Shown here one piece after another: positions 1-64,000 of a stretch of DNA of 64,000 nucleotides. The notes beneath the pieces are model-generated. The model was not told the origin of the DNA. It saw only the letters and a program-made list of their open reading frames with translations, and did not search any database. Position 1 is the stretch's first letter. Every line of letters begins with the position of its first letter. Source of the stretch: an uncultured Bacteroidota bacterium (GTDB lineage: Bacteria; Bacteroidota; Bacteroidia; Flavobacteriales; Schleiferiaceae). Location: positions 1-64,000 of the forward strand of contig CAJXNI010000014.1 in assembly GCA_913057235.1 (NCBI GenBank), given 5' to 3'. The position numbers and the translations under genes were made by a program.

Positions 1-298
1 ATTGCTGCTGTTTTCATATTCCCATTTTCACCTACTAAGGTAGAAATTATGGGAAATTAGGAGGTTGGGGTTTTTGTAAGGAGGAGAGTGAGCTTATTAA
101 AGGAATTCGTGAGCTGGTCCTTCGTCCTCGGTTGAAAGCTTAATTAGTGAGGGGGTTACCGAGCGTAGCCGAGGTGAAGGTAAAGAACCATTTACGCACA
201 CTCCTTTTTTTTGGAGTTTGTGAGTCTTTAGGGGTGGTGGGGTATTCCCGAAAAATGAATCGTGAGTGGCATTTATTCTGAGCTAAACACGCCTAAGA
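1..298. other. Window start without a recognised gene
   Basis: No open frame of interest. It holds an imperfect inverted repeat (CCTTCGTCCTCGGT near 119-132 against CCGAGGTGAAGG near 168-179) and a weak ACTCC-T8-GGAGT hairpin (200-217). I see no promoter or RNA gene. The end of a gene outside the window may lie in the first bases. Confidence 0.4.
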
Positions 299-481
299 TC
301 AATATTTAGGATATCGGGGCCCTTTGCCTCTGATTAAAACGAAAATAACCCCTATAATTATGAAGCCAATAAAGGCCCAGAAAAACGTCCAGTAAAAACT
401 CCAGCCGTTTAAGTAAGACCAGAGCCCTATGAGTACGCAAGCGCCTATATAAGTTCCAATCATCCTAAAAATATTAAGCAT
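299..481 (-). CDS. Small two-helix membrane protein, unknown
   Basis: A 60-residue protein that I do not recognise. Two hydrophobic segments (about residues 7-25 and 30-50) are separated by a short Trp/Tyr-rich turn (LNGWSFYW), and the tail is basic (RGKGPRYPKY), so the likely topology is two inner-membrane helices with a cytoplasmic C-terminus. It starts with ATG. It lies 3 bases after the stop of a broken mini-ORF on the same strand (485-592), an operon-like spacing. No family motif is visible. The composition argues for a real gene rather than a chance frame, but nothing supports a function. Confidence 0.55.
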   Translation of the reverse strand: MLNIFRMIGTYIGACVLIGLWSYLNGWSFYWTFFWAFIGFIIIGVIFVLIRGKGPRYPKY

Positions 482-484
482 AAG

Positions 485-592
485 TTAAGGCAATATTTTA
501 ATGGGAAGCTTGGCTTTGATACCACGCAGCGCTTCTACCAGTTTGGCAAAAACGGAGTTAATTTTTTAGAATAAGCGGTTTATCGCATCCAT
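485..592 (-). pseudogene. Interrupted mini-ORF upstream of the 60-aa membrane protein
   Basis: A 36-codon frame runs from ATG (590-592) to TAA (485-487) and is broken once, by TAA at codon 9 (566-568). Codons after the break read as an amphipathic helix-like stretch (FAKLVEALRGIKAKLP) and end 3 bases before the next gene's ATG. This is either the remnant of a small gene with a single nonsense change or coincidence. I lean to a remnant because of the composition and the tight spacing. The start codon lies inside a 14-bp palindrome (590-603). Confidence 0.25.
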
Positions 593-603
593 AACTAGTT
601 ATG
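590..603. repeat. 14-bp perfect palindrome
   Basis: CATAACTAGTTATG is its own reverse complement. It lies in the gap between the 60-aa membrane protein and the SIMPL-like gene and covers the start of the broken mini-ORF. It could be an operator for a dimeric regulator or chance. Confidence 0.4.
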
Positions 604-676
604 ATGATTAGAAGTAAACCCGGCAACCAGGTTTAGATAGTTGCGCGGGCTCTTTCTTGGGCACTAAGCAAGTATT

Positions 677-1678
677 TTAAAAGGCCAGTTGTTTTACATC
701 GCCATTAGGCGTGACCCAAAAAAGCTGCTTTTCAATTTTAGTAACCACTTTCTCCTGTGCTTTGGGCTTAGGCTGCTGTGGTTTAGGTTGCAGAACCAAC
801 TTCAGTTCGTACTCTATTTGCACCACCGGCTCTAAAATGGTGGGATTTAGCACAAAGTCATAGCCTTTGGCCGGTTTGGGTTGGTAAAACTGCGAGGTAG
901 TTTTTGGTGCAGGGGTAACGGTTCCGTTTACGGTAACGCTGTTTAGGGTGTTGCTGCAATAGGCTAGGTAAGTTTGGTATTGCTCAATAGGGTAGGTGGT
1001 GTTAAAGCCCTCGGCCAACCGCCTGTCCAAGTCTTCCAAATTGGTGTTGAGTAAGCGCTTAAAGCGATTCATTTTACCTTTCAGTTGTTCTTCGGCCAAT
1101 GCCACCATTTTGGCCTTTTTGGCTTCTAAATCATCCAGAAAGTAATCTACCCGTACTAAATCGTAAATCTCCTGGCGGGCGCACTGCGTCACCAGCTCAT
1201 CCAACACTCGCGGGTCGCTGTAGCGGAAATGCAGGTTTTTTTTCAGTTCAAAGCCTTTGGGAATTTCGTTGTAGGTGTTCTTGCTAAACAGCTTTTTGGT
1301 GACCTCTACCTCGTAAATAGGCATGAAAGAAATCATGTCTACATACATTTCGGCCTTGAGCCCCAGCCTTTGCAAGGCAGCTTGAATGGAATCAGTTTTG
1401 GCGCGCACCAGTTGCTCGGTTTCTCTCTGATCTTTACCCACTTGAGTGATGGTGAAAATGGCCAGATAGTTTTGGGCTTTGCAGTTGTACAGCCCGCGTA
1501 TGGTGAATTCGTGAAAGTGGGGGGCATTCACTTCAGCCAGGCTTGGAGCCGGGCGGGCGTGGTGTATGCGGCTACTGGTTACTTCGTTTAGGTAATTGTA
1601 ATTGCCTTTGGCCTGGCCAAAAACTTTGCTAAATGTAAGGGCGAAGAGCACTAGGCTCCCAATTTGAAATAAGCGCAT
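677..1678 (-). CDS. Secreted SIMPL/DUF541-like protein
   Basis: A 333-residue exported protein. I chose ATG at 1678 over an upstream TTG (1717) because it puts an n-region and hydrophobic core (MRLFQIGSLVLFALTF) at the N-terminus, with cleavage near VFGQ. The middle (about residues 50-210) has the layout of the SIMPL/DUF541 (YggE-like) periplasmic family: a beta stretch, then a helix ending in I-Q-A-A-L-Q-R-L-G, and a later ALAEEQLKGKMNRFKRLL helix. The last 80 residues are Pro/Lys-rich. Family assignment is by pattern only; SIMPL proteins are linked to envelope or oxidative stress but have no settled activity. It stands alone, divergent from the gene at 1821. Confidence 0.55.
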   Translation of the reverse strand: MRLFQIGSLVLFALTFSKVFGQAKGNYNYLNEVTSSRIHHARPAPSLAEVNAPHFHEFTIRGLYNCKAQNYLAIFTITQVGKDQRETEQLVRAKTDSIQAALQRLGLKAEMYVDMISFMPIYEVEVTKKLFSKNTYNEIPKGFELKKNLHFRYSDPRVLDELVTQCARQEIYDLVRVDYFLDDLEAKKAKMVALAEEQLKGKMNRFKRLLNTNLEDLDRRLAEGFNTTYPIEQYQTYLAYCSNTLNSVTVNGTVTPAPKTTSQFYQPKPAKGYDFVLNPTILEPVVQIEYELKLVLQPKPQQPKPKAQEKVVTKIEKQLFWVTPNGDVKQLAF

Positions 1679-1762
1679 GATGTGTATTTTTTTAGTTGCA
1701 CCGCAAGATTGGCTCAAAACCCAAAACTCGCACAGAAAGCCGTTTGCAAAGCAGTTGTAGAA

Positions 1763-1783
1763 GTTTTACAAGTGTTTTACAAG
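1763..1783. repeat. Tandem 10-bp direct repeat in promoter region
   Basis: GTTTTACAAG occurs at 1763-1772 and again at 1774-1783, one base apart, between two divergent genes and about 20 bases upstream of a -7-like TATCTTTA (1804-1811). Two copies one helical turn apart (11-bp period) could bind a regulator on one face of the DNA. Confidence 0.4.
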
Positions 1784-1803
1784 GGCTAAAAGCGGTGGAA
1801 AAC

Positions 1804-1811
1804 TATCTTTA
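1804..1811 (+). promoter_or_regulatory. Possible -7 element for the gene at 1821
   Basis: TATCTTTA matches seven of the eight positions of the Bacteroidota -7 element TAnnTTTG and ends 9 bases before the ATG, so the leader would be very short. I see no clear TTTG -33 element at the right distance. Confidence 0.3.
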
Positions 1812-1820
1812 CGCTCTGGC

Positions 1821-2693
1821 ATGAAAAACAATAGTCCGTCATCTTTTCAACCTCTTAAGGAAGCTGTTTTAAAGCAAGCCCAATCACGTTTAAATATTCA
1901 AAAGAATTTTAGCGATTGGTCTTTGCAAGACATCCGCGATTTTAAAGAAGATCTGGAGGCCCGCTGCCAAAGTGGAGTTAGTGAAAAATGGTTTTACACC
2001 CACCTAAAAAATGAATCGCCCAAACTGCCGCGCTTAGATGTGCTCAACCTTTTAAGCCGCTATTGCGAGTATAAAAACTGGGATGATTTTCAACAGAGTG
2101 CGCAGCAGCCCCACCCTGGGGTAAAGTTGCAGGCCCTTAAAATTGGCGCAGGCCTGGGCTTAGTGGTTTTGCTTACCCTTGCTTTTTGGCCACGCCCTCA
2201 ATTGGTGTACTTGGTTTTCACCGATGCCTACACGCAGGAGGTCATCGCGCCCCAGCAACTGAACGTTGAGGGTGCGCAGTTTTCGCACGCTGCTTTTTTT
2301 AAGGCTCCGCCAGAAAAGGATAGTTTAAAAGTAAATGGCCCCTATTACAAAACCCAATGGGTACAATTGCCCGCCCAAAAAGATACTCTGCGGGTACGCC
2401 TTTTTCCCGATGATTTTGCCCTGATGCTCAACTACTTTTCACGATCCACCACCCAAGACTGGCAAAAGCGCAGAAAACAACTGATGCAAGTGATTCACCC
2501 TGAAGCCAAGATTTTTCAGAACCACCCCAAGCTGGAGGGCATTGAATTGCTGAACCGTGATGAATTTATTGATCGGTTGATTTTACCGGTAAACAGCCTA
2601 AAGAATTTAGAGATTCAAGATATCGTGTACCAAGATCAAAAGATTTACCGCCTGCGGTTTATCCAAAAAGAAGAACGCTATGATAAAGATTAA
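1821..2693 (+). CDS. Unrecognised membrane-anchored protein with N-terminal helical module
   Basis: 290 residues in three parts. Residues 8-95 form a Trp-rich helical module (DWSLQDIRDFKEDLE, EKWFYTHLK, KLPRLDVLNLLSRYCEYKNWDDF) like one I have seen at the N-terminus of Bacteroidota signalling or unknown proteins. Residues 106-123 form a single transmembrane helix. The rest (125-290) is an extracytoplasmic alpha/beta domain with no motif I can name. There is no signal peptide, so a cytoplasmic N-domain and periplasmic C-domain are inferred. It overlaps the next gene by 14 bases, so the two are translationally coupled. A cytoplasmic interaction module joined to a periplasmic sensor is plausible but unproven. 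Confidence 0.7.
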   Translation: MKNNSPSSFQPLKEAVLKQAQSRLNIQKNFSDWSLQDIRDFKEDLEARCQSGVSEKWFYTHLKNESPKLPRLDVLNLLSRYCEYKNWDDFQQSAQQPHPGVKLQALKIGAGLGLVVLLTLAFWPRPQLVYLVFTDAYTQEVIAPQQLNVEGAQFSHAAFFKAPPEKDSLKVNGPYYKTQWVQLPAQKDTLRVRLFPDDFALMLNYFSRSTTQDWQKRRKQLMQVIHPEAKIFQNHPKLEGIELLNRDEFIDRLILPVNSLKNLEIQDIVYQDQKIYRLRFIQKEERYDKD

Positions 2694-3204
2694 AGCAATT
2701 TTAGTTTGCATCCTAATTTTTAACTATTGCACCGCTAAAAGTCAAAGCAGTTACACTAGGCTTGAGAAACGCTTCAATAAATCGGTATTAAGCGCCCAGG
2801 ATAGTTTGGCCTTTAAAAAGCAGGGCTTGCAAAAAGCCCAGCAGCTTTTTTACCAGACCAATTTGTATTTACAAAACAGTCAAAACCTAAGCAATCAGGC
2901 CTACATTGCCCAGCGCATACCCCAGCTTTTTTATAAAGCTGAAGAAGATACAGCCCAGTTTAACGCAGTAATGGAAGAGGTTCGTCAAATACAGGCGCAG
3001 CCCAATTTTGAGCAGACTGAGTTTAGTTGGCTACAACCACCCAAAGGGAAATTAGCGCGCTTGCAAACCACCAATACCAAACCGGCCTTGCAGTTTGACT
3101 TGATACTCATTAAAGAGCAAAAAAAGTTTGGTGACCTGGAGGAAGCCGTCTGGCAAGTATTTTTAACAAACCCCCAGATTCTGAAGCCTAAAGAAGCAAA
3201 CTAA
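2680..3204 (+). CDS. Exported protein of unknown function, coupled to the gene at 1821
   Basis: 174 residues. A signal peptide (MIKIKAILVCILIFNYCTA, with CTA or AKSQ near the cleavage region) is followed by a helical, Gln-rich body with several Leu/Gln amphipathic stretches (about residues 40-115) and a short beta-like C-terminus. I recognise no family. The start overlaps the previous gene by 14 bases and the end overlaps the convergent LOG gene by 4 bases. Coupling suggests that it works with the periplasmic domain of the upstream membrane protein; that is inference. Confidence 0.65.
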   Translation: MIKIKAILVCILIFNYCTAKSQSSYTRLEKRFNKSVLSAQDSLAFKKQGLQKAQQLFYQTNLYLQNSQNLSNQAYIAQRIPQLFYKAEEDTAQFNAVMEEVRQIQAQPNFEQTEFSWLQPPKGKLARLQTTNTKPALQFDLILIKEQKKFGDLEEAVWQVFLTNPQILKPKEAN

Positions 3205-3791
3205 GAACGGCTTACCCTGATTTGCAAGTCAGAGGGTGGGGCTTCGTAATTTTGCATGGCTCTTATCAGGGTCTCTGGCTTTTCTTCAAAAAGTAGTAAG
3301 GATTCATTTTTTGGGTGAATGAGTCCTTGTTGAATGGCTTTACGTACAAATTGCTCAAGCTCTTGGTAGTAACCCTTTACATTGAGCACTCCCATGGGTT
3401 TGCGGTGCATACCCAGCTGAGCCCAGGTAACCATCTCGAAGAGTTCTTCCAAGGTGCCAAAGCCTCCCGGCAAGGCTATAACTGCCTCAGATTTTTCGTG
3501 CATAATCATTTTTCGCTCGTGCATAGAATCTACTCGAATGAGCTCGGTGAGCCCATCGTGGGCAATTTCACGGCTGCCTAAAAAATCAGGAATAACGCCA
3601 ATTACTTTTCCTCCTGCTTTTAGGCAGGCATTGGCCAGAGCCCCCATCAAACCAATTTTAGAACCTCCGTACACCAGCGTTTTTTCTTGGTGGGCCAATA
3701 AGCGCCCCAGTGCCTGGGCTTGCGCTGTATGTTCTTTTTCAGTTCCTGAGCTGCTGCCGCAAAACACGGCTACGCTTGAAAATTGTGGCAT
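3201..3791 (-). CDS. LOG-family nucleotide phosphoribohydrolase (TIGR00730 type)
   Basis: 196 residues, the usual length for the LOG/TIGR00730 Rossmann family. These enzymes cut the N-glycosidic bond of nucleoside 5'-monophosphates, including cytokinin nucleotides, releasing base and ribose 5-phosphate. The signature parts are visible: GGSKIGLMG (residues 42-50), SMHERKMIM (89-97) and PGGFGTLEE (108-116), which supply the phosphate-binding loop and catalytic Arg/Glu. It is cytoplasmic. It is transcribed with the YpdA-like gene upstream (28-bp gap) and converges with the 2680 gene. Physiological substrate in this organism is unknown. Confidence 0.9.
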   Translation of the reverse strand: MPQFSSVAVFCGSSSGTEKEHTAQAQALGRLLAHQEKTLVYGGSKIGLMGALANACLKAGGKVIGVIPDFLGSREIAHDGLTELIRVDSMHERKMIMHEKSEAVIALPGGFGTLEELFEMVTWAQLGMHRKPMGVLNVKGYYQELEQFVRKAIQQGLIHPKNESLLLFEEKPETLIRAMQNYEAPPSDLQIRVSRS

Positions 3792-3819
3792 GGTAACATT
3801 TTTGGTTGCTCCATCGGCT

Positions 3820-4815
3820 TTAAGCCGATGGGTTTAGTTTTGCGTGAATATCTTTCATAATTACGGGGGCATGGGCGCGGCTGTTTTCAATAAACCACTT
3901 TTGGGTCTCAAGGCCTCCGCAAACCACGCCCGCCAAATAAAAATTAGGCACATTACTTTCCATGCTATCTGGGTTGTAGGTAGGAATCATGCTATTGGCT
4001 TCATCTAAGGTAACACCTACCTTTTGGAGCATGCCAAAGTTGGGGCGGTAACCGGTTAAGGCTAAAACAAAATCATTGGCCAGTTTAATACGCTGGCCCT
4101 TTTGTGTAATTTCCACTTCGTGCGGAGTAATAGCGCTAAGCTCTGCGTTGAAATAAGCTTGAATAGAACCTTCTTCTATACGGTTTACAATATCGGGCCG
4201 CGCCCAATACTTTACGCGCTCAGAAATCTGCCCTTCCCGCACCACCATGGTTACACTGGCTGCTCCTTTGCGCCAGGTTTCTAGAGCTGCATCTACCGCT
4301 GAGTTTCGGGCGCCCACTACCACTAAATGCTGCCGGAAGTAGGGGTGGGGGTCGTCATAGTAGTGTTTTACTTTAGCCAGCTCCTCACCCGGTACTTGTA
4401 AAGGGTTTTCTTCATCGTAAAAACCGGTGGCCATAACCACATTAGCAGCATGGTACTGGTGCTTGCTGGTTTTCACCTGAAATGAACCATCGGCCTGGGA
4501 GCCAATATCTTCAACTGCTTCGTAGAGATTAATAGGCAACTCAAATTTCATGGCTACCCTGCGGTAATACTCAATGGCCTCTGCCCGGGTGGGTTTGGCG
4601 TTGTGCGATACAAAAGGAACTCCGCCAATTTCCAGTTTTTCAGACGTAGAGAAGAAAGTCATGTTGAGTGGGTAGTGGTACAAGCTATTTACCAAAACCC
4701 CTTTTTCAATGATGGTAAAGTTTAGCCCTTTTTTTTGGGCTTCAATGCCGCAAGCCAGGCCAATAGGCCCCGCTCCAATAATGAGTACGTCTAGCATGTT
4801 TTTTTCTCTTTTCAT
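3820..4815 (-). CDS. ypdA: YpdA-family flavin disulfide reductase (putative bacillithiol disulfide reductase)
   Basis: 331 residues with the two-dinucleotide-fold plan of the YpdA/Bdr family. The FAD loop is LIIGAGPIGLACG near the start and the NADPH loop is VVVGARNSAVDAALE (about residues 165-180). YpdA reduces oxidised bacillithiol in Bacillota, and homologs occur in bacillithiol-making Bacteroidota. It lacks the CxxC of thioredoxin reductase, as expected for YpdA. Two ATGs are possible (4815 and 4797); the second gives the compact MLDVLIIGAG start typical of the family. The neighbours are an SLC13 transporter and a LOG enzyme; no bacillithiol synthesis gene lies in the window. Confidence 0.85.
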   Translation of the reverse strand: MKREKNMLDVLIIGAGPIGLACGIEAQKKGLNFTIIEKGVLVNSLYHYPLNMTFFSTSEKLEIGGVPFVSHNAKPTRAEAIEYYRRVAMKFELPINLYEAVEDIGSQADGSFQVKTSKHQYHAANVVMATGFYDEENPLQVPGEELAKVKHYYDDPHPYFRQHLVVVGARNSAVDAALETWRKGAASVTMVVREGQISERVKYWARPDIVNRIEEGSIQAYFNAELSAITPHEVEITQKGQRIKLANDFVLALTGYRPNFGMLQKVGVTLDEANSMIPTYNPDSMESNVPNFYLAGVVCGGLETQKWFIENSRAHAPVIMKDIHAKLNPSA

Positions 4816-4839
4816 AATACCTGGCAGGGCTTTAAAAGT

Positions 4840-6270
4840 TTAGCCAAAAAAGATGGGCACCAAAACGTAGGCATACAAACTAATTAGGGCAATACTTAAG
4901 AGGTTTAGCCAGATGCCCGCTTTGGCCATTTGGCCCATTTTTAAAAACCCGCTGCTGTAAACTATAGCGTTGGGCGGGGTAGAAATGGGGAACATAAAGG
5001 CACAACTGGCGCCCAGGGTTAAGGGTATAGCCAGTAGTAATGAATCTACCTGAAGGCTGTTAGCAATAATAAAACTTACGGGTATAAAAACCGATACCAG
5101 AGCCACATTGCTCATTACCTCGGTTAAAAAAACGGCAAACAGCGTAATGACCAAAATCAATAAGAGCACAGAAGGGTACGAGGCACTGCTAATCCACTGG
5201 CCTAAGGTGTTTACCATTTCGGTTTTTTCCATGCCCTTGGCTAAAGAAATACCACCGCCAAAAAGCAGTAAAATACTCCAAGGCATTTTTTGCATATCAG
5301 GCCAAGCCAACAAAGGACCAGTCTTTTCACTTTGGCCAGCCGGAATGATAAATAAGGCTACTGCCGCCAGCAGGGCAATTATGGTATCTGAAAGCGATTC
5401 CAATCCGGCAATTTGATTTAATTGGGCTTTTAAAATCCAGAGCGTGGCAGTAGCAGCCAATACCAAGAGTACACGTTTTTCAGCTGCCTTGGCTTTGCCC
5501 AACGTTTTTAACTCCTTACTTAAAAGTTCACTGATGCCGCTTAGCTTTTGCGCTTTAAGGGGAAAAAGTAAACGGGTGTTTAACCAGAAAACCACGGCAA
5601 ACAAAAGGATTACCAGTGGTAGGGCAAAAAACAACCATCGGGCAAAACCCAAAGGAGCCAACTCTGCTTCTTGCACCAGGTTGGCTAAAACCAAATTGGG
5701 TGGGGTGCCAATAAGCGTGGCCATACCGCCTAAGTTAGCGGCATAGGCAATGCCCAGCATAAGAGCAATTCCAAAATTCTGAGCTTTTTTAGAATCCTCA
5801 AAAGAGTGGCGCACCAGCCCAACCACACTCATGCCAATGGGCAACATCATTACGGTGGTGGCAGTATTGCTAATCCACATGCTCAACAGGGCCGTAGCCA
5901 GCATACTGCCCAAAACTATTCTAGAAGCACTTTCACCCGCGGCTTTTAAAATAGTAAGCGCTATGCGCTTGTGCACCTGCCATTTCTCAAGGGCTATGCC
6001 CAAGACAAAGCCGCCAAAAAATAAATAGATGATGGGGCTGGCATAGTTGGCAGCGGTGTTCTTGAGTTCAGCAATTCCCGCCAGGGGGAAAAGAATCATG
6101 GGTAATAAAGACGTAACCCCTATTGGTACGGCTTGAGATATCCACCAAGTAAGCATCCATATAATTATACCCAGCATGCTAAGCTGCAAATGCCATTGAG
6201 CTGACGGCCAAAAACTAAGCAAGGCAAAAGTGAAGGGGCCCATAAGTAAGGCAAGAGATTGTTTGCGCAT
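4840..6270 (-). CDS. SLC13/DASS-family sodium-coupled anion transporter
   Basis: 476 residues with about 11-12 hydrophobic segments. The DASS hallmark SNT motif is present (SMWISNTATTVMMLP, about residues 130-145), a second hairpin carries LFGGGISLAKGMEKT, and the C-terminal repeat has TEVMSNVALVSVF and ISTPPNAIVYSSG. DASS proteins import di- and tricarboxylates or sulfate with Na+. Substrate cannot be read from sequence. It is an inner-membrane protein. It is 24 bases upstream of ypdA, so probably one transcript with ypdA and the LOG gene. Confidence 0.88.
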   Translation of the reverse strand: MRKQSLALLMGPFTFALLSFWPSAQWHLQLSMLGIIIWMLTWWISQAVPIGVTSLLPMILFPLAGIAELKNTAANYASPIIYLFFGGFVLGIALEKWQVHKRIALTILKAAGESASRIVLGSMLATALLSMWISNTATTVMMLPIGMSVVGLVRHSFEDSKKAQNFGIALMLGIAYAANLGGMATLIGTPPNLVLANLVQEAELAPLGFARWLFFALPLVILLFAVVFWLNTRLLFPLKAQKLSGISELLSKELKTLGKAKAAEKRVLLVLAATATLWILKAQLNQIAGLESLSDTIIALLAAVALFIIPAGQSEKTGPLLAWPDMQKMPWSILLLFGGGISLAKGMEKTEMVNTLGQWISSASYPSVLLLILVITLFAVFLTEVMSNVALVSVFIPVSFIIANSLQVDSLLLAIPLTLGASCAFMFPISTPPNAIVYSSGFLKMGQMAKAGIWLNLLSIALISLYAYVLVPIFFG

Positions 6271-6429
6271 AGATTGCGAAATAAAAATACTGAGCCGCAG
6301 TTTTAAAATCTTTTATGAAAGAATTAGTCGCAAAGTAGTATTTTGCATAAAACTTGATAATTCTGGGCAATGCGGCACTGCTTTTGGTAGCAATGCTGCG
6401 CATAATCTCAGCCCTTACGGTATTAGACT

Positions 6430-7182
6430 ATGAGTAAAAAGCAGAATTCTACATCAGATGATCCTCGAATTCAATTTGCCGTTCCCTATTATGAAATACC
6501 ATACGAGAAATTTTTTCAGTTTGGTTTGTCGGTTGACTGCGTAGTTTTTGGTTATCACCAAAAAAAACTTAAGGTGCTTTTGATTAAACGGGGAGCCAAA
6601 CCTTTTAAAGGAGATTGGGCCCTACCTGGAGATTTAGTTTATCCTGAGGAAGATATTGCCGTATCAGCCCAGCGGATATTAAAGGACCTTACGGGCATAA
6701 GCCAGCTTTTTATGGAGCAGACCAAAGTGTATGGTAAAGTAGACCGTCACCCGGCTGGCCGGGTAATTACTACGGGCTATTATTCATTAATTGATATTGC
6801 CAAACATGACCCACATGCCTCGGCTTGGGCCGATGGTGTATATTGGGTAGACATAGAAGAATGTCCGGCCCTGGCTTTTGATCATGACCAAATTCTGCAA
6901 GACGCTCTCCAAATTTTGAGGAACCGGGTGAGGCATCAACCGGTTGGCTTTGAATTACTTCCTTCTAAATTTGCCTTAGCTGATTTGCAGTACCTCTACG
7001 AGGCTATACTGAACGAAAAGTACGATAAAGCCAACTTTAGAAAGCGTATTTTGAGTATGAACCTACTAATCTCTTTACAGGAGAACCAGAAGGATGTACC
7101 GCATCGCCCGGCCCGGTTGTATGCTTTTGACCAAAAACGCTACCATGAGTTAAAGGCAAAAGGCTTTTCGTTTGAATTATAA
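6430..7182 (+). CDS. NrtR/AraR-type Nudix-like transcription regulator
   Basis: 250 residues: an N-terminal Nudix fold (about 30-160) followed by a winged-helix-like C-terminal domain (about 165-240, SKFALADLQYLYEAILNEKYDKANFRKRI). This is the plan of NrtR-family regulators, which in Bacteroidota include sugar regulators such as AraR. The Nudix box around residues 67-90 is degenerate: G67, E74 and R82 can be placed, but the catalytic Glu positions read I83, D86 and L87, so hydrolysis is unlikely and ligand sensing likely. It sits 57 bases upstream of the GH17 gene on the same strand, at the edge of the glucan locus, so it is the best candidate regulator of that locus. The effector is unknown. 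Confidence 0.85.
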   Translation: MSKKQNSTSDDPRIQFAVPYYEIPYEKFFQFGLSVDCVVFGYHQKKLKVLLIKRGAKPFKGDWALPGDLVYPEEDIAVSAQRILKDLTGISQLFMEQTKVYGKVDRHPAGRVITTGYYSLIDIAKHDPHASAWADGVYWVDIEECPALAFDHDQILQDALQILRNRVRHQPVGFELLPSKFALADLQYLYEAILNEKYDKANFRKRILSMNLLISLQENQKDVPHRPARLYAFDQKRYHELKAKGFSFEL

Positions 7183-7239
7183 CTTATAGTTTTAAATACT
7201 TTAAGTAAGCGTATCTTTAGCTTTTAAAAAAGCAACAAC

Positions 7240-9027
7240 ATGCGCATTTCCTGCTTTAGCCAGATGCTGCTTTTGGCGGTACTGTCAATTTTTGTAGCCT
7301 GCACATCAAAAAACAAAGTCAAGTTACCTGAAGAAATCTTAGGCAACCCAAATTACCAAGCCATTTCTTACGGTGGCTACCGCAATGTGGATAGAAGCAA
7401 GGCGCCCTCTGTGGAGGAGATTATGGAGGATTTGCAGCTTCTGCAGGCCTTGGGAATTAAGGTAATTCGCACCTATCACGCTCGGCTGTATGACCATGCC
7501 CCCAGAGTTTTAGAGGCCATTCATCGCCTGAAAAGGCAAGACTCAAATTTTGAGATGTACGTAATGCTGGGCTGCTGGATGCAGTGTGAAGGGGCCTGGA
7601 CCGATGCGCCTAATCACAGCAAGGGTGATAGCGCCAATAACCGCGCAGAAATTGACCAAGCCATTGCCTTAGCGCAGCAATACCCAAACATAGTGCGGGT
7701 AATTGCAGTAGGAAACGAAGCTATGGTGCATTGGGCCGCAACCTATTACGTAGAGCCGCAGATTATTCTTGCCGGGGTTGAGCGTTTGCAAAAAGCTAAA
7801 GAACAAGCGCTTATTTCGCAAGATATTTGGATTACCAGTTCCGATAATTTTGCCAGTTGGGGAGGGGAGCAAGCCTACCAGGGGCCCGTTTTAGAGCGCT
7901 TGATTAAAGCGGTTGACTACCTTTCAGTGCACAGTTATCCCTTTCATGACACGCATTACAATCCTGCTTTTTGGTACGTACCACAAGAAGAGGAATCACT
8001 ACCTAAAGAAGAACAGATTAAACGGGCTATAGACCGTTGTGTTAACAGGGTAGACCAACAGGTTGGAGCGGTTCAAGAATATCTAAAAAGTTTGGAGGTG
8101 AACAAACCCATTCACATAGGTGAAACAGGTTGGGCTAGTGCAGATAATAGTTTGTACGGTGCCGAAGGTTCGCACGCAGCCGATCCTTACAAGCAGTTTT
8201 TGTACCATGAGGCCATTAGAGCGTGGAGTGAAAGTAAAGGAATGAGCTGTTTTTATTTTGAAGGTTTTGATGAACCCTGGAAAGATGGCGCTAACCCAGG
8301 AGGCTCTGAAAATCACTTTGGAATTTTTACCGTAAACGGGCAGGCAAAATTTGTTTTACACCAAAACTTAGAAAAGGGTGTTTTTAATGGCTTAGGCCGA
8401 AATGGTCAAGCGGTAAAGCCCGCAGGCAGTGTTTCTTTAGAAGCGCAAATTGAGAAATCGCTGGCACCTACTTTAGCCAGTGAACAGCTCATAACGCGAT
8501 TGAATTACAAAAAAAGTTTTTCAGGTGATTCGGCCGTTGGTCTTAAGGTGCTCCCTCTGCAAAGTGCTGGAAAAAAGTGGCTTTTACCCCGGCAAAGCGT
8601 GGATTTGCAACCTTGGGAAGGTAGTTGCAGCATGGAGTATCAGCCATTAGACTCGGTAGTTTTGGTGGTGCCAAAGCGCAGCAACTGGTGGGGAGGCGCT
8701 TTTCAGTTGGTGGATGAAAATCAGGATCTAAGTCACTGGAACCAGGGTTACCTTACAATAGAATATAAAGCAAACTTTGATGAGGCATTTACTTTTGGTT
8801 TGCTTAGCGGTGATTTTACGGCCGGCACACAAAAAAGGGCCGCAAAGGTGCTTGCACCCTTGGGCCCTAAAAACTCAAACACAAACTGGAAAAAAGCAAA
8901 GATTGCTTTGCGCCTTTATACAGACTCTCTGGATTTTACAAACGTGAGCAGTCTACTTTTTGTAGAGGGCAAGCAAGCGCAACCTGGTGATAGTCTTTGG
9001 GTGCGGAGCATTGCCTACACACCCTAA
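7240..9027 (+). CDS. GH17 beta-1,3-glucanase lipoprotein
   Basis: 595 residues. It has a lipoprotein signal with lipobox VAC at C21, so it is lipid-anchored, probably in the outer membrane. Residues 35-390 form a GH17-type TIM barrel: the acid/base Glu is E160 in AVGNEAMV and the nucleophile is E295 in HIGETGWAS, with ISYGGYR and VIRTYHAR as expected early strands. GH17 enzymes of marine Bacteroidota cleave beta-1,3-glucans, often exo-acting on laminarin. The 200-residue C-terminal beta-rich region is unidentified and could bind glucan. It converges with the GH16 gene, 7 bases away. A -7-like TATCTTTA lies at 7212-7219. Confidence 0.9.
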   Translation: MRISCFSQMLLLAVLSIFVACTSKNKVKLPEEILGNPNYQAISYGGYRNVDRSKAPSVEEIMEDLQLLQALGIKVIRTYHARLYDHAPRVLEAIHRLKRQDSNFEMYVMLGCWMQCEGAWTDAPNHSKGDSANNRAEIDQAIALAQQYPNIVRVIAVGNEAMVHWAATYYVEPQIILAGVERLQKAKEQALISQDIWITSSDNFASWGGEQAYQGPVLERLIKAVDYLSVHSYPFHDTHYNPAFWYVPQEEESLPKEEQIKRAIDRCVNRVDQQVGAVQEYLKSLEVNKPIHIGETGWASADNSLYGAEGSHAADPYKQFLYHEAIRAWSESKGMSCFYFEGFDEPWKDGANPGGSENHFGIFTVNGQAKFVLHQNLEKGVFNGLGRNGQAVKPAGSVSLEAQIEKSLAPTLASEQLITRLNYKKSFSGDSAVGLKVLPLQSAGKKWLLPRQSVDLQPWEGSCSMEYQPLDSVVLVVPKRSNWWGGAFQLVDENQDLSHWNQGYLTIEYKANFDEAFTFGLLSGDFTAGTQKRAAKVLAPLGPKNSNTNWKKAKIALRLYTDSLDFTNVSSLLFVEGKQAQPGDSLWVRSIAYTP

Positions 9028-9034
9028 GACCACC

Positions 9035-10162
9035 CTACTTTTGAAAAACTCTTACATAGTCTACCGCCATGGTTTGCGGAAATTGGGTTGACGCATTTGG
9101 GCTTCCAGGCCAATTGCCGCCTACCGCTACATTGAAAATAAAGAAAAAGGCGTCTCTAAATTCATCTAAATCAGCGGGTGTGATATCAATTTCATGAAAC
9201 TGAATGTCGTCTCGGTACCAAGTGATTTTATCGGCATCCCAAACAATGGAAAACACGTGAAATTCATCGGCAAACCTGCCCGAGCTAAGTACAGTTGAGC
9301 CTCCAAACTCAGCTCGGCTGCCATTGCTTTCCCAGTGTACCGTGCCAAAAACTTTGTTATCACCTCCGTCTGGACGGCTGGGGCCACCTACCATTTCCAT
9401 AATGTCAATTTCACCACAGGCTGGCCAGCCTACTGTGCCAAAGTCCTGGCCTAACATCCATAAGGCAGGCCAAATTCCTTGTCCGTAAGGTAAAGCAGCC
9501 CTAATGTCAATACGGCCATACTGAAACTCCTGGGCGCCTTGGGTGATGATTCTGGAAGAGGTGTAATTTCTGCCACCAACTGATTCTTGTTTGGCGGTAA
9601 TCAGTAATAGGCCATCTTGTAAAGTAGCATTATCAGCGGTGTAATATTGCAGTTCATTGTTTCCCCAGCCATTTTGACCTGTACCAATCTCATAGGTCCA
9701 ATCAGATGAGAGGGCCGTACTGTCAAATTCATCGTGCCAAACCAAGGTATAGCCAGGGTAGCTTAGGGGGGTTGAGTAGCCGGTGGTGGGTATTCCGCCA
9801 CCTCCTGTGTCAATGGGTACCGTTACCGTAACGGAATCTATTTCTTCAATAAAGTATTCAAAACTAGCGTAGGCTCTGGCCGATATGGCATAGGTACCTG
9901 ATTCTGAAAAGGTGTAAGAGGCCAGGCCATCATCTGATTCTACCACCACTGATTCATTTTGGTCAAAAAACTCAATGCGATAAAAATTAGCGTCAAAGGC
10001 ACTGGCACGCACTTCAACAAGGCCACTTTCAGCATTGGGTACTTCAAGTTCTACTTGCAAATTGGTGGGTCTAATGATAGACAGTTCGCCTTCTTCTTCG
10101 TTACAGCTTATTGTAAAAATTGAAAAAACCAAAAGGCCAAGGTACGCCCTTATTTTTTTCAT
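9035..10162 (-). CDS. GH16 laminarinase lipoprotein
   Basis: 375 residues. The lipobox Cys is C20 (TISC), followed by acidic residues (NEEEGE), a pattern typical of surface-exposed Bacteroidota lipoproteins. Residues 30-118 are an Ig/PKD-like beta domain, then a Gly-rich linker, then a GH16 jelly roll (132-375) with the catalytic E251-x-D253-x-x-E256 in GEIDIMEM. Substrate-type residues (GHW-like WPALWMLG, FGTVHWES) fit the laminarinase subfamily. It endo-cleaves beta-1,3-glucan. It is the last gene of the susC-susD-SGBP transcript and is separated from it by a strong hairpin. It has no T9SS C-terminal domain, so it depends on lipoprotein surface export. Confidence 0.95.
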   Translation of the reverse strand: MKKIRAYLGLLVFSIFTISCNEEEGELSIIRPTNLQVELEVPNAESGLVEVRASAFDANFYRIEFFDQNESVVVESDDGLASYTFSESGTYAISARAYASFEYFIEEIDSVTVTVPIDTGGGGIPTTGYSTPLSYPGYTLVWHDEFDSTALSSDWTYEIGTGQNGWGNNELQYYTADNATLQDGLLLITAKQESVGGRNYTSSRIITQGAQEFQYGRIDIRAALPYGQGIWPALWMLGQDFGTVGWPACGEIDIMEMVGGPSRPDGGDNKVFGTVHWESNGSRAEFGGSTVLSSGRFADEFHVFSIVWDADKITWYRDDIQFHEIDITPADLDEFRDAFFFIFNVAVGGNWPGSPNASTQFPQTMAVDYVRVFQK

Positions 10163-10198
10163 GAATAGTTTTTTTAAAAGTTAGCAGAGGACTTAAAG

Positions 10199-10240
10199 AA
10201 GCGTTCAAAGGGAGTTAGTTTCATACCCCTTTGAACGCTT
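10199..10240 (-). terminator. 14-bp hairpin between SGBP and GH16 genes
   Basis: AAGCGTTCAAAGGG (10199-10212) and its exact reverse complement (10227-10240) enclose a 14-base loop. In the direction of transcription the stem is followed by UUCUUUAAGU, a mediocre U-tract. It could be a partial terminator or an mRNA stability element that lowers GH16 expression relative to susCD. Confidence 0.7.
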
Positions 10241-10302
10241 TGTTTTAGAGCCTGCAGTGGGCTACCTGTGTTAATTATTAATTGCGCAAAACGCTTTCTT
10301 TT

Positions 10303-11652
10303 TTATTCCTGCACAATATCATCTACGTAGAAGGTGCCGGCATTAGCCACATTCCAACCGGGGAATATTACCAAACGGTCATACTCCGTAGGGGTTCCTG
10401 AAAAGTCAAAAGTTAATTCTTCCCAGCTATTGGTGGTACTTACGGTGGCGTCTACCTCTACAAAGTTATTAGGGTCTGCCTGCGACTCTAGTTTCATTCT
10501 AAAGGTACCGGTAATGGGGGCCCAAACTTTTAATTTTATGGTAGTTTGTGCGCTGAAGTCCAAATTGTTTTCAAGATTCACAAACAGACCGGCCCAGGTT
10601 TCATTACCGTGCACGGTTTCCAGCACTCTTCCGCTGGTATTGATCCCGCTGGCATCAGGGTTATTAATAATCTGGTAGGTGCTATTGCCAAAAGTTGTCC
10701 ACTCAGGATCTTCGTTTTCAAAATCTAAAGGAAGACTGTACTTAGGCACGGGTGGGGGAGGGTTGCTACCAGAACCTTCAGGAACCAAACGGATGTACCA
10801 GGCCAAATCTGTATTAATGGCATCTACATAACGTAGGAATAATTCTTCTTCTTCAATGTTGATAATCTGATAAGTGCGTGTGCCAGCCCAGTAGCCAGCA
10901 AAAGCGTCACCACTAAAGGTTATGGTAGTATCGCTGTTTCCTTCAATTAAAGTCCAGTTTTCCCCAAGCTGATCAGGGAATTGAGCGGTATAATCACCAA
11001 CTATACTGGCCGTTGTATCATCAAAGGGAGGGATACCGGCATGGTCGCTGTTAACGTACACATCGCCATTGGTCACCATGTCATAACCAAAGCCCTGCAG
11101 TTTAAAGGTGTAACGGTCGTCATACATACCGGCCCCTGCTTTTTCTAAAGATGCCGCTGCATAGTACTCAGGGTAATAACCAGCCGCTCCAATTGGATTA
11201 GGTCCTACTCCAAAATGGGCTACACCCACCGAGTCAATTGCCCAGGTTTTGGAAGAGCCCCCGGTTAAAATGGCATACAAAGGATTGTTTACCAAGGCGG
11301 GATCATCTTGGTCAATGGTGATTTCCTGTGAACTGCTAGCGCTCCCACCTGAATTTTGAACGGTAAGCGTTACTTCGTAGGTGCCGGCAAAGGGGTAGGT
11401 GGCGGTTACTTCTGAACCCTTGGCAGTGGCTCCGTTTCCAAAGTCCCAAGAGGCATCTAAGCTGGGGTTGGAAGCTTTGAACTCAATAATGTTATCGCTG
11501 GCGCTGGAAGCCTGGTAGGTAAAAGCGGCATCAGCCTGACTGGGCGGATTACCAATAGATGGTTTTTCCTCTTCATCACAACTGCTGGTGCTCAGTAGCA
11601 GCCCAAAGCCTAAAAGCCAGGCACTTAAATTAAAAATGGATCCTTTTTTCAT
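10303..11652 (-). CDS. PKD-domain surface glycan-binding lipoprotein (SusE/F position)
   Basis: 449 residues. The lipobox Cys is C25 (SSC), followed by DEEEK, an acidic surface-export pattern. Residues 38-115 form a PKD domain (DASWDFGNG, YPFAGTYEVTLTVQN). The middle (about 120-300) is a beta-rich domain with many aromatic residues (YYPEYYA, GYWAGTRTY). After a Pro-rich linker (SNPPPPVPKY) comes a C-terminal CBM-like jelly roll (about 312-449, NETWAGLFV, FYVDDI). There is no catalytic signature, and its place after susD matches the surface glycan-binding proteins of laminarin loci. It likely tethers beta-glucan for the GH16 enzyme and SusCD. The gap to susD is 25 bases. Confidence 0.85.
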   Translation of the reverse strand: MKKGSIFNLSAWLLGFGLLLSTSSCDEEEKPSIGNPPSQADAAFTYQASSASDNIIEFKASNPSLDASWDFGNGATAKGSEVTATYPFAGTYEVTLTVQNSGGSASSSQEITIDQDDPALVNNPLYAILTGGSSKTWAIDSVGVAHFGVGPNPIGAAGYYPEYYAAASLEKAGAGMYDDRYTFKLQGFGYDMVTNGDVYVNSDHAGIPPFDDTTASIVGDYTAQFPDQLGENWTLIEGNSDTTITFSGDAFAGYWAGTRTYQIINIEEEELFLRYVDAINTDLAWYIRLVPEGSGSNPPPPVPKYSLPLDFENEDPEWTTFGNSTYQIINNPDASGINTSGRVLETVHGNETWAGLFVNLENNLDFSAQTTIKLKVWAPITGTFRMKLESQADPNNFVEVDATVSTTNSWEELTFDFSGTPTEYDRLVIFPGWNVANAGTFYVDDIVQE

Positions 11653-11677
11653 GATATAGATAATCTGTAGTTAAAAA

Positions 11678-13150
11678 TTAGTAATTATTATTTTGGTTCC
11701 AATTATTACCGGTTAAGTCAATTTCAACCTGTGGAATAGGGAATACTTCATGTTTACCGGGAATAAAATTGTCAATTTCATTGGCGGCTTGTCCTGTGCG
11801 CACCAAGTCAAAGAAGCGATGGCCCTCACCGGCCAATTCCAGGCGTCTTTCGCGCCAAATGGCTTCTAACAATTGTTGACCGCTGCCTGATAAGCTGGGC
11901 ATGCCTGCCCGTGAGCGCACTTGGTTTAAGTAGGTAAGGGCGGGGCCATCGTTACCCAATTGGGCATTGGCCTCGGCCGCCATTAGCAGCACATCGGCAT
12001 AGCGAATAACCTTATTATTAAGCGGGCTGGTTAGGTCATCATCGGGTAACCCTAATTCATTTTTACGTTTAATATACTTGTTGTTGTAGTATCCGGTATG
12101 TCCACCGCCTCCTTCTACATAGCTTACATCATTGGGGTTGGGCTGGCTGGCCTTAAAAGCCTCAATATCTAAGATTGAAATATCTCTTCGTGGGTCATTA
12201 GGGTCAAAAGCATCATACAAATCCTGAGTGGGAAGATTATAGCTATTACCGATTCCGTAAATAGGCCCTTCATATTGTCTAGGGCCGTGAAAACCTGCCG
12301 CAGCGTTGCCTTCTAAACAAATTAGACACCCATATCCACCACCTTCCTGGCCAGAGTACTCAACGTCAAAAACGGTTTCAGAGTTATCCTCAAAATCGGC
12401 AAGCCATAAATTTTGGAAATCAGATACTAAGGCATAATTACCTTGGGTAATAATTTGATCAAAGGCTGCGGCCGCATCTGTAAACTCATCTTGATAAAGA
12501 TGCACTTTACCCAGCAAGGCTAAGGCCGCACCTTTTTCCACACGGCCCTTCACCGGATTAGACCAAGGTAAGTTGGCCGCTGCAAATTTCAAATCGCTTT
12601 CAATTTGGTCATATACCTCACTCTTGGAGGTACGGTCAATATTGGTTACCTCTTCAGCTCCCAATCGTCTATCCACAATCAAGGGTATGTCTCCAAAATA
12701 TTTAGTGAGCTGAAAGTAATAATAGGCACGTAAAAAGCGTGTTTGAGCAATGATTTCCGCTTTACCGTCAAAGTCAATTTTATCTTCAAATTCCATAATG
12801 TAATTGGCGCGGGTTACCCCAGCGTAATTCCAACGGAAAACATTGCGAAGTTCATTGTTCACTGCGTCATGATTCATGTTATCTATTTCATGCAGTCCTT
12901 CGGTGTCTGTAACACTTTCGCCCCCGGCAATAGAGTTGTCTGAGGCAATTTCACCAATCCAAATATTGAGGAAGGAAGCCTGCAAAAGGTCGTAGGCCCC
13001 AATCAGAGCCAGTTCATAGTCTTCCGGTGAATTAAAATAGTTTTCGGCATCCTGGGCAAAAGGCGGCTGTACATCCAAATAGTCTTCACAGCTTATTACT
13101 CCTAAACCTAAACCCAATACAGTTGCGAGAATTATTGATACTTTTTTCAT
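11678..13150 (-). CDS. susD: SusD/RagB-family nutrient-binding outer membrane lipoprotein
   Basis: 490 residues, the normal length. The lipobox Cys is C21 (VISC), followed by EDYLDVQPP, the classic SusD start. The TPR-like helices carry AYYYFQLTKYFGDIPLI and ALLGKVHLYQDEFTDAAAAFDQII, and the C-terminus has the typical WRERRLELAGEGHRFFDLVRTG and HEVFPIPQ motifs. SusD forms the lid over the SusC transporter and captures oligosaccharides at the cell surface; with GH16 and GH17 enzymes around it the ligand is most likely laminarin. It starts 6 bases after susC. Confidence 0.97.
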   Translation of the reverse strand: MKKVSIILATVLGLGLGVISCEDYLDVQPPFAQDAENYFNSPEDYELALIGAYDLLQASFLNIWIGEIASDNSIAGGESVTDTEGLHEIDNMNHDAVNNELRNVFRWNYAGVTRANYIMEFEDKIDFDGKAEIIAQTRFLRAYYYFQLTKYFGDIPLIVDRRLGAEEVTNIDRTSKSEVYDQIESDLKFAAANLPWSNPVKGRVEKGAALALLGKVHLYQDEFTDAAAAFDQIITQGNYALVSDFQNLWLADFEDNSETVFDVEYSGQEGGGYGCLICLEGNAAAGFHGPRQYEGPIYGIGNSYNLPTQDLYDAFDPNDPRRDISILDIEAFKASQPNPNDVSYVEGGGGHTGYYNNKYIKRKNELGLPDDDLTSPLNNKVIRYADVLLMAAEANAQLGNDGPALTYLNQVRSRAGMPSLSGSGQQLLEAIWRERRLELAGEGHRFFDLVRTGQAANEIDNFIPGKHEVFPIPQVEIDLTGNNWNQNNNY

Positions 13151-13156
13151 AGCACG

Positions 13157-16100
13157 TTAAAATTTAAGATTGAAACCTCCCATTATGCTGCGGGCTTGTG
13201 GGTAAAAACCATAGTCTACTCCGGCTGATAATACGCCTCCAAAGTTGCCAATATCGGGGTCATATCCTCTGTAACTGGTAAATGTGAACGGGTTGTTCAC
13301 GCTAATATACACTCTAAGCGAATTGGCTTTGGCCGATTTTATCCACTTCTCCGGAAGTGTGTAGCCTAATTGAATATTACGAACGCGCAGGAAAGATCCA
13401 TCCTCCACAAAATAATCTGAGAATACATTATTTCGGGTGGTACCGGTGGTAACACGAGGAATCTCATCGGTGCTTCCGGGCCCGGTCCAACGCTCAATAA
13501 TAAAAGCCTGCTGATTGGCGAAGGGCTGCTGGCGCTCATAATTACGAATGATTTCCTGACCAATAGCCGCGTACAGGTTTCCGGAGAGGTCCACTCCTTT
13601 GTAGGCTACTCTAAAGTTAAGCCCGAAGGTAAAATCTGGAATAGGACTACCTATGTTTACTCTATCACTGTCGTCATTGAAGTTAATCACTCCGTCTCCG
13701 TTTTGATCTACAAAGCGTAAATCACCCGGCTGTGCGCCCTTTTGTACCACGGGGGCATTATCAATTTCTTGTTGGGTTTGAAAGATGCCATCTGTTTCGT
13801 AGCCAATAAAGTAACCAATTGGTTGACCTTCTTCAAAGCGGGTAGCTTCATCACCGCCCACGCCAAATTGGGCGCCAGGAATAAAGTCTACCCCATCGGG
13901 TACACTCATTACTTCATTATCTATGGCGGCCATGTTAAAGTTGGCACTAATTTGCCAATCATTTACAGGGTTGTTTTGGTAACCTAGTTCTAGCTCGTAG
14001 CCCCTGTTGCGCACGTCACCGGCATTTACAAAAGGAGGGAACCCGCCGGCACTGTAGGTACCCAAAACGCCTGAAACCTCAGGCTGGAAGAGTAAGTCAC
14101 GCGTATTTTTCACAAAATAGTTGGCGGTTAAGCTCCAGTTCTTGTAAGCGGTAAGGTCCACACCCACATTAAACTGAGCTGTAGTTTCCCACTTTAAATC
14201 GGGGTTTGAGGCCCGGCCAATGGCCACCCCTTGGGTAATAATATCATTGAAAACGTACACGCCTTCACCATTTAGCAGTGCGCGATACGCAAAATTGGGA
14301 ATTTGGTCATTACCAGATACCCCATAACTCATGCGTAACTTGGCAAAGTCAATGGCGTCTATTTTAAAAAAGTCTTCATCAGAGAACACCCACGCACCAG
14401 ATACTGCGGGGAAGATACCCCAGCGATTGTTGGCTCCAAATCTGGAAGAGCCGTCTCTACGAACAATGGCCGATAACAAATACTTATTTTTGTAGCCGTA
14501 CTCTGCTCTTAAAAAGGCCGATAAAAGCCTTTCTTCAAATTCAAAGGATCCGGTATTGTTGAGAAAACCACCATCGGCCTGATTAGCTGAAATATCGGCA
14601 AAATCAATTGAGTTGTTGGGAATGTTAAAGGCCGTTCCGCTTAAGCCGTTACCTGAACGGTTGAAAACGGAAACACCTAAGGTGCTTTTTACCTTGTGAT
14701 CTTGATTGAAAGTACGTTCATAGTTTAGGTAACTTTCATAGGTAAGATCCACAAAAGTGTTACGCTCTTCATAAACACTGGCACCGCGATCTAGAAAAAC
14801 ACTATCAGCAATTTCTACCTGGGGTGCATCTAAATCTTCATTGGCCGCGGTGTTTTGCGCTTTGCCAGGGCCGTACCAAACTAGGGGTGAAAACACTTTA
14901 CCGTCTGTTAAGGCCACGTTGTAATTGAAACGGTTGGTAAAAGTGAAATTTTCATTGATGGTAAAAATTAATTCTTCCTTTCCAACCAACTTGTTAGTTC
15001 CAAAATCATTAAAAGTGTTTTCCATTTGTGCCAAAGGGTTAATAATGTCATTAACCTGGTTGAGGTAGCTGTAGCGTCCATTTTCCTGACGCAAGGGCTC
15101 GGTAGGGTAGGCGTTTACAGTATTATAAAGAACTGAGCCAATACCGTTTTCAGGCAAGGTGCTGCGGCTTTCATTGGTGTAAAGCGCCACGTTGTTGAGC
15201 TTAAAGCGATCTGATAGTTCAAAGGAGTAATTCAAGCGCACATTATAACGCGTAAAGTTTGATTTGTCTCCACCCACAATTCCGTCTTGCGTGTAGTATG
15301 AACCACCAATAGAATAACGTGAGCTCTTTCCACCACCATTAATACTTAGGTTGTAGGATTGCATAGGGGCGGTTTGAAAAACTGCGTCTTGCCAATCCGT
15401 ACCTTCCCCCAGGCTTGTGTTGTTAAAAGGGGCTTCTTGGCCTCCATTAATAAAGGCGTTATTTTTAATAATGGCGTATTCAGTAGCATTCAAAAGATCC
15501 AAGCGATTTGTGGTTTCCTGAATGCCGTAAAATCCACTGAATTCAATTTGCGGTTTACTATTACGCGCACCCTTTTTGGTTTCAATGATAATTACCCCGT
15601 TAGCTGCCCGTACTCCGTATATACCCGCGGTAGCATCCTTAAGTACGTTTATTGATTCAATATCATTTGGATTTAAGGCGTTTAATCCTTCAGAATCGTA
15701 TACAATACCATCTACTAATATTAGTGGGTCATTATCGCCAAAGGTGCTTAAACCTCTAATTCGAATGCTGGAAGAACCTCCGGGGGAACCAGAATTGGTG
15801 TTGATTTGCACCCCTGAAACAGCTCCCTGTAAGGCTTGGTCAACCCTGGGGATGTTTAGCTTTTTCACTTCGGCTCCATCTACTTTGGAAGCTGCACCAG
15901 TGATTTCCTTTTTGGTAGAAGAACCGTATCCCACCACTACAATTTCATCTAAAAGAGTAGATTCTTCTTTGAGGGATACATTTAAGACGCCACCCTTAAG
16001 CACCGTTTTGGCTTGAGATTCAAAACCAATAAACGAGTAATTAAGTGTATCCCCTAAATTGGCTTTAATGCTGTAACTACCATCTAAGTTAGTGAGGGTG

Positions 16101-16270
16101 CCATTGGTAGTACCTTTTACCACAATGTTTACACCAGGCAAAGGCTCTTTGTTACCCGCCTCAGTTACTGTACCTCGCACAGTAACCTGCTGAGCTGTTA
16201 GGAAAGAACTGGAGAGCAGAAGAAAAATTGCTGCGCACACTCTCCCAAGTTTCAGTTTTAATTGCTCCAT
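13157..16270 (-). CDS. susC: SusC/RagA-family TonB-dependent transporter
   Basis: 1037 residues. A signal peptide (to about residue 26, ending FLTAQ) precedes a carboxypeptidase-D regulatory-like domain (28-110, VRGTVTEAGNKEPLPGVNIVVKG), then LLDEIVVVGYG at the TonB-box/plug junction, a plug (about 115-235, PGGSSSIRIRG) and a long beta-barrel ending in GGFNLKF. It imports oligosaccharides across the outer membrane with TonB energy and is the first gene of the locus's minus arm. A near-perfect Bacteroidota promoter lies about 80 bases upstream (16354-16385). There is no N-terminal extension for anti-sigma signalling, so regulation is probably not SusR/ECF type. Confidence 0.97.
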   Translation of the reverse strand: MEQLKLKLGRVCAAIFLLLSSSFLTAQQVTVRGTVTEAGNKEPLPGVNIVVKGTTNGTLTNLDGSYSIKANLGDTLNYSFIGFESQAKTVLKGGVLNVSLKEESTLLDEIVVVGYGSSTKKEITGAASKVDGAEVKKLNIPRVDQALQGAVSGVQINTNSGSPGGSSSIRIRGLSTFGDNDPLILVDGIVYDSEGLNALNPNDIESINVLKDATAGIYGVRAANGVIIIETKKGARNSKPQIEFSGFYGIQETTNRLDLLNATEYAIIKNNAFINGGQEAPFNNTSLGEGTDWQDAVFQTAPMQSYNLSINGGGKSSRYSIGGSYYTQDGIVGGDKSNFTRYNVRLNYSFELSDRFKLNNVALYTNESRSTLPENGIGSVLYNTVNAYPTEPLRQENGRYSYLNQVNDIINPLAQMENTFNDFGTNKLVGKEELIFTINENFTFTNRFNYNVALTDGKVFSPLVWYGPGKAQNTAANEDLDAPQVEIADSVFLDRGASVYEERNTFVDLTYESYLNYERTFNQDHKVKSTLGVSVFNRSGNGLSGTAFNIPNNSIDFADISANQADGGFLNNTGSFEFEERLLSAFLRAEYGYKNKYLLSAIVRRDGSSRFGANNRWGIFPAVSGAWVFSDEDFFKIDAIDFAKLRMSYGVSGNDQIPNFAYRALLNGEGVYVFNDIITQGVAIGRASNPDLKWETTAQFNVGVDLTAYKNWSLTANYFVKNTRDLLFQPEVSGVLGTYSAGGFPPFVNAGDVRNRGYELELGYQNNPVNDWQISANFNMAAIDNEVMSVPDGVDFIPGAQFGVGGDEATRFEEGQPIGYFIGYETDGIFQTQQEIDNAPVVQKGAQPGDLRFVDQNGDGVINFNDDSDRVNIGSPIPDFTFGLNFRVAYKGVDLSGNLYAAIGQEIIRNYERQQPFANQQAFIIERWTGPGSTDEIPRVTTGTTRNNVFSDYFVEDGSFLRVRNIQLGYTLPEKWIKSAKANSLRVYISVNNPFTFTSYRGYDPDIGNFGGVLSAGVDYGFYPQARSIMGGFNLKF

Positions 16271-16353
16271 AAGTTTTGTTTGATTCTGAAAATGAGTTTA
16301 TTAAATATTCTACTCAGGGTGAGGTTTAACATTCAGTTAAAACTACGATAAAT

Positions 16354-16385
16354 CAAATGTAGTCCTTTTGGTGAAAAGTACCAAA
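16354..16385 (-). promoter_or_regulatory. Consensus promoter of the susC operon
   Basis: On the minus strand TTTG (16382-16385), a 20-base spacer and TACATTTG (16354-16361, exact TAnnTTTG). The predicted transcript would start near 16348, giving an AT-rich 5' leader of about 75-80 bases before susC. Confidence 0.75.
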
Positions 16386-16537
16386 AGAAAATTTAGGAAT
16401 ACGCTTGATTTCACCAGCGGCTGATGTACTAAATACATTAAGGCCGTTTGTAATGCCAATGAAATAGGCTAAAAGCCCGTGGTTTTCGTTTGATTGAAAT
16501 TAGGGCTTATTGCCGTTGGGTTAAATGAAAGAAAGCC

Positions 16538-17797
16538 CTAGAGCATTTGCCAACGGTAGGCATCTAGCTTTAAAAAGATGAATAAGAGAATAGTAAATCC
16601 CCAAAGGGATGAACCGCCATAACTGAAAAAGGGAAGTGGGATACCAATTACCGGGGCCAGCCCAATAGTCATGGCAATATTTATGGTGAAATGGAAAAAC
16701 AGAATGGCGGCCACGGAATACCCATACACGCGGGCAAAGGTAGATTTTTGCCTTTCAGCCAGAAAAACAAGTCTGAAAAAGAAAATGGTAAAAAGCAGGA
16801 TAAGCAGTGTGCTTCCCAAAAAGCCCCATTCTTCACCCACGGTGCAAAAAATAAAATCGGTGCTTTGCTCAGGTACAAAGTCAAATTTAGTTTGGGTGCC
16901 TTGCAGGTAACCTTTACCACTAAAACCACCAGAGCCTATGGCAATCATACTTTGATTGGTATTGTAGCCAATACCCTGTGGGTCATCTGCCTTTCCTAAA
17001 AGAATATTGATTCGGTTACGGTGGCGGTCTTCTAAAAGATTGTTGAAGGTGTAGTCCACTGTTTGAATAAATGCTGCGCAAATCCCAAAAATGATTATGA
17101 TTCGCCAAATAAACCTCTTCGCATGACGAGTGATAAACCAAATTATCAAAGCCAACATGGCCAGAGCTACTGTAAGGTAAAGAGGGTCTATTAACAAACT
17201 TAGAATAAAGAGAATAGCCAGGCTAAAGCCGATGAAGATGTAAGCCGGTGAAAGGCCTTCACGGTAAAGAACTAAAATAAAAGCAGCGTATACCAAAGCT
17301 GAACCAGGGTCAGGTTGGGGAATAATTAGTAGGGCAGGTAAAAAAATGATGATAAAGGCCGAAAGCTGATTTTTAAAACGGGTGAGGTCTCGTGGTTTTG
17401 TGCTTAAAAATCGGCCTAGAGCCAGTGCAGTTGCAAATTTGGCAAACTCTGAGGGCTGAATGCTAAAACCGCCTAACACAAACCAGCTACGAGCACCTGA
17501 TATTTCCTTTCCAAAAAGTAATACGCCCAACAAAGAAAGCATACTTACCAGGTAAATGGGATAGGCTAAGGTACTGTACACTGAGCCATCAATGAGGATG
17601 ATAAGAATGGCAAGAAAAACGGTGGTGATAATCCAGAGCAGCTGCTTTCCGTAGCGTTCAGAGAAATCTATAATACTGTTGCTCTCAGCATTAAAAACGG
17701 CCGCGTAAATATTGCCCCACCCCATTAATACTAAAGTGAAAAAGAGTAGAATGCTAAGCCAGTCTATATTTTGAAAAATATTCGTGTTTTCTCTCAT
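16538..17797 (-). CDS. rodA: RodA, SEDS peptidoglycan glycosyltransferase
   Basis: 419 residues with about ten transmembrane helices. SEDS landmarks are visible: GARSWFVLGGFSIQPSEFAK (about 100-120), PQPDPGSALVY (about 165), and the C-terminal IGSGGFSGKGYLQGTQTKFDFVPEQSTDFIF and GLAPVIGIPLPFFSYGGSS. RodA polymerises lipid II in the elongasome together with the class B PBP encoded next to it. Its ATG overlaps the stop of mrdA (17794-17797). It ends the operon; an 8-bp inverted repeat overlaps its stop codon. Confidence 0.96.
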   Translation of the reverse strand: MRENTNIFQNIDWLSILLFFTLVLMGWGNIYAAVFNAESNSIIDFSERYGKQLLWIITTVFLAILIILIDGSVYSTLAYPIYLVSMLSLLGVLLFGKEISGARSWFVLGGFSIQPSEFAKFATALALGRFLSTKPRDLTRFKNQLSAFIIIFLPALLIIPQPDPGSALVYAAFILVLYREGLSPAYIFIGFSLAILFILSLLIDPLYLTVALAMLALIIWFITRHAKRFIWRIIIIFGICAAFIQTVDYTFNNLLEDRHRNRINILLGKADDPQGIGYNTNQSMIAIGSGGFSGKGYLQGTQTKFDFVPEQSTDFIFCTVGEEWGFLGSTLLILLFTIFFFRLVFLAERQKSTFARVYGYSVAAILFFHFTINIAMTIGLAPVIGIPLPFFSYGGSSLWGFTILLFIFLKLDAYRWQML

Positions 17798-19653
17798 GGC
17801 TCTTGCGCTTCAGCCATTAGTTGGTTTGCGTAGAGTTTCTGAAGCTGTTTTTGATACTCTTCAGATAAGTCACCCTCCATCATGCGTTTTTCCATGGCGG
17901 GTCTATCTACTTCACCGGTGAGGTAGCGCTCCATCATTAGACTGGCAATAGGAGCGGCCCAACGGCTACCCCAATAACCGTTTTCAACGGTAATGGCAAT
18001 GGCAATTTTTGGATCGTCTTTGGGCGCAAAGGCAATGAAAATACTGTGGTCTTGACCATGCGGGTTTTCAGCGGTTCCGGTCTTACCGCACATTTCAATG
18101 CTATCATGTTTACTCCAGCGCGCGGTTCCTTTGTCAAATACGTCAAACATTCCCTCAATTACAACCCCAAAATGAGAGCTGTCAATAGTGGTATATTTAG
18201 GCTGGGTAAAGTTGGGGTCTTCAATTGGTTCCGAGCCAATTTTTTTTACAATATGGGGGGTGTAGTAAAATCCACGGTTGGCAATAGCTGCGGTCATATT
18301 GGCCATTTGTATGGGTGTTAAAAGTAACTCGCCCTGTCCGATACCCAATGAAATGGTGGTCACCGCCTTCCAGCCTGTGTAACCTAAATTTCGGTCGTAA
18401 TAATCAGCATCAGGCACCAGGCCTCTGCGCCCTGTAGGCAAATCATTGTTCAGGAAGCGTCCGAGATTAAAGCTTTTCACGTGCCTGCTCCACACATTCA
18501 TACCTTCCTGAGAGCTGGGGTATTTTTCAATTATTCCTTTAAATACATTGCAGTAATAGTTATTACAGCTTTTACTGATACTGGTACGTAGCGAAATGGG
18601 GTAGCCTGTGCCACAGTGACAAGCCACATGCAAGCGCCCGTAATGAAAACCATGGTGGCAGGTGTAGGTAGTGTTGGGTGTAATAGTACCCTCTTGCAAA
18701 CCAATGAGGGCATTGATAACTTTAAAAGGCGAGCCTGGAGGGTATTCGGCCAGTAAACCACGGTCAAACAGAGGTTTTTCAATACTGTCTAAATACAGTT
18801 TACTGTAATTTTTGCTACGTTCTCGTCCTACCAAAAGTTCTGGGTTGTAACTGGGGCTGCTTACCAAGCAAAGAATTTCACCGGTTGCAGGCTCTATGGC
18901 CACCACGCTGCCCCGCTTATTCTGCATCAGCGCTTCACCGTATTTTTGCAGTTCAATATCTAAGGTGCTATGTACGTCATAACCAGGCTGGGGTAATGTG
19001 TCATAAACGCCATCCGCAAAAGAGCCCTTTACTCGGTTGTGCACATCTACCAGTTTAAATTCAGTGCCGGTTTTACCGCGCAGTACCTCTTCATAGCTTT
19101 TTTCTATGCCGGTTTTCCCGATTAAATCGCCTTTAGCGTAGCCAGGGTTTGCCTTTATAAACTGGGGGCTGGCCTCACCAATGAAGCCCAAAACATTGGC
19201 TCCGGCTTTTGTACGATACTCTCTTAAAATACGCTTTTGCGGAAAGAAGCCCGGGTAATTATGTAGTTGTTCTTGCAAATAGGCGTAGTGGCTGCGGCTC
19301 AATTGCTTGACAAATATTGATGGTTTTACAGGACTGTAACTTTTAGCCCTTGAAAGTCTATTATGTACAGACTCTTTAGGAATCCCTAACAGTTGGGCAA
19401 AAGCCAAGGTATCTTCAAGTTGAACGTTGGCGGGCACTACCATGAGGTCATAGGCACTTTGGTTGCCCACCAATAGCCTGCCATTACGATCGTAGATGAG
19501 CCCTCGACCAGGGTAAATTTTCTCTTGACGAACTACGTTATTGCGGGCTGAAAGCTTGTACTCATCTTTAATAACCTGTATATGAAAAAGGCGACCGGTG
19601 AAGACCAGACCCACTGCAATAAAAAAGAAATAAAATAAATGCTTGCGCTGCAT
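17794..19653 (-). CDS. mrdA: Penicillin-binding protein 2 (class B transpeptidase)
   Basis: 619 residues: a single N-terminal transmembrane helix (about 5-22), a dimerisation domain (40-200, GRGLIYDRNGRLL) and a transpeptidase domain (about 245-595). Active-site motifs are S308-P-F-K311, S362-C-N364 and K524-T-G. It cross-links new peptidoglycan in the elongasome with RodA. Start and stop overlap mreD and rodA by 1 and 4 bases. A Cys/His-rich stretch at about 332-348 (TCHHGFHYG, ACHCGTG) is noticeable in the transpeptidase domain. Confidence 0.96.
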   Translation of the reverse strand: MQRKHLFYFFFIAVGLVFTGRLFHIQVIKDEYKLSARNNVVRQEKIYPGRGLIYDRNGRLLVGNQSAYDLMVVPANVQLEDTLAFAQLLGIPKESVHNRLSRAKSYSPVKPSIFVKQLSRSHYAYLQEQLHNYPGFFPQKRILREYRTKAGANVLGFIGEASPQFIKANPGYAKGDLIGKTGIEKSYEEVLRGKTGTEFKLVDVHNRVKGSFADGVYDTLPQPGYDVHSTLDIELQKYGEALMQNKRGSVVAIEPATGEILCLVSSPSYNPELLVGRERSKNYSKLYLDSIEKPLFDRGLLAEYPPGSPFKVINALIGLQEGTITPNTTYTCHHGFHYGRLHVACHCGTGYPISLRTSISKSCNNYYCNVFKGIIEKYPSSQEGMNVWSRHVKSFNLGRFLNNDLPTGRRGLVPDADYYDRNLGYTGWKAVTTISLGIGQGELLLTPIQMANMTAAIANRGFYYTPHIVKKIGSEPIEDPNFTQPKYTTIDSSHFGVVIEGMFDVFDKGTARWSKHDSIEMCGKTGTAENPHGQDHSIFIAFAPKDDPKIAIAITVENGYWGSRWAAPIASLMMERYLTGEVDRPAMEKRMMEGDLSEEYQKQLQKLYANQLMAEAQEP

Positions 19654-20165
19654 TACAAGGTTGGGCGCTTTCTAAGATTCCACAATAAATATAGCAGTAT
19701 AAATAAAAAACTGAAAAGACTACTGTGTACCGTTCGTGTTAAAAGTGTGCTTAAGTGTTCAAAGCTAAAAGCCTCTATGGCAAACAGAAAAAAGTGATGA
19801 ATTAAAACCGAGAGCAAGCAGTAAATAGCTATAAATATAAACCCAACCTCACCTAGATTTAGGCTCTCACGAGTTTCATCTTGATTTTTTTTAAGGAGTA
19901 CGTTTAGCAATACCGGCCTCAGGTAGGCAAATGCCGTGCAAGAGGCTGCATGCACCCCGGCACTGTTTTCAAAAATATCTATGACTAAGCCCATGGCAAA
20001 GCTAATCAGCAAAATGCTACTGCGGCTAAGGCTAGGTGGGAGTAAAATCAAAAATAAGATGTAGACATAGGGGTTTAAAAAACCACTAAACAGGAATTCA
20101 TTAAAAATCAATACCTGCAGGAGGCATGTCAGCGTGAAGTATAGTATGAGTTTACCTGTTTTCAT
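19653..20165 (-). CDS. mreD: MreD, rod shape-determining membrane protein
   Basis: 170 residues, nearly all hydrophobic, with about five transmembrane helices. The sequence itself is poorly conserved in this family; assignment rests on length, hydrophobicity (LFSGFLNPYVYILFLILLP near the start), and position exactly between mreC and mrdA with 4- and 1-base overlaps. It supports MreC in coupling MreB filaments to the PBP2-RodA complex. Confidence 0.92.
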   Translation of the reverse strand: MKTGKLILYFTLTCLLQVLIFNEFLFSGFLNPYVYILFLILLPPSLSRSSILLISFAMGLVIDIFENSAGVHAASCTAFAYLRPVLLNVLLKKNQDETRESLNLGEVGFIFIAIYCLLSVLIHHFFLFAIEAFSFEHLSTLLTRTVHSSLFSFLFILLYLLWNLRKRPTL

Positions 20166-20983
20166 GGTGCGCTGCTCAAGCTATCTAATTCATATTTTAA
20201 TTTATCCTTAATAATGTAAACATTTTCCAGGCGTGTAAAGTCGGTACTTAGTTTAACTTTAATCCGGTAAAAGTTTTGATCTGTCTGCAAGGTTTTACCG
20301 GCTACCACGCCAATCATTAGCCCCTCTGGAAAAACCCGGGAACGGGAATCGGATATAATGGTGTCACCTTCTTTTATTTCGGCATAACGAGGTATATCTT
20401 CTACAAAAGCTTCCTGGTGGCTATTGCCATCCCACGAAAGTGGTCCAAAATACCCGCTCTTTTGAAATTTACCGCTAATGGTGATACCAGGATTTATTAT
20501 GGGTAATACCGATGCAAAGTTTTGACTGACGTTGGTAACAATTCCTACCACCCCATTAGGGCCAGCTACTCCCATATTGGGTTTTATGCCGCTTTTCCGG
20601 CCTTTATCAAGCGTGAGATAGTTGTTGTATTTAGCATAGGTACCGCTAATTACCCGGGCACTTACGGTGGTGTAGCGTATTTGGTGAACACTGTCTTGTA
20701 TGGTGTCGGCACCGTAAGACTGAAAAACTCTGCTTTGATCCAGTAGATTTCTTAGCCGTACATTCTCACGCACTAAATTTTCGTTCTCAACCTTTAAGTT
20801 TAGGTAACTACTCAGATTATTGAACTGTTGATTTATTTGACCACTAACCGTATTGGTAGCACTTAAAAAGGTAGCTCTTTGAAAACTCCTTTGATTTAAA
20901 ATGAGGCTAAACGCAATTATTTCTAATATCAGGAAAAGCAGAAAAATTCTTGCTCTTTTTAGAATTAGAAGAATGATGCGCAT
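20162..20983 (-). CDS. mreC: MreC, elongasome scaffold
   Basis: 273 residues: a membrane helix (about 8-28), a coiled coil (about 50-90, LSSYLNLKVENENLVRENVRLRNLL) and a beta-rich C-terminal domain with the family signatures LDKGRKSGIKPNMGVAGPNGVVG (about 127-150) and EGDTIISDSRSRVFPEGLMIG. It activates PBP2 in the periplasm. Seven bases separate it from mreB. Confidence 0.95.
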   Translation of the reverse strand: MRIILLILKRARIFLLFLILEIIAFSLILNQRSFQRATFLSATNTVSGQINQQFNNLSSYLNLKVENENLVRENVRLRNLLDQSRVFQSYGADTIQDSVHQIRYTTVSARVISGTYAKYNNYLTLDKGRKSGIKPNMGVAGPNGVVGIVTNVSQNFASVLPIINPGITISGKFQKSGYFGPLSWDGNSHQEAFVEDIPRYAEIKEGDTIISDSRSRVFPEGLMIGVVAGKTLQTDQNFYRIKVKLSTDFTRLENVYIIKDKLKYELDSLSSAP

Positions 20984-20990
20984 AGAGGTC

Positions 20991-22016
20991 TTAACTCATC
21001 AGGAAATTGAACTTTCCTACATTCTTTAGTGCTATGCCAGTACCCCTGACTACGGCTCTCAAGGGGTCTTCTGCCACATAAACTGGTAAATCGGTTTTTT
21101 GAGAGATACGTTTATCCAAACCGCGCAGCATAGAACCGCCCCCGGCCATGTAAATACCGCTGTTGTAAATATCTGCGGCCAGCTCTGGGGGAGTCATTGA
21201 AAGAGCTTCCATAATGGCATCTTCAATGCGGATGATAGATTTGTCCAAGGCTTTGGCAATTTCTTTGAAGGTAATAACCAGTTGCTTAGGCTTACCGCTG
21301 ATAAGGTCTCGGCCTTGTACCGCCATTTCATTGGGTGGGTTTTCCAAATTATCCAGCGCAGAACCACACTGAATTTTTATTTCTTCAGCGGTACGCTCAC
21401 CAATGTAGAGGTTATGCTGGGTGCGCATGTAGTAGGCAATATCATTGGTAAACACATCACCTGCTACTTTTATGGATTTATCGGCTACAATGCCTCCCAG
21501 GGCCAGAACGGCTATTTCGGTTGTACCCCCACCAATATCAATAATCATATTTCCCTTAGGCTCTTCAACATCTACCCCGGTACCAATTGCGGCCGCCATA
21601 GGTTCATGAATGAGATAAACTTCACGGGCTCCAGCGTGCTGTGCAGAATCTTTCACCGCTCTTTTTTCTACTTCGGTAATGCCTGAGGGGATGCAGATGA
21701 CCATGCGCAGAGCAGGTGGGACCACTCGGTTTTTTAGGGCGGGAATGCTTTTAATCATCTCTCTGATCATGGCTTCTGAGGCCTCAAAATCAGCAATTAC
21801 CCCGTCTTTTAGTGGACGTATAGTCTTAATGTTCTCGTGGGTTTTGCCGTGCATTTGGCGCGCTTGCTGGCCTACCGCAATAATTTTATTGGTACTACGG
21901 TCTTTAGCCACAATAGAGGGCGCATCAACCACCACTTTATCTTTATGAATGATTAGGGTGTTAGCAGTACCCAGGTCAATGGCTATGTCTTCTCTAAATA
22001 AATCAAATATCCCCAT
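20991..22016 (-). CDS. mreB: MreB, actin-like rod-shape protein
   Basis: 341 residues, full length. Actin-fold nucleotide motifs are clear: IAIDLGTANTLI (phosphate 1), NMIIDIGGGTTEIAVLALGGIV (phosphate 2) and IYMAGGGSMLRGLDKRI (adenosine). It forms membrane-bound filaments that steer the peptidoglycan synthesis complex encoded downstream. It begins 14 bases after purH, so mre expression may depend partly on the purH promoter. Confidence 0.98.
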   Translation of the reverse strand: MGIFDLFREDIAIDLGTANTLIIHKDKVVVDAPSIVAKDRSTNKIIAVGQQARQMHGKTHENIKTIRPLKDGVIADFEASEAMIREMIKSIPALKNRVVPPALRMVICIPSGITEVEKRAVKDSAQHAGAREVYLIHEPMAAAIGTGVDVEEPKGNMIIDIGGGTTEIAVLALGGIVADKSIKVAGDVFTNDIAYYMRTQHNLYIGERTAEEIKIQCGSALDNLENPPNEMAVQGRDLISGKPKQLVITFKEIAKALDKSIIRIEDAIMEALSMTPPELAADIYNSGIYMAGGGSMLRGLDKRISQKTDLPVYVAEDPLRAVVRGTGIALKNVGKFNFLMS

Positions 22017-22030
22017 TTGGTGCGGGTTGC

Positions 22031-23536
22031 TTAATGTTTAAAATGTCTGGTTCCAGTAAATACCATGGCCATATTTTGGTTGTTGCAGTAATCAATGCTG
22101 AGTTGATCTTTTATGGAGCCTCCGGGCTGAATTACTGCACCAATAGCTTCTTCATGGGCTATTTCTACACAATCTGGAAAGGGGAAGAAAGCATCTGAAG
22201 CCATCACCGCGTCTTTTAAATCAAAACTAAAAGCCTTAGCTTTAGTAATAGCCTGTTTAAGAGCGTCTACGCGCGATGTTTGTCCTGTTCCCCCGGCCAG
22301 CAATTGTTTGTTTTTGGCTAATATAATAGTATTACTTTTTGTGTGCTTACAAATTTTGGAAGCAAAAATCAAATCCTCCAATTCTTGCGCATTAGGTGTT
22401 CTTTTTGTTTTTACTTCCAGCCTGTCAGCTTCATCGGTTTTAAAATCACGCTCTTGGGCTAAAATGCCGTTTAAAAGTGTGCGATACTGCATTTTGGGCG
22501 GATCAAAATCTTTGAGAATAAGAATGATCCGGTTTTTCTTTTGTTTCAGTACTTCCAAAGCCTCCTGTGCATAACTGGGCGCAATTATAATTTCAAAGAA
22601 AATTTTGTGCATTTCTCGTGCAGTGGCCAAGTCAATTTCACGATTACTAATTAGCACACCCCCAAAGGCGGAAACGGGGTCTCCCGCTAGCGCATCATTC
22701 CAAGCTTTGGTCAGATTTTCGCGCGAAGCTAAGCCACAGGCATTGTTGTGCTTTAAAACGGCTACGGTGGTTTCCTCAAATTCTTGAATGAGGTTTACGG
22801 CTGCATCAGCATCTAAGAGGTTATTGTAAGAGAGTTCCTTGCCGTGTAGCTGCTCAAAAACGTCTTGTAAATTTCCGTAAAAGCTTCCTTTTTGGTGCGG
22901 GTTTTCACCGTATCTAAGGGTGTTTTCTCCTCCCAGGCTCAGGGCCGAGGACCTTCCGGTCAAATATTGGTTTATGGCGATATCGTAATGGGCAGAAATT
23001 TGGAAAGCTTCCCCCGCAAATATTTTTCGGTCTTCTTCAGAAGGTGCACCCTTTTCTAAAATGGCAATGGCCGGCTGGTATAGTTTACGGCTGGGTATAA
23101 TCCAGCAATCTTGATAGTTTTTAGCTGCCGCTCTAATGAGGGAGATGCCTCCAATATCAATTTTTTCAATAATCTCAGTATGGGTGCCGCCTCCTTTTAC
23201 AGTTTCTGAAAAAGGGTAGAGGTCTACTACCACCACAGCTATATTGGGAATTTCAAATTCTGCCACTTGGGCTTGATCTTCTGCTTCCTTTCTACGGGCT
23301 AAAATGCCTCCAAAAACCTTGGGGTGTAAGGTTTTAACCCGGCCACCTAAAATACTGGGATAGGAGGTGAGGTCTTCAACAGCCTCTACTGTGAATCCTG
23401 CTTCTTCCAAATGCTGGCGAGTACCTCCGGTAGATAATAGACCGAAGCCTCGGTTTACCAGAGCCTGAGCTAAATCAGTGAGTCCATCTTTATGAAACAC
23501 AGAAAGTAACGCGTAGGACTTGGATTGTAAAGACAT
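22031..23536 (-). CDS. purH: PurH, AICAR transformylase / IMP cyclohydrolase
   Basis: 501 residues. The N-terminal MGS-like cyclohydrolase domain (about 1-190) has STGGTRQHLEEAG and GGRVKTLHPKVFGGIL; the C-terminal AICAR transformylase domain has LRYGENPHQKG, AVLKHNNACGLA (catalytic Lys-His) and FFPFPDCVEIA. It performs the last two steps of purine synthesis in the cytoplasm. An exact -7 element sits 17 bases upstream of the ATG. It leads the mre genes, an order common in flavobacteria. Confidence 0.98.
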   Translation of the reverse strand: MSLQSKSYALLSVFHKDGLTDLAQALVNRGFGLLSTGGTRQHLEEAGFTVEAVEDLTSYPSILGGRVKTLHPKVFGGILARRKEAEDQAQVAEFEIPNIAVVVVDLYPFSETVKGGGTHTEIIEKIDIGGISLIRAAAKNYQDCWIIPSRKLYQPAIAILEKGAPSEEDRKIFAGEAFQISAHYDIAINQYLTGRSSALSLGGENTLRYGENPHQKGSFYGNLQDVFEQLHGKELSYNNLLDADAAVNLIQEFEETTVAVLKHNNACGLASRENLTKAWNDALAGDPVSAFGGVLISNREIDLATAREMHKIFFEIIIAPSYAQEALEVLKQKKNRIILILKDFDPPKMQYRTLLNGILAQERDFKTDEADRLEVKTKRTPNAQELEDLIFASKICKHTKSNTIILAKNKQLLAGGTGQTSRVDALKQAITKAKAFSFDLKDAVMASDAFFPFPDCVEIAHEEAIGAVIQPGGSIKDQLSIDYCNNQNMAMVFTGTRHFKH

Positions 23537-23553
23537 GCTAAAATTTTAGTTGA

Positions 23554-23561
23554 CAAAATTA
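23554..23561 (-). promoter_or_regulatory. -7 element upstream of purH
   Basis: Minus-strand TAATTTTG is an exact TAnnTTTG, 17 bases from the purH ATG, giving a leader of about 11 bases. I see no good TTTG at the -33 position, so confidence is limited. Confidence 0.45.
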
Positions 23562-23586
23562 GCCATTTTAATAGCTCCCCTGCCTG

Positions 23587-23615
23587 TTTTGCCCTTTCTT
23601 TTTCAACTATCTTAG
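23587..23615 (+). promoter_or_regulatory. Possible promoter of the ABC permease gene
   Basis: TTTTG (23587-23591), 16 bases, then TATCTTAG (23608-23615), a one-mismatch -7 element, 22 bases before the ATG at 23638. Confidence 0.35.
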
Positions 23616-23637
23616 CCAAAATTTCCACAAGTTATTC

Positions 23638-24888
23638 ATGATTTTTTTCAGAATACTAACTGAGAGTTTCCACTTTGCAATTCATGCTTTGGTGGTTAAT
23701 AAATTACGTACCCTGCTCTCTTTATTGGGCGTTACCATTGGCATACTTACTATGGTTTCTGTATTTACCGTTTTTGATTCGCTAGAGAATAGCATCCGCG
23801 GAAGCGTGCAGGAATTAGGCAGCAGTGTAATTTACGTTCAAAAATGGCCTTGGGGCGGAGGTGAAGATGGCAGCTATCCTTGGTGGAAATACTACCAAAG
23901 GCCAGAGCCGGTGCCCCGCGAAATGGAAATGTTGCGAAAAAAATTAGATAAAGCCGAAAATTTAGCCTTCACTTTTAATCTAAATCAGACGGTAAAATTT
24001 AAGCGGAATTCAGTAGAGAACGTTACCGTAAACTGCGTTTCAAACGGCTATTTTAAGATCACTGAGTATGACTTGGACCAAGGCCGGCTTTTTAGTGAAA
24101 CCGAATATAGATCTGGCGTTCCCGTGATTGTGCTGGGGTTTGATGTGGCCGAAGGACTTTTTCCGGCCGGCAGGGCTCTGGGCAAAGAGGTAAGTATTTT
24201 TGGCAGGCGCTTGCGTGTAATTGGGGTGATTTCAAAGCAGGGCCAGAGTTTGGTGGGTGAAAATGCGGATGTTTCCGCCTTTGTGCCCGTGAATTTTGTG
24301 GGGCGTTTAATGAGCTTGCGCAATCAGAATAATGCAGCCATTATGGTTAAAGCAGCCCGTGAAGAAGATATTCCCGCTTTGCGCGATGAGCTCACCGGAG
24401 CCTTAAGAGGCATTAGGCGTATTAAGCCCCGTGATGAAAATGATTTTGCCTTGAACGAGGTTTCTGTAATTTCAGAGGGTTTAGATGCCATGTTTTCGGT
24501 AATTGGTATTGCGGGTTCAGTAATTGCAGGGTTTAGCATTTTGGTGGGCGGCTTTGGCATAGCCAATATAATGTTTGTGAGCGTGAAAGAGCGTACCAAT
24601 CAAATAGGCATTCAAAAAAGCTTAGGGGCTAAAAAACATTTCATTTTAACGCAATTTTTAGCGGAGTCTGTTTTTTTGTGCCTTATTGGAGGGGCCATAG
24701 GCATTGCCATAGTAGCCTTGCTGATACCACCGTTAAGCAGCTCATGGGATTTTGAGGTAAACCTTACGTTTTTGAATGTGATCAGGGGTTTACTTATTTC
24801 AGCTATTATTGGAGTAGTCTCTGGCTTTATTCCTGCCTACCAGGCCTCGCGCTTAGATCCAGTGGAGGCTATACGACAAGGTGGTTAA
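23638..24888 (+). CDS. MacB/FtsX-type ABC transporter permease
   Basis: 416 residues with the four-helix MacB plan: an N-terminal membrane helix (NKLRTLLSLLGVTIGIL, about 20-40), a periplasmic MacB_PCD domain (about 45-270) and an FtsX domain with three helices (about 285-400) that starts GGFGIANIMFVSVKERTNQIGIQKSLGAKK, the family hallmark, and ends PAYQASRLDPVEAIR. Such permeases drive extrusion or lipoprotein/peptide handling and need a LolD/MacB-like ATPase; none is adjacent. Its stop overlaps the convergent GAF gene by 4 bases. Confidence 0.9.
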   Translation: MIFFRILTESFHFAIHALVVNKLRTLLSLLGVTIGILTMVSVFTVFDSLENSIRGSVQELGSSVIYVQKWPWGGGEDGSYPWWKYYQRPEPVPREMEMLRKKLDKAENLAFTFNLNQTVKFKRNSVENVTVNCVSNGYFKITEYDLDQGRLFSETEYRSGVPVIVLGFDVAEGLFPAGRALGKEVSIFGRRLRVIGVISKQGQSLVGENADVSAFVPVNFVGRLMSLRNQNNAAIMVKAAREEDIPALRDELTGALRGIRRIKPRDENDFALNEVSVISEGLDAMFSVIGIAGSVIAGFSILVGGFGIANIMFVSVKERTNQIGIQKSLGAKKHFILTQFLAESVFLCLIGGAIGIAIVALLIPPLSSSWDFEVNLTFLNVIRGLLISAIIGVVSGFIPAYQASRLDPVEAIRQGG

Positions 24889-25376
24889 CCCGCCACTTGC
24901 TTCTGAAATAGTTCCAAAGCCTCACCATATTGGAGCGCCAAAATTTGGGTAAGATCTCGCAGTAAAAGTTCGTCTTCTTGATTGAAAGCCTTAGGCTGGT
25001 TGCTATCTACGTCTATTTGTCCAATAAGCTCTGAGTTTAAGTACAGGGGCACCACCAGCTCAGATTGGGTGTTAAGGCTGCAAGCAATGTAATTTTCTTG
25101 CGTGTTGACGTCATCTACTAGAAAGGACTCTCCACTTTCGGCAACCTGTCCGCAAATACCTTTACCAAATGGAATAATGGTATGCTCAGTGGGCTCTCCG
25201 GCAAAAGGACCTAGGTGCAATTTTTGACGCTCTTTATTCATAAAATAAAAACCTACCCAATGGTAATATTCAATGTTCACCAAAAGCGTTTGGCAAATTT
25301 GGGAAAGTGCGTTATCAACATTTTTCTCGGTTTCAAAAATATCGCGTAAAGCAAGTTGGGTTTCTCTAAAATTCAT
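24885..25376 (-). CDS. msrC: GAF-domain protein, free methionine-(R)-sulfoxide reductase-like
   Basis: 163 residues, a single GAF domain of the fRMsr (MsrC) type. It has WVGFYFM, LHLGPFAGEP, FGKGICGQVAESG and IACSLNTQSELVVPLY; the two visible Cys (in GICG and IACS) match positions of the catalytic/resolving Cys set. The enzyme reduces free Met-R-sulfoxide. I start at ATG 25376 instead of an upstream TTG (25403) because it begins at the conserved helix and overlaps dgkA by only 11 bases. Confidence 0.82.
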   Translation of the reverse strand: MNFRETQLALRDIFETEKNVDNALSQICQTLLVNIEYYHWVGFYFMNKERQKLHLGPFAGEPTEHTIIPFGKGICGQVAESGESFLVDDVNTQENYIACSLNTQSELVVPLYLNSELIGQIDVDSNQPKAFNQEDELLLRDLTQILALQYGEALELFQKQVAG

Positions 25377-25740
25377 AGTAGAATGAAATAATTTTTGGTG
25401 CAAAAATTAATAAGCCAATTAAGGCGGAAATTAAACTTACTATTAGAACCGCTCCGGCTGCGGTATCTTTGGCTTTTTGGGCTAATAAATGAAATTTTGG
25501 CGAAGCTAGATCTACTAAATATTCAAGGGCTGAGTTTAAAGCCTCAAGACTTAATACCAACCCTGTACAGATTAATATCGTTAACCATTCATAGTAGGAA
25601 AGGGAAAAGAGAACCCCTAATAGCAATACCAGAGCTGCCGTGCACAGCATAATTTTGGCATGAGCCCCATCTGATATAAAATACTTTAGGCCTCTTATTG
25701 CATAATAAAACGCTTGCTTTCTTTTCTTTAAATAAGACAC
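25366..25740 (-). CDS. dgkA: Diacylglycerol/undecaprenol kinase family protein
   Basis: 124 residues with three transmembrane helices, the usual DgkA size. The catalytic signature is present: LEALNSALEYLVDL (about 65-78) and KAKDTAAGAVL (about 90-100). It phosphorylates diacylglycerol or undecaprenol at the inner membrane, recycling lipid carriers. It starts with GTG; no in-frame ATG would keep the conserved RGLKYF N-terminal helix. It precedes the GAF gene with an 11-base overlap. Confidence 0.9.
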   Translation of the reverse strand: MSYLKKRKQAFYYAIRGLKYFISDGAHAKIMLCTAALVLLLGVLFSLSYYEWLTILICTGLVLSLEALNSALEYLVDLASPKFHLLAQKAKDTAAGAVLIVSLISALIGLLIFAPKIISFYYEF

Positions 25741-25880
25741 TCGATTAAAGTTTACATTAATTCGTAAATAATAAAGATACTCGATTTGTAATTTTTACGC
25801 CTGTTTATTGAATACCTCAGCGCAAGGTTGCTAACAAAATCCTATATTGCGAGCCAATTTATAACTAAACGTCCAACATA

Positions 25881-28841
25881 ATGAAGAAGAGCTTTTTTAA
25901 ACTCTGCGTATTATTAGTCTTAGCGCTCTTTATATTACCTCTAAAGGCTCAGGTAGCCGTTGGGGACATTGACTTGCAACAAGTTAGTAATAATGTAAGC
26001 AATCCTACCGGTATTTGTCAATGCGATACCATACGAGTACGTTATGAGCTCAAGGCAAGTTCCAATTTTTCTTCCACTTCTGAATTTGTTTATCAATTCG
26101 CTAATCCCATTAACGCTTGGTCGAGCGCTACAGAGTTGAATTTATTGGCGCTGTATACGGATATCAGTACAGTTCCACCAACAACAGCCACCAGTGTTTT
26201 AGACACATTTAGCCCTGGTTTGCTCTGGGCCGATTTGGCTGTGCCTTGCAATGCTTCTTTATTTGGTTCTAGCTTAAGAATTATAAATCGCGATGTGAAT
26301 GGAAACATTACCCCAAATGGTGCTTCGGACACAGCCTTTTTTAATGTAAATAGAATTCCCACGGTAGCGCAGATTGACTCCATCGCATTAATTCAAAATA
26401 TGATGCGGCTTGATACTTTTGACAATCCGTACACCACCAGTACTAAAGACGTGGGGTTTTGCCCTAGAGGAGACTCTATATTTTTGCGAGTTCAAAATGA
26501 CGGCAATTCCTATCAATGGTGGAATGGATCCAATCCTATACTTGGTGCCACAGATGATTCTATTATCGTGGGGCAATCGGGATTGTATTACTGTGAAGTG
26601 ATTGACGGGCCCTGTTCTATATTTTCAGATACAGTAGTGGTAGCTGCTTTGAATACGCCTACCACTGTAACCGCTGATTTATCCTTGGCGGCAAACGCTG
26701 GAGTTTTTCGGGCCGATAATCCGGACCCCACTGCGCCCAATCGCCTACCTTTAGACTCACTTGAACTTTGTGAAGATGGTACCGCCCTCTTGCAAGGTCC
26801 AGTAGTTCCCCCCAACACTGGGCTAACTTTTACCTACCAGTGGGTCACCGATTCGTTTAATCCGGTTACTGCTGAGCGCGATAAGTTTGCCATAGTGGGT
26901 GCTACCGGTCAAAATCTAACTGTGGGGCCTAATAATTCCAGAAAGGGCTTTAATCAATACTGGGTAGTAGTGAACGATGGTTTTTGTACTGATACTACCT
27001 CAGATCTTAACAGTTACCGAGTGCTTATAGACTCTATACCGCAAACCGAGGTGGTGGGAATTCCTTTCCCGGGACTGACAGGCCCCACGGTGCGCAATGA
27101 AATTTGCATGCGCGATTCCGTGCTGCTTTCAGCCGAGCCCCAGGTGCCTACACCAGGTTGGAAGTATCAGTGGCAGTGGTATGACCCCACTGCTCCGGCT
27201 GGAACTAATCCATGGAGGGCTGTAGCTGGCTCTGCCACCACCGGGTTTGATACCTTTCCAAACTTGAAGGTTGATACTAGCCTTTCAGACCCTGGACAAC
27301 CCTACTTTCAAACTCCTAAACCACTACTGCGCTACTTCCGTTTGAGAACGGCTACCCGTACGGTTTTTACCAATCAAGAGGTATGTGTTTCTTTTTCTGA
27401 TAGTGTGGCTGTACGTTGGTTTCCAGATTATAGTCTAAGTCTGGCTCCTAACCAGCCTGGTATAAATAGTATTGGTCAGGACAGTATAAACTTCTGTGAA
27501 GATGATACGGCCGAAGTTGTTGCTCCTGGCACTCCGGCCGACCTGCAGAACTTTGGCTATTTCTATTCCTATCAATGGCTTTCTGACTCACTTGATCCTA
27601 ACTTGGGATCAAGAGTGCGCTACCCCTTAGCCGGTGAAACGAATCAATCATTATTGATTGATTCTACAGGAAACTACTGGGTAGTTATTGACGATGGAAT
27701 TTGCCTGGATACCTCTAGTGTGTACAGAGCTTTTGTAGACACTATCCCTGAAACTACCATCTCAGAGGTTGAGTTTCCTGGAGGGAGCACTTTAACCACC
27801 CTCAATCTTTGTTTATACGATAGTGCCTTAGTTTCGGCTGCCGATACGGTGGGCGGATTATTACCCTGGAATTACCAATGGCAGCAGTTGGATCCTGTGG
27901 CTGGAACCTGGAACAATTTGGCCGATGATACCTTGGTGACACTGCAGATAGACACAACGTACAAGCGTTTTCAAGAAGATACTGCATTCTTCCGCTTGGC
28001 TACCTCATACCAAAATCGATTTGGCATAACAACCTGTAACTTCTTCACCGATAGTTTACAAGTAATCTTTTACGATTCACCTAATGTGACTTACATTCCG
28101 GGAGATTCTGTGGGTATTTGTCCGGGTGATAGCATTCTTTTTGTTGCTCAAGGCAACTTCACCAGTTTCAGCTGGGAGAATGGCCAAGTACTTTCTGCGT
28201 CACGCTATATTAATACACCAGGTGAATACCCCATTGAGGCGGTAGGCGTAAATGGTTGTATAACTTTTGACACCGTAACGGTATTCCCATTAACGGTGAA
28301 TGCAGCAGCGGGGCCAGACCAAACTGTGGGGTCTGGTGAAATTGTACAGTTAGAGGCCTTTGGCGGAACTTCCTACCGTTGGTTTGCCAGTGAACCACTT
28401 GAATTCTCAGACATGCTGAGTCAGCGTATCACGGTAAGCAAAACTTTAGCCCCGGGTGAAACTTCAGACACCATTACTATTTATGTAGAAGTGACCAACC
28501 AAAGAGGTTGTACGGGTCTTGATTCTTTACTGTTGATTGTTACCAGCAATATTCCAGACGGCATAAGCGATATTAGCAAGGCCTACAATATTTTCACCCC
28601 TAATGGTGACGGCCTCAATGACCTTTGGGACATCTCAGATCTTGTAAACGGAGACAATTGCGAGCTGATTATTATGAATCGCTGGGGTAGCACCGTTTAC
28701 GAAGATGAAAGCTTTACCGGACAATGGACAGGGGTGGATAATGGTGGCAATGAATTGCCAGATGGCACCTATTATTACATACTGGACTGTGAAGGTGAAG
28801 TGCGTATGAAAAACGCAGTAACCATAATCCGCAACCAATAA
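25881..28841 (+). CDS. Large secreted protein with T9SS type B C-terminal domain
   Basis: 986 residues. Signal peptide to about residue 23 (LPLKAQ). The body is a series of Cys-containing Ig-like beta modules with recurring units (LCEDGTALLQG, FCEDDTAEVVA, LCLYDSALVSA, ICPGDSILFVA) and Y-x-Q-W strands typical of adhesin-like Bacteroidota proteins. Residues about 905-986 form a gliding-motility-type (type B) sorting domain: FTPNGDGLNDLWDI, IMNRWGSTVYED, LPDGTYYYIL. It is exported by T9SS and probably surface-attached or released. The next gene encodes a PorP/SprF protein, the usual partner of type B substrates such as SprB. There is no enzyme signature. Confidence 0.92.
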   Translation: MKKSFFKLCVLLVLALFILPLKAQVAVGDIDLQQVSNNVSNPTGICQCDTIRVRYELKASSNFSSTSEFVYQFANPINAWSSATELNLLALYTDISTVPPTTATSVLDTFSPGLLWADLAVPCNASLFGSSLRIINRDVNGNITPNGASDTAFFNVNRIPTVAQIDSIALIQNMMRLDTFDNPYTTSTKDVGFCPRGDSIFLRVQNDGNSYQWWNGSNPILGATDDSIIVGQSGLYYCEVIDGPCSIFSDTVVVAALNTPTTVTADLSLAANAGVFRADNPDPTAPNRLPLDSLELCEDGTALLQGPVVPPNTGLTFTYQWVTDSFNPVTAERDKFAIVGATGQNLTVGPNNSRKGFNQYWVVVNDGFCTDTTSDLNSYRVLIDSIPQTEVVGIPFPGLTGPTVRNEICMRDSVLLSAEPQVPTPGWKYQWQWYDPTAPAGTNPWRAVAGSATTGFDTFPNLKVDTSLSDPGQPYFQTPKPLLRYFRLRTATRTVFTNQEVCVSFSDSVAVRWFPDYSLSLAPNQPGINSIGQDSINFCEDDTAEVVAPGTPADLQNFGYFYSYQWLSDSLDPNLGSRVRYPLAGETNQSLLIDSTGNYWVVIDDGICLDTSSVYRAFVDTIPETTISEVEFPGGSTLTTLNLCLYDSALVSAADTVGGLLPWNYQWQQLDPVAGTWNNLADDTLVTLQIDTTYKRFQEDTAFFRLATSYQNRFGITTCNFFTDSLQVIFYDSPNVTYIPGDSVGICPGDSILFVAQGNFTSFSWENGQVLSASRYINTPGEYPIEAVGVNGCITFDTVTVFPLTVNAAAGPDQTVGSGEIVQLEAFGGTSYRWFASEPLEFSDMLSQRITVSKTLAPGETSDTITIYVEVTNQRGCTGLDSLLLIVTSNIPDGISDISKAYNIFTPNGDGLNDLWDISDLVNGDNCELIIMNRWGSTVYEDESFTGQWTGVDNGGNELPDGTYYYILDCEGEVRMKNAVTIIRNQ

Positions 28842-28854
28842 TTTTACCAAAGCC

Positions 28855-30399
28855 ATGAAGAAGTTATCAATCGCAATTTTGTTTCTGGCTGCAGCCTTTA
28901 CCACTAAAGCGCAACAGATTCCACTATACAGCAACTATTTTTTTACACCGTATATCTACAACCCGGCCTATTCCGGTACTAGTGGTGTAACTGAAGCCAC
29001 CATTCTGCACCGCAGACAGTGGTCTGGTATTCAGGGATCCCCTGAAACCTCAGCTTTGGCTTTGAATGGTTCACTCAACGACCAAAAGATTGGCTGGAGT
29101 GTTTACGGGTTTTCGGATCAAGCAAATGTGCTTCAGCAATTAGGAGCCTATGGAAATTATGCCTATCACGTGCGTCTTTCTGAAAGCAGCACGCTGTCCT
29201 TTGGCCTTGGTGCAGGCTACTTAAATCAGACCATAGATCAAAGCGCGATTAGGGCAAAAGACCCAGGAGATGCTTTTACAGTAGTAGCCCCTAACCGAGG
29301 CACTTTTGATTTGAATGCAGGAATTAGTTTGCGTATTGCTGATTTCACCTTGGGTGCGGCCGCGCCTCAACTTCTTGCCCAAAATATTAATTACAGTGAA
29401 AATGGTGATGGTATCAATTATAACTTGATTCGTCATTATATGATAAATGCCCAGTATGATTTTAAGTTTAATGGCGATAAGCAGGTACTCAGCCCCCTCA
29501 TCATGGTTAGAGCGGCTGATCAGCAGGTGCCTGTGCAAATTGATGCGGGTTTGTTGTTTAACCTTACGGAGTACGGCTACATTGGTGCTATGTATCGTTC
29601 AGACTATGCTGTTACTGGCAACATCGGGTTAAACCTAACTGAGAATTTAACTTTTGGGTATGCCTACGACTTTTCGCTTAATGAGTACGGCTCCTCTTTC
29701 GGTACCAGCCATGAATTCATGCTAACCTACCGTTTTGGCAGCAACAAGGATAATGAACGCATGGAGAATGAGCTCAAGCGTTTGAGGTTGCAACAACGCA
29801 AACAGCGTGATGAAACGGAGGAGATTGTGGACGAAAAACTAGAAGAGTTTAAGGATACCTACCGCAGTGAACTTCAGAAAGAAATGGAAGAGCAGCGGAA
29901 GAAAATGCAGGAGGAAATGCAAAACAACGCAGGTTCGCAAAATTCAGGAAACACTGGCGGAGTAAATATGAATCGTCCAAATCAAACTGGAAATAATCAA
30001 GGTAACGCCAATAACAATCGTCCTAGTCAAGGGCTAAACAATCAAGGTGTCCGCCAGAATAATACACCAGATCAGTTCAATTATAACAATTACAATAACG
30101 CTGATAATAATGTTGGTGCCAATACCGGAAACACGAGTGGAACCGGCAGCCGCATGCAAGGTGGAAACGCAGGCTATTATATTACAGCGGGCGTGTTTAG
30201 CCGTCAGGCTAATGCTAAGTCACTGGTGACGAAATTAGCCGCGCAAGGTTACAATGCCCGTTTCTTTAGAGATAATACCAATAACTTCTATTACGTGTAC
30301 TTATTAAAATTTGATAACTACCAGGCTGCTGATCAGGCAAAAGCCAGTAACATGAATGGAAGCTATTCAGGCGACCTTTGGATTAAGGTGGTTAATTAA
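28855..30399 (+). CDS. PorP/SprF-family T9SS outer membrane protein fused to a SPOR domain
   Basis: 514 residues in four parts: a signal peptide (1-19, TTKAQ); a PorP/SprF domain (20-300) with the family start QQIPLYSNYFFTPYIYNPAYSG; a charged coiled coil (about 300-352, ENELKRLRLQQRKQRDETEE); an Asn/Gly/Gln-rich linker (about 353-433); and a SPOR domain (about 436-514, YYITAGVFSRQANAKSLV). PorP/SprF proteins bind T9SS type B substrates at the outer membrane, and SPOR domains bind glycan strands stripped of stem peptides, so this one could anchor its partner adhesin to the cell wall. It follows the large type B protein after 13 bases and ends at a strong terminator. Confidence 0.93.
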   Translation: MKKLSIAILFLAAAFTTKAQQIPLYSNYFFTPYIYNPAYSGTSGVTEATILHRRQWSGIQGSPETSALALNGSLNDQKIGWSVYGFSDQANVLQQLGAYGNYAYHVRLSESSTLSFGLGAGYLNQTIDQSAIRAKDPGDAFTVVAPNRGTFDLNAGISLRIADFTLGAAAPQLLAQNINYSENGDGINYNLIRHYMINAQYDFKFNGDKQVLSPLIMVRAADQQVPVQIDAGLLFNLTEYGYIGAMYRSDYAVTGNIGLNLTENLTFGYAYDFSLNEYGSSFGTSHEFMLTYRFGSNKDNERMENELKRLRLQQRKQRDETEEIVDEKLEEFKDTYRSELQKEMEEQRKKMQEEMQNNAGSQNSGNTGGVNMNRPNQTGNNQGNANNNRPSQGLNNQGVRQNNTPDQFNYNNYNNADNNVGANTGNTSGTGSRMQGGNAGYYITAGVFSRQANAKSLVTKLAAQGYNARFFRDNTNNFYYVYLLKFDNYQAADQAKASNMNGSYSGDLWIKVVN

Positions 30400-30420
30400 T
30401 AAAGTTATTTTTGTAGCTAT

Positions 30421-30455
30421 AAAAAAAGCGGATCGTTTTGATCCGCTTTTTTTTT
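30421..30455. terminator. Strong bidirectional intrinsic terminator
   Basis: A7-GCGGATC (30421-30434), loop GTTTT, then GATCCGC followed by nine T. The GC stem is 7 bp and extends to 14 bp with the A/T arms, so it works for the PorP-SPOR transcript (plus) and the DinB gene (minus). Confidence 0.93.
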
Positions 30456-30480
30456 GAGGTGTAGCCCTGGCACGTTTATT

Positions 30481-31056
30481 TTAGCCCGCATTAATACTTT
30501 TGGCCTGCTGAAAGTGTCTTTGCCCATGGACTACCATTATTTGCAAAGCATCAAAAGCGTTTATTTTCAGCCAGGGAATAAGGGTTTTAATTTTCAACTT
30601 TTCAAGGGCCAATTCCTGAGCTTCATTCAAATAGGTTTCTATCTGATCTAAATCTTGCACCAACTGCCTAAAAACTACATTGGTCACAGGCTTAAAGCCT
30701 TTTTCATTTTGCTTAATCGGATCAACCGAGGCAGGGCTTTTCCATTTCATTCCTTTTTTCTCGCCTTCAGGGGCCAGTCTAAAACTTTTAAGCATGTAAC
30801 GCCCTAAAAAAGTACTGCGGGGTGCAGAGTTGGCTGGCGCTTTAGGCGCTTTGGATTTAAGGGCCTCTATTTGTTTCAGGTAAGGGGCGTTCACCAAATT
30901 AATGTGGTAGACAATCTCCAGCGTATTCCAACCATTGGGCTTGTCTTCTTTTATAAGAAGTTGCTCTTCTTCTGCGTAATAGAACAGCTGATTCATTTGC
31001 TCCCGTAGTTGCTCTAACTCTTTTAATTGCTGCTCAATTTTCTCCTTTCTGCTCAT
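30481..31056 (-). CDS. DinB-family (DUF1569-like) protein
   Basis: 191 residues, a four-helix-bundle DinB/YfiT-type protein. Putative metal-ligand His are in TLEIVYHINLVN (about residue 45) and MVVHGQRHFQQA near the C-terminus. Family members include bacillithiol/mycothiol-dependent transferases and many of unknown role; this one cannot be assigned. I start at ATG 31056, not the TTG at 31071. An exact -7 element lies at 31074-31081. Confidence 0.8.
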   Translation of the reverse strand: MSRKEKIEQQLKELEQLREQMNQLFYYAEEEQLLIKEDKPNGWNTLEIVYHINLVNAPYLKQIEALKSKAPKAPANSAPRSTFLGRYMLKSFRLAPEGEKKGMKWKSPASVDPIKQNEKGFKPVTNVVFRQLVQDLDQIETYLNEAQELALEKLKIKTLIPWLKINAFDALQIMVVHGQRHFQQAKSINAG

Positions 31057-31073
31057 GTAGGTATTTTTCAAAA

Positions 31074-31081
31074 CAAAGGTA
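31074..31081 (-). promoter_or_regulatory. -7 element upstream of the DinB gene
   Basis: Minus-strand TACCTTTG is an exact TAnnTTTG, 17 bases from the ATG at 31056. No matching -33 element is evident. It is back-to-back with the M3 peptidase promoter. Confidence 0.4.
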
Positions 31082-31110
31082 ACTCAGGGCAATAATTACT
31101 AGGCTTAAAG

Positions 31111-31142
31111 TTGTCAAAACTGTTTACGTTATGGCATCTTTG
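31111..31142 (+). promoter_or_regulatory. Promoter of the M3 peptidase-rsmA-mgtE run
   Basis: TTG (31111-31113), 21 bases, CATCTTTG (31135-31142; one mismatch to TAnnTTTG), 29 bases before the ATG at 31172. Confidence 0.55.
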
Positions 31143-31171
31143 TACACGCTATTAAATTTTTGAACAGCACT

Positions 31172-33211
31172 ATGAGTAATCCCTTACTAGAAACTTATAA
31201 GACCCCCTTTGGCACTGTACCTTTTGAAGAGATAAAGGAAGAACACTTTTTACCGGCTCTGGAGACAGCCATAAAAGAAGGTTTGGCAGAGGTAGATGCT
31301 ATAGCCCAAAACTCGGCTCCTCCCACCTTCAGCAATGTTATTGAAGCTCTGGAAGAAGCCGGAGAGCAGGTAGAACGTATTTCTACTGTATTTTTCAATT
31401 TAAATTCTGCTGAAACCAATGAAACTATTCAAAAGCTAGCTCGGGAGATCTCGCCTAAGCTTACCAACTATGGAAATGACATCCTGCTAAATGAGGCTTT
31501 GTTTAAACGGGTGAAAATAGTGTGGGAGCAAAAAGATACGTTTTCATTAACCACAGAGCAAGCTCTACTTTTAGAGAAAACCTACAATAGTTTTACGCGC
31601 AATGGCGCTAATTTAAGTGAGGCCAATAAACAGCGCTTGCGAAAGTTAGATGAAGAAATTGCCCAGCATAGCTTACAGTTTGGCGAAAACCTCTTGGCCG
31701 CCACCAATGATTTTAAAATGTTTTGCACCGAAGAAGAGGTGGCCGGTCTGCCGGAAGGCGTAAAAGAAGGGGCTTTTCATGATGCGGAGGAGGCTGGTGA
31801 AAAGGGTAAGTATCTCATTACCTTACACATGCCTAGTTACCTACCTTTTATGACTTACGCCCAAAACCGCGCTTTGCGCGAGAAGCTTTTTAAAGCCTAC
31901 GGTAGTAAGGCTTATGCCGATGAAAAATACGATAATCGAGAACACGTTTTGGCGATTGCCCGCCTGCGGCATGAAAGGGCCCAACTCCTGGGCTTTGAGA
32001 CGCATGCCCATTTTGTACTGGCAGAGCGCATGGCTAAGAGCCCCCAAAAAGTGAACTTCTTTTTAGAAGAACTCAAGGGCCCGGCTATGCCCGCTGCTAA
32101 AAAAGATCTGGAGGAGTTAAAGAATTTTGCCGCTGATACCGATCAGTTAAAGGAGCTCCAAAAATGGGATACAGCTTACTACGCTGAAAAACTAAAACAA
32201 GCTCGTTATGAGATTGATGATGAACTCCTAAAGCCCTATTTCGAGGTGAAATCTGTGATAAACGGAGCCTTTACCGTGGCTAAAAAACTATACGGAATCA
32301 CCTTTGAAGAGCGGCAGGATATTCAGAAGTACCACCCGGATGTAATCACCTATGAAGTGAAAGATCAGGCTGGGAAGCACCTGGCGGTTTTTTATGCCGA
32401 TTTCTTCCCCCGAAAGGGAAAACGCAATGGTGCCTGGATGACTATTTACCGCCAACAAAAAATGCAAAATGGCCAAGACCTAAGGCCTCACGTGAGTATT
32501 GTGTGCAATTTCACCAAACCTACGGCCAAAACACCTTCACTCCTTACCTTCAATGAGGTGCTTACCTTATTCCATGAATTTGGTCATGCCCTGCACGGCA
32601 TTATGGCTAAAGGCACTTATGCCAGCCTTTCGGGTACCAATGTGTACTGGGATTTTGTGGAACTCCCTTCTCAAATCATGGAGAATTGGTGTTATGAGAA
32701 AGAATGCCTGTACCTTTTTGCCAAGCATTACCAGACCGGTGAACCCTTGCCTGAGGAATACATTGAACGTTTGCGAAAAAGCGCCACCTTTATGGAAGGT
32801 AGAGCCACCGCCCGACAGCTAAGCTTTGCCACTTTAGACCTTAGCTGGCATGCACAAGACCCTTCTGAAATTACAGACGTGGGTGCGCATGAAGCTGCGG
32901 TGTTCAAACCTTTTAGTCTTTTGCCTGCAGTGCACGGTACCAACATGAGCTGCCAGTTTGGGCACATTTTCCAGGGGGGCTATTCTGCCGGGTATTACAG
33001 CTATAAATGGGCGGAGGTGCTGGATGCCGATGCTTTTGAGCTATTTAAGGAAAAGGGCATTTTCAATGCTACGGTGGCGCAGGCTTTTAAGAAATTGCTG
33101 GAAGCGGGCGGCACAGTACCACCTGATGAGCTTTACCGCCAGTTTAGAGGCCAGGATCCTGATCCCAAGGCCTTGTTGCGCAGAGCGGGTTTGATTGAAG
33201 AGAATGGTTAG
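31172..33211 (+). CDS. M3-family zinc metallopeptidase (Dcp/oligopeptidase A-like)
   Basis: 679 residues from ATG 31172 (an upstream TTG at 31160 adds only four residues). The zinc site H468-E-F-G-H472 is followed by the third ligand Glu in the downstream helix (VELPSQIMENW). FADFFPRKGKRNGAW-like and GHIFQGGYSAGYYSYKWAEVL motifs are typical of the Dcp/OpdA branch. No signal peptide, so it is probably cytoplasmic, degrading small peptides. It overlaps rsmA by 8 bases. Confidence 0.94.
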   Translation: MSNPLLETYKTPFGTVPFEEIKEEHFLPALETAIKEGLAEVDAIAQNSAPPTFSNVIEALEEAGEQVERISTVFFNLNSAETNETIQKLAREISPKLTNYGNDILLNEALFKRVKIVWEQKDTFSLTTEQALLLEKTYNSFTRNGANLSEANKQRLRKLDEEIAQHSLQFGENLLAATNDFKMFCTEEEVAGLPEGVKEGAFHDAEEAGEKGKYLITLHMPSYLPFMTYAQNRALREKLFKAYGSKAYADEKYDNREHVLAIARLRHERAQLLGFETHAHFVLAERMAKSPQKVNFFLEELKGPAMPAAKKDLEELKNFAADTDQLKELQKWDTAYYAEKLKQARYEIDDELLKPYFEVKSVINGAFTVAKKLYGITFEERQDIQKYHPDVITYEVKDQAGKHLAVFYADFFPRKGKRNGAWMTIYRQQKMQNGQDLRPHVSIVCNFTKPTAKTPSLLTFNEVLTLFHEFGHALHGIMAKGTYASLSGTNVYWDFVELPSQIMENWCYEKECLYLFAKHYQTGEPLPEEYIERLRKSATFMEGRATARQLSFATLDLSWHAQDPSEITDVGAHEAAVFKPFSLLPAVHGTNMSCQFGHIFQGGYSAGYYSYKWAEVLDADAFELFKEKGIFNATVAQAFKKLLEAGGTVPPDELYRQFRGQDPDPKALLRRAGLIEENG

Positions 33212-33977
33212 GGCCAAAAAACATCTGGGGCAGCATTTTCTAAAGAATGAAGAAATAGCCCAGCGCATTGCTCAGTCCCTTTCGGGGGAAGGCTACCAGC
33301 AGGTTTTAGAAATTGGCCCGGGTATGGGGGTGCTTACTCAGTTTCTGCTCCAGGCGCCTCAAACTTTAAAAGTGGCAGAAATTGATACGGAATCGGTAGC
33401 GTATTTGGAAGAACATTTTCCGGCCCTGCACGGAAATATCATACCTGCTGATGTGCTAAAGCTGAAACTGGAAAACTACCTATCGGGTCCTTTTGCCTTG
33501 GTGGGAAATTATCCCTACAATATTTCTAGCCAGATTATTTTTAAAATGCTGGACAACTATGCCCGCATCCCTGAGATGGTGGGCATGTTTCAGAAGGAGG
33601 TAGCGGAACGCCTGGTAGCTGAGCCAGGCTCAAAAACTTACGGTATTTTAAGTGTGCTTTCGGCCGTTTACTACCACCGGGAATATCTTTTTACGGTAGA
33701 GCCGCAGGAGTTTAATCCTCCCCCCAAGGTCCGTAGCGGAGTTATCCGCTTTACCCGTAAAAATGAAGAAGTGCCCGGCTTCCAGTACAAAAATTTGAAA
33801 ATGGTGGTGAAAATGGCATTTAATCAAAGGCGAAAAACCTTACGCAATGCCTTGAAAGGTTTAAATTTAGCCCTTGAGCTATGGCCTGATGGCCTGGCAG
33901 GAATAAGAGCCGAGCAACTGAGCCACCATGACTTTGTGGCCTTAACCAAAGCGTACGAAAATGCTGGACAATCTTGA
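33204..33977 (+). CDS. rsmA: RsmA/KsgA, 16S rRNA A1518/A1519 dimethyltransferase
   Basis: 257 residues from ATG 33204, giving the canonical start VRAKKHLGQHFLKN. The SAM-binding motif I is VLEIGPGMGVLTQF, the catalytic motif IV is VGNYPYNISSQI, and the C-terminal region has FNPPPKVRSGVIRF and FNQRRKTLRNAL. It dimethylates two adjacent adenosines in the 3' hairpin of 16S rRNA. It overlaps the M3 gene by 8 bases and mgtE by 17. Confidence 0.97.
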   Translation: MVRAKKHLGQHFLKNEEIAQRIAQSLSGEGYQQVLEIGPGMGVLTQFLLQAPQTLKVAEIDTESVAYLEEHFPALHGNIIPADVLKLKLENYLSGPFALVGNYPYNISSQIIFKMLDNYARIPEMVGMFQKEVAERLVAEPGSKTYGILSVLSAVYYHREYLFTVEPQEFNPPPKVRSGVIRFTRKNEEVPGFQYKNLKMVVKMAFNQRRKTLRNALKGLNLALELWPDGLAGIRAEQLSHHDFVALTKAYENAGQS

Positions 33978-35313
33978 CAAAGACATCATTCAAAGCCTGG
34001 AGGCTGATTTAGAGGAAGGGCAGGTAGAGCAGCATAAAGCCATGTTAACAGAAGCCCACCCGGCCGATATTGCCGAACTGGTGGAAGACATTAGCTTGGA
34101 TGCAGGAAAGGTGCTTTTTGCCCAACTGCCGGCAGAGCTTACGGCTGAGGTGCTCATGGAGCTGAATCCAGAGTTAAGAGCAGACTACCTGGAAGATTAC
34201 AGTGGAACGCAGATAGCCACCCTGCTGGTTGAAAACCTGGACTCAGATGATGCGGCTGACCTGATCAACGAGCTGGACGACCCCATAAAAAAGGAGGTCT
34301 TAAGTAAGCTGGAAGACCAAAAACAGGCCAAGGATTTAGCCAAACTTTTGGTCTACCCTGAAGATACAGCCGGAGCACTCATGGGTACTGAGCTCATCCG
34401 TGTAAACGCCAAATGGAAGGTACTGCAGTGCGTGAAGGAAATGCGCAAACAGGCCGAGCATATTGAGAAGGTACATGCCATTTACGTGGTGGACGATAAC
34501 AACATTTTGCTGGGTACCCTAAGCCTCAAAAAATTGCTCACCACCAGCACGCAAACGCCCATTAGCGAGGTGTATTCCAAACGGGTGCAAAGTATTGAAG
34601 CTACAGCTGAAGCAGAAGAAGTGGCCAACACCATGCAGAAATACGATTTGGTGGTGATTCCGGTGGTGGATGCCCTGGGCCAGTTGGTAGGCCGCATCAC
34701 CATTGATGATGCCTTAGATTTTATAAGAGATGAAGCTAAGGAAGACTACAACCTGGCTAGTGGTCTTACGGATGAGGTTGAAAGCAGCGATACCATTCTG
34801 CGCATTACTCGAGCACGCTTGCCTTGGCTGCTCATTGGCTTGGTAGGCGGTTTGTTGGCCGCCTCAGTGATTGGCCGTTATGAAACCGATCTGGAGCTGC
34901 TCCCGCAAATGGCCTTTTTCATTCCTTTAATTGCCGCTATGGGCGGAAATGTAGGAGTGCAGTCTTCGGCTATAATTGTGCAGGGTTTGGCCAGCCAGGC
35001 AGATATGGGCAATATTTTGGCGCGCTTGCTCAAAGAGCTGGGGGTAGGCCTTTTGAATGGAATTATCTTAGGCATCACCATTATTGGCGCTGGTTTACTT
35101 CTAGGCTACAGCACCTTGTTGTCTTTAACCGTAGCGGTATCGCTGGTTTCAGTGATTGTGGCCGCAGCCCTTATTGGCACCTTTGTGCCATTGTTTTTAG
35201 ATCGCTATAAAATAGACCCGGCCTTAGCTACTGGTCCGTTTATTACCACCTTAAATGATATTTTGGGCCTTTTTCTGTACTTCCAGATTGGCCGGCTTTT
35301 GCTAGGATTATGA
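33961..35313 (+). CDS. mgtE: MgtE magnesium channel/transporter
   Basis: 450 residues in the MgtE order: an acidic superhelical N domain (about 1-130, EAHPADIAELVEDI), two CBS domains (about 135-255) that sense intracellular Mg2+, a plug helix, and a five-helix membrane domain with the conserved GGNVGVQSSAIIVQGLA and DPALATGPFITTLNDILGLFLYF. It imports Mg2+ across the inner membrane. It overlaps rsmA by 17 bases and the next gene by 4 (ATGA). Confidence 0.96.
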   Translation: MLDNLDKDIIQSLEADLEEGQVEQHKAMLTEAHPADIAELVEDISLDAGKVLFAQLPAELTAEVLMELNPELRADYLEDYSGTQIATLLVENLDSDDAADLINELDDPIKKEVLSKLEDQKQAKDLAKLLVYPEDTAGALMGTELIRVNAKWKVLQCVKEMRKQAEHIEKVHAIYVVDDNNILLGTLSLKKLLTTSTQTPISEVYSKRVQSIEATAEAEEVANTMQKYDLVVIPVVDALGQLVGRITIDDALDFIRDEAKEDYNLASGLTDEVESSDTILRITRARLPWLLIGLVGGLLAASVIGRYETDLELLPQMAFFIPLIAAMGGNVGVQSSAIIVQGLASQADMGNILARLLKELGVGLLNGIILGITIIGAGLLLGYSTLLSLTVAVSLVSVIVAAALIGTFVPLFLDRYKIDPALATGPFITTLNDILGLFLYFQIGRLLLGL

Positions 35314-36197
35314 AATTAAAAATTTCCAAAATGAAAACCTTTTTTTGCGCGGTAATTACCGTATGGGCTCTAACAGCTCCCTACGCTTTAAAAGCCCAAT
35401 ACAGCGAAAACCTTGCGAGCGACCGGCCCGGAGCCACTTACAGTGCCAACACCGTGGGGCAGTGGGTTTTTCAAGTGCAGACTGGAGCCGATGTAGGACG
35501 CGTTACGTACACCGAGTTAGGATTCAAAAATGAATTGAATGAGTCTTTGGACGCGAAAATTTGGGTAGAGAGCTTTTCCACCGCCACAGACCTTAGAATA
35601 GGCGTATACAAAACAGCTGAAGTAGGCTTTACACTCTTATCCAGGACCCAAAGGCAAGAGAATGACTTGAAGGCAGAAGACTTGCTTTATTCAGTTGGCG
35701 GGGAACCGGTCTACGCGTATGTGCCTTCCCTTCGAGTAAGTGTTATAAACAACAAGCAGTTTCAATTAGGTTTAATGACCTCTTTCTTGTACGATGAGGA
35801 CGAGGATGGTGCTGGTATTGGCCGTATTATGGGCAGTTATGCATTAAGTTCCAAGACCGCTATTTCGGCCAATATTTCCTACACTACTTATTCTAACAGT
35901 ACAACGCCAGATTTTTTAGGCTATACGCTTAATTTCAGTCAGGCTATTGGCGCGTTTTCTGTTTTTGTAGAGAATTACGGAAGCTTTATCATTAGGACAA
36001 AGGAAGACCCTTTTGACAATGATTTTGATTTCTTCTTTAATGCCGGAGCGGCCTATCTTTTAAACCCCAATTTTCAGTTGGATGTGACTTTTAACGGAGG
36101 AATAAATCAAACCTTGTTTTTTAGTCCTGACGCGCGCGCTCAACAGCTTGGAGCCAGCCTAGGGCTTACCTGGCGCTTGGCTCCTTTCCGAGATTAA
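35310..36197 (+). CDS. Outer membrane beta-barrel protein, Phenol_MetA_deg-like
   Basis: 295 residues. Signal peptide (two starts, M1 or M8; MKTFFCAVITVWALTAPYALKAQ) then an early SDRPGATYSANTVGQWVFQVQTG motif characteristic of the transporter/MetA-pathway OMP family in Bacteroidota, and alternating beta strands ending in a terminal-strand LGLTWRLAPF. It probably forms a 12-or-more-strand outer membrane pore of unknown substrate. It is coupled to mgtE by an ATGA overlap, so it may serve divalent-cation passage; that is inference only. Confidence 0.75.
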   Translation: MKLKISKMKTFFCAVITVWALTAPYALKAQYSENLASDRPGATYSANTVGQWVFQVQTGADVGRVTYTELGFKNELNESLDAKIWVESFSTATDLRIGVYKTAEVGFTLLSRTQRQENDLKAEDLLYSVGGEPVYAYVPSLRVSVINNKQFQLGLMTSFLYDEDEDGAGIGRIMGSYALSSKTAISANISYTTYSNSTTPDFLGYTLNFSQAIGAFSVFVENYGSFIIRTKEDPFDNDFDFFFNAGAAYLLNPNFQLDVTFNGGINQTLFFSPDARAQQLGASLGLTWRLAPFRD

Positions 36198-36254
36198 TGG
36201 GCAATGGCTCTTAAAATTTGCACAGCGTAGAAATCCGTATTTTACCCTTCTCAA

Positions 36255-37880
36255 ATGCCCATGGTGCTACTTAAGAAGCTTTTATTTCTGGGAGTGCTCA
36301 GCCTCCTTACTTTAAATACCCAGGCTCAAGCCAATGGGGTTCAAACTGCGGATACCGCCTTGGCCATTCAGCCCCAGCTAGAATTAGGAGCGGTGGTCTT
36401 GGATGAAGACACCCTGTTTTTCATCAGTGCCAACAGTGGGCAGTTTTCCGCCAGCGAGCGGGCCACCATGATCAATCGCAGGCTTTTGTTACTTGCCAAG
36501 CAAAAAACGTTTAATCCAGACAGTCTTTGGGTGGATACCGTAGATGGCGTACATATCGTCTACGCCAGCAATCGCCTTTTAGATGTTTTTGCTTCGGATT
36601 GTGATACAGCCCATTCTCCATTTACCCAAGCCAATTTCTTGAAGCAGCAAATTACCACTGCGGTATTAGCTTACCGCGAAGGGGTTGATCTAAAGGAGAT
36701 ACTGATTCAAATAGGCTTGGCGGTACTCACTCTTTTGATTGCTGGCTTTGTGATTCGGTACATCAATAGGTTGTTCAAGTTTTTTGGCTTACGCATAGAA
36801 AGGTTGCGCCAACTTTTTGCTGATGGCTTTAAAATCAAAAATTACCAGCTTTTGGGTACGGATGATGTGATCAGGCTCCTGCTGATTCTACTCAATGTGT
36901 TTCGCATCATCTTTTTGCTGTTTATTTTCTACATCACCCTGCCCATATTACTACGCATTTTCCCTTGGACTCAAGGCATAGCCGATATGATGTTTGGCTT
37001 TATTCTCACCCCGGCCAAATCCATTTTTCAAGCCTTTGTTGCCTTTATTCCCAACCTTTTTACCATTGGCATTATCTACTTTATTTTTCATTACGTAACC
37101 CAAGGTGTTCGGTATTTAGCCAATGAAATACGTACAGAAAAATTAAAGATCAATGGTTTCTACCCTGATTGGGCCGTGCCTACTTCGCGCATACTCAACT
37201 TTTTACTTTACGCCTTTATGCTGGTGCTCATTTGGCCTTACATTCCTGGATCCGATAGTGCAGTTTTTCAAGGGGTTTCGGTTTTTTTGGGGCTGCTGGT
37301 ATCGCTGGGTTCCAGCTCGGCCATCAGCAATATCGTAGCTGGTTTGGTCATCACGTACATGCGTCCTTACCGCCCGGGAGACCGCGTTAGAGTAGGAGAG
37401 GTTTCAGGTGATGTAGTGGAAAAAAATCTGTTGGTTACGCGTTTGAAGACCATTAAGAATGAAATTATCACTGTGCCCAACAGCAACATTCTCAGCAACA
37501 GCAGCATCAATTACTCGCAAAGTTCTGAAAACTCAGAAGGCCTGGTTATACACACCACCATTACCATAGGCTATGATGTGCCCTGGCGCAAGGTGCATCA
37601 AATGCTAATAGAGGCCGCCCTTAAAACGCCCATGGTTGAAGAAATTCCCAAGCCCTTTGTGCTGCAAACCGCTCTCAATGATTTCTACGTGGCCTATGAA
37701 ATTAACGCCTACACCAAATCACCCGGCAAGCAAGCGGTTATTTACAGTGACTTGCACGCGCTTATTCAAGATATTTTTGCCAAAAATGACGTGGAAATAA
37801 TGTCGCCTCACTACCGCGCTGAGCGGGAAGGTCCTAGCACTATCCCCCCGGTAAATGGCGCATCTAAATCGGAAGAATGA
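36255..37880 (+). CDS. MscS-family mechanosensitive channel
   Basis: 541 residues. N-terminal signal-like segment (LLFLGVLSLLTLNTQAQA), a periplasmic region to about residue 150, then five or so membrane helices (about 155-375). The pore helix and MscS beta domain are recognisable: GVSVFLGLLVSLGSSSAISNIVAGLVITYMRPYRPGDRVRVGEVSGDVVEKN. It relieves osmotic pressure at the inner membrane. It begins 57 bases after the OMP gene and ends in an ATGA overlap with the dehydrogenase. Confidence 0.92.
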   Translation: MPMVLLKKLLFLGVLSLLTLNTQAQANGVQTADTALAIQPQLELGAVVLDEDTLFFISANSGQFSASERATMINRRLLLLAKQKTFNPDSLWVDTVDGVHIVYASNRLLDVFASDCDTAHSPFTQANFLKQQITTAVLAYREGVDLKEILIQIGLAVLTLLIAGFVIRYINRLFKFFGLRIERLRQLFADGFKIKNYQLLGTDDVIRLLLILLNVFRIIFLLFIFYITLPILLRIFPWTQGIADMMFGFILTPAKSIFQAFVAFIPNLFTIGIIYFIFHYVTQGVRYLANEIRTEKLKINGFYPDWAVPTSRILNFLLYAFMLVLIWPYIPGSDSAVFQGVSVFLGLLVSLGSSSAISNIVAGLVITYMRPYRPGDRVRVGEVSGDVVEKNLLVTRLKTIKNEIITVPNSNILSNSSINYSQSSENSEGLVIHTTITIGYDVPWRKVHQMLIEAALKTPMVEEIPKPFVLQTALNDFYVAYEINAYTKSPGKQAVIYSDLHALIQDIFAKNDVEIMSPHYRAEREGPSTIPPVNGASKSEE

Positions 37881-38821
37881 AGGTACTTTTGGTAGACACG
37901 GTACACCCAGTTTTACCTGAAAGATTGGCCGAGTTGGGTCTTGAGGTTGAGGAAGATTACAACAGCCAACCACTGCAAATCCTGGAAAAACTAAAGGACT
38001 ACACCGGTCTAATAATTCGCAGTCGGTTTCCGGTCGGGGCCGATGTGATTCATCGGGCTACGAACCTTAAATTTATTGGCCGGGTAGGGGCGGGCCTGGA
38101 AAATATAGATTTGGCAGCTGCCCAAAAAGCCGGTATCCAGGTATTTAAAGCGCCAGAAGGCAACCGCGATGCGGTGGGCGAACATGCCCTGGCCATGCTT
38201 TTAATGTTGTTTAATAATCTTAAAAAAGCGGATGCTGAGGTACGCACAGGTCAGTGGCTCAGGGCCGATAACCGCGGTTATGAACTGCGGGGAAAAACGG
38301 TAGGTATTCTCGGTTTTGGCTACATGGGTTCGGCTTTTGCCGAAAAGCTGCAGGGTTTTAATTGCCGCATTTTAGCCTATGACAAGTACAAAACCGATTA
38401 CGCCCCTGCGGGAGTAGAGGAGGTAAGTTTAGCGCAATTGCAGGACGAGGCCGATGTATTGAGCTTACATATTCCGCAAAGCGAAGAAACCTTGGAAATG
38501 GTGAATGCTGGATTTCTAGCCGGGTTTGCCAAACCCATTTACTTGATCAACACCGCTCGCGGTAAATCGGTAGTTACCTCAGATTTAGTAGCCGCCTTAC
38601 AATCGGGCCAGGTCTTAGGCGCTTGTTTAGATGTTTTGGAGTATGAGAAAAGCTCCTTTGAAAATATGTTTAGCCAAAGCCTACCCGCAGCCTTTGACTA
38701 CCTAATAAAAAGTGAGCGGGTAATTTTAAGCCCGCACATAGCGGGTTGGACGCATGAAAGTCATGAGCGCATGGCTCAGGTAATTGTCAACAAGGTGGAG
38801 GCATTTTTAAACAATACCTGA
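37877..38821 (+). CDS. D-2-hydroxyacid dehydrogenase (SerA-like)
   Basis: 314 residues, NAD-dependent D-isomer dehydrogenase family. The Rossmann motif is GILGFGYMGSAFAEKL; the catalytic set is Arg in INTARGKSV, Glu in DVLEYEK and His in LSPHIAGWT. It is related to phosphoglycerate dehydrogenase but lacks a C-terminal ACT domain, so serine synthesis is possible and not certain. It overlaps mscS by 4 bases. Confidence 0.85.
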   Translation: MKVLLVDTVHPVLPERLAELGLEVEEDYNSQPLQILEKLKDYTGLIIRSRFPVGADVIHRATNLKFIGRVGAGLENIDLAAAQKAGIQVFKAPEGNRDAVGEHALAMLLMLFNNLKKADAEVRTGQWLRADNRGYELRGKTVGILGFGYMGSAFAEKLQGFNCRILAYDKYKTDYAPAGVEEVSLAQLQDEADVLSLHIPQSEETLEMVNAGFLAGFAKPIYLINTARGKSVVTSDLVAALQSGQVLGACLDVLEYEKSSFENMFSQSLPAAFDYLIKSERVILSPHIAGWTHESHERMAQVIVNKVEAFLNNT

Positions 38822-38904
38822 TGCACAGGCCAGTAACAGCATGGTACTTTTTTTCGGGGGCAACCAGGGCGCTTATCCTTTTTGGTTCTTCTACTTTTGC
38901 GCCT

Positions 38905-40524
38905 ATGAAACGGCTAGTGGTATTTTTCTTCTTGTTGGGCCTTTGGTCTTGTGAGCAGGCGCCTGAGCGAGATGTTTCTACCATTTTCCGCTACAATGAG
39001 TCGGCCGGCATTAGTTCTTTAGACCCCGCCTTTGCCCGCAACCAGTCTAACATTTGGGCTACCCATCAAATTTTTAATGGTTTGGTACAAATGGATGAAA
39101 ACCTCAAAGTAATGCCCTGTATTGCCAAACGCTGGGAGGTACTGGATTCCGGTTTAATCTACCGTTTTTACCTAAGGTCAGATGTAAAGTTTCATGCCAA
39201 TGCCTGTTTTAAAAATCGGGCTGAAAGGCAGGTAAGCGCCCATGATTTTGTCTACAGTTTCCAGCGTTTACTCAGCCCTCAACTGGCAGCCCCCGGTGCC
39301 TGGGTGTTGAAATCGGTGCATTCTTTTGAAGCGCTCAATGATTCCGTTTTTGAAATAAAGCTATCCCGGCCTTTCCCGCCTTTTTTGGGCTTACTCACCA
39401 TGAAATATTGCAGCGTGGTGCCCCAGGAGGCCGTAGACTTTTATGGAGCGGCCTTTCGGCAGAACCCGGTGGGTACAGGGCCCTTTTACTTTAAGCTTTG
39501 GGAGGAGAATGAGAAGCTGGTCTTACGCAAAAACCGCGAATATTTTGAGCGCGATTCGGCTGGGAATACTCTGCCCTACTTGGAGGCAGTGGCCATTTCT
39601 TTTATACCAGACAAGCAATCGGCATTTTTGGAGTTTGTAAAAGGAAACCTTGATTTGATTTCAGGTCTTGACGCTTCCTACAAAGACGAACTCTTGACTT
39701 TTCAAGGGGACTTGCAGCCCAAGTATGCCAGGGATTTTAACCTGTATCGGCAACCGTATTTAAATACCGAGTACCTGGCTTTTCTGGTAGACAGTACAAA
39801 GCAGGCGGTACAGGGTAGTCCGGTTCTAAACCGTAAAGTTAGACAGGCTCTTAACTACAGCTTTAATCGCGTAAAAATGATGCGTTATCTGCGTAATAAC
39901 ATTGGGCATCCCGCTACAGCGGGCATGATACCCATGGGGCTGCCCGCCTTTGATTCTACCGCCATACAAGGGTATGACTATAATCCTGCCAAAGCAGCGC
40001 AGCTTTTAAAAGAGGCCGGTTACCCCGATGGAAAGGGCATGCCCCAGATTACCCTGCAAACCAACAGCTCCTACTTAGATTTATGCGAATACTTACAAAG
40101 CGAGGCCCAGAAGATTGGCTTTAATTTAAAGGTAGAAGTAACGCCACCCTCCACTTTACGGCAGGGAATGGCCACAGGTAAAGTGCCTTTTTTTAGAGCC
40201 AGTTGGATTGGCGATTACCCGGATGCGGAGAACTATTTGAGCTTGTTCTACTCTAAAAACTGGGCACCCAACGGGCCAAACTACACCCATTTTAAAAACA
40301 CCCGTTTTGACAGCCTTTACGAGCAGGCTTCACAAACTTTAAATGATTCGGTGCGATTAAGCCTGTACCGCAAAATGGACAAGTTGGTGATGGAAGAAGC
40401 ACCGGTTGTTCCGCTGTATTACGACCAAGTATTACGTTTTTACCCCAAAACGGTACAGAATTTAGGAGGAAATGCACTCAATCTCTTGGAACTTAAAAGA
40501 GTCTCTAAAAAGCAGCGTTCATGA
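38905..40524 (+). CDS. Family 5 extracellular solute-binding lipoprotein (peptide/OppA type)
   Basis: 539 residues from the internal ATG 38905, which gives a lipoprotein signal (MKRLVVFFFLLGLWSC, lipobox SC). A start at 38821 would put 28 unrelated residues in front. SBP_bac_5 landmarks: SLDPAFARNQSNIW, LAKRWEV-like region, NPVGTGPFYF, NREYF, RQALNYSFNRVKMMRYL and the C-terminal EEAPVVPLYYDQVLRFY. It binds peptides or similar ligands for an ABC importer; no permease is adjacent. It overlaps the sulfotransferase gene by 4 bases. Confidence 0.9.
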   Translation: MKRLVVFFFLLGLWSCEQAPERDVSTIFRYNESAGISSLDPAFARNQSNIWATHQIFNGLVQMDENLKVMPCIAKRWEVLDSGLIYRFYLRSDVKFHANACFKNRAERQVSAHDFVYSFQRLLSPQLAAPGAWVLKSVHSFEALNDSVFEIKLSRPFPPFLGLLTMKYCSVVPQEAVDFYGAAFRQNPVGTGPFYFKLWEENEKLVLRKNREYFERDSAGNTLPYLEAVAISFIPDKQSAFLEFVKGNLDLISGLDASYKDELLTFQGDLQPKYARDFNLYRQPYLNTEYLAFLVDSTKQAVQGSPVLNRKVRQALNYSFNRVKMMRYLRNNIGHPATAGMIPMGLPAFDSTAIQGYDYNPAKAAQLLKEAGYPDGKGMPQITLQTNSSYLDLCEYLQSEAQKIGFNLKVEVTPPSTLRQGMATGKVPFFRASWIGDYPDAENYLSLFYSKNWAPNGPNYTHFKNTRFDSLYEQASQTLNDSVRLSLYRKMDKLVMEEAPVVPLYYDQVLRFYPKTVQNLGGNALNLLELKRVSKKQRS

Positions 40525-41225
40525 TTTTATCGCACAAGCACCAATTTCTTTTTATAAAAACCGAGAAAACGGCCGGCACCAGTTTTGAAATAGGACTATC
40601 AAAGTTTTGTGGGAAAGAGGATATTATCACTCCGGTATCAAAAAAAGATGAGCGCTACCGTAAAAGTTTAGGTTTTACCAGTGCCCGTAATTACCGTCTA
40701 AAACCATCGGGGAAACCCTACACACCCTTGTTCAAGCCTTTGAGCAAACAAAAGCGTGAAGCACTTAAGAAACAAGGCTTTTACAATCACATCTCGGCCA
40801 AAGAGTTACAGCCAAAAATTGCAACCAGCACATGGGATAATTATTTCAAGTTCTGCTTTGAACGTAATCCGTTTGACAAGTTTGTTTCTTGGTATTTTTG
40901 GTGCAAAGGCCCGGAGAAATATGGTTCTCCCCTGGAGTTTATTAAAGACGGTAAAGCCCAGGAGATTAGAGGTAGGCAGTTGTATCAGATTAATGGAGAA
41001 ACGGCCGTTGATAAGGTGTACAAGTATGAGGAACTTTCTTCTGCCTTAGCCGATTTAACCGAGCGATTAGAATTACCCGAACCTTTGGCCATGCCCCCCA
41101 AACAAACCAAAGGAGGGATAAGACCCAAAAAGGCCCACTACCGCGATCTGTTGGGTTCAGAAGAACGGAAGTTGCTAGAGGAGTTGTTCAGCTGGGAGCT
41201 CCAAACCTTTAATTATCAGTTTTAA
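40521..41225 (+). CDS. PAPS-dependent sulfotransferase-family protein
   Basis: 234 residues. The 5'-phosphosulfate loop is FIKTEKTAGTSFE (residues 11-23) and the 3'-phosphate loop is FCFERNPFDKFVSWY (about 112-126), both diagnostic of the sulfotransferase family 2 fold. It transfers sulfate from PAPS to a hydroxyl, probably on a glycan or lipid. Coupled to the peptide-binding lipoprotein gene upstream by a 4-base overlap. The last 17 bases overlap, on the other strand, a decayed nhaC fragment. Confidence 0.85.
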   Translation: MILSHKHQFLFIKTEKTAGTSFEIGLSKFCGKEDIITPVSKKDERYRKSLGFTSARNYRLKPSGKPYTPLFKPLSKQKREALKKQGFYNHISAKELQPKIATSTWDNYFKFCFERNPFDKFVSWYFWCKGPEKYGSPLEFIKDGKAQEIRGRQLYQINGETAVDKVYKYEELSSALADLTERLELPEPLAMPPKQTKGGIRPKKAHYRDLLGSEERKLLEELFSWELQTFNYQF

Positions 41226-41343
41226 CCGCTTTCTCCAGTTTCACCAGTTTCTTGATTTTTACGCCCAAAGCCGTGCACAGTATGGTTATTACCGGGCTGA
41301 AGTAATTGAAAAAGGCGTAGGTGAGGTAGGCCAGGGTAGTAGA
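41209..41343 (-). pseudogene. Orphan 3' fragment of a second nhaC gene
   Basis: Read on the minus strand, 41338-41209 encodes a 43-residue frame ending in TAA. From its start, 30 of 40 residues match the C-terminus of the intact NhaC encoded at 41748-43199 by my count (shared LAYL, FFNYFSPVITIL, ALGVKI and KLVK). The match fades above 41343 and is followed by an in-frame stop. The nucleotide match is also high, including an 18-base identical block. So a tandem nhaC copy was lost apart from its last 130 bases, or its 3' end was copied here by recombination. Confidence 0.85.
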
Positions 41344-41389
41344 TTCTTGATTCTAGTCCTTAGATAAATTTTGATTATGCTGGGTGGTT

Positions 41390-41426
41390 GATTTAAATCC
41401 TGGTGTTGAGACCAGGTATGATCATA
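41390..41426. repeat. Cluster of three adjacent palindromes
   Basis: In order: GATTTAAATC (41390-41399), the hairpin CCTGGT-GTTGAG-ACCAGG (41399-41416) and TATGATCATA (41417-41426). All are perfect and they abut. They lie just upstream of a consensus promoter (41456-41486) in the region between the nhaC remnant and the small secreted gene. Confidence 0.6.
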
Positions 41427-41455
41427 AAACAAATAATTATTTAATTTTCAGAGTA

Positions 41456-41486
41456 TTTGTTTAGAGTCTAAAATCTTGTATTTTTG
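41456..41486 (+). promoter_or_regulatory. Consensus promoter of the 62-aa secreted protein gene
   Basis: TTTG (41456-41459), 19 bases, TATTTTTG (41479-41486): both elements and spacing match the Bacteroidota consensus exactly. The ATG is 26 bases downstream, giving a leader of about 20 bases. Confidence 0.85.
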
Positions 41487-41512
41487 AACCAAAATTTTTA
41501 CGACCTCACAAA

Positions 41513-41701
41513 ATGAGACTTACAGCGATAACCCTATTTTTTTCAATGACGTTGGCTTTTTCTTTAAGCGCCCAGCCAAGTCCACCCACCCCAGGAGGAG
41601 GTAATGCTCCTACACCATTTGGGTTCTTGGAACTCTTAATTGGAGCGGGTGCTTTGTATGGAGGTAAAAAAGCCTACGATGCTAAACAAAAAAAGCAGTA
41701 G
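41513..41701 (+). CDS. Small secreted protein with PID-CTERM-like C-terminal signal
   Basis: 62 residues. A signal peptide (MRLTAITLFFSMTLAFSLSAQ) is followed by a 15-residue Pro/Gly segment (PSPPTPGGGNAPTP) and then FGFLELLIGAGALYGGKKAYDAKQKK, a hydrophobic helix and basic tail. The layout (signal, Pro/Gly linker, P-x-(D/G), glycine-rich helix with GAGxxYGxKK, basic end) is that of the PID-CTERM protein-sorting signal described in Bacteroidota short proteins. Almost nothing lies between the two signals, so the mature protein would be a tiny Pro-rich peptide. It has an ideal promoter, no operon partner, and lies between an nhaC remnant and intact nhaC. Function unknown. Confidence 0.8.
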   Translation: MRLTAITLFFSMTLAFSLSAQPSPPTPGGGNAPTPFGFLELLIGAGALYGGKKAYDAKQKKQ

Positions 41702-41747
41702 GCTCTTGTCTTTGAGCTCGCGCAGTTAGCCTTTAGATTTTAACCCC

Positions 41748-43199
41748 TTAGGTTTTAGAATCCTTTCCCGGCTTCACCAGTTTCCTGATTTTCACGCCCA
41801 AAGCCGCGTACAGTATGGTTATTACCGGACTGAAGTAATTGAAAAAGGTGTAGGGCAAATAGGCCAAGGTATCAACCCCTAGCACGGTGCTTTGGTAAGC
41901 ACCGCAAGTATTGTAAGGCACTAACACGGAGGTAACGGTGCCGCTATCTTCCAAGGTACGGCTTAGGTTTTCAGGCGCTAAACCTCGTTTGCGATACGCA
42001 TCAGCATACATGCGGCCCGGTACTACAATGGCCAGATATTGGTCGCTGGCGGTTACGTTCAAAGCTACGCAGGTACCAGCGGTAGTAGCTACCAGAGAGG
42101 CTGTGCCCTTGGCTAGTTTTAAAAGCGCTTGCGAAAGGGCTCGTAAAAACCCGCAGGCTTCCATGGTGCCACCAAACACCATAGCCGAAAGAATCAGCCA
42201 AACTGTCCCCAACATTCCGGCCATGCCCGAGCTGGACAACAACTCGCTTAAAATGGGATGCTCCGCAGGGTAGCTAACATCCACCGTAAGAGACTCCATT
42301 AGAAGTTTGTAGGTACTTTTTAGGTTCAGCGGCCCCTCTGTTAATTGGCTAAGCAAATCTTGCTGGAAGATTACGGCAAAGACAATTCCCGCAAGGGTAC
42401 CTACCAAAATAGCAGGTAAAGCGGGCATTTTCTTCACTATGAGTGCTATCACTAATGCGGGAACCAAAAACAGCCAGGGGGTGAGGTTAAAGAGTCCTTC
42501 TAATTCGGTTAAAATAGGCTCTACTTGATTAACGGCCACTGAATCTTTGACGTTGAGACCCATCAGCCCGAATATAAGCAGGGCGAGCGCAAAGGAGGGA
42601 ACGGTGGTGTACAGCATGTAGCGGATATGCGTAAAAAGATCGGTGCCGGCCATGGCGGGGGCCAGGTTGGTGGTATCTGAAAGCGGAGAGATTTTATCGC
42701 CAAAATAAGCGCCTGAAATTACACTGCCTGCTACAAAAGCCTCATTTAAGCCCAGGGCTTTTCCAATCCCAATGAGGGCAATTCCTACCGTGGCCGTGGT
42801 GCTCCAACTGCTACCCGTGGCTAAAGACACCAGCGCGCAAATAAGGGCTGTGGCTACCAGAAATATTTTGGGATTTAAAACTTGCAGCCCGTAATAAATC
42901 ATGGCCGGTACAATGCCGCTAATCATCCAGGCCCCAGCTAGCGAGCCAATTAACAGTAATATTACCAAGGCATTGGTGGTGCTTTTTACAGATTTGCCAA
43001 TACCGTTTACAATGGTATCCCAGCTAGTGCCGTTTAACACGCCTACTAATGCAGCCACCGCTCCTGAGAGCAAAAGAATAAACTGATTGCTGCCGGCTAG
43101 GGCATCGTTGCCAAAAACACCAATTACATTAAAACTTAAAGCGCCTACCAGAAAAATTACGGGAATGAGGGCTTTAAGGAGCGACTTGTTTTGCTGCAT
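41748..43199 (-). CDS. nhaC: NhaC-family Na+/H+ antiporter
   Basis: 483 residues with about 12 membrane helices. NhaC-family stretches: LNGTSWDTIVNGIGKSVKST (about 55-75), ATGSSWSTTATVGIALIG (about 127-145), AYFGDKISPLSDTTNLAPAMAG (about 165-187) and NVTASDQYLAIVVPGRMYADAY. It exchanges cytoplasmic Na+ (or malate/lactate in subfamilies) for H+ at the inner membrane, consistent with a marine habitat. It ends 46 bases from the convergent 62-aa gene. A fragment of a second copy lies at 41209-41343. Confidence 0.93.
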   Translation of the reverse strand: MQQNKSLLKALIPVIFLVGALSFNVIGVFGNDALAGSNQFILLLSGAVAALVGVLNGTSWDTIVNGIGKSVKSTTNALVILLLIGSLAGAWMISGIVPAMIYYGLQVLNPKIFLVATALICALVSLATGSSWSTTATVGIALIGIGKALGLNEAFVAGSVISGAYFGDKISPLSDTTNLAPAMAGTDLFTHIRYMLYTTVPSFALALLIFGLMGLNVKDSVAVNQVEPILTELEGLFNLTPWLFLVPALVIALIVKKMPALPAILVGTLAGIVFAVIFQQDLLSQLTEGPLNLKSTYKLLMESLTVDVSYPAEHPILSELLSSSGMAGMLGTVWLILSAMVFGGTMEACGFLRALSQALLKLAKGTASLVATTAGTCVALNVTASDQYLAIVVPGRMYADAYRKRGLAPENLSRTLEDSGTVTSVLVPYNTCGAYQSTVLGVDTLAYLPYTFFNYFSPVITILYAALGVKIRKLVKPGKDSKT

Positions 43200-43279
43200 A
43201 TTTTTGAAATACCCCGCAGTTTACAAAATAATGCCCACTGCTGAAAGTCTGGCAGCCAGGGCCTCGCAGAAATACGGCC

Positions 43280-43858
43280 TTACCAATTTTGCAATGCCTC
43301 AAAAACCAAATGGGTGGGCAGCCCCATTACGGTGAAATAAGATCCCTCAATTTTGGGTATGCCTACCATGCCTATCCACTCTTGAATGCCGTAGGCCCCA
43401 GCTTTATCAAAGGGTTGATGCCGCTCAACATAGTGTTTGAGCCAGCGCTCGTTTAGTGTATTAAAATGCACTTGCACCGTGTCATGCTTACATACTGTTT
43501 TGGTGCCATCGGTAAGGCAAAAGGCACTAATTACCTGGTGGGTTTGCCCCGATAGTTGGCGCAGCATGCTGAGGGCTTCTTCAGCAGAATGGGCTTTGGC
43601 TAAAGACTGGCCTTGATGCCAAACTATGGTATCTGCGGTAAGCAGCAAAGCCTTGGGCGGGATTTGAGGTAGTAAGGCCTGGGCCTTTTTCTCGGCTAAA
43701 AAAACAGCCAATTCCTCGGGTGGTAAATCCGGATGATTTTCCTCGTCCACATCGGCCGAAAGGCAATTGAACGAAAAACCCAATTTATCCAGCAGCTCTT
43801 TTCTGCGGGGAGATTGGCTGCCCAGAATTAAAGTACGTTGAGCCCCGTTAATTTTCAT
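43280..43858 (-). CDS. maf: Maf-family nucleoside triphosphate pyrophosphatase
   Basis: 192 residues, typical Maf length. The signature SQSPRRKELLDKLG (about 14-27) binds the triphosphate, and the catalytic Asp lies in LLTADTIV, with QGQSLAKAHSAEEALSMLRQLSGQTHQV following. It hydrolyses non-canonical or dTTP/UTP nucleotides to the monophosphate. It overlaps the UbiA gene by 4 bases in the DUF2520-kdsC-ubiA-maf run. Confidence 0.94.
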   Translation of the reverse strand: MKINGAQRTLILGSQSPRRKELLDKLGFSFNCLSADVDEENHPDLPPEELAVFLAEKKAQALLPQIPPKALLLTADTIVWHQGQSLAKAHSAEEALSMLRQLSGQTHQVISAFCLTDGTKTVCKHDTVQVHFNTLNERWLKHYVERHQPFDKAGAYGIQEWIGMVGIPKIEGSYFTVMGLPTHLVFEALQNW

Positions 43859-44781
43859 AAAAGACTAATTTTAAGCGCCAGCGAGAATACCACCATAGAA
43901 AGAATACCAGTGAGCATAATGAGCTTCAGCAAGGTGCTCAATTTCTTGAACTGGCCGGGGCTTTGCGCCCACCAGATTTTTACTAAAAAATAGAGCAGGG
44001 GTAGGTTCACAAAAACCAGTAGATAGGCCGCAGAAATGGTATCGCCCTGAGCGATGTAATAATTAAAAAAGCCTGTAAAAGCCAGTAGCACTGCTCCCAG
44101 TACAAATACTATGTAGCGGATGCCGGCCGGTTTAATAATTACCGCTAAGGTGCTAAAGCCCATAGCCGCATCGCCTTTGTGGTCTTCAGCATCTTTAACC
44201 AGTTCACGCATAAAGTTGAGGTAAAAGGCAAAAAGGCTATAGCCTACAATCACTTTTAAAACCTGATACATGAGGGGAGCATTTTCACTGGTAGCTACTG
44301 GTAAGAGATCAAAAACACCCACTAAAAAAACGGGCACAGCAGTTAGCAGAGACACCAGCAAATTGCCTAATACCGCTCGCTTTTTAAAGTCAATGGCGTA
44401 GAGGTAAAGCAGGGCCGCGGCAATAATGGGTATAAAGCCCAAACTGCTTAATTCTACGTGCTGGGCTAAAATGTACCCGCTTACACAAGCCACTACGTTA
44501 AAGCCTAAAAACCAATACCAGGCGGTTTCTTCTTTTATTTTAGCGCCAATAAGCAGCCGCTGGGGCTTATTCAAGGCATCATTTTTTTGATCGTAAATGT
44601 CGTTTATGATGTAGCCGGCAGCCGCTAAACACACTGAGCATAAGACTCCTAAGAAATAATAAAAGTGATTTAGGGCATGGGGTATGCCTAAAAATTCAAT
44701 GATTGAAAATCGCAAAAGGTATTGCACTAAGGCAATCATGACCAGATTGGGCCAACGAATTAATTTAAGAAGGGTTACCAT
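43855..44781 (-). CDS. UbiA-family prenyltransferase
   Basis: 308 residues, eight or nine membrane helices. Both Asp-rich motifs are present: INDIYDQKNDALNKPQR (about 60-76) and LVKDAEDHKGDAAMGFSTL (about 190-208). In Bacteroidota this position is usually named geranylgeranylglycerol-phosphate geranylgeranyltransferase, but the acceptor here cannot be read from sequence. Overlaps kdsC by 7 bases and maf by 4. Confidence 0.88.
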   Translation of the reverse strand: MVTLLKLIRWPNLVMIALVQYLLRFSIIEFLGIPHALNHFYYFLGVLCSVCLAAAGYIINDIYDQKNDALNKPQRLLIGAKIKEETAWYWFLGFNVVACVSGYILAQHVELSSLGFIPIIAAALLYLYAIDFKKRAVLGNLLVSLLTAVPVFLVGVFDLLPVATSENAPLMYQVLKVIVGYSLFAFYLNFMRELVKDAEDHKGDAAMGFSTLAVIIKPAGIRYIVFVLGAVLLAFTGFFNYYIAQGDTISAAYLLVFVNLPLLYFLVKIWWAQSPGQFKKLSTLLKLIMLTGILSMVVFSLALKISLL

Positions 44782-45308
44782 GCAAAATCGTCATCAAGCA
44801 TCCAGTTATCTTGAAGCTTTAAGGTTTGTTCAATAATATCTCTAACGCAACCTTCCCCACCGTTGGTATGCGAAACATAATCGGCCAGGGCTCTAATTTC
44901 TGGAACGGCATTTTTAGGGGCACAGGCTACACCCGCTTTTTGCATTACCGGATAGTCAGGAATATCATCACCCATGTAAAGAATATTTTCAGCTTGCAGG
45001 TTTTGGTGTTCGTAAACTGCCAAAAAATCTTCCCATGAATCGGTTTTATGGCTGGCGCCCATGTAAATATCGGTAAGGCCTAAACGTTGTAAAGAAGCCT
45101 TTACCCCCGGGCAACGGCCCCCCGAAATTACGGCCACCACGTAGCCCTTTTTTATGGCCAGCTGCATGGCGTAGCCGTCTTTGCTGTTAAGGTTACGAAT
45201 GGGTGCACCGTCTGGGCCAATTTGAAAGCTGCCGGTGGTGAGCACTCCGTCAATATCAAACACAAAGGCTTTAATGTGGTGCAGGAGTTCTTTATAATTT
45301 TTTTTCAT
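44775..45308 (-). CDS. kdsC: KdsC-like HAD phosphatase (KDO 8-phosphate phosphatase)
   Basis: 177 residues of the cap-less C0 HAD type. The nucleophile loop is FVFDIDGVLTTG (about 14-25), motif II is VISGGRC, and the metal-binding loop is YMGDDIPDYPVMQKAG (about 118-133). It matches KdsC, which dephosphorylates KDO-8-P in lipopolysaccharide synthesis. Overlaps DUF2520 by 17 bases. Confidence 0.9.
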   Translation of the reverse strand: MKKNYKELLHHIKAFVFDIDGVLTTGSFQIGPDGAPIRNLNSKDGYAMQLAIKKGYVVAVISGGRCPGVKASLQRLGLTDIYMGASHKTDSWEDFLAVYEHQNLQAENILYMGDDIPDYPVMQKAGVACAPKNAVPEIRALADYVSHTNGGEGCVRDIIEQTLKLQDNWMLDDDFAW

Positions 45309-46035
45309 GTTTCTTCTGAATGCTTTCGGTTAAAAGGTTGTACAGCGCCAAGGTTTCCGGGTCTTTAAGTTTGGCACGATGAGCTGCCAGGGTGCTTTCG
45401 TCACCACGAACGGCAGGTCCCGTTTGCAACTGAGCCGGATCAAAATTGCCTAAGTTTTCTACCGCCTGCTGTAGAAGCGGTTTCAGTAAGCTAAAGTCTA
45501 AACCCTGGCTATGACACACGGCATAGGCTTGGCTAAAAAGGTGATTGCTAAAATTATGCGCCAGCACGGCAGCCAGGTGCAAATAGGGGCGTTGGCTGCT
45601 GCTTACCCGGTAGTGTTTACCGCCAAAAGCCCCAACTACCGCTTCTAATTGGCTTAAGTCTTCTGGCCGTTTGGCTTCTAAACAAAAAGGCACCTTCTGC
45701 AGGGGGGTACGCGCATCAGCCGTAAGGCTCATTAATGGATAAAAAATGGCCGGGTGGGGGTGTTTTTCGGCCAAAGCCGAAAGCGCTACACTGCCCGAGG
45801 TGTGGGCCAAAATACCTTGTAATGCAGGTAAACCCTGGCTTACGGTTGCCACAGCCTCATCGGCTACAGCCAATAAGGTAAGGGAGGTGGTTTCTTCAAA
45901 CGCACTCAGTGGCTTCTCTTGGGGCGTTTTGGGATTACGCGCCCACTGAGCTACTTGCCAGCCATTCTTGGTAAAAGCCTTTACCAGGAAATTAGCAGCT
46001 TTCCCGTTTCCAATAAGGGCAATTTCCTTGAGCAT
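45292..46035 (-). CDS. Rossmann-fold DUF2520 protein
   Basis: 247 residues. N-terminal NAD(P)-type fold (IALIGNGKAANFLVKAF, about 5-21; VADEAV) and C-terminal helical DUF2520 domain (about 125-245, HLAAVLAHNFSNHLFSQA, TGPAVRGDESTLAAH). Resembles ketopantoate/pyrroline-carboxylate reductase-like enzymes; the substrate is unknown. First gene of the kdsC-ubiA-maf run. A full promoter lies only 5 bases from its ATG, so its mRNA is probably leaderless. Confidence 0.88.
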   Translation of the reverse strand: MLKEIALIGNGKAANFLVKAFTKNGWQVAQWARNPKTPQEKPLSAFEETTSLTLLAVADEAVATVSQGLPALQGILAHTSGSVALSALAEKHPHPAIFYPLMSLTADARTPLQKVPFCLEAKRPEDLSQLEAVVGAFGGKHYRVSSSQRPYLHLAAVLAHNFSNHLFSQAYAVCHSQGLDFSLLKPLLQQAVENLGNFDPAQLQTGPAVRGDESTLAAHRAKLKDPETLALYNLLTESIQKKHEKKL

Positions 46036-46040
46036 AGCCG

Positions 46041-46072
46041 CAAAAGTAGCTATTTACAGTGGTGCGGGTCAA
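46041..46072 (-). promoter_or_regulatory. Promoter predicting a leaderless DUF2520 mRNA
   Basis: Minus strand: TTG (46070-46072), 21 bases, TACTTTTG (46041-46048, exact TAnnTTTG). Five bases separate it from the ATG (46033-46035), where transcription would begin. Confidence 0.7.
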
Positions 46073-46126
46073 TGTTAATTCAATTGGGTATTAATGGCTA
46101 TATTTCGCCATTACTAATCCAGTTGT

Positions 46127-48058
46127 ATGCGCTACGCTTTCTCTTTTTTGGCTCTTCTTTTTTTCATTATATCCTTGAGTTTTTCGGCCCAAGCCGCCCA
46201 TCTTATTGGGGGCGATATTAGCTATACCTGTATGGGTAATAATCTCTACAGCGTTAAATTGAGAATGTATCGAGATTGCAACGGAGGCGGTGCCGCCTTT
46301 GACAATGTGGCGCAGGTGGCCGTGTATGACGCCAATAATTCATTAATCAATACCTTAAGCATGCAGGTAGGGCCAATCACCTCTGTGAGTAATCGCTTTC
46401 AAACCGATCCTTGCATTACCGTTCCCCCCGGTCTGTGTGTTGAATATACCGAGTATGAAGACACCATAACCTTGCCGCCTTTAGCCGGAGGCTATCTTTT
46501 AGTGCACCAGCGCTGCTGCCGCAACGCCAACATTAATAATGTGGCCAATTCCGGTACTTTGGGCAATACCTATTCCATTAGTATACCTTCGCAGGATACT
46601 TCTTGTAATAACTCTGTACAGTTTGATGGAGATATAGAGCTCTTAAGTTGTGTGGGCTTTCCCATAGATATTCCAGTAAACACTACTGAGCTAGATGGCG
46701 ACTCGGTAAGTTATCAGCTTTGCCAAATATTTGATGGTGGGGGCCAAGGTGGAGGCGCTAATTGCAGTTCAATTATTCCCATGCCCCCGTGCCCGCCTCC
46801 CTTTCAGGCCATTAATTTTCAGGCACCCAATAGTTTTAGCAACCCTATACCGGCCTCACCGGCTTTTACCATAGACTCGGTGACGGGTATGCTTAGCGGC
46901 ACGCCTACTCAAGCAGGAAACTACGTGTTAGGCATCTGCGTATCAGAATGGCGCAATGGCCAGCTCCTGAGCACCACCCGGCTTGATTATCAGTTGGCCG
47001 TTACTACCTGTGTGAAGTCAGTGATTAGCGACATGGTTACCCAAGCTGAAAACCCACAGATTAATTGCAATGGCCTAACCTTGGACTTTGAGTCAGAGTC
47101 TATTAATGCCAGTACCTTAAAATGGGATTTTGGTGATACGGCCACCGCAGCTGATACCGCAACCGGCATTACCCCTTCCTACACCTTTCCCGCGCCTGGT
47201 GACTATACCGTTACCTTAATTGCCAACCCGCGGCTTACTTGTAGTGATACCACCACCTCTGTTTTTAGGGTGTACCCCGAGGTTAATCCACGGTTTTTAT
47301 ACGATGGAGTACTCTGTTATGAAGCCAATGAAATTGATTTTTCGCCTCAGGGAAATTACCCTGCCGGCAGCACCTTTAGCTGGGATTTTGGCCCTGATGC
47401 CATTCCCAATAACAGCACTGATATCAACCCTACCGGTATTGTGTACACCCAACCAGGTGAGAAAACCATTAACCTTAAGGTGAGCTGGGCCAGCTGTGAA
47501 GAAAGCGTAACCGATACCATAAATGTACGTGCTTACACCTTAACCGTAGACGCAGGCCCTGATACCTTAATAGATCGGGGGGAGACCGTATTTTTGGAAG
47601 CCAGTGCGGGATTAGAACATTACTGGTTTGCCAATTTACCGGTAGAGTTTAACAGTCGTTTCAGCCGCAAAATCAGCAGTCAATTATTACCCAATCAAGA
47701 TTCTGTGATGTTTTACGTGCGGGTGCGAGACGCACAGGGCTGTGAGGGTTTAGACTCTGTTTTGGTAAAGGTGCGACCCGCAGACCTTAGCGAAGTAGAT
47801 AATTTCATTAGCCCCAATGGGGATGGCTTCAATGAATTTTTTGACCTGAGCGATATTAACCCCAGCGGTAACTGTGCCTTTACGGTTTTAAACCGATGGG
47901 GCGCTGTAGTGTATGAGGTAAATCGCTATGCCAATGACTGGACCGGTGTAAATCAAAGCGGTACAGCCTTACCCGATGGCACCTATTACTGGGTGTTAAA
48001 ATGCGGTTTTGAGGTTACTGGTACCGGGCCTATCACCATTTTGCGCAATGAGCGCTAG
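46127..48058 (+). CDS. Secreted PKD protein with T9SS type B C-terminal domain
   Basis: 643 residues. A signal peptide (to about residue 24, FSAQAA) precedes an HLIGGDISYTCMGNNLYSVKLRMYRDCNGG start that is common to a family of Bacteroidota surface proteins with paired Cys (RCCRNANINN). Two PKD-like domains follow (about 320-385, LKWDFGDTA, TFPAPGDYTVTLIA; and 400-465, FSWDFGPDA). The last 85 residues form a type B sorting domain (SPNGDGFNEFFDL, VLNRWGAVVYE, LPDGTYYWVL). It is exported by T9SS; probably adhesive. Unlike the 25881 gene it has no adjacent PorP/SprF partner. Confidence 0.9.
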   Translation: MRYAFSFLALLFFIISLSFSAQAAHLIGGDISYTCMGNNLYSVKLRMYRDCNGGGAAFDNVAQVAVYDANNSLINTLSMQVGPITSVSNRFQTDPCITVPPGLCVEYTEYEDTITLPPLAGGYLLVHQRCCRNANINNVANSGTLGNTYSISIPSQDTSCNNSVQFDGDIELLSCVGFPIDIPVNTTELDGDSVSYQLCQIFDGGGQGGGANCSSIIPMPPCPPPFQAINFQAPNSFSNPIPASPAFTIDSVTGMLSGTPTQAGNYVLGICVSEWRNGQLLSTTRLDYQLAVTTCVKSVISDMVTQAENPQINCNGLTLDFESESINASTLKWDFGDTATAADTATGITPSYTFPAPGDYTVTLIANPRLTCSDTTTSVFRVYPEVNPRFLYDGVLCYEANEIDFSPQGNYPAGSTFSWDFGPDAIPNNSTDINPTGIVYTQPGEKTINLKVSWASCEESVTDTINVRAYTLTVDAGPDTLIDRGETVFLEASAGLEHYWFANLPVEFNSRFSRKISSQLLPNQDSVMFYVRVRDAQGCEGLDSVLVKVRPADLSEVDNFISPNGDGFNEFFDLSDINPSGNCAFTVLNRWGAVVYEVNRYANDWTGVNQSGTALPDGTYYWVLKCGFEVTGTGPITILRNER

Positions 48059-48084
48059 CGTCTATTTCAATAGCCCGTTCTAAA

Positions 48085-48107
48085 AAAGAATTATTGCCTA
48101 ATTCTTT
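48085..48107. terminator. AT-rich hairpin between convergent genes
   Basis: AAAGAATTA (48085-48093), loop TTGCC, TAATTCTTT (48099-48107): a perfect 9-bp stem with A- and T-rich flanks. It overlaps the ccmF stop codon and could end both transcripts weakly. Confidence 0.45.
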
Positions 48108-50514
48108 GGTACACGGCTAATCCTGTGCCTACTACCATTAAAATGCAGCCCACCCATAGTATGTTGATCAGAGGAAAAACAATCGCTTTCATCACGATAA
48201 AAGGCTTTTCGTTTTCGTCCAGCTTGGTCCAGGCTTTCAACTTCACTTTTTTGTTATCGGGGTTTACTTCGGCAAACCTGAATTTAAAACCAGCATCCTC
48301 TAAAAAGGCATCGGTATGGGAGAGCACATCGCCCTCTAGCTCGTAGGTAGGTCTTATTTCATATTCAAGCCCCATTACGTTAATAACACGGGCTACCATG
48401 GTAAGGGTAAGCTTTTCAACGTTGCCGTTCTCTTCATTCATACCCAAGTTCACCTTCAGGCTATCCATAATTACAAAGTGATTGCGGTACACCGCTGAAT
48501 CACCTACGCCTAGTTCTACTTCTACCTCCTTGCCATAGCCATCTGGGGTGCGGGGCTCCAGGTAAGAAGAGTACGTAACGTGGGTATAAATATCGTGGTC
48601 CAAATAGTGCTTGGTATCCGGATTAGGCGTGGTGCCCATATCATCCGTAACTTGCAAGAAGGGCTCCAGCTGGAACAATCTTTCTTCGGCTTGAGCCGGA
48701 TCTTGCGCGTAATAGCTTACCTGGTAATACTGCTTATCTCCATCTTCACGCATTCCGGTGAAAACCGCGTTAAAACCACCTAGCTTAATGGTGTCATTAA
48801 GGTCCATCAAGGCATTTTCATTGGAGGGAAGGTCTTCACTTAAAAAAACATCACTTTGACTAATCACGGTTTTTCGGGCATTTGAAATTAATGCGCCTAC
48901 CATAATTAGAGCAAAACCAATGTGCGCTACTGAGCTTCCGCTGAAAGAGAGTTTACCTTTACCCATAACCAGCCAAAAATCTAAGTTGCTAACGGTGGCA
49001 AAAACGCCCGTGAATAGTAGGGCCAGGTAAATGGGGTCGCGCCAAAAATCATAAAGTTGAGCCAGGGTAGCGGTTACCAACAGGCTTATAATTAATGAGC
49101 GGGTTATGGTTTTCCAGAAGCGCTTGTTATTGGTTTTACCGTAGGTTAGAAATTGCCCTACCGCAATTAAAAGGGTAATAACAATGGCAAAAGGCACCTG
49201 AAAAGAATTGTAATGGTCAATAGCATCCAGGGGCGGTGCCATTTTATCATCCATCAAAGGTATCCAGCCTTCAGGGCCAAAGAGACTGTTAAAGACTGGA
49301 ATAGAGGTACTAAAAATTATCTGGAAAGCCGAGATCAGGAGTACCAGGCTACCAATAAACATCCAAAACTCACGGCTGCTCAAGCTTTCTTCGGTTTTAC
49401 CCTTAGGCATTTTAGGATAGCGAATAATGAAAATACCCAAGGCTATAATTACAAAGAAAAGCAGATAGACAAGCAACTGTCCACTTAGGCCTAAATCCAC
49501 AAAAGAGTGTACGGAGGAGTCGCCTAAAACCCCACTACGGGTTAAAAATGTAGAGTATAAAATGAGCAAGAAAGAAATGAGAGCCATAAAAAACGCAGCT
49601 GCCAAACCCGTGCGTTTATTGCGGTAAATTAAGAGTAAGTGACCGGCTCCGGCTATGGTAATCCAAGGCACCAGAGAGGAGTTTTCAACCGGGTCCCAGG
49701 CCCAAAAACCGCCAAAACTCAAAGCTTCATAGGCCCAGGCGCCTCCCATTAAAATACCTAAACCCAATATGCCAATACTAAAGAAGGTCCAAGGTAAGGC
49801 TGGTTTTACCCAGCTTTTAAAATCTTTGGTGAATAAAGCGGCCAAGGCGTAGGCAAAAGGTACTAGGGTAGAAGCAAAGCCTAGAAATAGAGTAGGTGGA
49901 TGAATGGTCATCCAGTAGTTTTGCAGCAGGGGGTTGAGGCCGCTTCCGTCTTGAAAGGCCGGGAACATCTCCAGGTAATTCGGGAACTCGGTCCACGGAA
50001 GTGCCGCATTCTCAGCCATATTGCGCATGAGTACAAATGGGCTACTACCAATTTTAAGGTCAAAGGGGTAGATGCCTAAAATCATGGAGGCTAAGAAGGC
50101 TTGCACCAGCGCAAAAACAATCATGGTGGGCGCCTCCCATTTTTTAGCGGTAAGCATCAAAATACAGCCCAGCACCACGTGCCAAAAAAGCCAAAGAATG
50201 AAACTTCCCTCTTGGCCTTCCCAAAAAGCCGAAAACACATAACGCAAAGGCAGGTCTAAGGAGGAATGTTTCCAGACGTAGTCGTATTCAAAATAATGGC
50301 TAAGCAGAAGGTAAAAGAGGGTGAGCACAATACCAACCACACTGGCTGTGTGCGCTAAAAAAGAGCCCCGTGCTACTTTTTTATAAGCGCTTTCTTCCTT
50401 TTTATGAAAAAAGAAATAGGCCAAAGCCGAAATGATGGCCGTACTAAAAGCTAAGCTCACCATAAACCTCCCTACCAAGCCGGGCAAGGTGTGTTCACCA
50501 ACATATTCAATCAT
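48091..50514 (-). CDS. ccmF: CcmF-like heme lyase (cytochrome c assembly)
   Basis: 807 residues. N-terminal two-thirds has about 15 membrane helices with the heme-handling WWD-type motif FGGFWAWDPVENSSLVPW (about 270-287) and flanking His (NYWMTIHPPTLFLGF). The C-terminal region (about 560-790) is a large extracytoplasmic beta domain with a final membrane helix. CcmF ligates heme from CcmE to apocytochromes at the periplasmic face. It ends the ccmBCDEF run, 65 bases after ccmE. Confidence 0.93.
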   Translation of the reverse strand: MIEYVGEHTLPGLVGRFMVSLAFSTAIISALAYFFFHKKEESAYKKVARGSFLAHTASVVGIVLTLFYLLLSHYFEYDYVWKHSSLDLPLRYVFSAFWEGQEGSFILWLFWHVVLGCILMLTAKKWEAPTMIVFALVQAFLASMILGIYPFDLKIGSSPFVLMRNMAENAALPWTEFPNYLEMFPAFQDGSGLNPLLQNYWMTIHPPTLFLGFASTLVPFAYALAALFTKDFKSWVKPALPWTFFSIGILGLGILMGGAWAYEALSFGGFWAWDPVENSSLVPWITIAGAGHLLLIYRNKRTGLAAAFFMALISFLLILYSTFLTRSGVLGDSSVHSFVDLGLSGQLLVYLLFFVIIALGIFIIRYPKMPKGKTEESLSSREFWMFIGSLVLLISAFQIIFSTSIPVFNSLFGPEGWIPLMDDKMAPPLDAIDHYNSFQVPFAIVITLLIAVGQFLTYGKTNNKRFWKTITRSLIISLLVTATLAQLYDFWRDPIYLALLFTGVFATVSNLDFWLVMGKGKLSFSGSSVAHIGFALIMVGALISNARKTVISQSDVFLSEDLPSNENALMDLNDTIKLGGFNAVFTGMREDGDKQYYQVSYYAQDPAQAEERLFQLEPFLQVTDDMGTTPNPDTKHYLDHDIYTHVTYSSYLEPRTPDGYGKEVEVELGVGDSAVYRNHFVIMDSLKVNLGMNEENGNVEKLTLTMVARVINVMGLEYEIRPTYELEGDVLSHTDAFLEDAGFKFRFAEVNPDNKKVKLKAWTKLDENEKPFIVMKAIVFPLINILWVGCILMVVGTGLAVYQRIRQ

Positions 50515-50579
50515 TCAAAAAAATCTTTTAGAATTTTAGGGCCTCAGCGCTAGTTAAAACTTAAAATTTGTGCACGCCA

Positions 50580-50972
50580 TTAATAAGTATCGTAACCGGC
50601 CATTTGATTTTGCTCATTGTACTTAGAGGGGCATTTCATGAGAATTTCTTCAGCAATAAAGGCCGTGTCATTCGCATAGCCTTTCATGGTAATTTCCTCA
50701 CTGCGTTCAAAATCCTGAGGCTTAGGCTGGTTGTAGACTACCTTGCGTTTAAGCCCTTCTTTATCTATGGCCGTAAATTCAAAAATACTGGCCCGGGCGT
50801 TATAATTCATAGGAGCCTCTTTGTCTAGGTAGCCAATTACGGTATACTTGGTGCCGGGGTTTTCCTGGGCCCGATCAAATCCAACGTAAGTAGAAGCATC
50901 ATTTATAGTAACCATAATAGCGCCTATGGCCACTGCAATTACCACAACTATAGCAATATGGGTGCGTTTCAT
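50580..50972 (-). CDS. ccmE: CcmE heme chaperone with CxxxY heme site
   Basis: 130 residues: a membrane anchor (about 6-22) and an OB-fold periplasmic domain. The heme-attachment site usually reads HxxxY; here it is C114-P-S-K-Y118, the Cys variant known from some other bacteria and archaea. It carries heme from CcmB/C/D to CcmF. It overlaps ccmD by 4 bases. Confidence 0.93.
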   Translation of the reverse strand: MKRTHIAIVVVIAVAIGAIMVTINDASTYVGFDRAQENPGTKYTVIGYLDKEAPMNYNARASIFEFTAIDKEGLKRKVVYNQPKPQDFERSEEITMKGYANDTAFIAEEILMKCPSKYNEQNQMAGYDTY

Positions 50973-51184
50973 TTTTGATTCTTTTCCATTTTAGAAATCT
51001 TACGGTCTAAATTGATGAGATAGATTACTACGCCAATAAAGATGATAACCATTATAAGCACTACCACATAAATTTTACCACTGGCACGCAGTTCATCGGC
51101 CATTTCTACTGCTGGCATCTGCGCCAGTATGGTGTCTGCAAAAACTAGGCAAAAAGTGAACAGTGCGGTGAATTTTTTAAGCAT
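50969..51184 (-). CDS. ccmD: CcmD-like small membrane protein
   Basis: 71 residues from ATG 51184 (a TTG lies two codons upstream). It has a signal-like first helix (LFTFCLVFADTILAQ), a short periplasmic segment and one transmembrane helix (about 42-60) with a charged tail (DRKISKMEKNQK). It is assigned by position between ccmC and ccmE and by size; CcmD helps release holo-CcmE from CcmC. It overlaps ccmC by 8 bases. Confidence 0.8.
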   Translation of the reverse strand: MLKKFTALFTFCLVFADTILAQMPAVEMADELRASGKIYVVVLIMVIIFIGVVIYLINLDRKISKMEKNQK

Positions 51185-51836
51185 TAGCAATTAAATTTTT
51201 AACTCTTACACGTAAGTTGGTGATCCACACGCCCATAAGTATCCATCCTACCACGGCACTGTAAAAAACCGGCCGCATGTTGCTATCTAAATCGTACTTA
51301 TTAAAGCCGGGGTTGCCACCGTTACCGGGATGTAGGCTGTCTGTCATTCGCGGTAAAATGCCAATAAATACAATCATCATTACAAAAGCGAAAATATTGT
51401 AAACCCCGGCCAGCCTTCCTTTTTTTTGGGGGTCTTCAACAGAATTGCGGAGAACAAAATAGGCCAGGTAAATAAGCATGGTAACCGCAGTTCCGTTCAG
51501 CTTTGGATCATTCACCCAAAATGCGCCCCAGGTAAAGCGCGCCCAAATACTGCCTGTAATTAGGCCCAAGGTGGCCAGCAAGAAACCGGTTTTAGCCGCT
51601 TCATTGGCAATCAAATCACTTTTAGGCGAGCCTTGCCTTAGGTGTAGAATGCTAAAAATAAGGCTACCCAGCATGAGTGCCACCATTGAAAACCACATGG
51701 GCACGTGGTAATAAAGTACGCGAATGGTTTCGTTTAGAATAGGGAGGGCTTGCACCTCTCCCAAAAGACCAAAAACAATGGAAATAATAATTAGAAAAAC
51801 GCCTAGAGCCTTCCACCAATGCCTTTTCATGCTCAT
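51177..51836 (-). CDS. ccmC: CcmC-like heme handling protein
   Basis: 219 residues with six membrane helices and the WWD-type motif FTWGAFWVNDPKLNG (about 108-122) bounded by His (YYHVPMW; DSLHPGNGG). It binds heme and hands it to CcmE. Two ATGs are possible (51836, 51830). It follows ccmB by 3 bases. Confidence 0.92.
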   Translation of the reverse strand: MSMKRHWWKALGVFLIIISIVFGLLGEVQALPILNETIRVLYYHVPMWFSMVALMLGSLIFSILHLRQGSPKSDLIANEAAKTGFLLATLGLITGSIWARFTWGAFWVNDPKLNGTAVTMLIYLAYFVLRNSVEDPQKKGRLAGVYNIFAFVMMIVFIGILPRMTDSLHPGNGGNPGFNKYDLDSNMRPVFYSAVVGWILMGVWITNLRVRVKNLIANA

Positions 51837-51839
51837 TTT

Positions 51840-52496
51840 TTAATCGCGCCAAAGGTACGGAAATAGTAGGAAGCTTAATAAAAAACACACCAAGGCAATC
51901 ATTGATAAAACCAATAGGAGAGGAGCATTTATTTCCCAGGAAAAACCAGTTAGCGCTCTTTGACTTACACGGCTTAAAGTGATAATTTGAGGGTACAATA
52001 AAGGTATGCTTAAAATGGTTGGTAGTGCCGGGTTGTTTCCGGCTTTGGCCGAAATACCCGCCACAAAGGTTAAAATGCTACTGAACCCTAAGGCCGCTAA
52101 AACCAGAATAAAAATAAATGCACCTGGGCTGGTCATATTTTGCCCCAAAAAGAAGATAAAAAGTAAGGTTGTAAAGAGCCCCACTAGGGTGAGGTATAAA
52201 AAGTTGTAGACAATTTTACCCAAAATGAGCACCTGCGGACTTACCATGCCAAAGTAAAGGAGAAACCGCTGCTCCGCTTCGTGATGAAAACTGCGGTAGG
52301 CGGCTTGCACGGCAGCAAAAATGAAAATCACCCAAAAGAATGAGTTCCAGGTTTCTACACTCATGGTACCGTTAAAAACTAGAAATGTGAGGTATACGGT
52401 ACTTAAAACATAAATCAGAATGGAAAAGTAACTTTGCCTTTGCTGCCATTCTAATTTAATATTTAGTTGGAGTAGTGATGTAATTTTGCCCAGCAC
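51840..52496 (-). CDS. ccmB: CcmB heme exporter subunit
   Basis: 218 residues, six membrane helices. The start LGKITSLLQLNIKLEWQQRQ matches the basic/aromatic N-terminus of flavobacterial CcmB, so the GTG at 52496 fits; no ATG would keep this region. CcmB is the membrane part of the CcmAB transporter; no ccmA gene is in the window. A promoter ends 4 bases upstream, predicting a leaderless mRNA beginning at GTG. Confidence 0.9.
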   Translation of the reverse strand: MLGKITSLLQLNIKLEWQQRQSYFSILIYVLSTVYLTFLVFNGTMSVETWNSFFWVIFIFAAVQAAYRSFHHEAEQRFLLYFGMVSPQVLILGKIVYNFLYLTLVGLFTTLLFIFFLGQNMTSPGAFIFILVLAALGFSSILTFVAGISAKAGNNPALPTILSIPLLYPQIITLSRVSQRALTGFSWEINAPLLLVLSMIALVCFLLSFLLFPYLWRD

Positions 52497-52500
52497 GCAG

Positions 52501-52533
52501 CAAAGATAATTATACCACCGCCAGTTAAACCAA
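52501..52533 (-). promoter_or_regulatory. Promoter of the ccmBCDEF operon, leaderless
   Basis: Minus strand: TTG (52531-52533), 22 bases, TATCTTTG (52501-52508, exact TAnnTTTG). Only 4 bases separate the element from the GTG start of ccmB. Confidence 0.7.
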
Positions 52534-52571
52534 GTGATTTAAAAAAGGTTACACTTTCAAAATTACATCCT

Positions 52572-53204
52572 ATGAAAAAAATAGTTCTTGCTCTCAGTAG
52601 CTTATCCCTATTAGTGGCTTGTCAAAATGGTACACCACAAAAACAGCAGACGGCAGAGCTTGATGCAAAAACGGAGCGCTTACCTTTGGAACCCAAAGAA
52701 ATCCCAGTAGACTTAAGTAATATGAAGACTTTACACGAATTCAGTAGCCAAACCCTAACCGGAGAGACCTTTGACTTCAGTACCCTCAAAGGCAAGCGTG
52801 TGTTAATTGTAAATACAGCCAGTGAATGTGGCTATACACCCCAATATGACCAACTTCAAGAACTTTATGATAATTACGGTGGTGAAAGCTTTACCATTGT
52901 AGGCTTCCCTAGTAATGACTTTGGCGGACAAGAACCTGGCTCTAATGAGGAGATTGCGGCCTTTTGTAAAAAGAACTTTGGTGTTACCTTTCCCATGATG
53001 GCCAAAACGCCCGTGAAAGGTAAAAATCAGCATCCGGTGTATGAGTGGCTCTGTAGTAAAGATCTAAATGGAATGGAAAATGCGGAGGTGAGCTGGAATT
53101 TCAATAAATTCTTGGTGAATGAAAAAGGCCAATGGGTAGCGCATTATCCCAGCAACGTAGGTCCCTTAAATGACCGTATCATCGCTTTTGCCGAAGGAAA
53201 TTAA
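52572..53204 (+). CDS. Glutathione peroxidase-family lipoprotein
   Basis: 210 residues. The lipobox Cys is C17 (VAC), so it is lipid-anchored, then a spacer to the GPx fold (about 55-208). The catalytic tetrad is recognisable: C86 in NTASECGYTP (Cys, not selenocysteine), Q120 in SNDFGGQEPG, W175 and N176 in SWNFNKFLV. Such Cys-type enzymes usually use thioredoxin or other thiols, not glutathione. Removes peroxides at the envelope. Divergent from ccmB. Confidence 0.92.
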   Translation: MKKIVLALSSLSLLVACQNGTPQKQQTAELDAKTERLPLEPKEIPVDLSNMKTLHEFSSQTLTGETFDFSTLKGKRVLIVNTASECGYTPQYDQLQELYDNYGGESFTIVGFPSNDFGGQEPGSNEEIAAFCKKNFGVTFPMMAKTPVKGKNQHPVYEWLCSKDLNGMENAEVSWNFNKFLVNEKGQWVAHYPSNVGPLNDRIIAFAEGN

Positions 53205-53218
53205 ATAGAGTCTCGCTC

Positions 53219-53674
53219 ATCAAAAATTCCAGCGCTGCCCAGCGGGCACTAGCCCGGTTATTAGACACCCAGTTTAGAGTTCTAGGCACCAAAATTACCT
53301 TTGGGCTTGATCCTATCTTGGGTTTAATACCCGGAGCCGGAGATGCCGTTAGTCTATTTTTACAGGCCTATCTTGTTTTTACCTTTTTGCAGAAAGGGGT
53401 AAGCGGAGAGGTAGCGGCTCGCATTACCTTCAATATCTTGGTCGATACGGTTGTGGGTAGCGTACCAATTCTGGGTCAAATTTGGGATTTTTGGTTTAAA
53501 GCCAATCAGCGTAATTTACGGCTGGTAGAAGCTCATTGGCATCAGGGGGCGTACAGTGGAAGTGGCTGGCCTTACTGGCTCTTAATGATTCTACTCTTTG
53601 TGGGAACCCTGTTTTTAGTGGGATATATTGTAGGACTTATTATTCAATTCCTAATATCGCTTTTCAGCGGATAG
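53219..53674 (+). CDS. DUF4112 membrane protein, start codon non-standard
   Basis: Coding similarity to DUF4112 begins well before the first standard start codon (TTG 53318): the frame upstream reads QRALARLLDTQFR, GTKITFGLDPILG, joining GLIPGAGDAVS, the family core. The frame is open back to 53174 but has no ATG, GTG or TTG before 53318. I place the start at ATC 53219, which gives IKNSSAAQRAL. Two membrane segments follow (about 45-70 and 118-146). No function is known. It begins 14 bases after the GPx stop, so coupled translation may help. A sequencing error or a changed start codon are alternatives. Confidence 0.7.
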   Translation: MKNSSAAQRALARLLDTQFRVLGTKITFGLDPILGLIPGAGDAVSLFLQAYLVFTFLQKGVSGEVAARITFNILVDTVVGSVPILGQIWDFWFKANQRNLRLVEAHWHQGAYSGSGWPYWLLMILLFVGTLFLVGYIVGLIIQFLISLFSG

Positions 53675-53693
53675 CAAGAAGTATTAAAACCTT

Positions 53694-53701
53694 TAATTTT
53701 G
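53694..53701 (+). promoter_or_regulatory. -7 element immediately upstream of mtaB
   Basis: TAATTTTG, an exact TAnnTTTG, ends 4 bases before the mtaB ATG (53706). No clear -33 TTTG is seen, so the promoter is tentative; if real, the mRNA is leaderless. Confidence 0.45.
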
Positions 53702-53705
53702 TTCC

Positions 53706-55046
53706 ATGGAAATGAATGGGAAAAAGGTGGCTTTTCACACCTTAGGCTGCAAGCTTAATTTTTCAGAAACATCTACCATAGCGCGTGATTTTACCAGTCA
53801 GGGCTATGAGTCAGTTGATTTTACGCAACCGGCCGATGTGTATGTGATCAATACCTGCTCAGTAACTCAAAATGCAGATAAAGAATGTAAGTACTGGGTT
53901 AAAAAAGCCCAAAAGGCTAATGCTGATGCTTTTGTAATCATAGTGGGCTGCTATGCCCAACTGCAACCTGAGGAAATAGCTAAAATTCAAGGTGTAGATT
54001 TGGTTTTGGGCGCTACGGAAAAGTTTAAAATCACTGATTACCTGCAAGATCTCACCAAGAACGATCATGGCCAAGTACATAGCTGTGAAATAAATGAGGC
54101 GGATTTTTACGTTAGTTCCTATTCAATTGGCGACAGAACACGGGCCTTCCTGAAGGTACAAGACGGCTGTGATTATAAATGCACCTACTGCACTATTCCC
54201 TTGGCCCGTGGCATTTCCCGTAGTGATAGTTTAGAAAATGTAGTTGAAAATGCCCGTAAAATTGTTGAAGAAGGGGCCAAAGAAATTGTGCTTACGGGGG
54301 TGAACATTGGCGATTATGGTAAGGGTGAGTTTGGTAATAAGCGCCACCAGCACACTTTTTTAGAGATGGTGCGGGCCTTAGATGAAATTGAGGGTATAGA
54401 CCGCTTTAGAATATCTTCCATAGAGCCCAACCTGCTCAAAGATGAGACCATAGAATTTGTAGCGCAGTCAAAGCGATTTGTTCCTCATTTTCACATCCCA
54501 CTGCAAAGTGGAAGCAATAAAATGCTGGCGGCAATGAAAAGACGCTACCGCAAAGAGCTTTACGCTGATCGGGTGTCTAAGATTAAAAGCCTAATGCCGC
54601 ATTGTGCCATTGGCGTAGATGTGATTTGCGGCTTTCCAGGTGAAACGGAAGAAGACTTTTTAGATACCTATAACTTCATCAATAATCTTGATGTTAGCTA
54701 TCTGCACGTATTTACGTACAGCCAAAGACCCAATACTGAGGCCGATAAAATGACAAATCAAGTACCCTACGCCACGCGCAAAAAGCGGAGCAAAATGTTG
54801 AGAGTTTTGAGCGCCAAAAAGCGCAGAGCTTTCTATGAGAGCCAAATAGGCCAAACCCGCGAGGTGCTTTTTGAAGGAAATTTTAAAGAAGGTTACATTA
54901 CGGGGTACACAAGCAACTATGTAAAGGTGAAAACACTTTGGAACCCAGATTTAATTAATACCAAGGCGAATGTGAACTTATCCGAAATTGATGAGGATGG
55001 CATGGTGCTATTTGAAACTTCCCAGATGGTACCTATCTTAGCCTAA
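53706..55046 (+). CDS. mtaB: MtaB, tRNA t6A37 methylthiotransferase
   Basis: 446 residues. Domains in order: an UPF0004 domain with cluster-binding C15, C51 and C82; a radical-SAM domain with C155-x3-C159-x2-C162 (GCDYKCTYC); and a TRAM domain (about 375-440). It inserts a methylthio group on t6A37 in tRNAs that read ANN codons. RRYRKELYADR and FTYSQRPNTEA are typical of the MtaB branch. Confidence 0.95.
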   Translation: MEMNGKKVAFHTLGCKLNFSETSTIARDFTSQGYESVDFTQPADVYVINTCSVTQNADKECKYWVKKAQKANADAFVIIVGCYAQLQPEEIAKIQGVDLVLGATEKFKITDYLQDLTKNDHGQVHSCEINEADFYVSSYSIGDRTRAFLKVQDGCDYKCTYCTIPLARGISRSDSLENVVENARKIVEEGAKEIVLTGVNIGDYGKGEFGNKRHQHTFLEMVRALDEIEGIDRFRISSIEPNLLKDETIEFVAQSKRFVPHFHIPLQSGSNKMLAAMKRRYRKELYADRVSKIKSLMPHCAIGVDVICGFPGETEEDFLDTYNFINNLDVSYLHVFTYSQRPNTEADKMTNQVPYATRKKRSKMLRVLSAKKRRAFYESQIGQTREVLFEGNFKEGYITGYTSNYVKVKTLWNPDLINTKANVNLSEIDEDGMVLFETSQMVPILA

Positions 55047-55048
55047 TT

Positions 55049-55354
55049 ATGTTCGCTACAGTAACACATTACCGCCTGAATCCAATTTTTGAGCAAGACT
55101 TCTTGCGTGAATGGAATAAACAGGTACTGCACTTAAAAACGCAAAAGTTTTTATCCTCCAGTGTGCTCCACCGCGAGTCAAAAATTTCTTACGTTTCTTA
55201 CACGCGCTGGCTTTCAAAGGAGCTTTTTGATCAAAACCTGAATGAGCCTGATGAATTGGTCTACAAAAGCCAGCTAAAAATTGAAAATTGCTGTAACTCT
55301 ATAAGTATACCTTACCGCCTTTATACCTTAAAAGAGGTTACCATTAATGACTGA
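55049..55354 (+). CDS. Uncharacterised 101-aa protein
   Basis: A short cytoplasmic protein of mixed alpha/beta character (FATVTHYRLNPIFEQDFLREWNKQ, then a strand SSSVLHRESKISYVSYTRW). The pattern of a beta-alpha-beta with an aromatic strand resembles small ferredoxin-like ABM-type monooxygenase folds, but I see no defining residue, so this is only a guess. It sits 2 bases after mtaB and overlaps the IMPase gene by 8 bases, so it is a real operon gene. Confidence 0.7.
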   Translation: MFATVTHYRLNPIFEQDFLREWNKQVLHLKTQKFLSSSVLHRESKISYVSYTRWLSKELFDQNLNEPDELVYKSQLKIENCCNSISIPYRLYTLKEVTIND

Positions 55355-56144
55355 TACTTACAACCAGTACCTGGTACAACTGGAAATACTCTGTAAGGAA
55401 GTAGGCCAGTTTATTAAGGAGCATCAAACTAAAGTTTCTGCAGAAGATATAGAATCTAAAAGCCTTAATAGCCTTGTAAGTTATGTTGATAAAACGGCCG
55501 AGGAAAAGCTGGTGAAGGGTTTAAGCAATATTTTACCAGAGGCCGGCTTTATCACCGAAGAGGGTACTACAAATAAGAAAAGTGAATCTTGTAACTGGAT
55601 CATTGATCCGCTGGACGGCACCACAAATTACCTGCATGGATTACCTATCTATGCCATAAGCGTAGCCTTGCAATGTGAGGGTAAATTGAGGCTGGGTGTG
55701 GTTTATGAGTTAGGGCAACAAGAAATGTTTTCGGCTGTAGCCCAGCAAGGAGCCAAATTAAATGGTAGGCCTATAAAGGTAAGTTCAGAGTCAAAAATGC
55801 AAAATGCTTTATTTGCCACGGGTTTCCCATACCATGATTTTGGTCGCATGGATTCCTTTAATCAGTTGCTGACGTTTTTCTACCAAAATAGCCGAGGCCT
55901 GCGCAGATTGGGTTCAGCCGCTACAGATTTAGCTTACGTGGCTTGTGGCCGTTTTAGCGGATTTTTTGAATACGGACTTAGCCCTTGGGATGTGGCCGCT
56001 GGAGCTTTGCTGGTACAGGAAGCAGGGGGTGTGGTAAGCGATTTTAAAGGCGGTGATAACTATTTATTTGGTAATGATATTTGTGCAGCTTCCCAAAACA
56101 TATACCAGCCCTTTAGTGCGGTTATCAAAGAAAAAATGACCTGA
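55347..56144 (+). CDS. suhB: Inositol monophosphatase-family phosphatase
   Basis: 265 residues. The metal-binding motif is WIIDPLDGTTNYLHG (about 85-99), the first Glu pair is ITEEGT, and the C-terminal motif is WDVAAGALLVQEAGG (about 216-230). Mg2+-dependent hydrolysis of inositol phosphate or a related sugar/nucleotide phosphate in the cytoplasm. Substrate unknown. The gene ends the mtaB run. Confidence 0.92.
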   Translation: MTDTYNQYLVQLEILCKEVGQFIKEHQTKVSAEDIESKSLNSLVSYVDKTAEEKLVKGLSNILPEAGFITEEGTTNKKSESCNWIIDPLDGTTNYLHGLPIYAISVALQCEGKLRLGVVYELGQQEMFSAVAQQGAKLNGRPIKVSSESKMQNALFATGFPYHDFGRMDSFNQLLTFFYQNSRGLRRLGSAATDLAYVACGRFSGFFEYGLSPWDVAAGALLVQEAGGVVSDFKGGDNYLFGNDICAASQNIYQPFSAVIKEKMT

Positions 56145-56152
56145 CAAAAATT

Positions 56153-56647
56153 CTAAGCAATGGGGAGCCATTGTTTGTGCCAGCTTTTAAGGAGGGGTAC
56201 TTCCCACTCACTTTGCAACTGGCCTTTTGTTTCTATCAAATTATTAAACACGGTGGTTTCCTCATAAATTTCGCCACTGCTTATGGCCGCCCTAAAATTC
56301 ACCATGTGCATGGTGGCCACCAGGTGATTATCATCGCGATAAGCAATTTGGGTGCGGTCCATTAAGGAAACGCCCAACTCTTTCTCTAAATCTTGAACCA
56401 AATGGGTAAGCTTATCTATACTGCAGCCGGTAGCCTGATAACTGGCTTCATCAAGGGCTACTATCAAAAAGCGATCGTAGATGATACTAAATGATGCCTT
56501 GAGCGGTTTGCCATGCGCTTTCCATGCTTCTAGAAAATTCATGAGCCGGGCACTCAGCCTTTCTACTTTTTCATAGATTAAAAAATCAGTACTTTGAAAA
56601 ACCCAAACGCGGGCATTAGGAGGCATTTCATCAAAAGCAATGTACAT
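56153..56647 (-). CDS. Conserved Bacteroidota 164-aa protein, not an ABC ATPase
   Basis: 164 residues with no membrane helix. It belongs to a conserved group often mislabelled ABC transporter ATPase, but it has no Walker A or B and no LSGGQ. The opening (RVWVFQSTDFL) and LDEASYQATGCSIDKL stretch are the family's shared features. Its role is unknown. A TATTTTTG (minus strand, 56668-56675, exact -7) lies 20 bases from the ATG. Confidence 0.7.
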   Translation of the reverse strand: MYIAFDEMPPNARVWVFQSTDFLIYEKVERLSARLMNFLEAWKAHGKPLKASFSIIYDRFLIVALDEASYQATGCSIDKLTHLVQDLEKELGVSLMDRTQIAYRDDNHLVATMHMVNFRAAISSGEIYEETTVFNNLIETKGQLQSEWEVPLLKSWHKQWLPIA

Positions 56648-56699
56648 GGGTCTTGAATTTCTAAAGGCAAAAATAGCTTAAAGACTTAAGCTTAAAAAG

Positions 56700-57341
56700 T
56701 TAAGGGTTCAGTTGTTTTTCTAGGCTTCGCACTTCTTCAGGACTCAAGTAAAAGTCTTCAATCTTTTCCAGGTACCATTCCGGAAAGGTACCATCTCTTC
56801 TGATAAAGGTTTTTGTAGCGATAATGTGTTTAGCAAAACCCGCCTTTATGGCCTAGAGGTCAGCGGCCTTTTCTACTGCGGCCGTATATTCTTCGAATAT
56901 AGAATACTTAATGCCTAGCCAAATCATTTCCAGACCCGAGCGCTGGCGGTAATCCATAAGATGGCCCATTTCATGAGCTATCCAGCCTTGCAAAACGGTA
57001 TCTGGTATTTGGTGAATAAACAAAGTATCAGCACCTGCTACAAAAAGTGGACGTACTTTAATGATATAGCTGCGGTTTTTTTTACTGCGCCAAAGCGTGC
57101 TTATTTGTGGCTGGGCTTGCATAAAGGAGCCATCAAAGTTCTCGTCAAACCATATGAGTAGCTCATGTTTGTGCAGCTTGGGATAGGCCGGATAAACTTT
57201 GGCAACGGCTCTTTTCAGAGCTTTAGGGTATTGTAAGGAGTCCGTTAAAACCATGCCTTCTTGCGTAGAGCGAGGTGCACTTTGGCAACTCATCAAAAGC
57301 AAAAAGGGAAAAACTGCTACTGCTATTTTTGGGACTAGTAT
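56700..57341 (-). pseudogene. Metallopeptidase-like lipoprotein gene with amber stop and lost start
   Basis: The frame carries a lipoprotein signal (KIAVAVFPFLLLMSC, lipobox MSC), then about 100 residues leading to AHEMGHLMDYR (a HExxH-type site) and EKAADL, where TAG (56853-56855, codon after L) interrupts. The same frame resumes as AIKAGFAKHIIATK and runs to TAA 56700. The only ATG at 57293 is after the signal core; the signal begins with ATA (57339-57341). The next standard start is TTG 57302. Two defects in one gene point to recent decay. It lies 12 bases downstream of the CCG protein stop (57353-57355). Confidence 0.75.
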
Positions 57342-57352
57342 TTTTAGAATAT

Positions 57353-58144
57353 CTATAAATCTTCAGCTTGTACAATTAACTCTGCAATATCTAAAACGGG
57401 CAATTGGCCTTCTCGTTCACTGCTTTTTACGCCATCGCTCATCATCGTATTGCAAAAGGGACATGCTGCCGCTACGTAGTCAGGTTTGGTTTCTAAAGCC
57501 TCTTGGGTACGTTCAATGTTTACGTCCTTATTTCCTTTTTCAGGCTCCTTAAACATTTGTGCGCCTCCGGCCCCGCAGCAAAGTCCATTGCTTTTGCACC
57601 TGCGCATTTCTACCAATTCTGCATCTAGCCTTTGAATTACTTCGCGGGGTGCCTCGTATATACCGTTGGCCCTCCCCAGGTAGCAGGGGTCATGGTAGGT
57701 AATCCGCTTACCTTTATAGGTGCCGCCTTCCACGGTAAGTTTCCCTTCTTTAAGCAAGTTATTGATGAACTTTGTGTGGTGTACTACTTCGTAATTGCCT
57801 CCTAACTCTGGGTATTCATTAGCCAGAGTGTTGAAGCAATGGGGGCAAGTGGTTACAATTTTTTTGATCTCATAACCATTTAGAACCTCAATATTTTGCA
57901 TGGCCTGCATCATAAAAACAAATTCATTGCCCGCTCTTTTGGCAGGGTCACCGGTACAGGATTCTTCCGTACCTAGCACGGCAAAGCTAATGTTGGCCTT
58001 GTTTAATATTTTTACGAAGGCCTTGGTTATTTTTTTGGCTCTATCGTCAAAACTGCCTGCGCAGCCCACCCAAAACAAAACTTCGGGAAACTTACCTTCT
58101 GCGTTCATTTCGGCCATGGTAGGCACTTTAATTGGTTCTGCCAT
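57353..58144 (-). CDS. CCG-domain Fe-S protein (HdrB/GlpC-like)
   Basis: 263 residues, cytoplasmic. Two cysteine-rich CCG domains: the first has GCAGSFDDR, ESCTGDPAKRAG (Cys-Thr instead of Cys-Cys) and TTCPHCFNTL; the second has HDPCYLGR, NGLCCGAGGAQMF and ACPFCNTMM. Such domains bind non-cubane or 4Fe-4S clusters in HdrB, GlpC and LldE. It pairs with the membrane 4Fe-4S protein at 59187-60506, two genes upstream on the same strand. It probably moves electrons to or from quinone; donor unknown. Confidence 0.85.
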   Translation of the reverse strand: MAEPIKVPTMAEMNAEGKFPEVLFWVGCAGSFDDRAKKITKAFVKILNKANISFAVLGTEESCTGDPAKRAGNEFVFMMQAMQNIEVLNGYEIKKIVTTCPHCFNTLANEYPELGGNYEVVHHTKFINNLLKEGKLTVEGGTYKGKRITYHDPCYLGRANGIYEAPREVIQRLDAELVEMRRCKSNGLCCGAGGAQMFKEPEKGNKDVNIERTQEALETKPDYVAAACPFCNTMMSDGVKSSEREGQLPVLDIAELIVQAEDL

Positions 58145-58758
58145 TAGTCTATTAATTCAAAAATTTCGTTTTCTATACTTTTAAAACCCACTAAGCCGTT
58201 AGCGCTGTTAATGTAAAGGGCTTGCAGGGAAACGCTATCTCGGGGTGTAAAGAAGCAATTTAAAAAAGTACGGTCAATTATTTTCAAAGTATCTGTAAAA
58301 TTGCAACGCTTACTTTCACACTCTAAGCTATCTATAAAACTAAGATTTAGCTGCAGGGTTTCCACAAATTCTTCTTCAAATTCCAAGCGGTAAGCATCGG
58401 TACCCAACCGGGAATTATTAGGCGCATAGGAGGCTTCTAAATTAAAGCTAAACCTGAAATAAGGGGTATCTGAGCCAATGGTCAAATTTTGCCGTTCAAG
58501 CAATAAATAGTCGTAATCACTAAAAGAGCCCGCATTTGGAATATTTTCAGTTTGCTTCTCCCAGAAATTGCTTTGGCTGATTCTACGCAGGGTAAGGGTG
58601 TCGCCATTATTACTTACAAAGCGCTTACCTTGTTCGTAATTTGGCTTTAGCTCCTGTATTGCTCCTCCCAAAGGAATTCGTAAAAAGGTTTCTTCTGCGC
58701 AGGCTATACAGCCAAGCAAGAGACTAAGCATGGCAAAAAAGCGAATGGCCTTTCTCAC
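58144..58758 (-). CDS. Lipoprotein of unknown function
   Basis: 204 residues, GTG start at 58758, chosen because it keeps a basic n-region (RKAIRFF) before the hydrophobic core; the ATG at 58731 would drop it. The lipobox is IAC (about residue 20), followed by AEET. The rest is beta-rich with paired Cys (LECESKRCNFTD, about 140-152). Overlaps its neighbours by 4 bases and 1 base, so it is fully embedded in the Fe-S operon. No family recognised. Confidence 0.7.
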   Translation of the reverse strand: MRKAIRFFAMLSLLLGCIACAEETFLRIPLGGAIQELKPNYEQGKRFVSNNGDTLTLRRISQSNFWEKQTENIPNAGSFSDYDYLLLERQNLTIGSDTPYFRFSFNLEASYAPNNSRLGTDAYRLEFEEEFVETLQLNLSFIDSLECESKRCNFTDTLKIIDRTFLNCFFTPRDSVSLQALYINSANGLVGFKSIENEIFELID

Positions 58759-59183
58759 TTTTTAAATACTTGAATGGTCACTTTTTCGTCTACGAGTTCT
58801 GTGAATTTTCCTTTGTAGCGCGTTGCTCTTACCAAATGGTTATCAATCCAATGATAATTGCCACCTCTGGGCTTGCCCATAACCATGCCGTGAAATTTAA
58901 AACCCTTTTCATGCAGCCACTGCTCGGTAATGGCACGGTGTTCTTCCAGGCGCGAAGTAAAAAATGTAATGATATGGCCTTGGTCATACCAGCGATTCAA
59001 GGTCTCTAAAGCATCGGGGTAATGTTTAGCGGTGGCCATGCGCTCTGGCTCCTCATTGGGAATATCGTCACAAATGGTGCCGTCAATATCTATTAAATAA
59101 TTTTTGACCTCATCTGGTAGTTGTGGACTAATCGTTTTCCCATCGGCATAAGCCTTATGCAGTAATTTGTCTTGCTTAGGCAT
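58755..59183 (-). CDS. HAD-superfamily phosphatase-like protein
   Basis: 142 residues. The HAD nucleophile loop is YLIDIDGTICDDIPNEE (about 29-45), motif II is ITFFTSRLEEHRAITEQW (Ser/Thr), and the last motif is HWIDNHL-like. Often mislabelled phosphoheptose isomerase in this phylum. Substrate unknown; cytoplasmic. Overlaps the lipoprotein gene by 4 bases and lies 3 bases after the membrane Fe-S gene. Confidence 0.85.
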   Translation of the reverse strand: MPKQDKLLHKAYADGKTISPQLPDEVKNYLIDIDGTICDDIPNEEPERMATAKHYPDALETLNRWYDQGHIITFFTSRLEEHRAITEQWLHEKGFKFHGMVMGKPRGGNYHWIDNHLVRATRYKGKFTELVDEKVTIQVFKK

Positions 59184-59186
59184 AGG

Positions 59187-60506
59187 CTACTCGTTTATCC
59201 AATTGGCTCTATCTGCCTGAGCGTAGGCCCAGGGAGCGGCATTGTTTTCAATGTTAGTCATCATGGTATTTATTTGGCTGCTGGCCGATGATTCTTCCAT
59301 GACCAAATACCTGCGCATGTCTACAATGATGCCCATGGGGTCAATATTTACCGGACAGGCTTCTGTACAGGCATTGCAGGTGGTACAGGCCCAAAGCTCC
59401 TCGCGGGTAATGTAGTCATCCAGTAAAGATTTACCGTCATCCTTAAACTCACCACCATTCGCGTCTATGTTTTGGCCCACTTCCTCGAGACGGTCGCGCG
59501 TGTCCATCATGATTTTGCGCGGACTTAACTTTTTACCGGTGATGTTGGCAGGGCAACTGGCGGTGCAACGTCCGCATTCTGTGCAAGAGTAGGCGTTCAT
59601 TAGTTGCACCCAGTTTAAATCAGTTACATCTTTGGCGCCAAAACGATCGGGTTCTTCAGTTTCCTCTCCTCCGGCATCTGCGGCAAATGGATCTGCATTG
59701 GGGTCCATCATCATTTCTACCTCCTTTTTAACCGCTGGGTTATTTGAAAATTGTCCTTTAGGCTCCAATTTTGAATACCAAACATTGGGGAAGGCCATGA
59801 TGATATGAAAGTGCTTGGAAAATGGCAGGTAGTTTAAGAACAGCAGGATACCAATGATGTGAAACCACCAGGCGGCCCGTTCAATTACATGCAGCGTTTC
59901 TTGTGAGAAGCCACTGAAAATAGGTGCCAACAACCCACTAATTACCCAGCCATTGTGATTCATAGAATCCATATTGGCTTCTGCCGCCCCTAGCGTAAGT
60001 AGGGCCAGCATGAGAACCAGCTCAATAATTAAAATGTAGTTACCATCTTTTTTGGGCCAGCCTTTTAAGTCTTTAAAGCGGTCTACTACGTTTACGTTTC
60101 TGCGCCACAGAAAGACTACACAGGCCACAATTACCAATACGGCTAGAATTTCAAAGAAGTGAATGGCCGCATCGTATACCGGACCCAAGGGTTCTGCAAA
60201 AATGCGGTGAGTACCCAAAATACCGTCTATTAAAATTTCGGCTACCTCTATATTTATCAAAATAAAGCCGGCATAAATTAAAACGTGAAAGAAGCCAGCC
60301 ACGTACCTGCGTTTCACCATTTTGGTTTGCCCCATGGCTACCCGCGCCATGATTCCCCAGCGCTCAGAGGAACGATCATTACGTTGAATATCCTTACCCA
60401 GTTTTATGTTGCGCCAAATCTTTTTAAAACTCCTGCTAAAGAAATGAATGGCCACTCCTAGGGCCACCATAAACACGATATTTTGCCAGCCAAAATGTAT
60501 CTCCAT
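59187..60506 (-). CDS. Membrane 4Fe-4S dicluster oxidoreductase subunit
   Basis: 439 residues. About six N-terminal helices (1-240), with His in GFFHVLIY and WWFHIIG that could ligate heme b, as in NarI-like subunits. The C-terminal domain has two ferredoxin-type sets: CTECGRCTASCPANITGK and CTTCNACTEACPVNIDP. Such proteins partner with CCG proteins (here 57353-58144) as quinone-linked Fe-S oxidoreductases. No flavin or catalytic subunit is visible next to it, so the redox partner is unknown. Confidence 0.87.
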   Translation of the reverse strand: MEIHFGWQNIVFMVALGVAIHFFSRSFKKIWRNIKLGKDIQRNDRSSERWGIMARVAMGQTKMVKRRYVAGFFHVLIYAGFILINIEVAEILIDGILGTHRIFAEPLGPVYDAAIHFFEILAVLVIVACVVFLWRRNVNVVDRFKDLKGWPKKDGNYILIIELVLMLALLTLGAAEANMDSMNHNGWVISGLLAPIFSGFSQETLHVIERAAWWFHIIGILLFLNYLPFSKHFHIIMAFPNVWYSKLEPKGQFSNNPAVKKEVEMMMDPNADPFAADAGGEETEEPDRFGAKDVTDLNWVQLMNAYSCTECGRCTASCPANITGKKLSPRKIMMDTRDRLEEVGQNIDANGGEFKDDGKSLLDDYITREELWACTTCNACTEACPVNIDPMGIIVDMRRYLVMEESSASSQINTMMTNIENNAAPWAYAQADRANWINE

Positions 60507-60520
60507 AATCTTGTTTTACC

Positions 60521-61534
60521 TTATCGGGTTTTACTTTTTTCAGCCTCCATTTTACGTATCTCTTCTTCGGTGTATTCTTTAGAATTACCAAATACCGAAA
60601 AATTGAGGTAGCGCTGTGGATTGTATTTTAAGTCTAGTAGCAAAAGGTTGAGTTGTTCTGTAGACCGGGCCAGATTCTCATACACCTCTTTGTCATTTAC
60701 CAGAGCTCCCATGGTGCCTTCACTATTATTAATTTTTTGCACCACTGCTTGTGTTTCTTGCAAGGTTTGCTCAAGAGTGGTAAAGGTGCGTTTAAGTTCT
60801 ACTTCAGAAAGAGAATCACTTATAGCACCAAAGTTTTTGATGATTTTATCAAACTCAGCCTCGTTTTCTTTAAAAGTTGAAGTCACAGATGAGAGGTTTT
60901 CCAGTGTAGTAATCAGGCCATCTTGACTTTTACTAAGGGTGGTATCAAAAACTTGAACCGAGTGCTCTAAAGTGGCAAAGCTTCTGCGAATACTTTGAAA
61001 GGTGCGCGTGAAGTTTTGTTTATTGTCACTGTTTAAAAAGCCACTGGCCAATACCATAACCGTATCAATTGAGCCAATCAGCTTTTCAGCCTTCTCTTTG
61101 AGCGGAGCCACCTGCCGGTTCACTTCTTCAGTAATACTCAATTCAATATCACCATACAGGGTGTCACCAGAAACCGCATATTCAACCGAACGGCCTAGGT
61201 CTAAACTAATGGCTTTCTCGCCCATGAGGTTTGAGCTGTAAATGCGGGCCTTGGTGTCATGCGGAATGTTAAAATCATTATTAATAGACATTTTTACGTA
61301 CAAACGACCCGACTGATCTGGCATGAAGGCAATATCGGCCACTTGGCCCACCTTAAAACCATTAATGGTTACCGGGCGTGAAGGTCCCAAACCATCTACC
61401 TGGTTGTAGACCGCATAAAAATAGCGGCTGCTATCAAATAGATTACTGCCCTTTAAAAAACTGAACCCCCAGTAGAGGGCGGCTACAGTAAGTACAGCTA
61501 TGAGACCTACCTTTAACTCCCTAGAAATTTTCAA
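60521..61534 (-). CDS. MlaD-family MCE-domain protein
   Basis: 337 residues. TTG start (61534) keeps the conserved KISRELKVGLIAVLTVAALYWG anchor helix. The MCE domain (about 35-115) has QVDGLGPSRPVTINGFKVGQV, followed by a long helical, coiled-coil-rich tail. MCE proteins bind and move phospholipids between the membranes. It is 14 bases upstream of the Fe-S gene and follows the amidase gene. Confidence 0.9.
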   Translation of the reverse strand: MKISRELKVGLIAVLTVAALYWGFSFLKGSNLFDSSRYFYAVYNQVDGLGPSRPVTINGFKVGQVADIAFMPDQSGRLYVKMSINNDFNIPHDTKARIYSSNLMGEKAISLDLGRSVEYAVSGDTLYGDIELSITEEVNRQVAPLKEKAEKLIGSIDTVMVLASGFLNSDNKQNFTRTFQSIRRSFATLEHSVQVFDTTLSKSQDGLITTLENLSSVTSTFKENEAEFDKIIKNFGAISDSLSEVELKRTFTTLEQTLQETQAVVQKINNSEGTMGALVNDKEVYENLARSTEQLNLLLLDLKYNPQRYLNFSVFGNSKEYTEEEIRKMEAEKSKTR

Positions 61535-61569
61535 GAAAAAGCTGTTTTAAATAGCAAAGATTAAAAATA

Positions 61570-62799
61570 TTATCGAAGCATTTTTAGGGCTTGCAATGCA
61601 CCAATTTTAGTGCGTCCCTTAAAGCCAATCACAAAACTGTCTTTAAAGCCCGCTTGCCTCATTTCACTTTGTAAAACCTTGGCGGCATCAAATGTTTCCA
61701 CCGGGCCTACATAATATTTAAAAAGTCCTCCTTCTTGAAGTACTTTTACGTTGTTAACGCCTTTGAAATTGGTAGCCTTCAACTCCTTGCGGCTGGCACT
61801 GGTTAGAATTTGCACTCCAAAAGAAATAGCATCCTCAGCTGTGGTGGAAGTAGTTTCAGCAGATGGGTTGGTTTTTTCAGCAGTAGATTCTGTGGTCTTA
61901 GGTTTTTCTTGAACCGTTCTAGCCGTGGTTTTCTCTTCTGGGGCTGGTTTCGGCTCTAGCGGTTTTGCAGGGTTTATTTTGGGCTTTTCAGCCGATGGCG
62001 TTTGGGTTTTTAATACAGCATCTCGCTCTTGCTTGTAATCTCGTATGGCTCTGAAAATGGCCGATGCCATGTACGATTGCCCTTGGTCACTTAAAAGAAA
62101 ATCTTCTTCGGCTGGGTTGGTTAAGAAGCCCAGCTCTACCAAAACGGCTGGCATGGCAGTGCGGCTGGTTACATACAGCGGTTGCTGCTTTACGCCTCGG
62201 TCTCTGCGGCTTACCCGCTCTCTAAACTGGTCTTGAATTTTTTTAGCTAGTAGCACACTTTGATTGAGGTAGGTGTTTTGGTACAGATTAAGAGCAATAA
62301 GGCTTTCAGGCTTGCGGGGATCAAAGCCTTCGTATTTTTCCTCGTAGTTTTCTTCTAAAAGAATGGCTGAGTTTTCTTGAATGGCCACCCGGTTTTCATC
62401 ATCGTGGTTGCGGCCCAATACCAGGCTGGTAGAACCATGTACTGATGATTTGGTAAAGGAGTCACAATGAATGGAAATAAAAAGATCACCTTCGGCTTTA
62501 TTGGCAATATCGGCTCTTTCTTTAAGCGGAATAAAGACATCTGTGCTGCGGGTGTAAACCACCTTTACTTCAGGCATATGTTCTTTGAGATAGCCACCTA
62601 GTTTTAGCGCCACTTTAAGGGCTACATCTTTTTCAGTGGTTTTGTATCTGCGTGTACCCAGGTTCCCGGGATCTTTCCCGCCATGGCCGGCATCAATAAT
62701 TATGGTGCGTATCCCGCCAGAATTGAGGGGCACTGAGCTGCTTGAGCAAAGGCTCAGAAGCAAAACTGCCAGTAAAGCAAAGTGGGTTAGTTTCCTCAA
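61570..62799 (-). CDS. N-acetylmuramoyl-L-alanine amidase with C-terminal SPOR-like domain
   Basis: 409 residues, TTG start. A signal peptide (to about 24), a zinc amidase_3 domain (about 30-260) with His in DAGHGGKDPG, His in LFISIHCDS and Glu in AVLVELGFLTN, a Pro/Lys/Thr linker (265-325) and a SPOR-like domain (328-409, FGVQILTSASRKEL). It cleaves the amide between MurNAc and the stem peptide, releasing daughter cells. SPOR targeting to denuded septal glycan is consistent with a division role. Confidence 0.93.
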   Translation of the reverse strand: MRKLTHFALLAVLLLSLCSSSSVPLNSGGIRTIIIDAGHGGKDPGNLGTRRYKTTEKDVALKVALKLGGYLKEHMPEVKVVYTRSTDVFIPLKERADIANKAEGDLFISIHCDSFTKSSVHGSTSLVLGRNHDDENRVAIQENSAILLEENYEEKYEGFDPRKPESLIALNLYQNTYLNQSVLLAKKIQDQFRERVSRRDRGVKQQPLYVTSRTAMPAVLVELGFLTNPAEEDFLLSDQGQSYMASAIFRAIRDYKQERDAVLKTQTPSAEKPKINPAKPLEPKPAPEEKTTARTVQEKPKTTESTAEKTNPSAETTSTTAEDAISFGVQILTSASRKELKATNFKGVNNVKVLQEGGLFKYYVGPVETFDAAKVLQSEMRQAGFKDSFVIGFKGRTKIGALQALKMLR

Positions 62800-62815
62800 T
62801 GGTTCGATTTTTGTT

Positions 62816-62823
62816 TAGCTTTG
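62816..62823 (+). promoter_or_regulatory. -7 element upstream of lptD
   Basis: TAGCTTTG, exact TAnnTTTG, 47 bases before the LptD TTG start. No clear -33 element. Confidence 0.35.
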
Positions 62824-62870
62824 GCGCACCTACAAAATAGCCTCTTCATTTTAGCAAATTTATAGTCATA

Positions 62871-64000
62871 TTGCGAGTTTCGGCCTTAAAGTCCATTTTT
62901 TTATTAACGTGTTTTGTTGGTTTAATTGCCTCCCTTCAGGCGCAAGTAGAGCCCGCTGATAGTACTAAATTTAATTTAGATAGCATCGGTAATCCATCGG
63001 CCACAGCCCAACCTGCTCAAGACACTACTGAGCCCGACACCGCCAAACGCAGCCTTAGCACTGATAGTACGTACACCACCACGGTAAAAAACGAGCGGGG
63101 TTTGCTGGATTATCAGGTTGTGTATGATGCGGAAGATAGCATTATTACTTCTTTAAGTGGCAATACCGTAGAGCTTTATAATCAGGCCATTGTGGAGTAT
63201 GGCGACATTAAAATGGAGGCAGGCTACATACGAATTGAGTTTGATAAAAGTGAACTGAGTGCCCGAGGCATTACCGACACGGCCGGGGAGATTATTCAAA
63301 AACCCATTTTTACCGAGAAAGGAAAACAGTACCGGGCCGATGAAATGCGCTATAATTTTGAAAGTCAGAAGGCACGGATTAATAAAGTGATTACCCAAGA
63401 GGGAGAGGGCTTTTTGCACGGGGAACACATTAAAAAAACAGACGAAAAAACTTTTTATATTAAAAATGGCTCATTTACCACCTGCTCACATGAAGATCCG
63501 CATTTTAGCATTGTAACCCCCAAAGCCAAAGTAATAAGTGGTGAGAAGGTGGTCACCAAATTTGCCTACCTTGAGATTGCCGACATCCCCACCCCCTTAA
63601 TGGTACCCTTTGGTTTTTTCCCCACTACCGATAAGCGTAAATCAGGTATTATTATCCCGGCCTATGGCAACTCTGAATTTAGGGGCTATTTTCTTCAAAA
63701 CGGAGGTTTTTACTGGGCCACCAATGATTACATGGACTTAACCTTGCAAGGTGACATTTACACTCAAGGAGGTTTTGGACTGCGGGCCAACAGCAACTAC
63801 AAGATGCGCTACAAATACTCCGGTAATGTAGATTTGAGCTACAACCTTTTGCGCTTTGGGCGCGAAGAGTTTGCTGAGTTTATTTCCCAATCTTTTAACA
63901 ACAGTTCTGACTTTGCCATCGGCTGGCGGCACCAGCAAGACCCTAAATCCAACCCCAGTAACCGCTTTTCGGCTAACGTAAATATTGCCACCGCCCAGTA
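62871..64000 (+). CDS. lptD: LptD-like LPS-assembly outer membrane protein (partial)
   Basis: 376 residues visible; the frame continues past the window end with no stop. A TTG start at 62871 yields a signal peptide (MRVSALKSIFLLTCFVGLIASLQAQ). After a Ser/Thr/Asp-rich linker, the OstA/LptA-like fold begins (about 75-225, AIVEYGDIKMEAGYIRIEFDK, KPIFTEKGKQYRADEMRYNFES), then FYIKNGSFTTCSHEDPHF and the barrel start (IIIPAYGNSEFRGYFLQNGGFYW). It delivers LPS to the outer leaflet. Divergent from the amidase gene. Confidence 0.88.
   Translation, partial: MRVSALKSIFLLTCFVGLIASLQAQVEPADSTKFNLDSIGNPSATAQPAQDTTEPDTAKRSLSTDSTYTTTVKNERGLLDYQVVYDAEDSIITSLSGNTVELYNQAIVEYGDIKMEAGYIRIEFDKSELSARGITDTAGEIIQKPIFTEKGKQYRADEMRYNFESQKARINKVITQEGEGFLHGEHIKKTDEKTFYIKNGSFTTCSHEDPHFSIVTPKAKVISGEKVVTKFAYLEIADIPTPLMVPFGFFPTTDKRKSGIIIPAYGNSEFRGYFLQNGGFYWATNDYMDLTLQGDIYTQGGFGLRANSNYKMRYKYSGNVDLSYNLLRFGREEFAEFISQSFNNSSDFAIGWRHQQDPKSNPSNRFSANVNIATAQ

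Follow-up and report, generated by a model that had tools for sequence, protein, structure and literature searches.

How the type B proteins of the type IX secretion system (T9SS) stay on the cell surface, and why some of them move while others are static, is an open question in the Bacteroidota. PorP/SprF proteins export type B substrates and then retain them at the surface. In Porphyromonas gingivalis, PorP forms a complex with PorE and the type B protein PG1035, with PorE sitting on peptidoglycan (PMC9143113). In Flavobacterium johnsoniae, a type B C-terminal domain accompanied by a PorE-like gene in the operon gives static foci, and those giving dynamic foci have no such gene (PMC12618676). 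In SprF, a Cys-X-Cys motif is invariant and a disulfide in the tail ties the carrier to the moving GldK track (PMC12635249). The locus studied here lies in a window of 64,000 nucleotides, the whole stretch of DNA that was analysed, from an uncultured member of the Schleiferiaceae. It asks what becomes of a type B protein when the carrier itself ends in a SPOR domain.

Two genes are concerned (Table 1), both on the forward strand, with the carrier reading frame starting 13 nt downstream of that of its partner. Pfam and TIGRFAM searches bear out the gene order proposed in an initial annotation of this DNA, a type B protein followed by a PorP/SprF-SPOR fusion. The partner is made of a signal peptide, two tandem blocks of Ig-like repeats, seen directly in the translation, an Ig_7 domain and a C-terminal type B sorting domain at residues 900-984 (PF13585 CHU_C, 4e-22; TIGR04131, 6e-14); it also matches PF19081 (3e-6). 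It had been labelled a T9SS type B adhesin: the sorting domain upholds the first part of that label, while the second is not supported; Ig-like repeats were found and no adhesive domain was identified in the protein. In the carrier, the PorP domain covers residues 18-292 (PF11751, 1.8e-63, 215 bits for a cut-off of 22.3) and the protein passes TIGR03519 (7.7e-69, 232.4 for a curated cut-off of 90.55).

Table 1. Features of the type B gene and of the carrier gene, with positions in the window.
Feature	Position	Strand	Basis
T9SS type B substrate, 986 aa	25881..28841	+	PF13585, PF19081, TIGR04131; repeats from translation
514-aa type B carrier, PorP/SprF-SPOR fusion	28855..30399	+	Pfam, TIGRFAM, orthologues, AlphaFold
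Signal peptide, residues 1-19	28855..28911	+	hydrophobic N-terminus, conserved AQQ next; presumed cleavage site
14-stranded FadL/PorV-like outer-membrane barrel, residues 46-294	28990..29736	+	AlphaFold DSSP, Foldseek
Single long helix (coiled-coil type), residues 298-355	29746..29919	+	AlphaFold
Asn/Gly-rich disordered linker, residues 357-436	29923..30162	+	pLDDT < 50 over 357-428; composition
SPOR domain, residues 437-514	30163..30396	+	PF05036, AlphaFold, Foldseek, hmmsearch of PDB

AlphaFold, run on 54 orthologues, predicts a barrel of 14 strands (46-294), a helix (298-355), a disordered stretch (357-428) and a SPOR fold (440-513). The top Foldseek matches of the barrel, which is a predicted model only, include FadL (2r8a) and the T9SS complex chain 8gl6_F. 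The coiled coil and the Asn/Gly-rich linker of about 80 residues, first read from the letters of the sequence, reappear in this model and in the composition of residues 357-436 (33% Asn, 16% Gly); among orthologues the linker is 20-87 residues long. By profile and by predicted fold, the C-terminal domain is a true SPOR, in line with what had been proposed for the last 80 residues or so. PF05036 matches residues 438-497 (8.9e-9, 36 bits for a cut-off of 21), and all 39 orthologous C-termini tested match it individually. Modelled alone (pLDDT 92.9), the domain follows the order beta-alpha-beta-beta-alpha-beta, and its best Foldseek match in the PDB is the peptidoglycan-binding domain of CwlC (E 3.4e-4, probability 1.00), the next entries including DedD, FtsN and RlpA with denuded glycan (6i09). 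A profile of the 39 orthologous domains, run with hmmsearch against all PDB sequences, retrieves CwlC (1.2e-6), FtsN (0.0011) and, weakly, DamX (0.39).

A chance fusion or an assembly artefact is ruled out, since the fusion is intact in more than 70 loci. A strong match is present in 33 of the 36 genomes of the window's own family, and 29 aligned orthologues share the whole architecture. The search for PorP-SPOR fusions and their neighbours that the initial annotation had suggested yielded 77 loci in named genomes, mostly Schleiferiaceae, Cryomorphaceae and Owenweeksia (Phaeocystidibacter luteus, Schleiferia thermophila and Thermaurantimonas aggregans among them). A type B gene adjoins the carrier in 75 of these 77, the other two lying at contig edges. 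Pfam further recognizes PorP-SPOR proteins in another two families of the order and one Cytophagales-like family; in Flavobacterium-like genomes (a tentative taxon label), they are recognized by an in-house SPOR model only. When 40 genomes of the class were drawn irrespective of the fusion, at least seven further ones had it, most of them backed by Pfam, and two of these fusions have TPR repeats inserted between barrel and SPOR, as in PorE. What might have passed for a peculiarity of one locus thus belongs to a class-wide PorP-SPOR group. For divergent fusions, the SPOR label depends in part on a model built with some of these same proteins; most are supported by Pfam alone. L215 and L212 score below the Pfam cut-off, and Pfam SPOR gives no match for L216 or for the Flavobacterium-like L167 and L168. 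In L212 and L216, a PorP barrel is followed by TPR repeats and then by an end that looks like SPOR, much as if PorP and PorE had been joined. In the Flavobacterium-like PorPs L298, L299 and L300, an Ala-rich coiled coil of about 700-1200 residues precedes a SPOR-like end found by the in-house model, Pfam giving no match for the two tested.

Mean pairwise identity is 0.50 in SPOR and 0.51 in the barrel, but 0.21 in the linker: the SPOR domain is constrained like the barrel, while the linker drifts. Cysteine is absent from all 54 mature orthologues, and with it the Cys-X-Cys of the C-terminal tail; the disulfide route to the moving track, as used by SprF, is therefore closed to these carriers and was ruled out.

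We consider it likely that this carrier has a wall anchor in cis and holds its type B partner static. The gene pair would code for a type B substrate and for a dedicated T9SS carrier of its own, whose barrel would collect the substrate at the translocon and keep its C-terminal domain bound in the outer membrane. The carrier tail would lie in the periplasm, where the helix and the flexible linker would bridge the gap between outer membrane and wall, and the SPOR domain would grip the glycan strands of peptidoglycan non-covalently, fixing the surface protein in place. One polypeptide would then do the job of PorP and of the separate lipoprotein PorE, the anchor in cis replacing the latter. The surface-to-wall tether, already present in the initial annotation, gains from the domain profiles, the predicted fold, the strict type B pairing, the constraint on SPOR, the lack of SprF-like cysteines and that of an adjacent PorE gene; the periplasmic tail, wall binding and the static hold are its predicted parts. 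Anchoring through a PorP paired with a wall binder has precedents in the PorP-PorE-PG1035 complex and in the static foci seen with a PorE-like neighbour. In P. gingivalis too, a PorP-family barrel holds a type B protein and is linked to peptidoglycan, but there the wall is bound in trans, by a lipoprotein with an OmpA-type domain, whereas here it would be bound in cis by a domain of SPOR type. With SprF-SprB of F. johnsoniae, the locus shares a carrier gene placed directly 3' of its type B substrate gene, the SPOR domain standing where SprF has its disulfide-forming tail. FtsN, DamX, DedD, RlpA and CwlC likewise have a wall-facing SPOR fold carried by a disordered linker. By contrast with these inner-membrane, lipoprotein or soluble proteins of division or lysis, PorP-SPOR hangs from an outer-membrane secretion carrier and has no conserved Gln.

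This Gln deserves attention. It is the residue that touches denuded glycan in RlpA (Q270) and FtsN (Q251), its equivalents matter in FtsN and DamX, and contacts in the published SPOR-glycan complex are mostly main-chain (PMC6895207). Here all 54 orthologues have Thr, Val or Ile at the corresponding strand-1 position (residue 444). This loss of the best-conserved glycan-contacting side chain counts against the anchor reading, in which ligand and affinity are only predicted; main-chain contacts soften the argument. The aromatic residue of the NAG(4) position is retained as Phe or Tyr, and Trp509, in the last SPOR strand, is invariant and possibly equivalent to DamX W416. In the same genome, the SPOR of an amidase has the Gln and a SPOR protein of HU type does not.

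These residues bear directly on where the carrier would sit. If its SPOR bound denuded glycan, it would gather carrier and surface protein at septa and new poles, as the initial annotation had considered possible. The fold indeed matches RlpA bound to such glycan (6i09) as well as CwlC, an aromatic residue occupies the NAG(4) position, Trp509 recalls DamX W416 (PMC6895207), and the genome's own amidase could supply the ligand. Septal or polar targeting is nevertheless unsupported and appears doubtful to us: the denuded-glycan specificity that it needs is made uncertain by the substitution of Gln throughout the orthologues, when the amidase SPOR of the same genome retains it, and the cluster nearby is one of elongation, not division. 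The amidase, at 61570-62799, joins Amidase_3 to a C-terminal SPOR with the glycan-binding Gln, and likely produces denuded glycan. The elongation cluster (rodA, PBP2, mreD, mreC and mreB, with purH) lies at 16538-23536 on the minus strand, some 2-9 kb upstream, and is kept in most relatives; the elongation genes are about 4 kb away, unrelated genes stand in between, and nothing is inferred from the proximity. A broader proposal makes PorP-SPOR an ancient separate carrier class that captures its type B protein at amidase-exposed glycan, for septal or polar display. We hold it to be rather improbable; if true, it would couple surface display to the state of the cell wall.

The lost Gln can be turned to another account, in which the SPOR-type fold binds a protein instead of glycan and docks the carrier to some periplasmic part of the T9SS or gliding machinery, for instance the ring of GldK and GldN or a protein like PorE. 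This fold is of the common RNP type, and the genome keeps unlinked PorE-like TPR-PD40-OmpA proteins. The PDB and Pfam matches are, however, specifically to peptidoglycan-binding SPOR domains, and a long disordered linker is more in keeping with a tether to the wall than with a docked module, so that docking seems unlikely. Still more remote is a structural role akin to that of Lpp or Pal, the fusion chiefly fixing outer membrane to wall with type B display secondary. Its near-universal presence in the family and the mreBCD neighbourhood conserved in most relatives would fit, but the pairing with a type B gene is strict, and other OmpA-type proteins are present for such a job.

Returning to the anchor in cis, a counterpart in trans is missing: there is no PorE-like gene downstream of the carrier within the window, nor any PorE-like OmpA gene in the 61 named orthologue loci that have at least 2.5 kb downstream. 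In a wider sample, a PorE-like gene follows 0 of 15 fused against 22 of 42 unfused type-B-linked carriers (Fisher 1.6e-4). With phylogenetically independent pairs, of which supported branches offer a single one, the exclusion between cis and trans was not confirmed; it is largely a clade effect. In some carriers the barrel is instead fused to OmpA, a wall-binding domain of the PorE type, which would be the same anchoring logic with another module.

Trees were built on the barrel alone, tails left out, under two models (LG+G4 and a mixture). Under both, the 27 PorP-SPOR proteins (27/27) fall on one side of a branch, whose SH-aLRT support reaches 87 with LG+G4, against 22 with the mixture model. 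An ancient single SPOR fusion is likely, with weak support under the mixture model. Several recent origins are disfavoured, one change sufficing on the best barrel tree, where the single-origin branch has a support of only 22 under the mixture model; fusions of the barrel with an OmpA domain take three changes. On the LG+G4 tree, further clades come apart: one linked to GldKLMN, with a single tail cysteine; one beside a GldJ-like gene, with two tail cysteines; one in which a PorE-like OmpA gene mostly follows; and one of bare-tail type B carriers. Proteins of the two-cysteine clade (L301, on contig 3 of the present genome G000; L261, L264, L274, L281 and others) finish with CP[KST]F or a close variant. 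Their genes sit beside one of GldJ type, most lack a type B neighbour, and the proteins are candidates for a disulfide linkage to the track. Unfused type-B-linked PorPs with a PorE-like gene downstream (within L222-L341) end in PR[YF][FL] or a near variant. The pattern was drawn from a first set, where this tail was found in 22 of 22 carriers with a PorE-like gene and 2 of 20 without; in a held-out set the counts were 2 of 3 and 2 of 12 (p 0.15). PR[YF][FL] is possibly a PorE-docking tail, which the held-out value makes a lead.

The number of clients per carrier is another matter. Genome G000 has at least 19 type B sorting domains for three full-length PorP carriers, so that carriers probably serve several clients each. 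A second type B protein, at 46127-48058 (AHLVGG-like start, PKD domains, CHU_C), has no PorP beside it, and its homologue lies directly downstream of the PorP-SPOR gene in about 20 of the 77 relatives; it may be a second client of the PorP-SPOR carrier.

In the open-access literature, we found no PorP-SPOR or PorP-OmpA fusion described as such, no paper linking a SPOR domain to PorP/SprF or to type IX secretion in the sense of a fusion, and no experimental study of a protein of the PorP-SPOR group. Each part is known; their combination in cis, its wide occurrence and its position on the carrier tree appear to be new. The comparison of carriers suggests that the fate of a type B protein might be read from the carrier tail: SPOR or OmpA in cis, a PR[YF] tail with a PorE gene, a cysteine tail or a bare tail. 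A domain of wall-binding type carried in cis offers a one-gene handle on static anchoring, and the PorP-SPOR layout suggests how some surface proteins could be immobilised on the cell wall.
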